The notes under the pieces: model-generated
The model's input: the letters and a program-made list of their open reading frames with translations, nothing else
Told to the model about the DNA's origin: nothing
The model's database searches: none
Position numbers and translations under genes: made by a program
Assembly (NCBI GenBank): GCA_030538315.1
Contig: JAUNUF010000011.1
Span: forward strand, 1 to 47,002
Direction of reading: 5' to 3'
Origin: Propionibacteriaceae bacterium
Lineage (GTDB): Bacteria > Actinomycetota > Actinomycetes > Propionibacteriales > Propionibacteriaceae
DNA: 47,002 nucleotides
Part shown: piece by piece, positions 1 through 47,002 of the stretch
How positions within the stretch are numbered: position 1 is the stretch's first letter
Layout of the letters: each line of letters opens with the position of its first letter

Positions 1-555
1 GTCCTCGATGGTCGGCAGCTCCTCGCGGGCGGCCTTGATGGGGCCCAATTCGACGACGTGGCTCAACACGGTGATGCCGAAGGCCTGCTGGAGAAATGCC
101 TGAGCAACGGTGCCCAGCGCCACGCGGGCGGCCGTCTCACGGGCCGAGGCTCGCTCAAGGAGGGGACGTGCCTCGTCCCAGTCGTACTTCTGCATACCCG
201 CCAAGTCGGCGTGGCCGGGTCGCGGGCGGGTGAGCTTGGCGTTGCGGGCCATTTGCGCCAGCTCCGCCTCGTCCACCTCGCCGGGGGCCATGACCTTCTC
301 CCACTTGGGCCATTCGGTGTTGCCGATCATGATGGCGATGGGCGAGCCCAGCGTCTCGCCGTGGCGGAAGCCGGTGAGCAGCGTGAGTTCGTCTGCCTCG
401 AACTTCATGCGCGCGCCACGCCCGACGCCGAGGCGGCGGCGGCGCAGGTTCTCGGCGATCTCGTCCACGCCGACGCGCACATGGGCAGGAATGCCCTCGA
501 TGGTCGCGATCAGCGCTTGGCCATGGGATTCACCGGCGGTGAGGTATCGAAGCAT
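1..555 (-). CDS. aroC: Chorismate synthase, N-terminal part (cut by window edge)
   Basis: Catalyses the last shikimate-pathway step, EPSP to chorismate, using reduced FMN in the cytoplasm. The visible 185 residues (the family is usually near 390) carry GESHG at residues 8-12, an Arg-rich [10 protein letters not shown] segment at 38-47, RPGHAD at 112-117 and the signature [13 protein letters not shown] at 134-146. The ATG at 555 begins [12 protein letters not shown], the standard family start. It lies 13 nt after the aroE stop, in the same direction, so it is probably the last visible gene of the alaS-ruvX-mltG-aroE-aroC train. No clear ribosome binding site precedes it; a short inverted repeat fills the gap. 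Identity is very secure; only the C-terminus is unseen. Confidence 0.97.
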
Positions 556-558
556 GGG

Positions 559-571
559 TGACATTGTGTCA
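559..571. repeat. Inverted repeat TGACA-TTG-TGTCA before aroC
   Basis: A perfect 5-bp dyad with a 3-nt spacer covers the aroE stop codon and the 13-nt gap before aroC. It could be a small operator or chance. On the minus strand CACAAT within it sits 7 nt before the aroC start, a weak -10-like match. Confidence 0.35.
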
Positions 572-1390
572 GAGACTGGAACGACGCTTGAGCTCCCGCT
601 CGGCCGCGGACCGGCACGCATCGAAGGTCACCCGGTGACCGGTCAGCAGGAAGAACTGATCCACCGCCTGACCCGCCAAGAGATCCAAGCCGTTGAGCGA
701 CATCCGACCAGCTTCCAAGGCAGCCACACCCAGCGGAGTGGGCCAGGGGTCATAGACCGCGTCGAACACGACGGCAGCCTCAGCCGCCAGCCCAGCTGCA
801 TGTTCCTCGGTGGCTGCGGCGGGAATGGTGCTGGCCACCAGATCCACCGGGCCAGCGCTCTCTCCCAACGTCCGCACCTCCGCGTGCAGGTCGAGCGCCC
901 GAGCCAAGTCGAGAATCGACGCTGCGCGTTCCGGACGGCGGGCCAACACCACCACCTCACGCGCCTCGAGGCCTGCGAGTGCGAGTACGAGAGAGCGCGC
1001 CGTCGCCCCGTTGCCGAGGATGGCGGCCGATCGCGGACGCTCCAGACCGTGCGCACGCCAGGCCCTGACGAAGCCGGGAACGTCCGTGTTGTAGACCCGG
1101 GGTTCGTCCCCGAACACGATGGTGTTGCCGCCGCCCACCAGCCTGGTGGGTTCGTCGGCCTCCCCATAGGCCAGCATGGCCTCCTTGTGGGGGGCCGTGA
1201 CGCTCAGGCCGGCCCATGCAGGATCGTCGAGGCGGGCGCTGACGAAGTCATCAAGCTCGCCTGGGGAAACAGTGACGGCCTCGTACTTCCAGTCGAGGCC
1301 ATTGGCCTCATAGCCTGCGCGGTGGATCGCTGGCGAGAGTGAATGAGAGGCTGGGTCGCCGATGACGGCGGCCCGAAAGCGCCCGGTCAT
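569..1390 (-). CDS. aroE: Shikimate dehydrogenase
   Basis: NADP-dependent reduction of 3-dehydroshikimate to shikimate. The 273-residue protein has the N-terminal substrate motif SLSPAIH (17-23), the catalytic lysine in VTAPHKEA (Lys69), the substrate-binding NTD at 101-103, a Rossmann motif GNGATARS (126-133) and the C-terminal [14 protein letters not shown] segment. The ATG at 1390 is chosen over a start 33 nt upstream because it gives the usual [11 protein letters not shown] beginning and makes an ATGA overlap with the mltG stop. The family's usual HN after SxSP is HR here, and GAGG is GNGA; both are tolerable. Next to aroC, it supports aromatic amino-acid synthesis. Confidence 0.95.
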
Positions 1391-2520
1391 CCGCTGCAGC
1401 GGCCGGTGTTCGCCTGGCACCACGCCTGGAACTCGGCCACGTTGGCGTCGTGTTCTGCGAGGGTCGCGGCGAACTTGGTCTCGCCGGTGTCCAGGTTGAC
1501 AGTCACGAAGAACAAGGCGTCAGTGTCAGCCGGGTTCAATGCGGCTGCCAAGGCGGATTCTCCGGGGTTGGTGATGGGGCCGGGCGGGTAGCCCTTGTGG
1601 AGGTAGGTGTTGTACGGCGACGGGTTCGCTCGCTCCTCCGCCGTGGTCGTGACCCTGCTCCAGTCCTGCAGCGCGTAGTGCACCGTCGAGTCCATCTGCA
1701 GCGGCATGCCCTGGTTGATCCGGTTGTAGATGACGCGGGCCACCATGGGCTGGTCCTTGGGATTGCTCACCTCTGCGGCAATGATCGACGCCGTGATCAC
1801 GATGTTGCGCGGATTGGAGCCCAACGCGGCGGCGCCCTCCTCCAGCTGGAGTTTCTCGGCGATCCGGTTGAACTGGCCAATCTGCGTGCCGATGAGGTGC
1901 GAAGCGACGGCGGGCTCGCCCACCTGGTACGTCGAGGGGAACAGGAAGCCTTCCAGCGAGCCGTTCGCGTAGCCAGGCAGCGCCGGATACTCCTGCTCGG
2001 CGGCGGCGGCCATGTCCGCCGACGTCAGCCCGATCTTGGCGTTCGATTCCCGGTCGAGGATGCGCCATTGTCTGACGTTGGCCAAGCCCTCAGGGAAGGT
2101 CACCATGATGCGCACGACATTGTCTGGGTCCAGGAGCATCCGCAACGCGGTCTCCGCCGGGATCTCCTTCACGAGCTTGAAGCGCCCCGCCTGCAGCTTG
2201 TCCGAATCCCCGCTGCGGGTGGCGACCTGCCGGAATGTGCGCGGCGACTTGATGACGCCGGCCTCGAGCAGGATGTCGCCCATTTGGCCGACGGTGGAGC
2301 CGCGCGGGATCAGCACCTCGACCTCTTCGCCGGTGCCCTCGCCGATGTAGTCATCTGCGGTACGCCACGTGGTGTAGGCGTCGTTGGCCTTGGAGTAGAT
2401 GAACCAGCCGCCGCCCACGAGCACGGCCAGCGAAAGCAATACCGCGAAGGCGCTGCGCGCGTGGTAGCCGATGCGTCGCCAGTTGAGGCGCCCGTCATTG
2501 TCGGTGAACTGTGCGCTCAC
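1387..2520 (-). CDS. mltG: Endolytic murein transglycosylase MltG
   Basis: Membrane-anchored YceG/MltG-family lytic transglycosylase that cleaves nascent peptidoglycan strands and helps set glycan length. A short cytoplasmic N-terminus is followed by one membrane segment (about residues 23-43) and an extracytoplasmic domain. The catalytic glutamate is in SLEGFLFPSTY (Glu190); the later segments ASIIAAEVS, YNRINQGMPLQMDSTVHY and YPPGPITNPGESA are family hallmarks. Length 377 is normal. The GTG start shares GTGA with the ruvX stop. In actinobacteria mltG commonly sits between ruvX and aroE, as here. Confidence 0.95.
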   Translation of the reverse strand: MSAQFTDNDGRLNWRRIGYHARSAFAVLLSLAVLVGGGWFIYSKANDAYTTWRTADDYIGEGTGEEVEVLIPRGSTVGQMGDILLEAGVIKSPRTFRQVATRSGDSDKLQAGRFKLVKEIPAETALRMLLDPDNVVRIMVTFPEGLANVRQWRILDRESNAKIGLTSADMAAAAEQEYPALPGYANGSLEGFLFPSTYQVGEPAVASHLIGTQIGQFNRIAEKLQLEEGAAALGSNPRNIVITASIIAAEVSNPKDQPMVARVIYNRINQGMPLQMDSTVHYALQDWSRVTTTAEERANPSPYNTYLHKGYPPGPITNPGESALAAALNPADTDALFFVTVNLDTGETKFAATLAEHDANVAEFQAWCQANTGRCSG

Positions 2521-2978
2521 TCTTCCTCCAGCTCTACAGGTTCTCCGGCCACGTCTCCCGTGCGCTCCTCAAGATCGAGTGCACGCTGCAGGATCTCCAC
2601 CGCGGCAGCCTGGTCAATGACCGTGCGTTGCTGTCTGCTGCGACGACCCGCGTCGCCAAGACTACGGGATGCCGACGCCGTGCTCATTCTCTCGTCGACG
2701 AGGAGCACCCGTGTCGCCGGGATCGCTCGCGCCAATTGCGCGGCCTTCCCCAGCACGAACTCGGCGGCAAAGCTGCGCTCGCCCGCCAAGGTCAGGGGCA
2801 GGCCCACGTAGACGACCTCAGGCTCATACTCGTCAACGAGCGCGACGATCCGCTTCAGCTCGTCTGGCCCGGCAGGAACGGTCTCGACGGGGTAGGCGAA
2901 GGAGACCCCGGCGTTGCACGCCGCGATCCCGATCCTCGCCTTGCCCCAGTCGATCCCGAGGCGGGGGCGCTCAGGCAC
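2517..2978 (-). CDS. ruvX: RuvX/YqgF, RNase H-fold nuclease (pre-16S rRNA processing)
   Basis: YqgF-family protein, implicated in 16S rRNA 5' end maturation. The 153 residues contain GIDWGKARIGIA (first acidic residue Asp10), VYVGLPLTLAGE, the LVDERMST strand and IDQAAAVEIL, matching the RNase H-like active-site layout. A GTG at 2978 (VPERPRLGIDWG) is preferred over the longer reading from 3032, whose first 18 residues are Arg/Trp-rich and overlap the alaS end deeply. With this start the gene overlaps the alaS stop by 8 nt. The C-terminus ends in an acidic EPVELEEE tail. Confidence 0.93.
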   Translation of the reverse strand: MPERPRLGIDWGKARIGIAACNAGVSFAYPVETVPAGPDELKRIVALVDEYEPEVVYVGLPLTLAGERSFAAEFVLGKAAQLARAIPATRVLLVDERMSTASASRSLGDAGRRSRQQRTVIDQAAAVEILQRALDLEERTGDVAGEPVELEEE

Positions 2979-5625
2979 GCTCCTCCAGAGCAGCAGTGAC
3001 TGCGGCCAGCGCCTGCGGAGCCGCCGAGGCATCCGTGCCGCCGCCCTGAGCCAGGTCGTCCTTGCCGCCGCCCTTGCCGCCCAGCGCCGCGCAGGCCACG
3101 CTGATCAGGCGGCCAGCGCCCAGGCCAAGGCCACGCGCAGCCTCATTGGTGGCCACGATCGCCGTGGGCTTGTCCGCGCCGCCAACGAGCGCCACGACGG
3201 CAGGCTCGCTGCCCAGCCGTTCGCGCAGGTCTAGCGCCAGCGTGCGCAGTTCGTTGCCGCCCACACCGGGCGTTTCGACGGCGAGCAGGCGCACACCGTT
3301 CACATCTGCAGCTTGGTCGACGAGAGATGCGGCGCCAGCGAGCAGCTTCTCGGACTGCAGCTTGGCGATGGTCTTCTCTGCGTCCTTGAGCTGGGCGACC
3401 AGCTTCTCGATGCGCCCCACCAGGTTGTCGGGCTGCACACGCAGGGTGTCGGTGAGCTGGTTGACCAGCGCCCGCTCAGCCGCGAACTTGGCGAACGCGT
3501 CTGCGCTGACCAGCGCCTCGACGCGGCGCACGCCCGACCCGATGGAGGATTCGCTGAGCAGGTTGAGTACGCCGATCTCGGACGTGGCGGCGACGTGGGT
3601 GCCACCGCAGAGCTCGCGCGACCACGGGCCAGCCAGCTCAACCATCCGCACGAGCGGCGGGTACTTCTCGCCGAACATCGCCATGGCGCCCAGCGCCTTG
3701 GCGTCCTCGAGCTTCATCTCCTGCGCGGTGACGGCGTAGTTCGCCAAGATGGCCTCATTCGCCTTGGCCTCCACCTCCGCCTTCAGTTGCTCGGAGAGCC
3801 CCTGGGGCGAGGAGAAGTCGAAGCGCATGTAGCCGGGCTTGTTGTAGGAGCCGGCCTGCGTGGCGTTGGAGCCGACGAGCTCGCGCAGCGCCGCGTGGAC
3901 GATGTGGGTCGCGGTGTGGGCCTGGCAGGCGCCGTGACGCGCGATGCCATCGACGCGAGCATCGGCCTGTGCGCCGAGCGCAAGCTCACCGAACACCTCG
4001 ACGCGGTGCACCACGAGGCCGGGCACGGGGCGCTGCACGTCGATGACGTCGAGCGAGAAGCCGTCGCCGACGATGGTGCCGCGGTCAGAATCCTGGCCGC
4101 CCGCCTCTGCGTAGAAGGGGGTCTCGGCCAGCACGATCTCGACGGTGCTGCCGTCCTCTGCGCGATCGGTGGCAACGCCGTCGGCGATGATGCCGCGCAC
4201 GGTGGTGGCCACGTTCAGCTCGGTGTAGCCGAGGAACGGCACCTCCCCCTTCTCGCGCAGCTGGCGGTAGGCCTCCATCGAGGTGCCACCGCCCTTCTTG
4301 GCCTTGGCATCCGCGCGGGCGCGTTCCTTCTGCTCCTTCATGAGCTCGTCGAACTTCGCACGGTCCACGGTGAGGCCCTGTTCCTCGGCCATCTCCATGG
4401 TGAGGTCGATCGGGAAGCCGTATGTATCGTGCAGCTGGAAGGCCTTGTCGCCGGGCAACGTCTTCGCCGCGGCGTCCTTCTTGACCTCGCCGACGGCGGT
4501 GTCGAACATGACGGTGCCAGACTGCAGGGTCCGGCGGAAGGACTCCTCCTCGGAGTACGCCGCCTGGGACACGCGGCCCCAGTTCTCCTCGATCTCCGGG
4601 AACGAGGCGAGCATCGCCGCCTTCGATACGGGTAGCAGCTCCTGCAGCACCGGATCACCCACACCCAGCAGACGCATGCTGCGCACGACGCGGCGCAGCA
4701 GGCGGCGCAGCACGTAGCCGCGGGCCTCATTGCCGGGGGTGACGCCGTCGGTCATCAGCATCAGGCCGGAGCGCACGTGGTCTGCCACCACGCGGAAGCG
4801 GATGTCGTCGAGCTCGTTGGCTCCGTACTGCTTGCCCGACAGCTCGGAGGCGCGGGCGATGACGGGGTACACCTCGTCGATCTCGTACATGTTGGCCACG
4901 CCCTGCTTGAGGTACGCGACCCGCTCCAGGCCGGAGCCGGTGTCGATGTTCTGGGCAGGCAGCGGGCGCAGGACGTCGAATTCGTCCTTGGCGCGTACCG
5001 CGGAGAGCTCCTCCTGCTGGAACACGAGGTTCCAAATCTCCAGGAAGCGATCCTCGTCCGCCTCCGGGCCGCCATCGGGGCCGAATTCCGGGCCGCGGTC
5101 GATGTAGATCTCGGAGCAGGGGCCACCCGGCCCCGGGACGCCCATGTGCCAGTAGTTGTCCTTGAGGCCGCGTTCCTGGATGCGCTCGCGCGGGATGCCC
5201 GCCTGCTGCCACAGATCGATGGTCTCCTGATCGCCGTGCAGCGCGGTGACCCACACCTTCTCCGGGTCGAAGCCCCAGCCACCGTCCGCCTCAGAGCCCG
5301 TCACCAGGTCCCAGGCGTACTGGATGGCGCCTTCCTTGAAGTAGTCGCCGAAGGCGAAGTTGCCCAGCATCTGGAAGAACGTGCCATGCCGGGTGGTCTT
5401 GCCCACCTCGTCGATGTCGAGCGTACGCACACACTTCTGCGAGCTCACGGCTCGCTTGTACGGCGCCGGCTCATCGCCCAGGAAGTACGGCTTGAACGGC
5501 ACCATGCCTGCGTTGACGAACAGCAGGGTGGGGTCGTTGTACAGCAGCGACGCGCTGGGCACGATCTCGTGGTCATGGCGCGCGAAGAAGTCGATGAACC
5601 GACTCCGGATCTCGGAGGTCTTCAT
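2971..5625 (-). CDS. alaS: Alanyl-tRNA synthetase
   Basis: Charges tRNA-Ala and clears Ser/Gly mischarging. The full-length 884-residue class II enzyme begins MKTSEIRSRFIDFF; the catalytic core has motif 2 around TRHGTFFQMLGNFAFGD. The editing domain keeps its zinc/catalytic residues in HTATHIVHAAL (HxxxH) and CGGTHV (CxxxH). The C-terminal C-Ala domain ends with a Gly-rich GGKGGGKDDLAQGGG. The ATG at 5625 has AAGGAA 6 nt upstream. It is followed by ruvX with an 8-nt overlap, the same alaS-ruvX-mltG-aroE order as in mycobacteria. Confidence 0.98.
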   Translation of the reverse strand: MKTSEIRSRFIDFFARHDHEIVPSASLLYNDPTLLFVNAGMVPFKPYFLGDEPAPYKRAVSSQKCVRTLDIDEVGKTTRHGTFFQMLGNFAFGDYFKEGAIQYAWDLVTGSEADGGWGFDPEKVWVTALHGDQETIDLWQQAGIPRERIQERGLKDNYWHMGVPGPGGPCSEIYIDRGPEFGPDGGPEADEDRFLEIWNLVFQQEELSAVRAKDEFDVLRPLPAQNIDTGSGLERVAYLKQGVANMYEIDEVYPVIARASELSGKQYGANELDDIRFRVVADHVRSGLMLMTDGVTPGNEARGYVLRRLLRRVVRSMRLLGVGDPVLQELLPVSKAAMLASFPEIEENWGRVSQAAYSEEESFRRTLQSGTVMFDTAVGEVKKDAAAKTLPGDKAFQLHDTYGFPIDLTMEMAEEQGLTVDRAKFDELMKEQKERARADAKAKKGGGTSMEAYRQLREKGEVPFLGYTELNVATTVRGIIADGVATDRAEDGSTVEIVLAETPFYAEAGGQDSDRGTIVGDGFSLDVIDVQRPVPGLVVHRVEVFGELALGAQADARVDGIARHGACQAHTATHIVHAALRELVGSNATQAGSYNKPGYMRFDFSSPQGLSEQLKAEVEAKANEAILANYAVTAQEMKLEDAKALGAMAMFGEKYPPLVRMVELAGPWSRELCGGTHVAATSEIGVLNLLSESSIGSGVRRVEALVSADAFAKFAAERALVNQLTDTLRVQPDNLVGRIEKLVAQLKDAEKTIAKLQSEKLLAGAASLVDQAADVNGVRLLAVETPGVGGNELRTLALDLRERLGSEPAVVALVGGADKPTAIVATNEAARGLGLGAGRLISVACAALGGKGGGKDDLAQGGGTDASAAPQALAAVTAALEERA

Positions 5626-5649
5626 GATGGTTCCTTGGAAATTGTCAGA

Positions 5650-5883
5650 TCAGTGGGTGGTTTCGGGAAGGTCGAGTTCGCGACGCAGTTCGGCCTCGCG
5701 CTCAGCCATGGCGTGGCGGAAGGTGGCCATGAAGTCGCCGAAGCTGGCGGCCGTTTCATGCCCCTTCTGCTCCACCTGTTCAGCAATGCCGCGTGGGGTG
5801 AGCCTGTGCAGGAGTTCCTTGCCGCGCATCATCAGGAAGACGGTGAGGCCAACTCCGACGAGCAGCCAGAAGATTCGGCTCAC
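5650..5883 (-). CDS. Small single-pass membrane protein (DUF6167-like)
   Basis: A 77-residue protein with an N-terminal membrane segment (about residues 4-20, IFWLLVGVGLTVFLMM) and a charged cytoplasmic tail predicted helical (HAMAEREAELRRELDL). It sits between the DUF948 gene and alaS, where many actinobacteria carry a small protein of this kind, so I place it with DUF6167 by position and shape. The GTG start overlaps the DUF948 stop as GTGA, so the two are surely co-translated and may act together. Function unknown. Confidence 0.8.
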   Translation of the reverse strand: MSRIFWLLVGVGLTVFLMMRGKELLHRLTPRGIAEQVEQKGHETAASFGDFMATFRHAMAEREAELRRELDLPETTH

Positions 5884-6260
5884 TTCTTGCGCCCCTTGAA
5901 GGCCTTGCGGACGCCGTAGGTGAATGCCGCGGTCTTGACCAGCGGCCCACCGAGCGTGGCGGCGAACAACGTGGAGAGCTGGGCCGCGTTCTCGCTCACC
6001 ACTGTTGCGTGACCGGCTACCCGGGAGGCGTCATCGGTCACGACGCTCAGCTTCGCCAACTCGGTGTTGGTGGCGGCGACGGTGCCCTTGAGTTCCTGCA
6101 GTACGGGCACGGAGTTGTGGCCCAGATCACGCACTGCGAGGCGAACCTCGTCCAGCGCCCGTCCGGCCTTCAGCAGCGGCACAGCGGCGAGGGCCACGAA
6201 TACGCACGCTGCGATCGCGGCGATGAGGCCAGCGACCTCTCCAACAGTCATGAGCGTCAT
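5880..6260 (-). CDS. DUF948 domain membrane protein
   Basis: 126 residues: one N-terminal membrane segment (about 8-30), then an amphipathic region with LKGTVAATNTELAKL typical of DUF948, and a basic end (VRKAFKGRKK). DUF948 proteins are small general-stress-like membrane proteins of unknown role. Start 6260 is preferred over the ATG at 6251: it lies exactly 7 nt after a TACAGT hexamer, the leaderless layout seen elsewhere in the window, and neither start has a ribosome binding site. It overlaps the next small membrane gene by 4 nt and lies 22 nt after rarA. Confidence 0.85.
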   Translation of the reverse strand: MTLMTVGEVAGLIAAIAACVFVALAAVPLLKAGRALDEVRLAVRDLGHNSVPVLQELKGTVAATNTELAKLSVVTDDASRVAGHATVVSENAAQLSTLFAATLGGPLVKTAAFTYGVRKAFKGRKK

Positions 6261-6267
6261 GGGCGTA

Positions 6268-6273
6268 ACTGTA
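6268..6273 (-). promoter_or_regulatory. Candidate -10 (TACAGT) of the DUF948 gene
   Basis: TACAGT fits the actinobacterial TANNNT -10 consensus and ends 7 nt before the ATG at 6260, so transcription could begin at the start codon (leaderless). No -35 is evident. Confidence 0.45.
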
Positions 6274-6282
6274 GCCGACGCA

Positions 6283-7644
6283 TCACTGGTCGTTCAGCAG
6301 CGTACGCAGCACCGCAACGCGTTCGGCGATGGCGGCTTCCTGCCCGTGGTCAGTGGGTATGTAGTACTCAGTGCCCACCAGATCCTCCGGCAGGTACGCC
6401 TGCGGGGCGACGCCGTGGGGGTAATCGTGGGCGTACTTGTAGCCCTTACCGTGGCCTAGTTTCTCGGCGCCGGCGTAGTGCGCGTCGCGCAGATGGGGCG
6501 GCACCAGACCGCCCTTGCCCGCTCGGATGTCTGCGATGGCCTCGTTGATGGCCAGATAGGCGGCGTTGGACTTGGGTGCCGTCGCAGCGGCGACGGTGGC
6601 GTGCGCCAGCGTGATGCGCGCCTCCGGCATCCCCAGGAGTTGCACCGCCTGGGCCGCAGCGACGCAGGTCTGGAGAACGCCGCTGGCCGCCATGCCCACG
6701 TCCTCGCTGGCCGAGATCATCAACCTGCGAGCGATGAAGCGGGGGTCCTCCCCCGCCTCCAGCATGCGGGCCAGATAGTGGAGCGCGGCGTCCACGTCGG
6801 AGCCACGCACCGACTTGATGAAGGCGGAGATCACGTCGTAGTGCTGATCCCCGTCCTTGTCGTAGCGCACGGCGGCGCGATCCGCGGATGACTCCACCGA
6901 AGCGATGCTGATGAGTGGCTCGCCCTTGGCCTCGGCGGCCGCCGAGGATTCCTCAAGGTAGGTGAGGGCACGACGGGCGTCTCCCCCGGCCAACCGGAGG
7001 ATGAGTTCGCGGGCATCGACAGCCAACTCGAACCGTTCGCCGTCCGCCGTGGCGAGGCCGCGCTCGTCGGTCAGTGCCCGGTCGAGCAGTGCCGAGAGGT
7101 CGTCGTTGGTGAGCGGCTGCAGGCGCAGCAACAGAGACCGAGACAGCAGCGGTGAGATCACGGAGAAGCTGGGGTTCTCCGTAGTGGCGGCAATCAGGGT
7201 GACGAGCCGGTTCTCGACGGCGGGCAGCAGCACGTCCTGCTGCGCCTTCGAGAAGCGGTGCACCTCGTCGACGAACAGGACGGTGGCGTTGCCGCGCGCG
7301 AGTTCCTTCTTGGCTTCGGCCAGTTCCGCACGCACTTCACGAACGCCCGCCGTGACGGCTGAGAGTTCCACGAAGCGCCGGTTGGTGGCCTGGGACACCA
7401 CAGAGGCGATGGTCGTCTTGCCGACACCGGGCGGCCCCCACAGGAACACCGACATGGGCTGACCGTCGGCCAACCTGCGCAGCGGAGAGCCCGGCGCCAG
7501 CAGGTGCTGCTGGCCGACGATCTCGTCCAACGAACGTGGACGCAACCGTACGGCCAGCGGCGCCTGAGGGTTGTGGGCATCCGACAGCGACCCGCCCCGC
7601 TGAACGGGTTCGGGATCGAGGTTGCCGAACAGGTCGTAGCTCAT
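6283..7644 (-). CDS. rarA: Replication-associated recombination protein A (RarA/MgsA), AAA+ ATPase
   Basis: AAA+ clamp-loader-like ATPase acting at stalled replication forks. Walker [10 protein letters not shown] lies near residue 70, Walker [11 protein letters not shown] near 123, sensor 1 AATTENPSF and the arginine-finger strand [10 protein letters not shown] follow; the C-terminal tetramerisation region holds [19 protein letters not shown] and [10 protein letters not shown]. Length 453 is normal. Its ATG at 7644 lies 3 nt from the aspS stop, so the two are likely co-transcribed, matching the aspS-rarA-alaS neighbourhood of other actinobacteria. Confidence 0.96.
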
Positions 7645-7647
7645 GGC

Positions 7648-9456
7648 CTACTTCGCGTCGGCAGCTTCCTTGGCCTCGGGCTTGAAGTCCACGCCGGCCT
7701 CCTTGCGCTGCTTCGGATCGATCTCCGCCGGCGCCTCGGTGAGCGGGTCGAAGCCGCCACCGCTCTTCGGGAAGGCGATCACGTCGCGGATGGTGTCGAA
7801 GCCACCCAGCAGCATGACCAGACGGTCCAGCCCAAACGCGATGCCGCCATGGGGCGGGGCGCCGAAGCTGAAGGCGTCCAGGAGGAAGCCGAACTTCTCC
7901 TGAGCCTCCTCATCCGAGATGCCCATCACCTTGAACACGCGCTCCTGCACGTCGCGACGGTGGATACGGATGGAACCGCCGCCCACCTCGTTGCCGTTGC
8001 ACACGAAGTCGTAGCCGTAGCTGAGCGCCGAGCCGGGATCAGTATCGAAGGTAGCCAGCGACTCAGGGGTGGGCGAGGTGAACGCGTGGTGCACCGCCGT
8101 CCACTTGCCAGAACCGACGGCGACGTCACCGGAAGCCTCAGCGTCCTCCGTCGACTTGAACATGGGCGCGTCCACCACCCACACGAAGCTCCACTCGGTG
8201 GTCTCCTCGCCGGGGCCGGGGATGAGGCCGGTGCGGCGGCCGATCTCCAGGCGGGCGGCGCCCAGGAGTTCCTGAGACTGCTCGCGCTTGCCGGCGGCGA
8301 AGAAGATGGCGTCGCCAGGGTTGGCGCCCATCGCCTCACCGATGCCAGCCCGCTCCGCGTCGGACAGGTTCTTGGCGACAGGGCCGCCGAGCTCGCCGTC
8401 CTCACCGATGGTGATGTAGGCCAGGCCGCGGGCGCCGCGCTGCTTGGCCCATTCCTGCCAGGCGTCGAACTGGCGGCGGGGCTGCGAGGCGCCGCCGGGC
8501 ATCACGACACCTCCCACGTACTCGTTCTGGAACACGCGGAAGGGCGTGTCCTTGAAGTATTCGGTGAGCTCGCGGATCTTGAGATCGAAGCGCAGATCAG
8601 GCTTGTCCGAGCCATAGTTGTCCATGGCGTCATGCCACGTCATGCGGGGCAGCGGAAGCTGCATGTCCACGCCGATGAGCTTCCAGCAGGCGGCCATGAC
8701 CTCCTCGGAGAGCGCAATCACGTCGTCCTGATCAACGAAGCTCATCTCGATGTCGAGCTGGGTGAACTCCGGCTGACGGTCCGCGCGGAAATCCTCATCG
8801 CGGTAGCAACGCGCGATCTGGTAGTAGCGCTCCATGCCCCCCACCATGAGCAACTGCTTGAACAGTTGGGGGCTCTGCGGCAGGGCGTACCACTTGCCCG
8901 GGTGCAGACGTGCCGGCACGATGAAATCGCGAGCACCTTCCGGGGTGGAGCGCGTCAGCGTGGGGGTCTCCACGTCGTAGAAGCGGTGCTTGGCCAGCAC
9001 CTCGCGGATGGTGTGGGTCACGTTGGAGCGCAGCACCATCGCCTCGTGCTGGCGGGGGCGGCGAAGATCCAGGTAGCGGTACTTCAGCCGGACGTCCTCG
9101 CCCACGGTGGTGCGTTCGTCGATCTGGAAGGGCAGCGGGGCTGCCGGGTTCAGCACCTCGAGTTCGCGGATCGCCACCTCAACTTCACCGGTGGGGATGT
9201 TCGGGTTGACATTGCCGTCTTCACGCTTGTCCACCACGCCGGTGACCTTGATGCAGAACTCGTTGCGCAGGTCGTGGATACCTGCGGATTCCAGGTACTC
9301 GTCGCGGACGACAATCTGGCAGATGCCCGAAGCGTCACGCAGGTCGATGAAGGCGACGCCTCCGTGGTCGCGGCGCTTGGCCACCCAACCGGCGAGAACG
9401 ACTTCCTGGCCCACGTGCTCGGCACGGATGGTGCCGGCCTCAAAGGTGCGAATCAC
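7648..9456 (-). CDS. aspS: Aspartyl-tRNA synthetase (bacterial type)
   Basis: Class II synthetase loading Asp on tRNA-Asp, possibly also tRNA-Asn in organisms using GatCAB (not decidable here). The 602 residues hold an N-terminal OB-fold anticodon-binding domain (to about 110), motif 2 [21 protein letters not shown], a bacterial GAD insertion, and motif 3 [14 protein letters not shown] near the end. The C-terminus is an acidic/basic tail. A GTG at 9456 is preceded by GAGG and A-rich spacing. A promoter-like pair and a small hairpin lie upstream, so aspS probably heads the aspS-rarA transcript. Confidence 0.97.
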
Positions 9457-9472
9457 TTTTTCCTCTCTCGCG

Positions 9473-9491
9473 GCTGCATAGACGGTGCAGC
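9473..9491 (-). repeat. Small hairpin in the aspS leader
   Basis: GCTGCA and TGCAGC form a perfect 6-bp stem with a 7-nt loop within the predicted 5' leader of aspS. It is too short to call a T-box or attenuator. Confidence 0.35.
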
Positions 9492-9501
9492 TCGCCCGGC
9501 C

Positions 9502-9532
9502 ATGGTATCCGTGCGGGGCGCGGCAGCGTCAA
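9502..9532 (-). promoter_or_regulatory. Candidate aspS promoter
   Basis: On the minus strand TTGACG (9527-9532) is followed after 19 nt by TACCAT (9502-9507), which fits TANNNT. The spacing is long, so confidence is modest. Transcription would start near 9495, giving a leader of about 40 nt. Confidence 0.4.
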
Positions 9533-9541
9533 TCGCTGAGC

Positions 9542-10477
9542 TCAGGCGCTGCGGATCTCCCACAGAGCACCCTCGAGAGTCGGGAACTCAAACTCGTAGC
9601 GCCCCGCCAGCACCTCGCTGGTCACGTGCCGGCCCGTCCAGGCCAGCGCAGGATCCGTACCAATCAAGCGGGCGCCCAGGCGCAGAAGGGGCGACGGCGT
9701 AGGTACCCCGAGGCGGTACCCCAGGACGGACGGCGCCCAGAGTTTCCGGAGTTCCCGCATCAGGGTGGCGTTGCGCACCGGATTGGGACCCGTGGCGGCG
9801 ACGACGCCACTGGGCAGGTCGAACTCGCCCACCCCCAGCGCGGCTCGGGCGATGGCGAGCCAATCCGTCAGGTGAATCCAGGAGAACCACTGGCGGCCCG
9901 AGCCCACCGTGCCGCCTGCGCCCAGCTTGGCGAGCGTCACGAGCCTGTCCACCGCAGGGCAATCAGGCGCCAGCACAATCGAGGTGCGCAGGATGGACAG
10001 CTTCTCCGTGTCCGCGTCCTGAATGGCCCGTTCCCACGGAACGGCAACGCCCGTCATCTGGGGCAGCGCGGCCTTTCCGGTGGGAAGCGCCGTGGTTTCC
10101 GTCACTCGCGCCTCCCCTGCGTCAGACCAGATCGCCGTGGTGCTCGCCTGCAACCACGCAGTCACATCCTTGCCTCGGGCGGCCTCGACCAAGATGCGGG
10201 TCGCATCCACCCGGGAGGTTCGCAAGGCGGCGACATTTGCGGATGTTGGGCGGGCGTCCACCAGCTTTCCCGCGAGATTGACGACACGGACATCCTCGCC
10301 GTCGAGTTCCCGCTGCCACGGGCCGATCGTGGCGCCATCCCAGTCAACCTGACGGACCCGTCCGCCGGGTTGGGGATTCCGGCTCAAGACCACGACGTCG
10401 TGCCCGCGGCCCAGAAGATCAGTGGCCAGGTGGCGCCCGAGGAACCCGGACCCGCCAGCGAGAACGATCTTTGGCAT
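9542..10477 (-). CDS. TIGR01777-family SDR epimerase-like protein
   Basis: 311-residue NAD(P)-binding protein of the extended SDR class. The N-terminus MPKIVLAGGSGFLGRHLA holds the GxxGxxG dinucleotide motif; the C-terminus (DUF1731) ends with VLAGRYEFEFPTLEGALWEI, the hallmark of TIGR01777 proteins such as YfcH. Substrate unknown. The ATG at 10477 is chosen because it starts the Rossmann strand and lies 6 nt after TATGCT; a longer in-frame start at 10570 would add 31 non-conserved residues. The usual catalytic Tyr-Lys pair is not obvious (the active strand reads STTAIWSDAG), so its enzymatic activity is uncertain, as for much of this family. Confidence 0.9.
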   Translation of the reverse strand: MPKIVLAGGSGFLGRHLATDLLGRGHDVVVLSRNPQPGGRVRQVDWDGATIGPWQRELDGEDVRVVNLAGKLVDARPTSANVAALRTSRVDATRILVEAARGKDVTAWLQASTTAIWSDAGEARVTETTALPTGKAALPQMTGVAVPWERAIQDADTEKLSILRTSIVLAPDCPAVDRLVTLAKLGAGGTVGSGRQWFSWIHLTDWLAIARAALGVGEFDLPSGVVAATGPNPVRNATLMRELRKLWAPSVLGYRLGVPTPSPLLRLGARLIGTDPALAWTGRHVTSEVLAGRYEFEFPTLEGALWEIRSA

Positions 10478-10483
10478 GGGCCA

Positions 10484-10489
10484 AGCATA
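10484..10489 (-). promoter_or_regulatory. Candidate -10 (TATGCT) of the SDR gene
   Basis: TATGCT is a 5/6 match to TATAAT-type spacing under TANNNT and ends 6 nt before the ATG at 10477, consistent with a leaderless transcript. Confidence 0.45.
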
Positions 10490-10540
10490 GTGCCGCCGGC
10501 AGCGAGCAGTGCTCAAGCCGCCGGCGGCATGGGGGGTTAT

Positions 10541-10560
10541 CTCAGGTTGGGGGTCCTGAG
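10541..10560. repeat. Inverted repeat CTCAGG-N8-CCTGAG upstream of the regulator gene
   Basis: Two perfect 6-nt arms with an 8-nt G-rich spacer in the divergent gap between the SDR gene and the LuxR/TrmB-like regulator. It has the size of a dimeric operator and could be an autoregulatory site. Confidence 0.4.
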
Positions 10561-10614
10561 ACATAGACAAGGTATGGCATCATAAAACCGACACACAACA
10601 AATGGGGAAGACTG

Positions 10615-10628
10615 GGCGGGAAACCGCC
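10615..10628 (+). repeat. GAAA-tetraloop hairpin in the regulator's leader
   Basis: GGCGG-GAAA-CCGCC, a perfect 5-bp stem closed by a GNRA tetraloop, ends 6 nt before the AAGGGG ribosome binding site of the regulator at 10647. It is expected to fold stably in RNA and may affect translation. Confidence 0.4.
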
Positions 10629-10646
10629 AAGCTAAGGGGGATTCGG

Positions 10647-11360
10647 ATGTCCGAACCGTCAGCACTCGTCTTTGCTGAGCGCTCCGTCGCTGTCGCCTTT
10701 GAGAAGTGGCGCGAAGAGTTGGGGCGGCCGGACGGCAGATTCCGAGTCCTGGCCTTGGGAGAGGAACAGATCCGGACCCAATTCATCGAGATCTCCCGCA
10801 CCGTGACCCAGTTGTGGACCATGCAACGCTCCGCCAGCCTGGCTGCCACAGCGGCCACCCTCGATGCCAGCCTGAGATCCATCGATCTCGTGCATGACGC
10901 CCGGATGCTCATCCCGGAGGCGGTCGCGGTTCAGAACCCTCTGGAGTTGCGGATGGCCGCCGGGGACATCCGCTACGCCCGGTGCCCTGGGCACGTGATG
11001 ATTCTGAACCGGAAGGCATTCACCATCTCCGGGCCCCTGACCCCCAACGGCGATCCGACGGTGTGGATCTGCAAGGACGAGGCCCTCGTCGAGCAGGCGG
11101 CGCAGCTGCACGAGCAGTTGTGGGAGCACGCCAAACCTGCATCGCCCCCCAACATCACCGTGCGTCAGGGTGAGGTGCTGCTGAGGCTGGCGCTCGGCTC
11201 GTCAGATCGTGAGATCACCAAGCTGATGGGCATCTCGCAGCGCACCTTGGAGCGGGAGATCTCCACGGCCCAGCAGGTGTTCGGGGCCTCAGGTCGCGTC
11301 GACCTGCTGACCAGGCTGGCTGGTGTCACGAGGTTTCCGCTGGCCCCAGAGGCCCGCTAG
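10647..11360 (+). CDS. LuxR/TrmB-like transcriptional regulator
   Basis: 237-residue protein whose last 70 residues form a LuxR-type helix-turn-helix (ITVRQGEVLLRLALG, SDREITKLMGISQRTLEREI). The N-terminal two-thirds has no receiver domain; a segment around RSIDLVHDARMLIPEAV and RYARCPGHVMILNRKAFTISGP resembles the PLD-like effector region of TrmB-type actinobacterial regulators. I infer a cytoplasmic one-component regulator with unknown ligand. The ATG at 10647 has AAGGGGG 6-7 nt upstream; an upstream in-frame ATG at 10602 has none. It is the only classical regulator in the window, is divergent from the SDR gene and convergent with hisS. Confidence 0.75.
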   Translation: MSEPSALVFAERSVAVAFEKWREELGRPDGRFRVLALGEEQIRTQFIEISRTVTQLWTMQRSASLAATAATLDASLRSIDLVHDARMLIPEAVAVQNPLELRMAAGDIRYARCPGHVMILNRKAFTISGPLTPNGDPTVWICKDEALVEQAAQLHEQLWEHAKPASPPNITVRQGEVLLRLALGSSDREITKLMGISQRTLEREISTAQQVFGASGRVDLLTRLAGVTRFPLAPEAR

Positions 11361-11371
11361 GCCCAGCAACC

Positions 11372-12703
11372 TCAGGCGCCGCCCACGCTGACATGAAGAT
11401 CCGCAGCGGGAGGCATCCACCCGCCAGCATCGGCAGGAACCTGCTCCCCCGTCCGAATGTCCTTGACCGAATCGTCGTGCCCGGCACCGAACCAGACGAA
11501 GGGGATGCCGCGACGTTCGGCAAACCGGATCTGCTTGCCAAACTTGTCTGCCTTGGGCGCCACCTCCACCGGGATGCCGCGTGCACGAAGCGCCGCCGCC
11601 ACCGCGATGGCCGCCTCGCGAGTCTCCTCACTGTCCACCGCGACCAGCACCGCGCTGGGGACGCTGCGGGAGGCGATGAGAGCCTTGCGGCCGATGAGAG
11701 GCGCCAGGATGCGGGTGATGCCGAAGGAGTAGCCAACGCCTGGAAAGGTGGTGCGACCATCGGAGGCCAGCGAGTCGTACCGGCCGCCGGAGGCCACGGA
11801 ACCGAGCTTCTCTGAACCCACCAGCAGCGTCTCGTAGACGGTGCCGGTGTAGTAGTCCAGACCGCGAGCGATCTTCAGATCCGCGACCACGCGATCAGGC
11901 ACAGAGGTGCGTGCCACCCGGATGAGGGCCGCCAACTCCTCCAGCCCCGTCTCCAGGAGCTCGTGGGTCACGCCGAGGGCGCGCACGTCATCGACGAACG
12001 ACTCGTCCGGCGCCGAGATGCCAGCCAGCGCCACGCACGCCTTGGCCTGGGCCTCGCTCATGCCAAGGTCACCCGTCAGCAACTCGATGACGGCGGCCGG
12101 ACCGATCTTGTCGTACTTGTCCACGCGCTGCATGACCCCGGTCACGTCCTCGACGTCGAGGCTGCGATAGAAGCCCTCCAGCAGCTTGCGGTTGTTGACG
12201 TGCAGGCTCACGGGCGGGAGGCCGAGATCCTTGTGCAGCTTCTCGAACACATCGAGCGCGACCAGCGGGATCTCCACGTCGTGATGAGAGGCAAGAACGT
12301 CTTGGCCCACGATGTCGATATCGGCCTGCGTGAACTCCCGGTAGCGGCCCTCCTGCGGCCGCTCCCCGCGCCATACCTTCTGGATCTGGTACCGGCGGAA
12401 TGGGAAGGCCAGATGACCCGAGTTCTCCAGCACGTAACGAGCGAACGGAACGGTGAGGTCGAAGTGCAGCCCGAGCTCATCCGCGTCGGTGGCCTCCGCA
12501 TGGAGGCGGCGCACGACGTAGATCTCCTTGTCGATCTCGCCCTTCCGAGCAAGCTGATCGAGGGGTTCGACGGCGCGCGTCTCGATGGGCGCGAAGCCGT
12601 GCAGTTCGAAGGTGGCGCGCACGACGTCGAGCACGCGGTTCTCGACGAACCGGCCAGCGGGCAGAAACTCGGGGAAGCCGCTCAGCGGCTTGGGGCGCGA
12701 CAC
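11372..12703 (-). CDS. hisS: Histidyl-tRNA synthetase
   Basis: Class II synthetase charging tRNA-His. The 443-residue protein has motif 1 around VLDVVRATFELHGF, motif 2 WRGERPQEGRYREFTQADID, the histidine-specific ARGLDYYTGTVYE and a C-terminal anticodon-binding domain. Starts at GTG 12703 (MSRPKPLSGFPEFLPA) with GAGGA about 10 nt upstream, 13 nt after the MBL gene. The MBL-hisS pairing beside rel is conserved in actinobacteria. It converges on the regulator gene with only 11 nt between stops. Confidence 0.97.
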   Translation of the reverse strand: MSRPKPLSGFPEFLPAGRFVENRVLDVVRATFELHGFAPIETRAVEPLDQLARKGEIDKEIYVVRRLHAEATDADELGLHFDLTVPFARYVLENSGHLAFPFRRYQIQKVWRGERPQEGRYREFTQADIDIVGQDVLASHHDVEIPLVALDVFEKLHKDLGLPPVSLHVNNRKLLEGFYRSLDVEDVTGVMQRVDKYDKIGPAAVIELLTGDLGMSEAQAKACVALAGISAPDESFVDDVRALGVTHELLETGLEELAALIRVARTSVPDRVVADLKIARGLDYYTGTVYETLLVGSEKLGSVASGGRYDSLASDGRTTFPGVGYSFGITRILAPLIGRKALIASRSVPSAVLVAVDSEETREAAIAVAAALRARGIPVEVAPKADKFGKQIRFAERRGIPFVWFGAGHDDSVKDIRTGEQVPADAGGWMPPAADLHVSVGGA

Positions 12704-12716
12704 TTCGGTCAGTTCC

Positions 12717-13388
12717 TCACAGGGTTCCGGGCTGCAGATAGGGGTTGGTGGCGAGCTCCTGGCTCAGGACGGTGGCCTGGCCGTGACCCGGAAGGAGCGG
12801 GGTGTCCGCCGGGAAGTGCTCAACGATGCGCTGCAGCGTCTCACGCATCTCGGACATGCTACCGCCGGGCAGATCCGTGCGCCCGATGCTGCCCGCGAAG
12901 AGCACGTCACCGCTGAACACAACCGACACGGACGGGGAGGCGATCTGCAACAGCCGCGACCCGCGGGTGTGACCCGGGGCGGCGAAGGTCTCGACGGTGA
13001 GCCCGGCCACCTCGAGGCGCTCGGGGTAGGCGCGCACGTCGTCGATGGCCGGCAGCGTGTCCGAACCGGTCAGTTGGTGCAGCAGTTGCGCCCCCATGGG
13101 GCCCAGCCCGTCAGCGGGGCGCGTCAACAAGCGCTGATCCTCTTCGTCGAGGTAGATGGGGATCCCGTAGGTGGCAGTCAGGAGGTGTGCGTCGCCCACG
13201 TGATCCAGATGGCCGTGAGTGGCGAGGATTGCCACCGGTGTCAGCTCGCGCTCCTCGAGCGCCGCGGTCACGTCCGGCGCCCCGGTGATCCCCGGATCGA
13301 TGATGACGCACTCGGAAGCGCCCTCCGAGGCGGTCACAAGATAACAATTTGCCTGCCAAGGGGACACAGGTATGGGTTGAACGAGCAC
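12717..13388 (-). CDS. MBL-fold metallo-hydrolase (glyoxalase II-like)
   Basis: 223-residue metallo-beta-lactamase-fold hydrolase. A complete dinuclear zinc set is visible: THGHLDH (HxHxDH), PGHTRGS, FSGDVLF (bridging Asp) and LLPGHGQ. This matches GloB-like thioester hydrolases found next to hisS in actinobacteria; the substrate is unknown. Starts at GTG 13388, 6 nt after a TAGGGT hexamer and without a good ribosome binding site, suggesting a leaderless message. Only 30 nt separate it from the divergent DUF349 gene. Confidence 0.9.
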   Translation of the reverse strand: MLVQPIPVSPWQANCYLVTASEGASECVIIDPGITGAPDVTAALEERELTPVAILATHGHLDHVGDAHLLTATYGIPIYLDEEDQRLLTRPADGLGPMGAQLLHQLTGSDTLPAIDDVRAYPERLEVAGLTVETFAAPGHTRGSRLLQIASPSVSVVFSGDVLFAGSIGRTDLPGGSMSEMRETLQRIVEHFPADTPLLPGHGQATVLSQELATNPYLQPGTL

Positions 13389-13394
13389 ATACCC

Positions 13395-13400
13395 ACCCTA
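13395..13400 (-). promoter_or_regulatory. Candidate -10 (TAGGGT) of the MBL gene
   Basis: TAGGGT ends 6 nt before the GTG start at 13388, a leaderless layout. It faces the DUF349 -10 across 6 bp. Confidence 0.5.
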
Positions 13401-13406
13401 TCCGGC

Positions 13407-13412
13407 TAGATT
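13407..13412 (+). promoter_or_regulatory. Candidate -10 (TAGATT) of the DUF349 gene
   Basis: TAGATT ends 6 nt before the ATG at 13419, with GGGCCC between and no ribosome binding site; leaderless transcription is likely. Confidence 0.5.
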
Positions 13413-13418
13413 GGGCCC

Positions 13419-14663
13419 ATGAGCGAACCGCAAGCGCCCGCAGATTTCGGCCGTGTCGATGAGGACGGCACGGTCTACGTCATCACGGGTGACACAGAGC
13501 GAAGTGTCGGGCAGATCCCCGATTCCACCCCAGAAGAGGCCATGGCGTTCTACGTCCGCCGCTACGAGAACCTCGCGGCGGAGGTGGGCCTGCTCGAATC
13601 GCGTATCCGAGCCCAGGCCATGTCGCCCGACGAGGCCAAGACCGCCATCGAGACGGCCAAGACCAACGTGGCCGAAGCCAACGCCGTCGGCGACCTCGCG
13701 TCGCTGACCACCCGCCTCGAGGCCCTCACCGACCTGTTGCCCGCCCAGATCGAGGCCCGCAAGGCCGCCCGGGCCGAGCAGAACGCCACCACGATCGCTG
13801 CCAAGGAGGCCATGGTCGTGGAGGCGGAGACGCTTGCTGCCGGCAACGACTGGCGAGGTGGGGTCGATCGCTTCCGCACGCTCCTCGACGAGTGGAAGGC
13901 GCTCCCCCGCATCGACCGCGCCACCGACAACGAGCTGTGGCACCGCTTCTCGTCTGCCCGCACGCAGTACACCCGCCGCCGCAAGACCCACTTCGCTGAT
14001 CTCAACAGCAAGCGGGACGAGTCGAAGGCGCTGAAGGAAGCCATCATCGCTGAGGCTGAGCCGCTGGCTGCCTCCACCGAGTGGGGCCCGACGTCGGCCG
14101 CCTTCCGTGATCTCATGCAGCGCTGGAAGGCTGCGGGCAGCGCCCGTCGGGCAGACGACGACAAGCTCTGGCAGCGCTTCCGCGCGATCCAGGACGAGTT
14201 CTTCAACGCCCGGACCACCGCCCAGAGCGCGGTCGACGGCGAACAGTCTGAGAACCTCGCAGCCAAGCAGGCCCTCGTCGAGCAGGTCGAGAAGGACCTG
14301 CAAGGCGTCACGGATGTTGAGGTGGCCAAGACCACCCACCGCGAGTTCCTCGCCAAGTTCAACGAGATCGGCCATGTGCCCCGCAACGCCATGCGTGATC
14401 TGGATGCCCGGGTCCGCAAGGTGGGAGACAGGGTTTCCGAGTTGGAGGCCGAGGAATGGCGCCGCACTGATCCCGAGGCCCGTGAGCGTGCCGAGAGCAC
14501 GGTGGCCATGTTCGAGGCCCAGATCGCCAAGCTCGAGGCAGATCTCGCCAAGGCTGAGGCCAAGGGAGATTCGAAGAAGGCCAAGGACGCCAAGAAGTCG
14601 ATCGAGACCTACACCAGCTGGCTCGATCAGGCCAAGGAAACCTTGGCGGATTTCACGAAGTAA
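13419..14663 (+). CDS. DUF349 repeat protein
   Basis: 414-residue, highly charged and almost wholly helical protein. After an N-terminal stretch that includes VYVITGDTERSVGQIP, several DUF349 repeats follow, recognisable from W-x-x-L/F-x-x-A patterns such as DNELWHRFSSART and DDKLWQRFRAIQDEFF. The C-terminal 60 residues are coiled-coil rich (AQIAKLEADLAKAEAKGDSKK). DUF349 proteins next to rel and hisS are conserved in actinobacteria but have no agreed function. It lies between MBL and rel, on the opposite strand from both; its TAA is directly followed by the complement of the rel stop. Confidence 0.9.
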   Translation: MSEPQAPADFGRVDEDGTVYVITGDTERSVGQIPDSTPEEAMAFYVRRYENLAAEVGLLESRIRAQAMSPDEAKTAIETAKTNVAEANAVGDLASLTTRLEALTDLLPAQIEARKAARAEQNATTIAAKEAMVVEAETLAAGNDWRGGVDRFRTLLDEWKALPRIDRATDNELWHRFSSARTQYTRRRKTHFADLNSKRDESKALKEAIIAEAEPLAASTEWGPTSAAFRDLMQRWKAAGSARRADDDKLWQRFRAIQDEFFNARTTAQSAVDGEQSENLAAKQALVEQVEKDLQGVTDVEVAKTTHREFLAKFNEIGHVPRNAMRDLDARVRKVGDRVSELEAEEWRRTDPEARERAESTVAMFEAQIAKLEADLAKAEAKGDSKKAKDAKKSIETYTSWLDQAKETLADFTK

Positions 14664-16937
14664 TCAGCCAGCGACGCGGAAAACGTCGTAGACACCGGGG
14701 ACCCGGCGCACCAGATTCATCACATGCTGAAGGTGCGTCGGGTCTGCTGATTCAAAGGTGATCTTGCCGGTGAACTGACGCTGCTTGTTGGTGGTGATGT
14801 TGACCGCCAGAATGGCGATGTGCTGCTCAGACAGCACCGAGGAAACATCCGAGAGCAGGCGGGCACGGTCGATGCCTTCGATCTGGATCGTCACGTTGAA
14901 CGTGGCGCCCTCTTGGGTGCCAGACCAAGCCACCGGAATCATGCGTTCCGGTTCCTTCATCAGGGATGGCACGTTGCTGCAGTCTCTGCGGTGCACGGAG
15001 ACACCGTCGCCCTTGGTCACGAAACCAACGATGTCGTCTCCCGGCAGCGGGTAGCAGCACTTGGCGTATTTCGCCGTGACCGAATCATCACCGTCCACGA
15101 GGATGTGGGCGCCGTCTGTGATGGGCCGACGGTGCTGCTTGACGACGACGTCCTCAGTGACGGTGTCGACCGTCTCGTCCTCGCCGCCGTGCAGCTGCAC
15201 CAGCTTCTCGATGATGCCCTGTGGCCCGAGATTCCCTTCGCCGATAGCCACGTAGAGGCTCGGAACGTCCTTGTAGCCCAACGCATTGGACACCGCGGTG
15301 AGATTCTCCAACGTCAGCAGCCGCTGCAGCGGCACACCGGCGCGCCGCAGATCCTTCGCCAGCATGTCCTTGCCCTGCTCCATGGCCACGTCGCGGCGTT
15401 CGCGAGAGAAGTGCTGGCGGATCTTCTGGCGGGCGCGGGAACTGACGACGAAGCTCAGCCAGTCTCGGCTGGGGCCGGCCCCTTCGGCCTTCGAGGTGAG
15501 GATCTCCACCTTGTCGCCCTGTTGCAGCGGGGTGCTGAGGGCCACGAGGCGGCCGTTGACCCGCGCGCCGATGGTGCGATAGCCCACCTCCGTGTGCACG
15601 GAGAACGCAAAGTCCACAGGAGTCGCGCCCACGGGCAGCGCCATCACTTCGCCCTTGGGCGTGAACACGTAGATCTCGTCCGCGTTGATCTCGAACAGCA
15701 CCGAGTCGAGGAACTCGCTGGGATCCTCCGTCTCCTTGCTCATCACCCCGAGCTGGTGGATGGCCCGCAGGCCGGCCTCTTCGGGCGTCACGCCATCACG
15801 AAGATCCGCCTTGTACTTCCAGTGCGCCGCAACACCGTACTCCGCTCTGCGGTGCATTTCGTGGGTGCGGATCTGGAACTCAACCGGCTCATTGTTCGCA
15901 CCTAACACGGTGGTGTGGAGCGATTGATACATGTTGAACTTGGGGCCCGCGATGTAATCCTTGAACCGGCCCGGGATGGGCTTCCAGCCGGCATGGGCCA
16001 CCCCGAGGACGGCGTAACAATCCTTGATGTCGCCCACCAGGACGCGCAGCCCGATGAGGTCGTAGATGTCCTTGAAGTCTCGGCCTCGAACCATCATCTT
16101 CTGGTAGATCGAGTAGTAGTGCTTCGGGCGGCCGTACACGGTCGCGTCGATCTTGGCCTCGGCCAGCAGCTTCTGGAACTGGGCGATGAGCTCGCGCAGG
16201 TAGCGCTCGCGGCCCGGTGCCTGCTGGGCCACCATGTCCACGATCTCGGCGTAGACCTTGGGCTCAATCGTGGCGAAAGAGAGGTCTTCCAGTTCCCACT
16301 TGATGGTGTTCATGCCCAGCCGGTGGGCCAAGGGCGCGAAGATGTTCAGCGTCTCGGTGGCGATGCGCACCCGCTTGTCTGGCCGCAGGTAGCCGAGCGT
16401 GCGCATGTTGTGCAGCCGGTCCGCCAGCTTGATGACGAGCACCCGGACCTCTTCGCTGGTGGCCATGATCATCTTACGGATGGTCTCGGCCTTCGCCGTC
16501 TCGCCGTAGGTGAGCTTGTCCAGCTTGGTCACGCCGTCGACCATGTGGGCGACTTCCTCACCGAAATCCGCCCGTAGTTGGTCCAGGGAGTAGTCAGTGT
16601 CCTCCACCGTGTCGTGCAGCAGCGCCGCCACAAGCACGGGCTCCGTCATGCCGAGCTCGGCCAGAATGGTGGCGACGGCCAGCGGGTGCGTGATGTAGGG
16701 ATCACCAGACTTGCGGGTCTGCCCAGAGTGATGGTGCTCCGCCACTCGGTAGGCACGTTCGATGACGGCCAAATCAGCCTTGGGATGGTTGGACCGAACG
16801 ATGCGGTTGAGCGGGTCCAGGATCGCCGACTTGGGGCGCACCGCGCCGAGCCGCGCCAGGCGATGTCGCATCCTGAGGCGCGGCTGCTCGGGCCCGGTCA
16901 CCAACCGGGAGGCACCACTCAGCAGCTCATCCGTCAT
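14664..16937 (-). CDS. rel: Bifunctional (p)ppGpp synthetase/hydrolase Rel
   Basis: Makes and degrades the stringent alarmone. In order: HD hydrolase domain (RKSGDPYITHPLAVA, LLHDTVEDTDY), synthetase domain (YGRPKHYYSIYQKM, GRDFKDIYDLIGLRVL, RFKDYIAGPKFNMYQSLHT), TGS domain (VFTPKGEVMALPVGATPVDFA), a helical/zinc-finger-like region with CCYPLPGD, and a C-terminal ACT domain. Both halves look intact, so it should be bifunctional. The ATG at 16937 gives 757 residues and sits 8 nt after TAGACT; a GTG at 16985 (773 residues) abuts the channel gene and cannot be excluded. The rel-apt-secFD order is classic, apart from the inserted channel gene. Confidence 0.96.
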   Translation of the reverse strand: MTDELLSGASRLVTGPEQPRLRMRHRLARLGAVRPKSAILDPLNRIVRSNHPKADLAVIERAYRVAEHHHSGQTRKSGDPYITHPLAVATILAELGMTEPVLVAALLHDTVEDTDYSLDQLRADFGEEVAHMVDGVTKLDKLTYGETAKAETIRKMIMATSEEVRVLVIKLADRLHNMRTLGYLRPDKRVRIATETLNIFAPLAHRLGMNTIKWELEDLSFATIEPKVYAEIVDMVAQQAPGRERYLRELIAQFQKLLAEAKIDATVYGRPKHYYSIYQKMMVRGRDFKDIYDLIGLRVLVGDIKDCYAVLGVAHAGWKPIPGRFKDYIAGPKFNMYQSLHTTVLGANNEPVEFQIRTHEMHRRAEYGVAAHWKYKADLRDGVTPEEAGLRAIHQLGVMSKETEDPSEFLDSVLFEINADEIYVFTPKGEVMALPVGATPVDFAFSVHTEVGYRTIGARVNGRLVALSTPLQQGDKVEILTSKAEGAGPSRDWLSFVVSSRARQKIRQHFSRERRDVAMEQGKDMLAKDLRRAGVPLQRLLTLENLTAVSNALGYKDVPSLYVAIGEGNLGPQGIIEKLVQLHGGEDETVDTVTEDVVVKQHRRPITDGAHILVDGDDSVTAKYAKCCYPLPGDDIVGFVTKGDGVSVHRRDCSNVPSLMKEPERMIPVAWSGTQEGATFNVTIQIEGIDRARLLSDVSSVLSEQHIAILAVNITTNKQRQFTGKITFESADPTHLQHVMNLVRRVPGVYDVFRVAG

Positions 16938-16945
16938 GCCAGCCA

Positions 16946-16951
16946 AGTCTA
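16946..16951 (-). promoter_or_regulatory. Candidate -10 (TAGACT) of rel
   Basis: TAGACT ends 8 nt before the ATG at 16937. If real, rel has its own leaderless promoter downstream of the potassium-channel gene. Confidence 0.4.
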
Positions 16952-16987
16952 GTGCCCTCGGGCCGCTGGGCGCAGGCCCGACCACGG

Positions 16988-18076
16988 TCAGTCGTCGTCA
17001 TCCTCCGCCGAGCGCAGCACGTCGCGCGCCCCGATGGGCGGCTGAGCGCGACGGACGACGATCAGCTCGTCGCCGGTCTCGATCCTGGTGGCCGTCTGGT
17101 CATAGAAGCGGCGCAGAGTGCCGTTGCGGATGAGGCCGATGACCCGCTCCCCCAGCACCGACGACGGTGGCTTGCCGACCTCATCAGCCTCGGCCAGGCG
17201 CTGATGCACCTCCAGCCCCTCGCCGCCGGTGAGCATGTCCTGCATGATGGCGCCCATATCAGGCCCGATCGCGGAGAGGCCCAGCAACCGACCCACAGTT
17301 TCAGAGCTGGTCACCACGGAGGAAGCGCCGGATTGGCGCACCAGCGCCACGTTGTCCTGTTGGCGCACCGCCACGATCACGCCGGCCGTGGGATTGATCT
17401 GGCGCACGTTGAGGGTGGTGAGGATGGCTGCGTCATCGCGGTCCAGGGAGATGATGACCTGGCGGGCCTTGGCAACCTCAGCCCGAATGAGGAGTCGACG
17501 CCTCGTGGCGTCTCCCTGGAAGGCAGCCAGACCGTCCAGATTCGCCTCGTTGACGGCGGCCGCAGACGAATCGATGACCACGATCTTGTCTGCCGCCTCG
17601 CCCTGCCTTCGCAGCGTGTTGACGGCGCTGCGCCCCTTCGTGCCGTAGCCGATGACGACGATGTGGTTGCGCATCCTTTTCCTCCAGAGGCTGTCTCTGA
17701 TGCTGCGGCTGCCCTCTTTGGTGAGCACCTCGATCGTGGTGCCGACCAAGAGCACGAGGAAGGCAACGCGCACGGGCGTGATGATCAGGGCACCGATGAG
17801 GCGCGCGTGGGGCGCCAGCGGCGTGATGTCGCCGTATCCGGTGGTGGTCAGCGTGACGGTCGAGTAGTACAGCGCGTCGATGAAGCTGATGCCATCGCCG
17901 GCCGTGTTGTCGATGTAGGACTCCCCGTCCAGCCACACGATGAGGGTGGACAGCAGGAGCAGTGCCAACGCCAGCAGGCCGCGTCGGCCCAACTCCTTGA
18001 ACGGGGAGCTTGAGATGCGCGGCAGGCTGACCAGCGACAACACGCCGCCGCGTCCGCCAGGCTGCAGTTTGGCCAT
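16988..18076 (-). CDS. Two-TM potassium channel with RCK (TrkA-N/TrkA-C) domain
   Basis: 362-residue MthK-like ion channel. Two membrane helices (about residues 30-52 and 92-117) flank a pore loop with the selectivity filter TTTGYGD. A Rossmann-type RCK N domain follows (HIVVIGYGTKGRSAVNTL), with partner residues VIDSS, then a TrkA-C-like end (SSVLGERVIGLIRNGTLRRF, TGDELIVVRRA). It should gate K+ by ligand or nucleotide binding in the cytoplasm. It is inserted between apt and rel, 4 nt after apt and abutting rel, which is not the usual actinobacterial arrangement. The acidic end DDDD is unusual but harmless. Confidence 0.92.
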   Translation of the reverse strand: MAKLQPGGRGGVLSLVSLPRISSSPFKELGRRGLLALALLLLSTLIVWLDGESYIDNTAGDGISFIDALYYSTVTLTTTGYGDITPLAPHARLIGALIITPVRVAFLVLLVGTTIEVLTKEGSRSIRDSLWRKRMRNHIVVIGYGTKGRSAVNTLRRQGEAADKIVVIDSSAAAVNEANLDGLAAFQGDATRRRLLIRAEVAKARQVIISLDRDDAAILTTLNVRQINPTAGVIVAVRQQDNVALVRQSGASSVVTSSETVGRLLGLSAIGPDMGAIMQDMLTGGEGLEVHQRLAEADEVGKPPSSVLGERVIGLIRNGTLRRFYDQTATRIETGDELIVVRRAQPPIGARDVLRSAEDDDD

Positions 18077-18080
18077 GGCC

Positions 18081-18629
18081 TCAGACTGTCACCAGTGCGG
18101 TGCAGTTGTCGATGCCACGCTCCGCGAGCCGCTCGCGGCCGCCCAGGAAACTGAGCTCCATGACGACGGAGACGTGCACCAACTCGGCACCCATCTCCTT
18201 GAGGAGTTCTGCCGTGGCGCCGATCGTGCCGCCCGTGGCGAGCACGTCGTCGACCACCAGCACCCGCGCACCGGGGCGGATGGCGTCTCGGTGCATCGTG
18301 AGGGTTTCGTGACCGTACTCCAGCTCGAAGGAATGGCTGATGGTCTCCCCCGGCAGCTTGCCCGGCTTGCGGACCGGCACAAAGCCAGCCCCGAGCGCCA
18401 GCGCAACGGGTGCGGCGAAGATGAACCCGCGGGCCTCCATGCCCACCACCACGTCAATGTGCTTCGGTGCGGTGGTGACCAGTTCGGTCACGGCCGCCTG
18501 GAACCCACGCGCCGAGGCGAGCAGCGGAGTGATGTCCTTGAACACCACGCCCGGCTTCGGGAAATCCGGGACGTCGACGATCAGCTTGCCGACGAGCTCA
18601 CGCCTGGCGGCCGATTCCTGCGCGGTCAT
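18081..18629 (-). CDS. apt: Adenine phosphoribosyltransferase
   Basis: Salvages adenine to AMP with PRPP. The 182-residue protein has the PRPP-binding motif VLVVDDVLATGGT, the flexible loop region RKPGKLPGETIS and an N-terminal DVPDFPKPGVVFKDITPLL segment typical of Apt. The ATG at 18629 overlaps the secF stop by 4 nt. In actinobacteria apt usually sits between rel and secF; here the channel gene intervenes on the rel side. Confidence 0.96.
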   Translation of the reverse strand: MTAQESAARRELVGKLIVDVPDFPKPGVVFKDITPLLASARGFQAAVTELVTTAPKHIDVVVGMEARGFIFAAPVALALGAGFVPVRKPGKLPGETISHSFELEYGHETLTMHRDAIRPGARVLVVDDVLATGGTIGATAELLKEMGAELVHVSVVMELSFLGGRERLAERGIDNCTALVTV

Positions 18630-19771
18630 TTGCCCTTCTTCCGCTGTGCACGAGTACCATCCGTGCGCCGTTGCCGCCGCTCACCAGTGAACTGATCAGC
18701 CGAGATGGTGATGGTGTCGCCGTCGATGCTCATCGCCGGGCTGAGATCAGCGGCAGCGATGTTCTGGCGATGGGCCGACTTGGCCTCTGAGCGAGCCTTG
18801 CGGCGCTCCAGCCGTTCGCGATGCTCCGCCATGGCGGGCTCGCGCTCACGCAGCCAAGCCAGCAGCGGAGCGGCGATGAACAGCGACGAGTACGCGCCAG
18901 CCAGCATGCCCACCAGCAGTGCGAGGCCAAGATCCGCGAGCGGGCCGCTCTGCAGCATGGAGCCTGCACCAAACAGCGCCACCACCGGCAGCACGCCGAT
19001 GATCGTGGTGTTCAGCGAGCGGACGATGACCTGGTTGGTGGCCAGGTTCGCCTGGTAGGAGTAGGTGTGGTTCGACTCGTGGATGTTCTTGGTGTTCTCG
19101 CGGATCTTGTCGAAGACCACCACCGTGTCGTACAGCGAGTAGCCCAGGATGGTGAGCACACCGATCACCGTGGACGGGGTGACCGTGAAGCCCACGAGTG
19201 CATAGACACCCACCGTGACAATCAGGTCGTGGAACACCGCGACGATGGCGGCCACGGACATCTTCCAATCGCGGAAGTAGATCGCGATCAGCAGCATGAC
19301 CAGCACGGTGAAGACCACCAACGCGATCACGCCCTGCCGGGAGATGTCCTTGCCCCACGAGGCGCCCACGACGTTGGAGGTCACGTCTGCGGGCTGGACG
19401 CCCGCGATCGTGGCGATCTCGGTGCGGGTGGTGGCCATCTCTTCCGGGGTCAGGGTGCGGGTCTGGATGCGGATCTGCGAATCGCCAAGGGAGAAGACCT
19501 GGGGTTCGAGATCTGGCACCGTGAACTCGTTGGTGTGGGCGCGCACGTCGTCGACCGTGGTGGACGTCACCTGCATGGGCACCTGGAAATCCGTGCCACC
19601 CCGGAACTCAATGCCCAGCGTCAGGCCACGCAGCAGCACCACGAGGATGCTGACGGCGATGATGACGGCCGAGATGATGAACCACGTGCGGCGGTGCTTG
19701 ATGAAGTCGTAGGAGATCTGGCCCGTGTAGAGACGGTGGGCCAGGCCCAGCTTCGGGGTTGCGTCAGCCAT
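18626..19771 (-). CDS. secF: Protein translocase subunit SecF
   Basis: Membrane partner of SecD that uses proton motive force to finish Sec-dependent export. Six membrane segments: one near residues 25-45 (FIISAVIIAVSILVVLL), a periplasmic loop with GIEFRGGTDFQ, then five packed helices including GYSLYDTVVVFDKIREN and ALLVGMLAGAYSSLFIA. The C-terminal tail is long and basic (RQRRTDGTRAQRKKGK). I use the ATG at 19771 because AGGAGG lies 4 nt upstream; the ATG at 19774 would leave 1 nt. It overlaps secD and apt, so secD-secF-apt are co-translated. Confidence 0.96.
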   Translation of the reverse strand: MADATPKLGLAHRLYTGQISYDFIKHRRTWFIISAVIIAVSILVVLLRGLTLGIEFRGGTDFQVPMQVTSTTVDDVRAHTNEFTVPDLEPQVFSLGDSQIRIQTRTLTPEEMATTRTEIATIAGVQPADVTSNVVGASWGKDISRQGVIALVVFTVLVMLLIAIYFRDWKMSVAAIVAVFHDLIVTVGVYALVGFTVTPSTVIGVLTILGYSLYDTVVVFDKIRENTKNIHESNHTYSYQANLATNQVIVRSLNTTIIGVLPVVALFGAGSMLQSGPLADLGLALLVGMLAGAYSSLFIAAPLLAWLREREPAMAEHRERLERRKARSEAKSAHRQNIAAADLSPAMSIDGDTITISADQFTGERRQRRTDGTRAQRKKGK

Positions 19772-21345
19772 CATGCCTCCTGGGGCGTGGTGGAGGTGGG
19801 ACGGCGAAGGCGGCGGCCGAGCAGGGAATCTCGCGAGACACCCATGTGGGCCGCGTCCATGCCAGACCACTTGTGGCCCTGGCCGAAGAACTTCGTGCGG
19901 CCGAGCAGCTCAACCAGCGGCTTCGTGAAGAAGAACACGACGGCGAGGTCGAGCAGGGTGGTGAGCCCCAGCATGAAGGCGAAGCCCTTCACGCTGCCCA
20001 CGGCGAGCACGAACAGCACCAGAGCGGAGAGCAACTGGACCATGTCGGAGATCACGATGGTGCCGCGGGCCTTCGCCCAACCGGCCTGCAGCGCGGACTT
20101 GAGGGACTTGCCCTCGCGGATCTCGTCTCTGATGCGTTCGAAGTAGATGACGAACGAATCTGCTGTCATGGCGATACCGACGATGGCGCCTGCGATACCG
20201 GGGAGGTTCAGGGCCACGCCCATGGTGGAGCCGAGCAGCACCACCATCGCGTAGGTGGCCAGGGCCGCCACGATGAGAGACAGCACCACGACGATGCCCA
20301 TGGCCCGGTAGTAGAGGAACGAGTAGAGAGCCACGATGGCCAGGCCGATGATGCCGGCGATGATGCCAACGCGCAGCTGTTCGCCGCCAAGGGTGGCCGA
20401 GACGGTCTCCACTTGGGACGGTTCGAAGCTGAGCGGCAACGCGCCGAACTTGAGCACGTTGGCGAGCGCCGCCGAGGTCTCTGCATTGAACCCGCCACTG
20501 ATGACGGCTTCGCCGTTCATGATGCGGTCTCGGGCCGAGGCTGCGGATTCCACCACGCCGTCGAGCACGATGGCGAACATGTTGCTGGGTTCAGGCTGGC
20601 CGACGAGCGCGCCCGTCAGTTCCGCCATTTCCGCGGTGCCAGTGGAGTTGAAGCTCAGGGTGACGACGTACTGCAGATCGCCCTGGGGGATGCCGAAGGA
20701 CGCGGTGGAGAGCTCCTGGCCCCTGATCACGGTGGGGCCGAGCAAGTACTTCTGGAGGCCCTGTTCATCACAGGCGGCAAGAGCCCGGGTGGGGTCCTCG
20801 TGCGTTTCGTCACCGCACTGGAACTCCTGGAAGTACTGCACGTCTTCCTGGGTGGGCTGGTAGGCGATGGCGTCGGCGGTGGGGAGCTTCTGCGGATCAC
20901 CCTGCATCTCCTCTGCGGGAGGCTTGGGAAGGCCAGGCAGGCCGGGCTCACCTGAGGCAGGGGTGCCGGCGGTGCCGACGTCGATGCTCAGGATGCGGCG
21001 GAAGGCAAGCTGGGCAGTGGCGCCCACCAGATCCACCAGGTCGTCGCGGGAAACGTTGGGGGCGGAGACGACGATGTGCCGCTCGCCCTGCACGGCGACG
21101 TTCGCCTCGCCGACGCCGAGGCCGTCGACGCGCTGACGAATGATGTCGCGGGCCATCTCAAGCTGCTCGAGGGTGACCGTCTTGTTGGTGGCGGTCAGCG
21201 TGATGGTCTGGCCACCCTGGAGGTCCAGACCGAGCTTGGGCGACCACGTGCGCGTGGCTGCCATGATGGTGAACAGGCCTGCGAGAATCAGCAGGAATAC
21301 GAGGAGGACGACGCCGGGGCGTGACCTCTTGGCTTGGGTTGCCAC
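19771..21345 (-). CDS. secD: Protein translocase subunit SecD
   Basis: 524-residue SecD with an N-terminal membrane segment (13-30), the LGLDLQGGQTITL motif, a large extracytoplasmic domain, and five C-terminal helices including NLPGIAGAIVGIAMTADSFVIYFERIRDE (kept by the family). The extracytoplasmic part carries a Pro/Gly-rich stretch (GEPGLPGLPKPP) and two cysteines about 23 residues apart (FQCGDE, AACDEQ), possibly a disulfide. Starts at GTG 21345, 2 nt after the yajC stop. With secF and yajC it forms the accessory Sec module. Confidence 0.96.
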   Translation of the reverse strand: MATQAKRSRPGVVLLVFLLILAGLFTIMAATRTWSPKLGLDLQGGQTITLTATNKTVTLEQLEMARDIIRQRVDGLGVGEANVAVQGERHIVVSAPNVSRDDLVDLVGATAQLAFRRILSIDVGTAGTPASGEPGLPGLPKPPAEEMQGDPQKLPTADAIAYQPTQEDVQYFQEFQCGDETHEDPTRALAACDEQGLQKYLLGPTVIRGQELSTASFGIPQGDLQYVVTLSFNSTGTAEMAELTGALVGQPEPSNMFAIVLDGVVESAASARDRIMNGEAVISGGFNAETSAALANVLKFGALPLSFEPSQVETVSATLGGEQLRVGIIAGIIGLAIVALYSFLYYRAMGIVVVLSLIVAALATYAMVVLLGSTMGVALNLPGIAGAIVGIAMTADSFVIYFERIRDEIREGKSLKSALQAGWAKARGTIVISDMVQLLSALVLFVLAVGSVKGFAFMLGLTTLLDLAVVFFFTKPLVELLGRTKFFGQGHKWSGMDAAHMGVSRDSLLGRRLRRPTSTTPQEA

Positions 21346-21347
21346 GG

Positions 21348-21767
21348 TTACTTGGGATCCTCGGTGCGGGGCTCGTCCGCGTTGGGGGCGTACGGGTCAG
21401 TGGGGGGTTCGGCGCTGAACATCTGCTCCAGCTCCTCATCGGTGACGATCGGCTCCGTGGCTAGCGCGTCAGGGGCCTCATCCTCGAACTCGAACTCTTC
21501 TTCGTCCGCATTCGCGGGGCGAGCCACGTTGCCCTTGAGCACCGTGACCTCTGCGCCGGGAGCAAGCTCGACGATGACCTGGCGCTCTCCCACGTGCACG
21601 ATGGTGCCGAACATGCCCGAGGTCAGCAGCACGCGGGTGCCGGGGGTGAGCTGCTGCTGCATCTCCTGATGCTGCATCATCCGCTTGCGCTGCGGACGGA
21701 TGATCAGGAAGTAGAACAACGCGATCATCGCGATGATCATGAAGATGAAATCAAATCCAGGGGGCAT
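21348..21767 (-). CDS. yajC: Preprotein translocase subunit YajC
   Basis: 139-residue single-span membrane protein: membrane helix at about residues 7-22 (FIFMIIAMIALFYFLI), then the family signature IRPQRKRMMQHQ and LTPGTRVLLTSGMFGTIV. The C-terminal 45 residues are strongly acidic (DEEEFEFEDEAPD), longer than in enterobacteria but usual for actinobacteria. ATG 21767 has GGAGAT 6 nt upstream. It leads the yajC-secD-secF-apt train, downstream of ruvCAB with an 88-nt gap. Confidence 0.93.
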   Translation of the reverse strand: MPPGFDFIFMIIAMIALFYFLIIRPQRKRMMQHQEMQQQLTPGTRVLLTSGMFGTIVHVGERQVIVELAPGAEVTVLKGNVARPANADEEEFEFEDEAPDALATEPIVTDEELEQMFSAEPPTDPYAPNADEPRTEDPK

Positions 21768-21834
21768 GGCTTATCTCCGTAGGTATATGGGCCACCGGCA
21801 AGAATAGCGGAGGCATGGGAAAAGTCGGGTACCG

Positions 21835-21848
21835 GCTGGCTCGCCAGC
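21835..21848 (-). terminator. Possible weak terminator after ruvB
   Basis: GCTGGCGAGCCAGC on the minus strand forms a 5-6 bp GC stem 7 nt past the ruvB stop, with TTTT about 11 nt downstream. The poor T-tract makes it a weak candidate; it could instead be a processing hairpin before yajC. Confidence 0.3.
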
Positions 21849-21855
21849 GGCTTCT

Positions 21856-22875
21856 CTAGTCAAACAGCGCAGGGTTCGCCGACGGCGGGGTCAGCCCGAG
21901 GTGCGCATATCCGGCGCGGGTGACCACTCGTCCCCTGGGCGTGCGCACCAGCAGGCCCTCCCGGATGAGGAATGGCTCTGCCACCTCCGAGACGGTCTCG
22001 ATCTCCTCCCCCACGCTCAACGCGAGAGTGGACAGACCCACCGGGCCGCCGTCGAAGAGGTTGCAGAGCGCGTTGAGGACGGCACGGTCCAGCCTGTCGA
22101 GGCCCCGTTCATCCACCTCATACAGCTCGAGAGCAGCTCGGGCCACTGCGCGATCTGCCACAGGGTGCCCCTTGACCTGAGCGAAGTCTCGCACCCTGCG
22201 CAGCAGCCGGTTGGCGATGCGGGGCGTACCGCGGGAGCGCCGCGCGATCTCGGCGGTGGCATCTGCATGGATTGCCACGCCGAGCTTGCGGGCTGACGAG
22301 GTGACGATGTCTGCCAGATCAGCAGCCTCGTAGAAATCCAGTTGGCCGGTGAAGCCGAAACGATCCCTGAGCGGGCCTGGCAGCATGCCGGCGCGCGTCG
22401 TTGCCCCCACCAGCGTGAACGGGGGCAATTCGATGGGGATGGCGGTGGCTCCCGGGCCCTTACCGACGATCACGTCGACCCGGAAGTCCTCCATCGCGAG
22501 ATAGAGCATCTCCTCTGCTGGCCGCGAGAGGCGGTGGATCTCGTCGAGGAAGAGCACCTCGCCCTCGTCGAGGCCAGACAGGATGGCGGCCAGATCTCCC
22601 GCGTGCTGAATGGCTGGGCCAGAGGAGATGCGCAATGCGGTGCCCATCTCCTCCGCGATGATCATCGCCAGGGTGGTCTTGCCCAACCCGGGTGGGCCGG
22701 AGAGCAGCACGTGATCCGGAGTGGTTCCGCGGTGGCGGGCCGCATCCAGCACCAGCCCCAACTGTTCGCGCACGCGGGGTTGCCCGCCGAACTCGGCCAG
22801 CGACTTGGGCCGCAGCGCGGCCTCATAGTCGCGCTCTTCGACCAGGCTGTGCGGGTCCATCTCCGAGTGATCCAC
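21856..22875 (-). CDS. ruvB: Holliday junction DNA helicase RuvB
   Basis: AAA+ motor that drives branch migration with RuvA. Walker [15 protein letters not shown] near residue 60, Walker [11 protein letters not shown], sensor 1 [11 protein letters not shown], arginine finger PLRDRFGF and the C-terminal winged helix ending in YAHLGLTPP are present. Length 339 is typical. A GTG at 22875 shares one base with the ruvA TAG stop. Last gene of the ruvC-ruvA-ruvB operon. Confidence 0.97.
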
Positions 22876-23492
22876 TACCGCCTCGCCAACGAGTTCAGCG
22901 CCGCACGCAGCAGCTTGCCGATGGGAATGGAGGGCTCTTCAGCGACGAGCGGGGCCACGTTGTCGCACGCCTTCTCCGCATCGCGCGCGGACCAGCCAAG
23001 CGACTGGAGGCCGTCGCTGACCTGGAGCCGCCACAGCTCGCCGGTGCCGGTAGCGGGCTGGGCCGTGGGCTCACCCGGTTCGTCGAGGCCGAGCGCAACC
23101 ACCTTGTCCCGCAGCTCGATGATGATCTTCTGCGCGCCCTTGGTGCCGATCCCTGGCACGGTGGTGAGGCGGCGCACGTCCTCCGTCTGCACAGCGCGGC
23201 GTAGCTCCGCCGGGGTGAGGACGGACACGATGGCCATCGCGAGCTTGGGCCCCACACCAGAGGCGATCTGGGAGAGCACGAAGGCCTCCCGCTCGCCTGG
23301 CTCGCTGAACCCGAAGAGCGTCATCGAATCCTCGCGCACGACCAGCGAGGTGTGCAGCGTCGTCACCTCTCCAGGCCGGAGCGCGGCAGCGGTGGTGGGC
23401 GTGATGTTGACGAGGTAGCCCACCCCGCCCACATCGAGCACGCATTCGGTGGCACCCGCGCTCAGCACGGTGCCGGTCAGTTGGGCGATCAT
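22875..23492 (-). CDS. ruvA: Holliday junction DNA-binding protein RuvA
   Basis: 205-residue RuvA starting [13 protein letters not shown], with the OB-fold ([10 protein letters not shown]), tandem helix-hairpin-helix motifs ([27 protein letters not shown]) and a C-terminal RuvB-contact domain ([18 protein letters not shown]). ATG 23492 is chosen since it matches the family and overlaps the ruvC stop as ATGA; a longer reading adds 20 residues without support. Tetramers bind the four-way junction. Confidence 0.96.
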
Positions 23493-24010
23493 CGCTTCCC
23501 CTTGGCTGCCGCGACTGCCGCGGCATAACGGTTGGTGCCGCCACCACGCCACACGTGGGTCACGGCAATGGCCAACGCATCTGCAGCGTCAGCCGGTTTG
23601 GGTTTCTCGGTCAGCTTGAGGATCCGCGTCACCATGAGGGAGACCTGGGCCTTGTCTGCCGAGCCGGATCCGGTCACCGCCGCCTTGACCTCCGACGGCG
23701 TGTGGAAGGCCACGGGAAGCCCCCTCCGTGCGGCGGTCAGGGCAGCCACCCCGGCCGCCTGGGCGGTGTCCATCACCGATTGGAGATTGTGTTGGGCAAA
23801 CACGCGCTCGATGGCAGCGGCTTCTGGTTGGTACTCGTCGAACCATTCGGTGAGGCCGCCTTCGAGGGCCAAGAGGCGCTGCGCCACGTCGAGGCCGACG
23901 GGAGTGCGCACCACACCCACCGCGACCAGCCGCGGCGGCCTGCCGACGGTGCCGTCGACGATGCCGATGCCGCAGCGGGTCAGGCCGGGGTCGATGCCGA
24001 TGACGCGCAT
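23489..24010 (-). CDS. ruvC: Crossover junction endodeoxyribonuclease RuvC
   Basis: Resolves Holliday junctions by symmetric nicking. The 173-residue protein keeps the four acidic catalytic positions: Asp7 in [12 protein letters not shown], Glu in [11 protein letters not shown], and two Asp in DAADALAIA. Starts at ATG 24010, 10 nt after yebC, and overlaps ruvA by 4 nt. Confidence 0.96.
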
Positions 24011-24020
24011 GCCCGCCCGG

Positions 24021-24797
24021 TCACTCCTCGGCGTTTTCGAGTGCCGCGGCCACCTCAGGCGTCAGGTCGAGGTTGGAGTAGACGTTCTGCACGTCGTCGC
24101 TGTCTTCCAACGCGTCGATGATGCGGAAGACGCGCTCGGCAACCTCCACGTCATCCACCGGCGTGCTGAACGTGGCAACGAAGCCCACCTCAGCGGATTC
24201 GAACTCGATGCCGGCACTCTCGATGGCCTTGCGCACCTCGTCGAGATCGTTGGGATCGCAGTGCGCCTCCCAGTTCTCGCCCTCGTCTGCCACCTCTTCG
24301 AGGCCGGCATCCAGTGCGGCCTCGAGGATCTCGTCTTCGGAGATCTCCTTGCCAGCTTGGCTCTTGGGCACGGACACCACGCCCATGCGGGCGAACCCGC
24401 GCTGGACGGAGCCGATGTCTGCCATGGTGCCGCCATTGCGCGTGACAGCGACGCGGACCTCCGAAGCGGAGCGGTTGCGGTTGTCTGTGAGGCACTCGAT
24501 CAGGATGCCGACGCCGGCGGAACCATAGGCCTCGTACATGATCGTCTCGTAATCCGCGCCGCCGGATTCGGCGCCGGAGCCGCGCTTGACGGCGCGATCG
24601 ATGTTGTCGTTGGGAACCGAGGACTTCTTCGCCTTGAGGATTGCCAGTTCGAGCGCGGGGTTGCCAGCGGGATCCCCGCCGCCCATGCGTGCGGCAACCT
24701 CAATGCCCTTGACCAGCTTCGCGAACAGTTTGCCGCGCTTGGCGTCGATGACGGCCTTCTTGTGCTTGGTCGTCGCCCACTTGGAATGGCCCGCCAT
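24021..24797 (-). CDS. yebC: YebC/PmpR-family protein
   Basis: 258-residue member of the YebC family, described as DNA-binding regulators or, more recently, as translation factors acting on polyproline stalls. It begins [15 protein letters not shown] (family MAGHSKWxxIKxxK), has [11 protein letters not shown], the [14 protein letters not shown] strand, and a C-terminal acidic end. ATG 24797 has AAGGTGGG 5 nt upstream. It precedes ruvCAB as in many bacteria. A nested inverted repeat lies in its leader. Confidence 0.95.
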
Positions 24798-24810
24798 ACG
24801 GTCCCACCTT

Positions 24811-24849
24811 CTGTAACTCGGGAATCTCTGTGCTCAGAGAAGCTTACAG
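24811..24849 (-). repeat. Nested inverted repeats in the yebC leader
   Basis: An outer pair CTGTAA/TTACAG (24811-24816 and 24844-24849) encloses a perfect inner 6-bp stem, TCTCTG/CAGAGA with a 4-nt loop (24825-24840). It lies 14 nt upstream of yebC and just past the GNAT gene, so it could be a leader structure or the end of the GNAT transcript. Confidence 0.4.
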
Positions 24850-24857
24850 TGATGCAA

Positions 24858-25808
24858 TCAGTCCACGACTCTGGACAGGAGCGCCACCGCGTCGCGTGTC
24901 GCGTAGCCCAGTTCCGCCGCGAAGCGTTTGATGCCCAACCCGTCGACGGTGTCGACGCCGATCCCGGCCTCCAAACACCCGGAAGCACGCATGGCCGTGA
25001 GGCAGTGGCTCAACAGGGCCAGCGATACGCCACGGCCCCGGTAATCAGGGTGCACCCCGAACCGCTCCGTCCAGCCGACGGGCTGGTCATCATCGAATTC
25101 CTCGTCTTCGCCGCTCATCGCGTAGCCGACGACGCGGTCACCGTCGAGCGCGAGGTAGGACCAGTCCTTTCGGAAGGATCCCTCCTCCAGCCGGTGCTCC
25201 CACGCGGCCGGCTCCACATCGGAACCTCCCAGCGCTGCGAAGCACAGGTTGTGGAGGACACGTACCTCCTCGGCACGGTCATCCGTCAGCTCCTGGAACG
25301 TGAGCCCGGGTACCTCGTGGCGCTTGACGGGATGCGTGAGGTCTCGCTGCAGGTCGAAGTAGAAGCGTTCGGTGGTGAAGCCAAAGTGGCTGGCCACTCT
25401 TTCCGTGCCGGGGCGGCCCAGTTCCGCGTAGCAGCCCAGCCACAACGGTTGCCCTGGCCGGTTCTCGTCTCGCCACTCGATGGCGCCCTCAACCTGCCAC
25501 CGGAACAGCGCCGTGCCGATCGATTGATGGCGGTGCACCGGATGCACCCCGCCCATCAGGTAGATGCGCAGCGGATCCGTGTCTGCGATGTAGCTGACAC
25601 CGAAGGCGGACAGGGAGCGGTAGGCGTCCCAACCCCCCACGGCCATGCCTTCGCCCACGAACAAGTGGGAATCCGTGATGGCCGAGGCCACCCCAGACAA
25701 CACCGAGTTGTCCAGCGCATCGAGTTGCTGACGGAACTCGTCAACCTCTTCGGCGTCTTCCGGCCCGAGGAAGCGCCAAGTCAGGTGCGGTTCGACGTAG
25801 GCTTCCAT
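24858..25808 (-). CDS. Double-GNAT acetyltransferase
   Basis: 316 residues forming two GNAT folds in tandem. The second has a clean acetyl-CoA loop VHPDYRGRGVSLALL; the first has a degenerate one, VHPVHRHQSIGTALF. This two-lobe plan resembles mycothiol synthase-type proteins, but nothing identifies the substrate. ATG 25808 lies 6 nt after TAGGGT, which overlaps the stop of the PlsC-fold gene; a leaderless promoter here would let the gene be expressed apart from the upstream cluster. Confidence 0.85.
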   Translation of the reverse strand: MEAYVEPHLTWRFLGPEDAEEVDEFRQQLDALDNSVLSGVASAITDSHLFVGEGMAVGGWDAYRSLSAFGVSYIADTDPLRIYLMGGVHPVHRHQSIGTALFRWQVEGAIEWRDENRPGQPLWLGCYAELGRPGTERVASHFGFTTERFYFDLQRDLTHPVKRHEVPGLTFQELTDDRAEEVRVLHNLCFAALGGSDVEPAAWEHRLEEGSFRKDWSYLALDGDRVVGYAMSGEDEEFDDDQPVGWTERFGVHPDYRGRGVSLALLSHCLTAMRASGCLEAGIGVDTVDGLGIKRFAAELGYATRDAVALLSRVVD

Positions 25809-25814
25809 GGTTCA

Positions 25815-25820
25815 ACCCTA
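25815..25820 (-). promoter_or_regulatory. Candidate -10 (TAGGGT) of the GNAT gene
   Basis: TAGGGT ends 6 nt before ATG 25808. Its first three bases are the TAG stop of the preceding gene. Confidence 0.45.
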
Positions 25821-26600
25821 CCGCCAGATCCGGCTGCCGTCCTTGGGCTTCGGAGCGCTCTGATCCCACAACCTGCGCCACCTGGGCATGTGAGTGGACG
25901 GCTCTGCCTGGCCATGGCCGAGGCGCCGGCGCTCAACGGTCCACCAGGTGAGCTCGCCCTCGTGCACGAGTTGCTCGACGCGATCCTGCAGCTCAGCAGT
26001 GGTTTCCAGGAGTGAGTGGCCCCGCACATAGATGGGGGCCCCGAACCGGATAGACACCTTCGGTTTTGCGGTGAGCGGCAGCTTCAGGATGTCAGTGAGC
26101 TTGAAGGTGCCGGTCAGGCCGACGGGCACGATCGCCACGTTGTGCTGATTGGCCAGCTCAGCGGGCACCGTCGAGAAATCCCCCACCAGACGGCCGGGCG
26201 GCGGATCGTCGGTGAACGTGACCACGTTGCGGCCGCGCAAGAGGGCCCGGGAGACGCCGAGGTTGGTGGGGCGCATCCGAGACGGCAACGCCATGCGCAG
26301 GATCTGGTAGTCCAACACGCCCTGCTCGTTGGCCGCGAAGACCAGCGGCTGCCGCAGGCCGGTCAGGGCATCCGCCCCCACCAGTTCAATGTCGAAGCGC
26401 AGGCGCAGCAGCCCCAATGTCAGGTGACCTTCCGGCAACTGGACGCGCGAGGCCAGTTCGAGCCCGCTGCGTTCCTGCTTGGGCGCACCAGCTGGCTTCT
26501 GTGGCGCCTTCAGCAAGCGCACCACATCAGCCAGCCACGTGAAGCGCGGCTTGGCCTTGGACCTGCGGGCCTGCGCCCAGGAGGGGAGGCTGCGGCTCAT
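25818..26600 (-). CDS. PlsC-fold acyltransferase-like protein with altered active site
   Basis: 260-residue lysophospholipid-acyltransferase-fold protein. The region FDIELVGADAL... VFAANEQGVLDY (91-97) matches block I of PlsC, whose canonical form is NHxxxxD, but the catalytic His is Glu92. Block III (FPEGTRS) is also not recognisable; the matching stretch reads GDFSTVPAEL. Block IV-like VAIVPVGLTGTF remains. It may be inactive, scaffold a complex, or use altered chemistry. ATG 26600 makes an ATGA overlap with the LarA-fold gene, so the two are tightly coupled. A longer same-strand reading upstream is a shadow of the LarA-fold gene and is not used. Confidence 0.8.
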   Translation of the reverse strand: MSRSLPSWAQARRSKAKPRFTWLADVVRLLKAPQKPAGAPKQERSGLELASRVQLPEGHLTLGLLRLRFDIELVGADALTGLRQPLVFAANEQGVLDYQILRMALPSRMRPTNLGVSRALLRGRNVVTFTDDPPPGRLVGDFSTVPAELANQHNVAIVPVGLTGTFKLTDILKLPLTAKPKVSIRFGAPIYVRGHSLLETTAELQDRVEQLVHEGELTWWTVERRRLGHGQAEPSTHMPRWRRLWDQSAPKPKDGSRIWR

Positions 26601-28114
26601 CGGACGTCGCCCAGCGCCAACCCAGGGCCGCGGAGGAAAGTGATGGCCGGCTCGTTGCCCACCACGTCCGAGGCGATCTCGAGGGCATCCGCATAGGTGC
26701 TTGCCGCGCGATGGCCGAGGAGCGCGGCGCTGCGGCGGTCTCCGCCCACCCAGATCACGTTTGACAGGTTCCTCGCGGCTTCCGCGGTGCGGTACCACTG
26801 GTGGTAGACCCGCAGGGGGTGATGGGCGAACTGCTTGCGGTACAGATCCAGGTACCAGTCGTCCGCGATGGCTTTGGGCTCGAACTCCGCGGCGATCTCC
26901 GCAGGATCGGTGCTGGCCGGCAGCACCTTGGCGAAGAAATCCGCCGCCGCAGACTGGCGTCGGTTGGAGAACTTGTTCGGCAACGGGTGGAAGCCGATCA
27001 GCACGCCACCTTCCCGCACGAACGGAGAGCCGAGGTGCGAGCCCGCAGCGGTCACGAGGGCATGGTGGGCGGCATCCAGCGGAGATCCGATGGGGCCCTC
27101 CTCGATGGCGGCTCCCCACACCGGTGTGACCAGCACATCCGCGGCGCCGGCCACCTCGACGGCGTTGGCGGCCTGCCACACCCGCGAGGCGTCGCGCCGC
27201 ACCGCCGTGGGATCTCCCGCCACCACGTCGATGATGGCGTAATCCGCCGACAGCGCGTTGTGAACGAGCGACGCACCGTTGCGTGGCATGGCCGCGACGA
27301 TCTGACGGGCGCCCGCATAGGAGAGCTTGTCGCCCAGGTTCCATTCCCATTCGCGCTTGGAGACGAACCGCATGGCGGGGCCGAGCAGCGGCTGGCCCAG
27401 CACCGCGACCAACGAGAACGCGTCGACGTGCCGGGCAACGAGATCCTCCACCGCCGCGCTGGCGCCAGGGGCCGCGTGGGCGCCATACATGCGGTTGATG
27501 GTGGCCAGATCCGTGAGGCCGCCGGCCACCGGGCACTGGGCCGTGAGGGCCGATGCCAAGCCGATGACCACAACGAGATCAGACTCTGCCACGCGGCGGT
27601 TCAACTGCACGGGGGCCCCGTCCACCTCGCCGATGGTGACCAGGTCCTCGCTAGTGACGTCGTGGCTGGTGATCAGCCCGTCCGGGAGGAAGCTCGTGGC
27701 GACCCGATCACCCAACACGCTGGTGATCTGAGCGGGCGACCAGCGCTGACGCAGGCCGTTGGCGACCACCAGTTCCACGTCGTCGACACCGGCGCGTGCA
27801 GCTGATTCAAGCACTCGCTCCACCAGGGTGCGGCGGGGATCAAACTGCGGCCGCGGGAACGGCGGATCGTCATCCGCGATCACGAGGGTCAGCTTCGTGC
27901 CCGGCCGGATCCGCGATGCCAATGACTGCGCGTTGAGCGGCGCAGTGAGCGCGGATTCGATCAGTGCGGTGGGATCCGATGATGCAACGGCATCAGCCGG
28001 GTAGACCACGCGGGTGCCGATACCGAGGCGCTCCAGCCGCAGTTCGGCGCCAGCGGGCGTCATGAGCGGCGGGGTCTTGTCATCGACCTCAAGCACAAAT
28101 CCAGGGCGAGCCAT
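26597..28114 (-). CDS. LarA-fold (DUF2088) protein lacking nickel-pincer ligands
   Basis: 505-residue protein resembling the N-terminal DUF2088 and C-terminal parts of lactate racemase LarA. The typical landmarks appear altered: the GLHR-like motif after the first Rossmann strand is ANGLRQRW, and the SHDV histidine (151) persists, but there is no lysine anywhere between residues 74 and 253, so the lysine that binds the nickel-pincer cofactor is missing, as is the later His (ALTAQCPVAGG in its place). It therefore should not be called a racemase. AAAGGA lies 6 nt before ATG 28114; the gene follows the reductase fusion by 16 nt and overlaps the PlsC-fold gene. Confidence 0.75.
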   Translation of the reverse strand: MARPGFVLEVDDKTPPLMTPAGAELRLERLGIGTRVVYPADAVASSDPTALIESALTAPLNAQSLASRIRPGTKLTLVIADDDPPFPRPQFDPRRTLVERVLESAARAGVDDVELVVANGLRQRWSPAQITSVLGDRVATSFLPDGLITSHDVTSEDLVTIGEVDGAPVQLNRRVAESDLVVVIGLASALTAQCPVAGGLTDLATINRMYGAHAAPGASAAVEDLVARHVDAFSLVAVLGQPLLGPAMRFVSKREWEWNLGDKLSYAGARQIVAAMPRNGASLVHNALSADYAIIDVVAGDPTAVRRDASRVWQAANAVEVAGAADVLVTPVWGAAIEEGPIGSPLDAAHHALVTAAGSHLGSPFVREGGVLIGFHPLPNKFSNRRQSAAADFFAKVLPASTDPAEIAAEFEPKAIADDWYLDLYRKQFAHHPLRVYHQWYRTAEAARNLSNVIWVGGDRRSAALLGHRAASTYADALEIASDVVGNEPAITFLRGPGLALGDVR

Positions 28115-28130
28115 CAGGAATCCTTTCCGT

Positions 28131-30479
28131 TCACGACATCTTCCAACGCGGCAGCGGAGACATCTCCGGCCACTCGACGATCGACCAGCCCTTGGACTTG
28201 GCGGCCCGCATGAGGCCGATGTCCGGGCTGACCGCCACGGGGTTGCCCACGGCGTTCAGCATGGGAAGGTCCACGTGGCTGTCGGCGTATCCGTAACTGT
28301 TGGCCAGATCGATGTCGTGCAGCTTGGCGTAGTGGTTGAGCCAGGCCGAGCGTGATTCGCCGACCATGGGCGGCCCGCTGAGGAACCCAGTGCAACGGCC
28401 CTCGTCGTCCGTGGCCAATTCAGCCGCGACGATGGTGTCGAACAGGCCCTCGAACGGGCGGGTCAGGGGGCGCACCGCGCCCGTCATCAGAATGGTGGTG
28501 TGCCCGGCGTCGCGGTGCTCACGGATCCGCCGGATCGCGTCGGGAGACATGCGGTCCAGGATGAGCGGCGCCAACTTCTCGTCGACGTAGGCCTCGAGGG
28601 CGGCAAGATCTGCACCGGCGTAGCGTCGGTAGATCGAGCGGAGGAACACGCCACGGTCTCGGCGCTCTGCACCGAGGTACAGCGGCAGTTGCGCCGCGAT
28701 GCTGACGACTTCGCCCAGCCGCCGCAGCGGGCTGAGCTCCGGCAGGCGGGCCCAGAGATAGGTCTCCACCACGTTGGTGGCCATGACGGTGCCGTCCAGG
28801 TCAAAGGCCGCCAGCACAGTGCCCTTCTTGCTGGGCTTGAGTTCCTTGAAGGTGGCGGCGCGGGCCTGGCGGCGCTTGCGCACGGCCTCGAGGCGGCGCA
28901 CCGGATTGGTGATGGCCGGAATGTGCACCTCCTCCATGTAGTGCTGCCAGTCGAAGGAGGCGGAGTCAAACCCGAAGCGTTCCTTGTCGTCCTCATGCAG
29001 CGAGTTGTGCAGGGCGAGCGTGCTGTCGTCGACGAAGTGCAGCTCGGATTGCAGGTACTCGCCGTAGAGGGTCAGGTACTTGCCGAGGAACTCCAGGTTC
29101 TTTGCTGTCTTGTCCAGGCTGGTGGCCATGGCGCGCACCTTCTTGCCGCGCGGGGCGAAGCTGATCAGCTTGTTGCCCACCTTCACGGCCTTGTCGCCCA
29201 CCCACATGAGCTTCTCGATGGGCTCGGCGCCAGGGAACTTCCAGGTGGCCAGCGGCGTTGAACCCTGGCCGGACAGGTACGGGTGTTCGCTGAAGTAGTT
29301 GCGCACATGCTCGTAGATGCCGCGGAAGGTCAGCGGATTCCTGGCGCCGGACGAGCCGTGGTAGTACTCCGGCTCCCCCACCGTGGGATCCGTGGCGCAG
29401 ACTGCCACGATGCCGTTGACGATGAAATCGCACGGGATGATGTCGATGACCGCATCCGGCGAGGCTGGGAACTCAGGCAGCTGCCCGCGGCCGTAGGCCA
29501 GGATGATGGGATCTGCCATCTTGAAGCCCTCGATCCACCCCGGATAGGGGTAGCGCAGCGAGGATTCCACGATGGCAGGGCGGAAGATGGAAACCTTCAT
29601 GTCGTGGGCGACATCCGCCACGACGCGCTCGCCCAGCGCCTTGGCAAAGGTGTAGACATCCGTCCAGCCCAGCGAGCGGGCGCGCTCCGTGCCGGCGGAA
29701 ACGAGCTCCTGCTTGACCCATTCCTGACGGCGGCGCTCCGTATCTTCCGAGGTGGTCAGGTAGCCAGCTTGGCGGTGAAGAGCCTCCGCCTGCTTGCGCA
29801 AGATGGTGAGCTGCTCCGCGCTTCGGGAACGGGCCTCGATGTGCTCCGCCATAGCGAGCGCCGCCGCGGTTTCCGCCTCGTAGTCAATGGTGTGGACGTG
29901 GGCGGCCTCCGGGATGGCCCCGCGGCGCCGCCCGGCTGTGTACGCCGTCGAGACATGCACGTAGTGGGGCACCCGCTCGAGGTTGCCATCGGCATCCGAG
30001 CAGGACTCCCGCAGTTTGGCCAGCAGGGCCTTGGTGCCCACGACGTTGGTCATGAACGCCTGATCGATGGGTGGGTCGAACGAAACGTCGCCGGCGCAGT
30101 GCACCAGCACGTCGATGTCGCGCGGGAGATCCGGCACCTTGGGGAGGTCGCCTTCGATCACCTGGACGCGGGCGGCCATCAGCGCCTCCGCGCCTCCAGC
30201 CTCATCCACAAGATCCTTGAAGATCTTCTTCTTGAGCAGGCCAACGACGCGCTCCTCCGCAGTCACCGAGCCCTTGCGGCGCACCAGAACGGCCGTGGTC
30301 GTGTCTGGGCACTCCGTGAGCACCTTCCACAACAACTGCTCGCCGATGAAGCCGGTGACGCCGGTCATGGCGATCTTCTTGCTTGCCAGCAGATCCTTGA
30401 TGCGGCCGTTGAGCAGCGGGGGCACATGGACCCGTGTGGGGTCGACTGGGCCAAACGTGCTGGCCGGGGCCTTAGCCAT
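28131..30479 (-). CDS. Fatty-acyl-reductase-like SDR fused to a HAD-IB phosphatase
   Basis: 782-residue two-domain protein. Residues about 35-480 are a NAD-binding_4 (male-sterility/FAR-type) reductase: TGVTGFIG (GxxGxxG, 40-46), HVSTAYTAG, the catalytic YTFAK (Tyr276-Lys280), and [16 protein letters not shown]. Residues about 553-782 are a HAD-IB hydrolase: AAFDLDGT (Asp560/Asp562), LMTGAVRP, and [14 protein letters not shown]. All key residues seem kept. I infer NAD(P)H-dependent reduction of an activated acyl group plus dephosphorylation of a phosphoester, perhaps in lipid metabolism. ATG 30479 overlaps the hisA stop by 8 nt. First of three linked genes with LarA-fold and PlsC-fold proteins. 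Confidence 0.85.
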
Positions 30480-31209
30480 CGACGTCGCCCTCAGCCACCG
30501 CGAGCGCCTCTTCGATGGTGAACCGGCCCACGTAGAGAGCGGTGCCGACGATGGCGCCCTCGACGCCGCGGTCGACCAGCTTGCGGAGGGCGCGCAGATC
30601 ATCCAGCGTGGCGATGCCGCCGGAGGCGATGACCTTCTTGCCGCTGCGCTCGGCCACCGCCATGAGCAGGTCGACGTTGGGGCCGGTGAGCATGCCGTCG
30701 GAGTTCACATCCGTGACGACGAAGCGCTCGCACCCGGCGGCCACCAGACGGTCGACGACCTCCGGCCACGGGCCGCCCTCGGTGGTCCAGCCACGGGCCG
30801 CAAGGTTCTCGCCGCGCACGTCGATGCCAATGGCGATGCGGTCTCCGTGTTCGCCAAGGATCCGGTCACACCATTCTGGGTTCTCCAGCGCGGCCGTTCC
30901 GATGTTGACGCGGCGCGCACCGGTGTCGAGCGCGCGGGCCAGCGATTCGTCGTCGCGGATGCCGCCAGAGATCTCGACCTGCATGTCGAGCTGGCCCACG
31001 ATCTCCTTGAGCAGCGCGGCGTTGTTGCCGCGGCCGAACGCCGCGTCGAGGTCAACGAGGTGCAGCCATTCGGCGCCGCCGTCCTGCCAGCGCAGCGCGG
31101 CCTTGAGGGGGTCGCCGAACTCCTTTTGGGTGCCGGCAATGCCCTGCACCAGTTGAACGGCCTGGCCGCTCTGGACGTCGACGGCGGGCAACAGTTGAAG
31201 CTTCTCCAC
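30472..31209 (-). CDS. priA: PriA/HisA phosphoribosyl isomerase
   Basis: 245-residue (beta/alpha)8-barrel isomerase converting ProFAR to PRFAR in histidine synthesis; actinobacterial PriA also does the TrpF reaction. LLPAVDV (Asp11), [10 protein letters not shown], the Asp130 strand IAIGIDV, ARGW and VVTDVNSDG follow the mycobacterial PriA closely. The conserved Arg at position 19 is Gln (GQAVQLVQG). GTG 31209 gives the aligned start; upstream is TAGGGT at 8 nt. It is separated from hisDCBH by two plus-strand genes; hisF and hisI are not in the window. The FAR-HAD gene overlaps its end. Confidence 0.92.
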
Positions 31210-31217
31210 GACGCCCA

Positions 31218-31223
31218 ACCCTA
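31218..31223 (-). promoter_or_regulatory. Candidate -10 (TAGGGT) of priA/hisA
   Basis: TAGGGT ends 8 nt before GTG 31209; it would drive hisA and the FAR-HAD/LarA-fold/PlsC-fold genes independently of hisDCBH. Confidence 0.4.
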
Positions 31224-31336
31224 CCCCTTCAACGGAGCGCTGCGGCACTGCTGCCTATTCGGTCATGATCGCTTTAGCCAACTCATCCGTATGGAATGGT
31301 GATCTCTGGAGCCGCCTCTGGAGTGAAGGGATAGCC

Positions 31337-32971
31337 ATGTCGTCACGATCCACCCTCGCCACACTCACCGACAGCCTTACCAAGGTGCTGCCGACGTGGG
31401 AGCCCAGCGAACCGCTCAGAGCACTGACCGGCTGGACTGGCGAGACGCTGTCCTTCCAGGTGGCATGGCGGCCGGTGCCCACCGATTACGCGGCGCCTAC
31501 CACCGACGTCGTCCTCACCGTCACGGGAGCCGAAGGCATCCAACTGCACGCGGTGGACCTCGTTCCGATTCAAGTCCCCTGCTGGGAGGAGCACGGCGAC
31601 GGCTTCCTCACCGAGACACCAGGAATGCTCCCTGACGTCCTGCGCCCCCTCGGGCCAACATCCGACGGTTCGGTGTCGCTTCGCGCGACCCACATCGGGT
31701 GGCACTCCGTCTGGGTCGACATCGAGGCGCCCATCGACGCAGTGCACGTCACCATGACGGCCGACGGGCAACAGATCCTCGACGTCACGCTGCCAGTGCA
31801 CTTGGTCGATCGGGCACTGCCGGAGCATGGGATCGAGAACACCCAGTGGTTCCACGCGGATTGCCTCGCCACCCACTACGGCGTCGAAACCTGGAGCGAG
31901 GCCCACTGGGACATCATCAGAGGCCAGATGCAGGCCGCGGCACAGATGGGCGTCACCATGCTGTTGACGCCCGTGTGGACTCCCCCGCTCGACACCGCAG
32001 TGGGCACCTATCGCCGCACCACCCAACTATTGGAGATCGGCTTGGCCGACGGGACGTACTCGTTCGGGACCAAGCACCTCGACAGATGGCTCGACACTCT
32101 CGCCGAGGCCGGCATCAGCCGCGTGGAGGTACCGCACCTCTTCACCCAATGGGGCGCAGAGTGGACGCCGAAGTTCGAGGTGTGGGAGAACGGCCAACGC
32201 ACGGACAGGTTCGGCTGGGACACGCCCGCCACGGATCCGGAATATCAGCGGTTCCTGAGCCAACTGATCCCGTTCCTGAAGAGCTATTTCGCTGAACGGG
32301 TTGGGCTGGACAAGACCGTCTTCCACATCTCGGACGAACCCAACGAGCACCACCTCGACTCATACCGCCGCGCCCGCGACTCGGTGCAGGAACTCCTCGA
32401 CGGCTGCCGGGTGCTCGACGCACTGTCGCACCCCGAATACGCCGACCTGGTCCAGACTCCTGTCGTCGCCACAGATGCGGTTCCCTCCTTCCGCGCGGTG
32501 GGTACCGAACCCAGCTGGGTGTACTACTGCATCGCCCAGTCCAGGGACGTGTCCAACCGGTTCATCGCCCAAGAGGCCGTGCGTACCAGGGCCTTGGGCT
32601 GGCAGCTCTACAAGTTCCGCGCCGTCGGATTCCTGCACTGGGCGTTGAACTTCTACTCCCGCCAACTGTCCCGGGGCGCCATCAATCCGTTCGCCGAGAC
32701 CAGCGCCGGGGGTGGCTTCATCAGCGGCGACCCGTTCATCGTCTACCCCGGCCCCGGTGGTGCGACGTGGCCCTCGCTGCGTCACCGGCTCATGCGCGAC
32801 GCGTTCGACGATCTGGCCGCAGCGCGTGGTGCGGAAGAGGTGCTGGGCCGCGAGCGGGTGTTGAGCATCATCGACCCGGACGGCACGCTCGACTACAACG
32901 CTGGCTGGGTGAGTTCAGAGGTGTGGCTGGGGCGTCGCCGCCAACTTGACGAGGCGGTCGCCCGCCCCTGA
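31337..32971 (+). CDS. DUF4091/GH123-like glycoside hydrolase
   Basis: 544-residue protein. The N-terminal 180 residues are a beta-sandwich-like region (GWTGETLSFQVAWRP). The rest looks like the DUF4091/GH123 catalytic barrel: VEVPHLFTQWGAEW, and the acid pair in FHISDEPNEH (Asp333-Glu334), matching the Asp-Glu used for substrate-assisted cleavage by GH123 N-acetyl-beta-galactosaminidases. No signal peptide is visible, so it would act in the cytoplasm. ATG 31337 has AAGGG 6 nt upstream; an earlier in-frame ATG at 31265 lacks one. It lies with the HAD gene on the plus strand inside the his region. Substrate is inferred, not shown. Confidence 0.75.
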   Translation: MSSRSTLATLTDSLTKVLPTWEPSEPLRALTGWTGETLSFQVAWRPVPTDYAAPTTDVVLTVTGAEGIQLHAVDLVPIQVPCWEEHGDGFLTETPGMLPDVLRPLGPTSDGSVSLRATHIGWHSVWVDIEAPIDAVHVTMTADGQQILDVTLPVHLVDRALPEHGIENTQWFHADCLATHYGVETWSEAHWDIIRGQMQAAAQMGVTMLLTPVWTPPLDTAVGTYRRTTQLLEIGLADGTYSFGTKHLDRWLDTLAEAGISRVEVPHLFTQWGAEWTPKFEVWENGQRTDRFGWDTPATDPEYQRFLSQLIPFLKSYFAERVGLDKTVFHISDEPNEHHLDSYRRARDSVQELLDGCRVLDALSHPEYADLVQTPVVATDAVPSFRAVGTEPSWVYYCIAQSRDVSNRFIAQEAVRTRALGWQLYKFRAVGFLHWALNFYSRQLSRGAINPFAETSAGGGFISGDPFIVYPGPGGATWPSLRHRLMRDAFDDLAAARGAEEVLGRERVLSIIDPDGTLDYNAGWVSSEVWLGRRRQLDEAVARP

Positions 32972-32982
32972 GGTACGTCGGA

Positions 32983-32988
32983 TAGGGT
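32983..32988 (+). promoter_or_regulatory. Candidate -10 (TAGGGT) of the Cof-type HAD gene
   Basis: TAGGGT ends 7 nt before ATG 32996, a leaderless layout within the 24-nt gap after the GH123-like gene. Confidence 0.45.
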
Positions 32989-32995
32989 TCCGGCC

Positions 32996-33784
32996 ATGGT
33001 TGCTGTGATTGCCGTGGACATGGACGGGACCTTCCTCAGGCCTGATGACACCTACGATCGCGCTCGGTTCGAGCGCCTCCTCGCCGTGATGCGCGAACGC
33101 GGTATCCGTTTCGTGGTGGCCAGCGGCAACCAGCTCACCCAGTTGCGATCCTTCTTCCAGCCCTTTGACGATGCCGCCTTCGTCGCCGAAAACGGTCACA
33201 TCGTGGTGGATCAGGGCCAGACGACGCCGCTGGCCACTGCGGTGCTTGACCCGGAGGCGGCGCAAAGGGTCATCCGCTCCCTGACCGCGCTAGGCCACCC
33301 CTTCGTCATGAGCGGCACGGAGGGTGCATTCGTGCCCGCCACCGCCCCGGAGTGGTTCGTCGACGGCATGCGCCGCTACTACCACCGCCTTGACGTTGCC
33401 GAAGACCTGCTGGCCCTCGACGTGGATGTCATGAAGTTCTCCATGATCACCGACACGGATGTGGTGGAGGTCGCGCGTCAGGTCTCCGAGGAGGTGGGCG
33501 ACGTGCTGAACGTGGTGATCTCCGGCCCACGCGACATGGACATGAACCAGCCGGGCATCCACAAGGCCCACGGGCTTGGTCTGCTCCTGGACAGGTGGGG
33601 CGTGGACTGGAAGGACGTCGTGTCGTTCGGCGACGGCGGCAACGACGTGGAGTTGCTGGCCGCCTCGGGCCGTGGTTACGCGCTGGAGGGAGCCCGCGAC
33701 TCCCTCGTGGAGGTGGCCACGCACCGTGCCGGAAGCAACGCCAACGACGCGGTGCTCGACGTCATCGAGGAACTGCTCAGCTGA
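32996..33784 (+). CDS. Cof-type HAD-IIB hydrolase
   Basis: 262-residue phosphatase of the Cof subfamily, acting on sugar phosphates or similar small molecules. Motif I VDMDGTFLRP (Asp8/Asp10), the motif II region VVASGNQ, a large C2 cap, lysine in IHKAHGL (motif III) and motif IV FGDGGNDVELL are all kept. It follows the GH123-like gene by 24 nt with its own -10-like hexamer. Its end overlaps the convergent hisH end by 8 nt. Substrate unknown. Confidence 0.93.
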   Translation: MVAVIAVDMDGTFLRPDDTYDRARFERLLAVMRERGIRFVVASGNQLTQLRSFFQPFDDAAFVAENGHIVVDQGQTTPLATAVLDPEAAQRVIRSLTALGHPFVMSGTEGAFVPATAPEWFVDGMRRYYHRLDVAEDLLALDVDVMKFSMITDTDVVEVARQVSEEVGDVLNVVISGPRDMDMNQPGIHKAHGLGLLLDRWGVDWKDVVSFGDGGNDVELLAASGRGYALEGARDSLVEVATHRAGSNANDAVLDVIEELLS

Positions 33785-34370
33785 GCCAGTTCGAGATCAG
33801 GCGGGCCCCGGCCGCGCCGGATTTCTCCGGGTGGAACTGCGTGGACGACACGTGTCCGCGCTCCACCGCCGCCACGAACGTTGCCTCCTCATGGCGCGAC
33901 ATGCTGACCACGCCTTCCATGGGCGGCGTCTGCGCCGCATAGCTGTGCACGAAGTAGAAGCGCTCCCCGGCAAGGCCATCGAAGAGTCGTGAGCCTGCGC
34001 CGGGTTCGACGGTGTTCCACCCCATGTGCGGCAGCCTGCGGGCGGGCACCTGGCCGACCACGCCGTCGTGCAGCCCGATGCCTCGGGTGCGATGGCCATG
34101 CTCATGGCCCTCGGCGAAGAAGACCTGATGGCCCACACAGATGCCCAGGAGCGGCCGCTCCGCCAGTACCCAGGCGCGGATCAGGTCGTCACCGCCAACC
34201 CGCTCGATCCCGGCCATGCACGCAGCGAAGGCGCCCACACCCGGCACCACCAAACCGTCCTGCCGCAGCAGCTCGTCATGATCAGCGGACACGACAACCT
34301 CTGCGCCGGCATTGCGGAAGGCCCGCGCGGCGCTGTGCAGGTTGCCTGAACCGTAATCCAGCAGCCCCAC
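33777..34370 (-). CDS. hisH: Imidazole glycerol phosphate synthase subunit HisH
   Basis: Glutaminase subunit supplying ammonia to HisF. The 197-residue class I amidotransferase has the oxyanion strand VPGVGAF, the nucleophile in LGICVGHQ (usually LGxCLGMQ) and the His-Glu pair in STQFHPEKSG. Starts at GTG 34370, 8 nt after the hisB stop (an ATT-initiated form 9 nt further upstream is less likely). It ends by overlapping the convergent HAD gene, so hisA cannot follow directly as in other actinobacteria. Confidence 0.94.
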   Translation of the reverse strand: MGLLDYGSGNLHSAARAFRNAGAEVVVSADHDELLRQDGLVVPGVGAFAACMAGIERVGGDDLIRAWVLAERPLLGICVGHQVFFAEGHEHGHRTRGIGLHDGVVGQVPARRLPHMGWNTVEPGAGSRLFDGLAGERFYFVHSYAAQTPPMEGVVSMSRHEEATFVAAVERGHVSSTQFHPEKSGAAGARLISNWLS

Positions 34371-34378
34371 CCGCCGAA

Positions 34379-34987
34379 TCAGAGTGCACCCTTCGTGCTG
34401 GGGATGCCCTGCTGGCGCGGATCGATCTCGACGGCGTCGCGCAGCGCGCGGGCCAGCGCCTTGAACTCGGCCTCGACGATGTGGTGCGGATCCCGGCCAG
34501 CCCTCAGCGTGAGGTGCAGGCAGAGGCCGGCATTGAGGGCGAGCGACTCGAAGAAGTGGTAGGTCATCGAACCGGCGTACGGCACGCCGGAGCCCCCGAT
34601 CAGCGCGTACACCTGGCCCTCAGGCTCGCCCTGGCAGGTGACGTACGGCCGGCCGGCCACGTCCACGACCACCTCGGCCACCGCCTCGTCCAGCGGGACG
34701 ACGGCGGAGGCGTAGCGCCGGATGCCGGACTTGTCGCCCAGCGCCTCCTTGAGCGCCTGGCCGAGGCAGATGGCGGTGTCCTCGATGGTGTGATGCCCAT
34801 CGATGTGGAGATCGCCCTCAGCCTCCACGGTGATGTCGATCAGGGAGTGCTTGGAAAGGGCCGTGAGCATGTGGTCGTAGAAGCCAATCCCCGTGGAGAT
34901 CTGGGACCTGCCCGTGCCGTCGAGGTCGATCGTGACCTTGATGCTGGATTCGCTGGTGGTGCGTTCAACGGTTGCGGTGCGGCTCAT
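34379..34987 (-). CDS. hisB: Imidazoleglycerol-phosphate dehydratase
   Basis: Dehydrates IGP to imidazole acetol phosphate. 202 residues, monofunctional (no fused HisN phosphatase). Metal-binding motifs include [11 protein letters not shown] and [20 protein letters not shown] 34987 ([11 protein letters not shown]) makes an ATGA overlap with hisC; a longer reading lacks conserved residues. Confidence 0.96.
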
Positions 34988-36066
34988 GGCTGCCTTTCGG
35001 GGTCGAGTTCGGTGAGGGCCGCCTTCAGCGCGGCCATCTCTTCGGGCGTGCCCGCGGAGACGCGGAGGAACCCGGCCGGGCCGGTCTCCCTGATCAGAAT
35101 GCCCCTGTCCAGGAGTTCCTGCCACACCTGGTGGCGATCCGGGAAGCGGCCGATGAGCGAGAAGTTCGCCTCGGAGTCGATGACCGCGTAGCCGTGCTCG
35201 CGGGCCCAGGCCTCGAAGCCGCGCGCTTCCTCCGTGAGTTGGCGCACCTGGGCGAGCAACTCGTCGGCGTGCGCCAGCGCCACGCGCGCCACTGCCTGCG
35301 TCTGCGCACTGAGGTGGTAAGGCAACCGCACGATGCGGCAGGCGTCGACGATGGCCGGCGCGGCGGCGAGGTATCCCAGGCGCCCGCCCGCGAGCGCAAA
35401 CGCCTTGCTCATGGTGCGCGAAACCACGAGCCGGGGGTGCTTGGCGAGCAACTCGAGCGCGCTCGGGCGGCTCGAGAACTCCTGATAGGCCTCATCTGCC
35501 ACCACGATGGCGTCCGTGCCGGCGCACACCTCGTCGATGACCTCAAGCGGCACGGTGGTGCCGGTGGGGTTGTTCGGGGTGGTGATCAGCACGACGGTGG
35601 GCTGGTGCTCAGCGATGGCGCCCAGGATGAGCTCGGCGTCGAGCGAGTAGTCGTCGTGGCGATGCACGGTGACGAACTCCGTGCAGGTGTTGCGTGCGTA
35701 CTCGGGGTACATGGAGTACGTGGGCGTGAACGTGAGCACCTTTCGCCCCGGGCCGCCAAAGGCCGTGAGCAGGTGGCTCATGATCTCGTTGGAGCCATTG
35801 GCCGCCCAGATCTGTTCCGCAGAAAGGCCGTGGCCCAGGTAGGCCGCCAAGTCAGCCCTCAGCGCCCTGGCTTCCCGATCCGGGTACCGGTTCAAGCTGC
35901 CAGCCGCCTCGACGACGGCCTCAGCCATCTCCTGCCGAATGGCGGGCGACGGCGGGTAGGGGTTCTCGTTGACGTTGAGCACCACGGGCACGTCCAGTTG
36001 AGGAGCGCCGTAGGGCTCCTCCCCCACCAGATCCGCGCGCAGCGGGAGTTCGTCGAGGGTGATCAC
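34984..36066 (-). CDS. hisC: Histidinol-phosphate aminotransferase
   Basis: PLP-dependent class I/II aminotransferase, 360 residues. [12 protein letters not shown] near the N-terminus, [19 protein letters not shown], and the PLP-lysine region [17 protein letters not shown] are clear. Starts at GTG 36066, sharing GTGA with the hisD stop; overlaps hisB. Could accept aromatic substrates too, but context fixes the main role. Confidence 0.96.
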
Positions 36067-37370
36067 TGCGGCCTCCGCACCGTGATGGCGGCCGCGTGGC
36101 CGGGTAGATCCTCTGCCAGCGCGAACCGCTCCACCCCGTCCGCGATGGCCATCAGTGCATCTGCGGTGTAGTTGATGACGTGCACCGTGCGCATGAAGGA
36201 GCGGACAGTGAGGCCAGAGGAGTGGCAGGCGCAGCCCGCGGTGGGAAGCACGTGGGTGGAGCCAGCCGAATAGTCGCCTAGCGACACCGGGGCGTAGTCC
36301 CCCACGAAGATCGCGCCGGCGTTACGGATGCGGGCGGCCACTGCCTCTGCGTCGGCAGTCTGGATCTCCAGGTGCTCAGCTGCGTAGGCATCGGCCACTG
36401 CAAGAGCCTGGTCGATGTCGCGCACGAGCACGACGGCGGACTGCTCACCGGTCAACGCCGTGCGGATGCGCTCCTGGTGCTTCTGGGTTTCCACCTGCCG
36501 GGCAACTTCGGCTCGCACCGCCTCCGCCAACGCGGTGGACGGGGTGATGAGTACGGAGGCGGCCAGCGGGTCGTGCTCGGCCTGGGAGATGAGATCTGCA
36601 GCGACGTAGGCCGGGTTGGCGGTGTCATCCGCCACGATCGCGATCTCGGTGGGGCCGGCCTCCGAATCGATCCCCACCAGGCCGCGCATGAGGCGCTTGG
36701 CGGCCACCACGTAGATGTTGCCGGGGCCGGTGATCATCGAGACGGGTTCGCACAGGCCCTGCACACCGTGAGCGAACATGGCGATGGCCTGGGCGCCGCC
36801 CACGGCGTAGACCTCGTCCACGCCCAGGATGTGGCACAGCGCCAGGATATTGGGGTGCGGCAGCCCGCCGAACTCCTTGTGGGGCGGCGAGGCAACGGCG
36901 ATCGATTCGACGCCTGCCACCTGGGCCGGCACCACGTTCATGATGACGGAGGAGGCCAGCGGCGCCAGGCCGCCCGGCACGTAGAGCCCCACCCTGTCCA
37001 CGGGGATGTTGCGCAGGCCGACGCGTGCGCCGTCGGCCAGTTGCGCGGGCTGCGGGTTGGCATCGAGTTCGAGGGTGCTGGCCACGGTGCGGCGCCGCTC
37101 GATGGCGACGGCGAACGCCTCAGCCAAGCGGGGGTCGAGTTCCTGCGCAGCACGGGCAAGCTCCTCGGCAGGCACGCGCAGATGTTGAGGGGCCACGCCG
37201 TCGAACTTCAGCGAGTACTCGCGAAGAGCTTCAGCTCCGCGGGCCGCCACATCGTCGACGATGGGCCGAACCACCTCGACGGCGGCCTCAACATCGAACG
37301 AACCTCGCGGCAGCATGGACCGGTAGGGGCCTTCGACCCCCGTGAAATCAAGATTGCGCAGCACGATCAC
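36063..37370 (-). CDS. hisD: Histidinol dehydrogenase
   Basis: Zinc enzyme catalysing the last two oxidations to histidine; 435 residues. Recognisable motifs: [38 protein letters not shown], the zinc/catalytic region [12 protein letters not shown] and the C-terminal [17 protein letters not shown] followed by HSSGLTV. GTG 37370 is preceded by AAGATGG. First of hisD-hisC-hisB-hisH, 5 nt after the membrane-protein gene. Confidence 0.97.
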
Positions 37371-37375
37371 CCATC

Positions 37376-37937
37376 TTAGTGGGTGGGCTCTAGCTCCTCC
37401 GCCGGCTGCTCATCCGCGGGCTCAGGCCAGAAAGCGGCAAGCAGCATCACCGGGGTGATCGCCGCGAACGGCGCCACCATGAGGGCAGCCATCGAGTGGA
37501 GTTCCAGATCCACCGCCACCACATCCCCAGGCCGCGCAGTGGCCAACCGCTGGGCAAAATCACTGCCACTGATCACGAGGCCCAACCGCCACGTCATGAG
37601 GGCCGCCAGAAGCCCAGCCGAGATGGAGCCGAGAATCACCAACCAGCCCCGCCGGTAGAGGACGAACCAGCCCGCGGCTCCGGCCAGCAGGCCGATGATG
37701 CCGGTGATGAGCACGTAGCTGACATCTGCGCCCACGATGGTGGCCTGGCCACGCTCGGAGATCAGCGCGGTGAGGTTCTCCTGAATGAGATACGTGGGCC
37801 GGGGCGCGGTGCTGGCCCAGACGAGGCCACCGAGTGCCCCCAGCACCACGGCGGATGCCACGAACACGATCAGGCGCCACCAGGTGTTGTCCCACAGCTC
37901 GGCCAATTGGCTGCGGCGGGTGACCACGAGGAATCCC

Positions 37938-37945
<8 letters not shown>
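37376..37945 (-). CDS. Four-span membrane protein (DUF2567-like)
   Basis: 189-residue protein with four predicted membrane helices: about residues 24-46 ([20 protein letters not shown]), 72-91, 95-116 and 148-172, and an acidic end ([15 protein letters not shown]). Its size and place before hisD recall the DUF2567 proteins of actinobacteria, a weak call. ATG 37945 overlaps the dnaE stop by 8 nt; a longer start adds a Pro/Ser-rich stretch without support. Function unknown. Confidence 0.8.
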
Positions 37946-41480
<3,535 letters not shown>

Positions 41481-41519
41481 TGACAACCAACCTCCACCAC
41501 GACGGACCGACGGTTCCCC

Positions 41520-41525
41520 ACCTTA
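41520..41525 (-). promoter_or_regulatory. Candidate -10 (TAAGGT) of dnaE
   Basis: TAAGGT fits TANNNT and would give a leader of about 30 nt containing the GGAGG ribosome binding site. No -35 is seen. Confidence 0.3.
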
Positions 41526-41564
41526 CCCCGACAGCGCAGGCCGCCGAGTCAGCAACCCGCCCTC

Positions 41565-43136
41565 TCACATCAGTGCTGCGAGGATCTGGACAGCCACGAT
41601 CTTGGCGACGATGGCCAGCGCGAACAGCGCTGCATAGCCCGCCTCGACGCGGTCGTCGTCAACCCGTTCGTTGGCGAACGCAAGGATGGCCGGCTGGCCA
41701 ATGAACCCGGCGAACGCCCCGGCGCTCCGAGGCGCCGAGAGCCCCATGGTGCGTGCCCCGATCATGAACAGCAGCGCGGCCACCACCACCAAGCTGGCCG
41801 CCATGAGGCCTGCCCTCACCCCTGCCCCCGTGAGCGCCTGCTGGGCGAACATAGGCCCCGATGCCAGGCCCACCGTCGCGAGGAAGAGCAGCAGGCCCAA
41901 TTGCCGGATGGTCAGGTTCACCGAGAGCGGGATGGCCCACAGCAGCGGGCCGGTGCGGTGCACGGCACCGAGGATCATGCCCACCACTAGCGGCCCGGCC
42001 GCCGGGCCGAGGGACAGTTCGATGCCGCCGGGCAGCGGCACCACGACGGCGCCCAGCAGGAGCCCCAGCACCAGGCCCAGGCCCAGCGCCAGGGCGTCAA
42101 CCTCGGAGACCTTCCGCTCGGAATCTCCGAAGAAGGCGCCGATGGAATCCAGATCGCGCTGCGGGCCAACTGCCAGGACCCGGTCACCGGGCTGCAGCAC
42201 GAGATCGTCCTTGGCCAGGAGATCAGCATCCCCACGCCTCACGCGGGTGATGACTCCGCCGAAGCGGCCGGGCAGGTTGAGTTGCGCCACGCTGCGGCCG
42301 GCCACCGTAGAGGACGAGACCACGAAACGGCGGAAGTCCACCGAGCCACGGTCTGTGGTGAGTTCCTGTTCCAAGCGGGTGCCCAGATACTCGATGGCCC
42401 TGGCGGTGGCCTGTGGCGATCCCACCACCAGCACCTGGTCCCCCGGGACAAGATCCTCCCCTGGCGACAGGACGCGGGTGCGGCCATCGCGCACCAGGTA
42501 GCTCATCTTGATGGATTCATCGGTCCATCCGGGCACCGCCCGCAGCGCGGTGGTGCGATCCACCTCCACCGATTCCGCGACGATGCCCGCGGCGTTGGCG
42601 GAGGGCTCATCGCGGGCGCCGGGCCAGGCGCGTTGCACCACGAGGGCGACAGCAATGATGGCCAGCACCACGCCTACCGGGTATCCCAGCGAATAGCCGA
42701 CGGCCGCATCCGGGCTCCCGGTGGCCTGCGTTGCGGCGGCGAGGGCGGGTGTGGAGGTGAGGGATCCCGCGAAGACGCCAGCGATCAGCCCCGGGGTGAG
42801 CCCGAATGCTCTGCCGATCAGCAGCGAGGCAACCGCCACCGCGGTCAGCACCGCCAGGGCCAGTCCCATGAGGGGAAGTTGGCGGCGCAGATCGGCAAAG
42901 AAGGTCTCCCCGGCCGCGACGCCCACGGCGTAGACGAACAGGGCCAGGCCGAGCGTCGACACCAGACCCATCCCCTCCCCCAGCGACGGCTCCACAGCGC
43001 CGAAGAAGAGGCCCACGAACAGTGCCCCGGCCGCTCCCAGGCGCAGCGGGCCGAAGGGGATCATGCCGACCGCGGCCCCCAACGCCACGACCACCATGAT
43101 GGTCAGCAGCGGTGAGGCGGTCAGGAGGTCAAGCAC
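41565..43136 (-). CDS. AAE-family transporter with TrkA-C (RCK-C) domains
   Basis: 523-residue membrane protein of the aspartate:alanine exchanger-like (YidE/YbjL) family. Two bundles of about five membrane helices (roughly residues 1-170 and 350-523) flank a cytoplasmic segment with two TrkA-C-like units (DLVPGDQVLVVGSP and DLVLQPGDRVLAVGPQ). Repeats such as TPGLIAGVFAGSLTSTPALA and APRSAGAFAGFIGQPAILA are the family's paired pore motifs. Substrate unknown. GTG 43136 lies 7 nt after TAGCCT, so it may be leaderless. It diverges from the ABC importer across a repeat-bearing gap. Confidence 0.9.
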   Translation of the reverse strand: MLDLLTASPLLTIMVVVALGAAVGMIPFGPLRLGAAGALFVGLFFGAVEPSLGEGMGLVSTLGLALFVYAVGVAAGETFFADLRRQLPLMGLALAVLTAVAVASLLIGRAFGLTPGLIAGVFAGSLTSTPALAAATQATGSPDAAVGYSLGYPVGVVLAIIAVALVVQRAWPGARDEPSANAAGIVAESVEVDRTTALRAVPGWTDESIKMSYLVRDGRTRVLSPGEDLVPGDQVLVVGSPQATARAIEYLGTRLEQELTTDRGSVDFRRFVVSSSTVAGRSVAQLNLPGRFGGVITRVRRGDADLLAKDDLVLQPGDRVLAVGPQRDLDSIGAFFGDSERKVSEVDALALGLGLVLGLLLGAVVVPLPGGIELSLGPAAGPLVVGMILGAVHRTGPLLWAIPLSVNLTIRQLGLLLFLATVGLASGPMFAQQALTGAGVRAGLMAASLVVVAALLFMIGARTMGLSAPRSAGAFAGFIGQPAILAFANERVDDDRVEAGYAALFALAIVAKIVAVQILAALM

Positions 43137-43143
43137 GCCTCAC

Positions 43144-43149
43144 AGGCTA
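43144..43149 (-). promoter_or_regulatory. Candidate -10 (TAGCCT) of the AAE transporter
   Basis: TAGCCT ends 7 nt before GTG 43136, a leaderless layout. Confidence 0.4.
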
Positions 43150-43221
43150 TCGCCTCAGCCCCGAATCAGAGCCGCGATGACCGTGCGATAGATCACGGAG
43201 AGATAACACTCGGCTCGCTTT

Positions 43222-43283
43222 GTTCCCTGTCTGGACATTTTGCGTTCATCTTCTGTTTATCGTGTGTTCATCCCCGGTTCATG
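43222..43283 (+). promoter_or_regulatory. PHO-box-like direct repeats upstream of the ABC importer
   Basis: GTTCATC (43244), GTTTATC (43255), GTTCATC (43266) and GTTCATG (43277) recur at exactly 11-nt steps. Two weaker units in the same phase, GGACATT (43233) and GTTCCCT (43222), extend it. The unit and spacing match the PhoP box of Streptomyces (11-nt direct repeats with a GTTCACC-like core). The only TANNNT hexamer in the gap, TATCGT at 43259-43264, lies inside the array. The last unit is part of the palindrome GGTTCATGAACC (43276-43287). Confidence 0.7.
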
Positions 43284-43313
43284 AACCACCAGACCCACCG
43301 CAGGAGATCAACG

Positions 43314-44423
43314 ATGACCCTCAGGATCCGAACCATCGCAGCCGCGGCCGCCGTTTCAGCACTGCTGCTGTCCAGCTGCGCCATCGAGGATGAGACCACA
43401 CCGGCCCCACCGGCCGACGGCGCAACCACCGGCGCAGCCGGCACCGAGCCAGCCGCTCCCTCCGCCGCTGAGCCTGAGGACAGCCTCGTCGTGGCCTGCG
43501 GCAACCAGGAGGACGTGTGCCAGGCATGGGTGGCAGCCTTCGAAGAGAAGACCGGCGTTGCCACCAGCTACGTCCGGCTCGCCTCGGGTGAAGCGGTCGC
43601 GCGTCTCGAATCCGCCAAGAGCAACCCGGAGTTTGATGTCTGGCACGGCGGACCGGTTGACGGCTACAACGTGGCCGCGGCCGCTGGACTGCTCGACACC
43701 TACAACTCACCCGCTGCCAGCGAGATCGATCCCAAGTACATGGATCCTGACGGCTACTGGGGTGGCATCTACGTCGGCGTTCTAGGGTTCTGCTCCAACC
43801 AGGCCGTCCAGCACGGCCTGGGCGTGGAAGCCCCGAAGACCTGGGACGACCTCCTGGATCCCAAGCTCAAGGGCCAGATCATGATGGCCCACCCGGCAAC
43901 CTCCGGCACCGCCTTCACCACGCTCTGGACCCAGGTGGTACTGCGTGGCGGCGAAGACCAGGCCCTTGACTGGATGCGCCAGCTGCACGGCAACATCCTG
44001 CAGTACACCAAGTCCGGCTCCGCGCCGGCCCAGTCTGCCGGCCGCGGCGAGGTGGCCACCTCCATCGTGTTCAGCCACGACTGCGTCAAGTACGAAGAAC
44101 AGGGCATGACCGATCTCGTCACCACCATCCCCAGTGACGGCACCGGCTGGGAAATCGGCGGCGTGGCGCTCATCAAGGGTGCGCAGCACCCCAACGCCGC
44201 CAAGCTCTACTACGACTGGGCGCTCTCGGCTGAAGCCCAGGAGATCGGCCCCAAGCACCAGTCCTACCAGTTGTTCACCAACCCGAACGGCGCACCGGAC
44301 GAACGCATGGTCAACCTCGATGAGGTCACCTTGGTCGATTACGACTTCAAGGCGGCTGCCGAAGCCAAGGAAAGCCTGACGGCTCGCTTCGACGAAGAGA
44401 TCGCCGCAGCTCCGAAGGAGTAA
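43314..44423 (+). CDS. ABC importer substrate-binding lipoprotein (FbpA/AfuA/PhnS type)
   Basis: 369-residue lipoprotein. The signal peptide ends in a lipobox LLLSSC (Cys about residue 22), then a Thr/Ala/Pro linker and an Fe(III)/polyamine-type periplasmic-binding fold: SLVVACGNQ, WHGGPVDGYN, WDDLLDPKLKGQIMMAHPA, SGTAFTTLW. This fold binds Fe3+, thiamine, phosphonates or sugar phosphates; the PHO-like repeats upstream favour a phosphorus compound such as a phosphonate or organophosphate. ATG 43314 has AGGAG 7 nt upstream; an earlier in-frame ATG lies in the repeats. It is followed by a hairpin and the permease gene. Confidence 0.88.
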   Translation: MTLRIRTIAAAAAVSALLLSSCAIEDETTPAPPADGATTGAAGTEPAAPSAAEPEDSLVVACGNQEDVCQAWVAAFEEKTGVATSYVRLASGEAVARLESAKSNPEFDVWHGGPVDGYNVAAAAGLLDTYNSPAASEIDPKYMDPDGYWGGIYVGVLGFCSNQAVQHGLGVEAPKTWDDLLDPKLKGQIMMAHPATSGTAFTTLWTQVVLRGGEDQALDWMRQLHGNILQYTKSGSAPAQSAGRGEVATSIVFSHDCVKYEEQGMTDLVTTIPSDGTGWEIGGVALIKGAQHPNAAKLYYDWALSAEAQEIGPKHQSYQLFTNPNGAPDERMVNLDEVTLVDYDFKAAAEAKESLTARFDEEIAAAPKE

Positions 44424-44439
44424 GGCCCGAGTCACCCAA

Positions 44440-44466
44440 GGGTGGGGCCAGGCTCTGGCCCCACCC
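44440..44466 (+). repeat. Strong intercistronic hairpin between binding protein and permease
   Basis: GGGTGGGGCCAG and CTGGCCCCACCC form a perfect 12-bp stem with a 3-nt loop (GCT), starting 16 nt past the stop of the binding-protein gene. No T-tract follows. Such hairpins often protect the 3' end of binding-protein mRNA and lower permease expression (as in malE-malF). Confidence 0.75.
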
Positions 44467-44487
44467 CCCAGACCCAGGAAAGTGCGC

Positions 44488-46242
44488 ATGACCGCCACCG
44501 TTGACGTTCCACCCGCCGTTGATCCGACGGCTCCTGCCCCGAAACGCAAGCCCCGCCGGGTCCGTCAGGACCCAGTGACGATCGGCCTGATCGTCGTCGT
44601 GGTGGCCATCTTGTTCCTCCTCGTGCTCCTCCCCTTGGGGCGCACCTTCATGGCCGCGTTCTCCGAGCGCGGCATGGCCACGCTGACCCGGATGTTCACC
44701 TCCGAGGTCAATCGGCGAATCCTTCTCAACACCGTCATCCTCGGACTCCTGGTTGCGGCCATCGGCACCCTCATCGGGTTCGTCCTCGCCTACGCCCAGG
44801 CTCGCCTCCAGTGGCGCGGAAAGAAGATCGTCCACCTCCTCTCGCTGTTGCCGATCGTTTCTCCCCCCTTCGCCGTCGCCACCGCAGTGATCACCCTGTT
44901 TGGCCGCGGAGGCATCATCAGCAAGCAGCTGCTGGGCCTCAACTGGAACGTCTACGGCCTCGGGGGCCTGACGTTCGTGCTCGCCCTGTCCTTCTTCCCG
45001 GTGGCATACCTCAACCTGCTCGGCATGCTGCGCTCACTCGACCCCTCGTTGGATGAGGCGTCGCAGAGCCTGGGCGCAAACAAGTGGCAGATCTTCATCA
45101 CGGTCACGTTGCCCATGCTGATCCCCGGATTCGCAGCTTCCTTCCTGCTGCTGTTCGTCGAGGCCATCGCTGACCTGGCCAACCCGCTGGTGCTGGGTGG
45201 AGACTTCACCGTGTTAGCATCCCGGGCCTACCTCGCCATCATCGGCGAGTACAACCTGGGGGCAGGCGCCGCCTACTCCCTGGTGCTCCTGGTGCCGGCT
45301 CTCATGGTCTTCATCGTGCAGCGCTACTGGTCCAACCGTCAGTCCGCCGTCAGCGTGACGGGCAAGCCGGCAGGCACGGCCAAGCTCAACTCGTCCAACC
45401 TGGCCCGCATTCCCGTCCTCAGCGTCGTGGGGTTCCTCATGCTCCTCATCGTGCTGGTGTACGGCACCGTGATCGTGGGCGGGTTCGTCCGGATCCTCGG
45501 CGTCAACAACACCTGGACGCTGGACAACTACCGCTACCTGTTCCAGGGCATCGGTTCAGATGCCATCATCACCACCACCCTGCTGGCCCTGATCGCCACC
45601 CCGATCGCGGGTGTCATGGGCATGCTGATTGCCTGGCTCGTGGTGCGCAAGCTCCGCAAGGGTGCCGGCATCCTGGACTTCCTGGGCATGCTCGGGCTCG
45701 CCGTCCCCGGCACGGTGCTTGGCATCGGCTACGCCATCGCCTACAACACTCCCCTCGACGCCTGGGGGCGCCGCTTCCTCCCAGCGCTGGCAGGCGGTGG
45801 CGCCATCTTCGCAGGGGCCATGGCGATCGTGATGGTCTACATCGCCCGCTCCATCCCCGCTGGTCAACGATCCGGCGTCGCGGCGCTCCAGCAGATTGAC
45901 CCCGCCATCGACGAGGCCTCCACCTCGCTGGGCGCCAGCGGACTGACCACGTTCCGCAAGGTGACACTGCCGTTGATCCGGATGGCCCTGTTGTCTGGCC
46001 TCACCTACGCCTTCGCGCGCTCCATGACGACGATCTCCGCCATCATCTTCATCACCACCCCACGCACGCGCATCATGACCTCGCAGATCCTCTCTGAGGT
46101 GGAAGCGGGACGCTTCGGCAACGCGTTCGCCTACTGCACCATCCTCATCCTCATCGTGCTGGGTGTGATCGGCCTGCTGAACTTCGCCATGCGCGGACGC
46201 AGCAACGTCGCAGCCCCCGCCATTCCCCCTTCAGCAGCCTGA
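44488..46242 (+). CDS. ABC importer permease, two fused TM domains (FbpB type)
   Basis: 584-residue permease with about 12 membrane helices in two homologous halves, each with an EAA loop contacting the ATPase: DEASQSLGANKWQIFITVTL and DEASTSLGASGLTTFRKVTL. The fused architecture is typical of Fe(III)/thiamine/aminoethylphosphonate importers. ATG 44488 has AGGAA 7 nt upstream; a GTG 6 nt earlier is less likely. Followed after 16 nt by the ATPase gene. Partner and substrate as for the binding protein. Confidence 0.92.
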   Translation: MTATVDVPPAVDPTAPAPKRKPRRVRQDPVTIGLIVVVVAILFLLVLLPLGRTFMAAFSERGMATLTRMFTSEVNRRILLNTVILGLLVAAIGTLIGFVLAYAQARLQWRGKKIVHLLSLLPIVSPPFAVATAVITLFGRGGIISKQLLGLNWNVYGLGGLTFVLALSFFPVAYLNLLGMLRSLDPSLDEASQSLGANKWQIFITVTLPMLIPGFAASFLLLFVEAIADLANPLVLGGDFTVLASRAYLAIIGEYNLGAGAAYSLVLLVPALMVFIVQRYWSNRQSAVSVTGKPAGTAKLNSSNLARIPVLSVVGFLMLLIVLVYGTVIVGGFVRILGVNNTWTLDNYRYLFQGIGSDAIITTTLLALIATPIAGVMGMLIAWLVVRKLRKGAGILDFLGMLGLAVPGTVLGIGYAIAYNTPLDAWGRRFLPALAGGGAIFAGAMAIVMVYIARSIPAGQRSGVAALQQIDPAIDEASTSLGASGLTTFRKVTLPLIRMALLSGLTYAFARSMTTISAIIFITTPRTRIMTSQILSEVEAGRFGNAFAYCTILILIVLGVIGLLNFAMRGRSNVAAPAIPPSAA

Positions 46243-46258
46243 GATCGGAGACAGACAG

Positions 46259-47002
46259 ATGACAGACCTCGCAGCCGCCGACAAGTTGCTCGAAGACACC
46301 CAGCCCAACACCGGCCGCCTCAGCCTGGTGGGTCTGACCAAGGAGTTCGGCAACGGCCCGGAAAAGGTCACAGCCGTCGACGCCATCGACCTCGACATTG
46401 AACCGGGTGAGTTCATCACCCTCCTCGGCCCTTCTGGGTGTGGGAAGACCACCACCCTGCGCATGATCGCCGGTTTCGAAGATCCCACCGGCGGCGAAGT
46501 GGTGTTGGACGGGCGCAACATGATTGACACCCCACCCAACCGACGCCCCATGGCCATGGTCTTCCAGTCCTACGCCCTCTTCCCCCACCTCAAGGTGCGC
46601 GACAATGTGGCCTACGGCCTGAAGCTGCGCCGCATGGCGGCCGAGAAGGTCAAAGAGGAAGTTGACCTCGCACTGGAGTCGATGAACCTCCAGCAGTTGG
46701 CCAATCGAGCCCCCAACCAACTTTCGGGCGGGCAGCAGCAGCGAGTGGCCCTGGCCCGTGCGATGGTGATGAAACCCAAGGTGTTGCTGTTTGACGAGCC
46801 GCTCAGCAACCTGGATGCCAAGCTGCGCGAACACATGCGTCTGGAGATCCGCCGCCTGCAGAGGCACCTGGGTATCACCAGCGTCTACGTGACGCACGAC
46901 CAGTCCGAGGCGATGAGCATGTCCGACCGGATCGTCGTGATGAACAAGGGCCGCGTGGAGCAGGCCGCGCCGCCTGAGATGATCTACCGGCAGCCAGCCT
47001 CA
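46259..47002 (+). CDS. ABC importer ATPase (cut by window edge)
   Basis: First 248 residues of a CUT/FbpC-type ATPase. Walker [13 protein letters not shown]-loop [11 protein letters not shown], signature [15 protein letters not shown], Walker [13 protein letters not shown] and H-loop [11 protein letters not shown] are all intact. The C-terminal TOBE-type domain expected for this class lies beyond the window. ATG 46259 has GGAG 8 nt upstream. It powers the permease and binding protein encoded just upstream. Confidence 0.95.

Follow-up and report, generated by a model that had tools for sequence, protein, structure and literature searches.

The afuA-afuB-afuC operon at the end of the window (the whole stretch of 47,002 nucleotides that was analysed) is probably controlled by PhoP and would import phosphorylated sugars, or close phosphate esters, as whole molecules. 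The array of short repeats in front of it reads as a multi-unit PHO box. Judged from the sequences, this reading is given a probability of roughly 0.7; binding by PhoP, activation rather than repression, and the class of the ligand are what we infer. The preliminary description had placed a PHO box before an importer, and this placement draws support from a matrix built on the bacterial family, from a PhoR-PhoP-like pair in the genome and from partial conservation of the array. The features are listed below.

43222–43283, + strand: putative PHO-box array of six 7-nt units in 11-nt phase, called from sequence, first matrix rank in the window, genome scan and conservation
43222–43239, + strand: GTTCCCT and GGACATT, the weaker pair of units at the upstream end, at positions kept in the relatives L009 and L111
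43244–43283, + strand: four strong units, GTTCATC, GTTTATC, GTTCATC and GTTCATG, called from sequence and matrix
43258–43263, + strand: TATCGT, a possible but uncertain -10 element
43302–43306, + strand: AGGAG, likely ribosome-binding site, inferred from sequence
43314–44423, + strand: AfuA-like solute-binding lipoprotein, 369 aa, start picked by the ribosome-binding site and the lipobox LSSC
44482–46242, + strand: AfuB-like permease, 586 aa, with two permease halves in a single chain
46259–47002, + strand: ABC-transporter ATPase, PotA/PhnT2/FbpC-like, incomplete at the contig end; its L009 counterpart has 382 aa
41565–43136, − strand: AspT/YidE-type transporter, a divergent neighbour outside the operon

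Layout and statistics of the array

The six units start at 43222 (GTTCCCT), 43233 (GGACATT), 43244 (GTTCATC), 43255 (GTTTATC), 43266 (GTTCATC) and 43277 (GTTCATG), and a 4-nt spacer between successive units gives a strict 11-nt phase. The earlier count of four strong and two weaker units in one phase is confirmed. At least two direct 7-nt repeats with 4-nt spacers are expected of a PHO box, and six units are found here. The array ends at 43283, 30 nt 5′ of the ATG of the lipoprotein gene (43314). A longer listed frame opens at 43281, within the last unit, and is judged less likely to be the gene.

PHO units of the lineage itself were collected from other genomes of the family, where 49 of 57 genomes had a phoU match and 53 a pstS match. 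For each gene the best-scoring 30 loci were taken, one per genome. Among these, a 3-unit array scoring at least 16/21 was present upstream of phoU in 27 of 30 and upstream of pstS in 14 of 30, compared with none of the 60 regions when read backwards. The 114 units obtained give the consensus GTTCACC with a free 4-nt spacer, and the Streptomyces PHO unit consensus is likewise reported as GTTCACC (PMC4415409, PMC4832192). The likeness to Streptomyces PhoP boxes noticed at the outset is upheld by this consensus together with the 7+4 nt layout.

A matrix of the 114 units, for which the window locus was not in the training set, matches the array well. The register at 43244 scores 27.7 with three units and 36.6 with four, and ranks first on both strands of the window. 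With only two units the best register is 43266 (19.4), followed by a minus-strand site elsewhere in the window (18.6) and by 43244 as third (17.2). In DNA simulated by a first-order Markov model, of which one strand of 3 Mb was scored per background, the maximum was 17.1 for three units and 19.4 for four with the window background, and 23.5 and 21.4, respectively, with the intergenic background. When the 177-nt intergenic region was simulated 600 times, no 3-unit score rose above 14.4. A looser 2-unit pattern is too weak to carry an argument, since it gives 24 matches in the genome versus 9 in the control, and 8 in the window versus 2.9 expected, a count equalled in 1 of 100 shuffles. The array as a chance repeat was considered and rejected on the genome scan described below (four places versus none in the control) and on matrix scores above all simulated DNA.

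The Pho system and other arrays of the genome

The genome (2.9 Mb in 204 contigs, 95.9% complete) carries phoU at C78:6557–7174. The genes divergent from it encode a kinase (397 aa, PhoR-like) and a regulator (225 aa, PhoP-like). An array of their own, CTTCACG-GTTCACG-GTTCACC, lies between the kinase and phoU and scores 28.6, compared with 27.7 at the window array; none of 600 simulations was as good. The regulator has RegX3 as its best solved match (E 8e-98), followed by MtrA (2.5e-60). The naming of the pair as PhoP-like and PhoR-like rests on the RegX3 match and the phoU neighbourhood, since the NCBI PhoB (229 of 296.2 bits), PhoR and PnpS models match the regulator and kinase below their cut-offs. 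The YycF and MtrA models slightly outscore the PhoB model on the regulator. PstS is present above its model cut-off and is followed, by eye, by frames resembling pstC, pstA and pstB. A PhoRP-like system, on which phosphate control of the importer would depend, is therefore at hand beside phoU, together with pstS.

The genome was scanned for three copies of GTTYAYC with 4-nt spacers and at most three mismatches. Six matches were found at four places, and none in a backwards control. One is the window locus and another phoRP/phoU; the other two lie at a GT4 glycosyltransferase gene (C126) and at a second ABC importer (C196). The expectation that like arrays would lie near Pho genes is borne out by the phoRP/phoU array, which has the same 11-nt phase. 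The pstS gene is not among the four places because its upstream site, GTTAACC-GTTTACC, is too short for a 3-unit pattern; it scores 12.9 with three units (equalled in 2 of 600 simulations) and 17.4 with two (0 of 600).

The two remaining places are side observations. The array at C196:70864–70892 (18.5; 0 of 600 simulations) lies upstream of an operon for an SBP_bac_6 lipoprotein, permeases and an ATPase, the last identified by eye. This lipoprotein has 5t1p as its sole solved match and no NCBIfam match. The array at C126:1865–1893 (23.2; 0 of 600) lies upstream of the GT4 glycosyltransferase gene, whose product possibly serves in making glycolipids that replace phospholipids at low phosphate. 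A search for a PhoD-type phosphatase (PF09423) gave no match in this 95.9% complete genome, with a model that matches 3 of 14 controls.

Neighbours of the operon

The AspT/YidE-type gene is transcribed divergently, and its promoter would lie in the 177-nt intergenic region that also holds the array. Because the region is shared, the array might also affect this gene. An AspT-type neighbour is also present in L009, and by eye the window and L009 agree in gene order, with a dnaE-like frame followed by the AspT-type gene and then afu. A point against the preferred reading is that no enzyme gene is linked to the operon in L009, where the next gene is convergent and gltD-like (by eye).

Conservation among relatives

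By the lipoprotein gene, the nearest named relatives are a metagenome-assembled genome (MAG) under the name Propionibacterium sp. along with two species of Tessaracoccus; Tessaracoccus caeni is placed in the Propionibacteriaceae. With a threshold of E 1e-60, 7 of 39 genus genomes have a homologue, and near orthologues were defined by 76% identity or more. L112, L113 and L114 duplicate the scores of L009, L010 and L011 and each pair was counted once; the upstream region of L115 is N (masked).

The whole array is kept in L009/L112, at 49 of 62 positions, and the flanks agree at 7 of 38 and 9 of 35; these flank counts are lowered by indels, as the flanks were compared in the ungapped register of the array. 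In L111 the agreement is 36 of 62 positions versus 11 of 38 and 11 of 35. Here units 1, 2 and 4 are kept (6/7 each), unit 3 agrees at 4/7, and units 5 and 6 are not kept. The weak units 1 and 2 are thus retained in both relatives, at 5/7 and 7/7 in L009 and at 6/7 and 6/7 in L111. The L111 array has a matrix score of 11.2, which is weak taken alone (4 of 600 simulations were as good). T. caeni (L010/L113) has an array of its own in a different gene context, and its score of 14.8 (1 of 600) is likewise weak taken alone. The operon of T. antarcticus (L011/L114) shows no array, with a score of 2.8 that was equalled in 118 of 600 simulations, which speaks against the preferred reading. In this species the afuABC homologue lies directly behind malEFG-like genes (L011 2514–10041, by eye). 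Such a neighbourhood without the array points to control of the importer by carbon source.

Among orthologues of 53–64% identity, no array was found except a weak one in L015. This locus (62% identical) has CTTCACG-GGTTACG-TGTCACC about 241 nt upstream of the match, scoring 10.5 (2 of 600 simulations), and is perhaps an independent PHO box. The matrix was applied to 18 homologue regions, which excludes L024–L036, L038, L115 and L117. A simple score was obtained for 34 of 35 homologue loci (L016 is without an upstream region; the window's own L012 was left out, as was L037, the second piece of a split gene seen in L029). Its mean over the 34 regions is 13.8, barely above the 13.2 of the backwards control. 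Besides L015, L026 alone stands out among the more distant homologues, by a minus-strand array of 16/21. A lone simple score of 16–18 proves nothing, since single backwards controls reach 18 (L116) and 16 (L111). A class-wide search found homologues in 5 of 394 genomes, the present one included, and the other four are without an array at best 3-unit scores of 6.0, -0.6, 5.0 and -4.7. As distant and class-level homologues are largely without it, the array belongs to a small set of species and is not general to AfuA homologues.

The binding protein and its likely ligand

The preliminary description had called the transporter FbpABC-type while doubting the iron annotation that the family suggests. 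The doubt proved justified, as AfuA and P5PA, to which the lipoprotein is closest, bind phosphate esters; the importer is more exactly AfuABC-type, by its closest solved relative and its ligand residues. Among solved structures the best matches are AfuA (E 3e-72), 8x1a (5.5e-62) and P5PA (2.8e-54), and then 1y4t, named iron-binding, at 5.7e-13. A profile of four near orthologues reaches only AfuA, 8x1a and P5PA at 1e-20. The alignment with AfuA has 129 of 299 residues identical (43%).

AfuA binds glucose-6-phosphate, and H205, D206 and E229 are reported as essential (PMC4546632). The same study used AfuABC to complement a uhpT deletion in laboratory E. coli, with growth on glucose-6-phosphate as the readout (PMC4546632). 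These three are H255, D256 and E280 in the lipoprotein, so the sugar motif is complete. Over the 19 residues of the AfuA ligand shell, as taken from PMC4546632 and PMC8427247, 14 are identical: H205, D206, E229, Y103, Q269, S37, G38, S148-G149-T150, G185, G59, S184 and F203. Six of the seven phosphate contacts (S37, G38, T60, S148, G149, T150 and G185) are among them, the exception being T60, which is P114 here.

The same pocket might instead serve another phosphate ester under a PHO box, such as pyridoxal phosphate, glycerophosphate or a nucleotide. P5PA, which is 54% identical to AfuA, is reported to bind pyridoxal-5′-phosphate (PMC8427247). Close relatives can therefore change ligand, and S9, T11, G36, T60 and I186 of AfuA differ in the lipoprotein. 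However, P5PA has alanine at the D206 and E229 positions, whereas the lipoprotein has aspartate and glutamate as in AfuA. Import of such an ester is conceivable but doubtful, and phosphorylated sugars are the likelier ligands.

Sign of control

The first account of the array held that the sole TANNNT hexamer lies within it. This holds for the + strand, where TATCGT at 43258–43263 is the only one in the region 43137–43313. No sigma-70-type promoter was found in 43100–43400. The two relatives with alignable arrays read TAGCTG (L009) and TACCTA (L111) at this position by eye, and TATCGT is a weak promoter anchor since it is not kept in them.

Repression has to be considered, as TATCGT is both inside the array and unconserved, and a sigma-70-type promoter was not found. 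PhoP might repress the operon, since the likely promoter is covered by units of the array, which extend to within 30 nt of the start codon: TATCGT, alone of its kind on the + strand, falls among them, and the last one stops at 43283. In Streptomyces lividans, a pstS promoter without its PHO boxes is reported to give constitutive, PhoP-independent expression (PMC2605767). Even in this species PHO boxes are thus not purely activating. Against repression, the hexamer is absent in the relatives with an alignable array, no promoter-like site was found, and a transporter of phosphate esters would presumably be more useful if induced. Repression by PhoP is therefore considered unlikely, and activation is the preferred direction.

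The regulator reading the array

Another response regulator, for example an oxygen-linked one of the PolR type, or several regulators, could also read the array. In Microlunatus phosphovorus, also of the Propionibacteriaceae, PolR is reported to bind GTTCACnnnnnGTTCaC upstream of pit, pstS, ppk and ppgk (PMC6754071). Nevertheless, according to its authors the PolR site strongly resembles the PhoP site of Streptomyces, and PhoB-PhoR could also recognise these promoters (PMC6754071). The genome's own phoRP/phoU region also bears an array. A regulator other than PhoP is improbable on these grounds.

Phosphonate or iron as substrate

An importer under a PHO box could take up 2-aminoethylphosphonate as a phosphorus source, as in the AepXVW/PhnSTU type. 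By name, phnS2 (178.3 bits) and PhnU2 (264.9 bits) come nearest among the NCBI models. In Pseudomonas putida, AepXVW is described as a phosphate-sensitive 2-aminoethylphosphonate importer whose binding protein is of PF13343 (PMC8316502), and PF13343 also matches the lipoprotein here. Both model scores are, however, far below their cut-offs of 392.75 and 593.25. The ATPase reaches 324.5 of 457.7 against the PhnT2 model, which is no fair test as the chain is cut by the contig end. The aepXVW genes are said to adjoin phnWX or phnWAY typically (PMC8316502), and neither set is beside the operon in L009 by eye. PhnW or phosphonatase was not above cut-off in the genome, where the best phnW and phnX scores were 36.3 of 400.8 and 35.4 of 220 bits; absence is not proven by this, since the models passed in no control genome either and the genome is 95.9% complete. 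The AfuA sugar residues H, D and E are kept in the lipoprotein. Phosphonate import is accordingly quite improbable.

A true iron(III) importer behind a chance repeat is hardly credible and was rejected: many of the 41 solved relatives listed, AfuA entries among them, have iron names, but the closest relatives are AfuA and P5PA, the array is far above chance by scan, matrix and simulations, and the Tyr-Tyr pair of Campylobacter FbpA (Y199-Y200, 1y4t), which we take to be its iron-binding site, is replaced by F253-S254.

Proposed mechanism and significance

In the preferred reading of a PhoP-controlled AfuABC importer, PhoR would sense low phosphate, and phosphorylated PhoP dimers would line up head to tail on the 11-nt units. 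PhoP would fill the strong units first and the weak upstream units later. PhoP-P may then recruit polymerase, most likely switching the operon on in phosphate starvation. AfuABC would import sugar phosphates whole, powered by ATP hydrolysis, and these would supply phosphate (and carbon) to the cell.

A 2021 review asks whether sugar phosphates are imported whole or first dephosphorylated in Streptomyces and related actinobacteria (PMC7866108). For Streptomyces the review gives no evidence of sugar-phosphate transport and no uhp genes, while uhpT-type genes occur in some corynebacteria. For some Propionibacteriaceae the locus suggests an answer: a PhoP-controlled AfuABC may import sugar phosphates whole in starvation, instead of or beside hydrolysis outside the cell, with the switch gained or lost among close species and sugar-operon control in T. 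antarcticus. We put this wider picture at even odds. If it is true, whole sugar-phosphate import is a branch of the Pho regulon that the review left as a question (PMC7866108). The locus is a concrete candidate for it outside Streptomyces and open to experiment. Operons with iron(III)- or phosphonate-named relatives can be reinterpreted in the same manner, through operator and ligand residues together.

The PHO box, the AfuABC importer and the control of ester importers by phosphate (ugp) are each known already. What appears to be new is an actinobacterial AfuABC operon with a putative PHO box in front of it. In the titles and abstract openings of the open-licence papers listed, afuABC was not found tied to PhoP or PhoB.

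Comparison with known systems

The PHO boxes of Streptomyces (pstS, glpQ1 and glpQ2) are like the present array in their 7+4 nt units and 11-nt phase. They differ in that the commonest unit here is GTTCATC, with a T at position 6 that occurs in 12% of the family's 114 units, and in the target, which here is an importer of the sugar-phosphate type. The binding protein of ugp presumably belongs to a different family from the AfuA-like lipoprotein. The ugp operons (that of E. coli with PHO boxes, that of C. glutamicum in the response to phosphate limitation) similarly place an ABC importer of whole esters under phosphate starvation (PMC7866108, PMC4415409), yet their substrates are glycerol-3-phosphate and glycerophosphodiesters, unlike the sugar phosphates proposed here. 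The PolR sites of M. phosphovorus, which come from the same family of bacteria, also lie upstream of phosphate genes and consist of GTTCAC direct repeats in an 11-nt phase. PolR is, however, a different regulator tied to oxygen, and no afuABC target is named in the accessible text of the study (PMC6754071).

On the transporter side, P5PA of Actinobacillus (pyridoxal-5′-phosphate; 6wce) is a homologous binding protein with a common phosphate pocket. The closest solved relative is AfuABC of Actinobacillus pleuropneumoniae, a hexose- and heptose-phosphate importer (4r72–4r75). Its conservation survey names Gram-negative groups and Firmicutes and assigns 64 of 268 hits to "other bacteria", with Actinobacteria not among the groups named (PMC4546632). 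Compared with that system, the lipoprotein of this study has a proline at T60, and the operon has a PHO array upstream.
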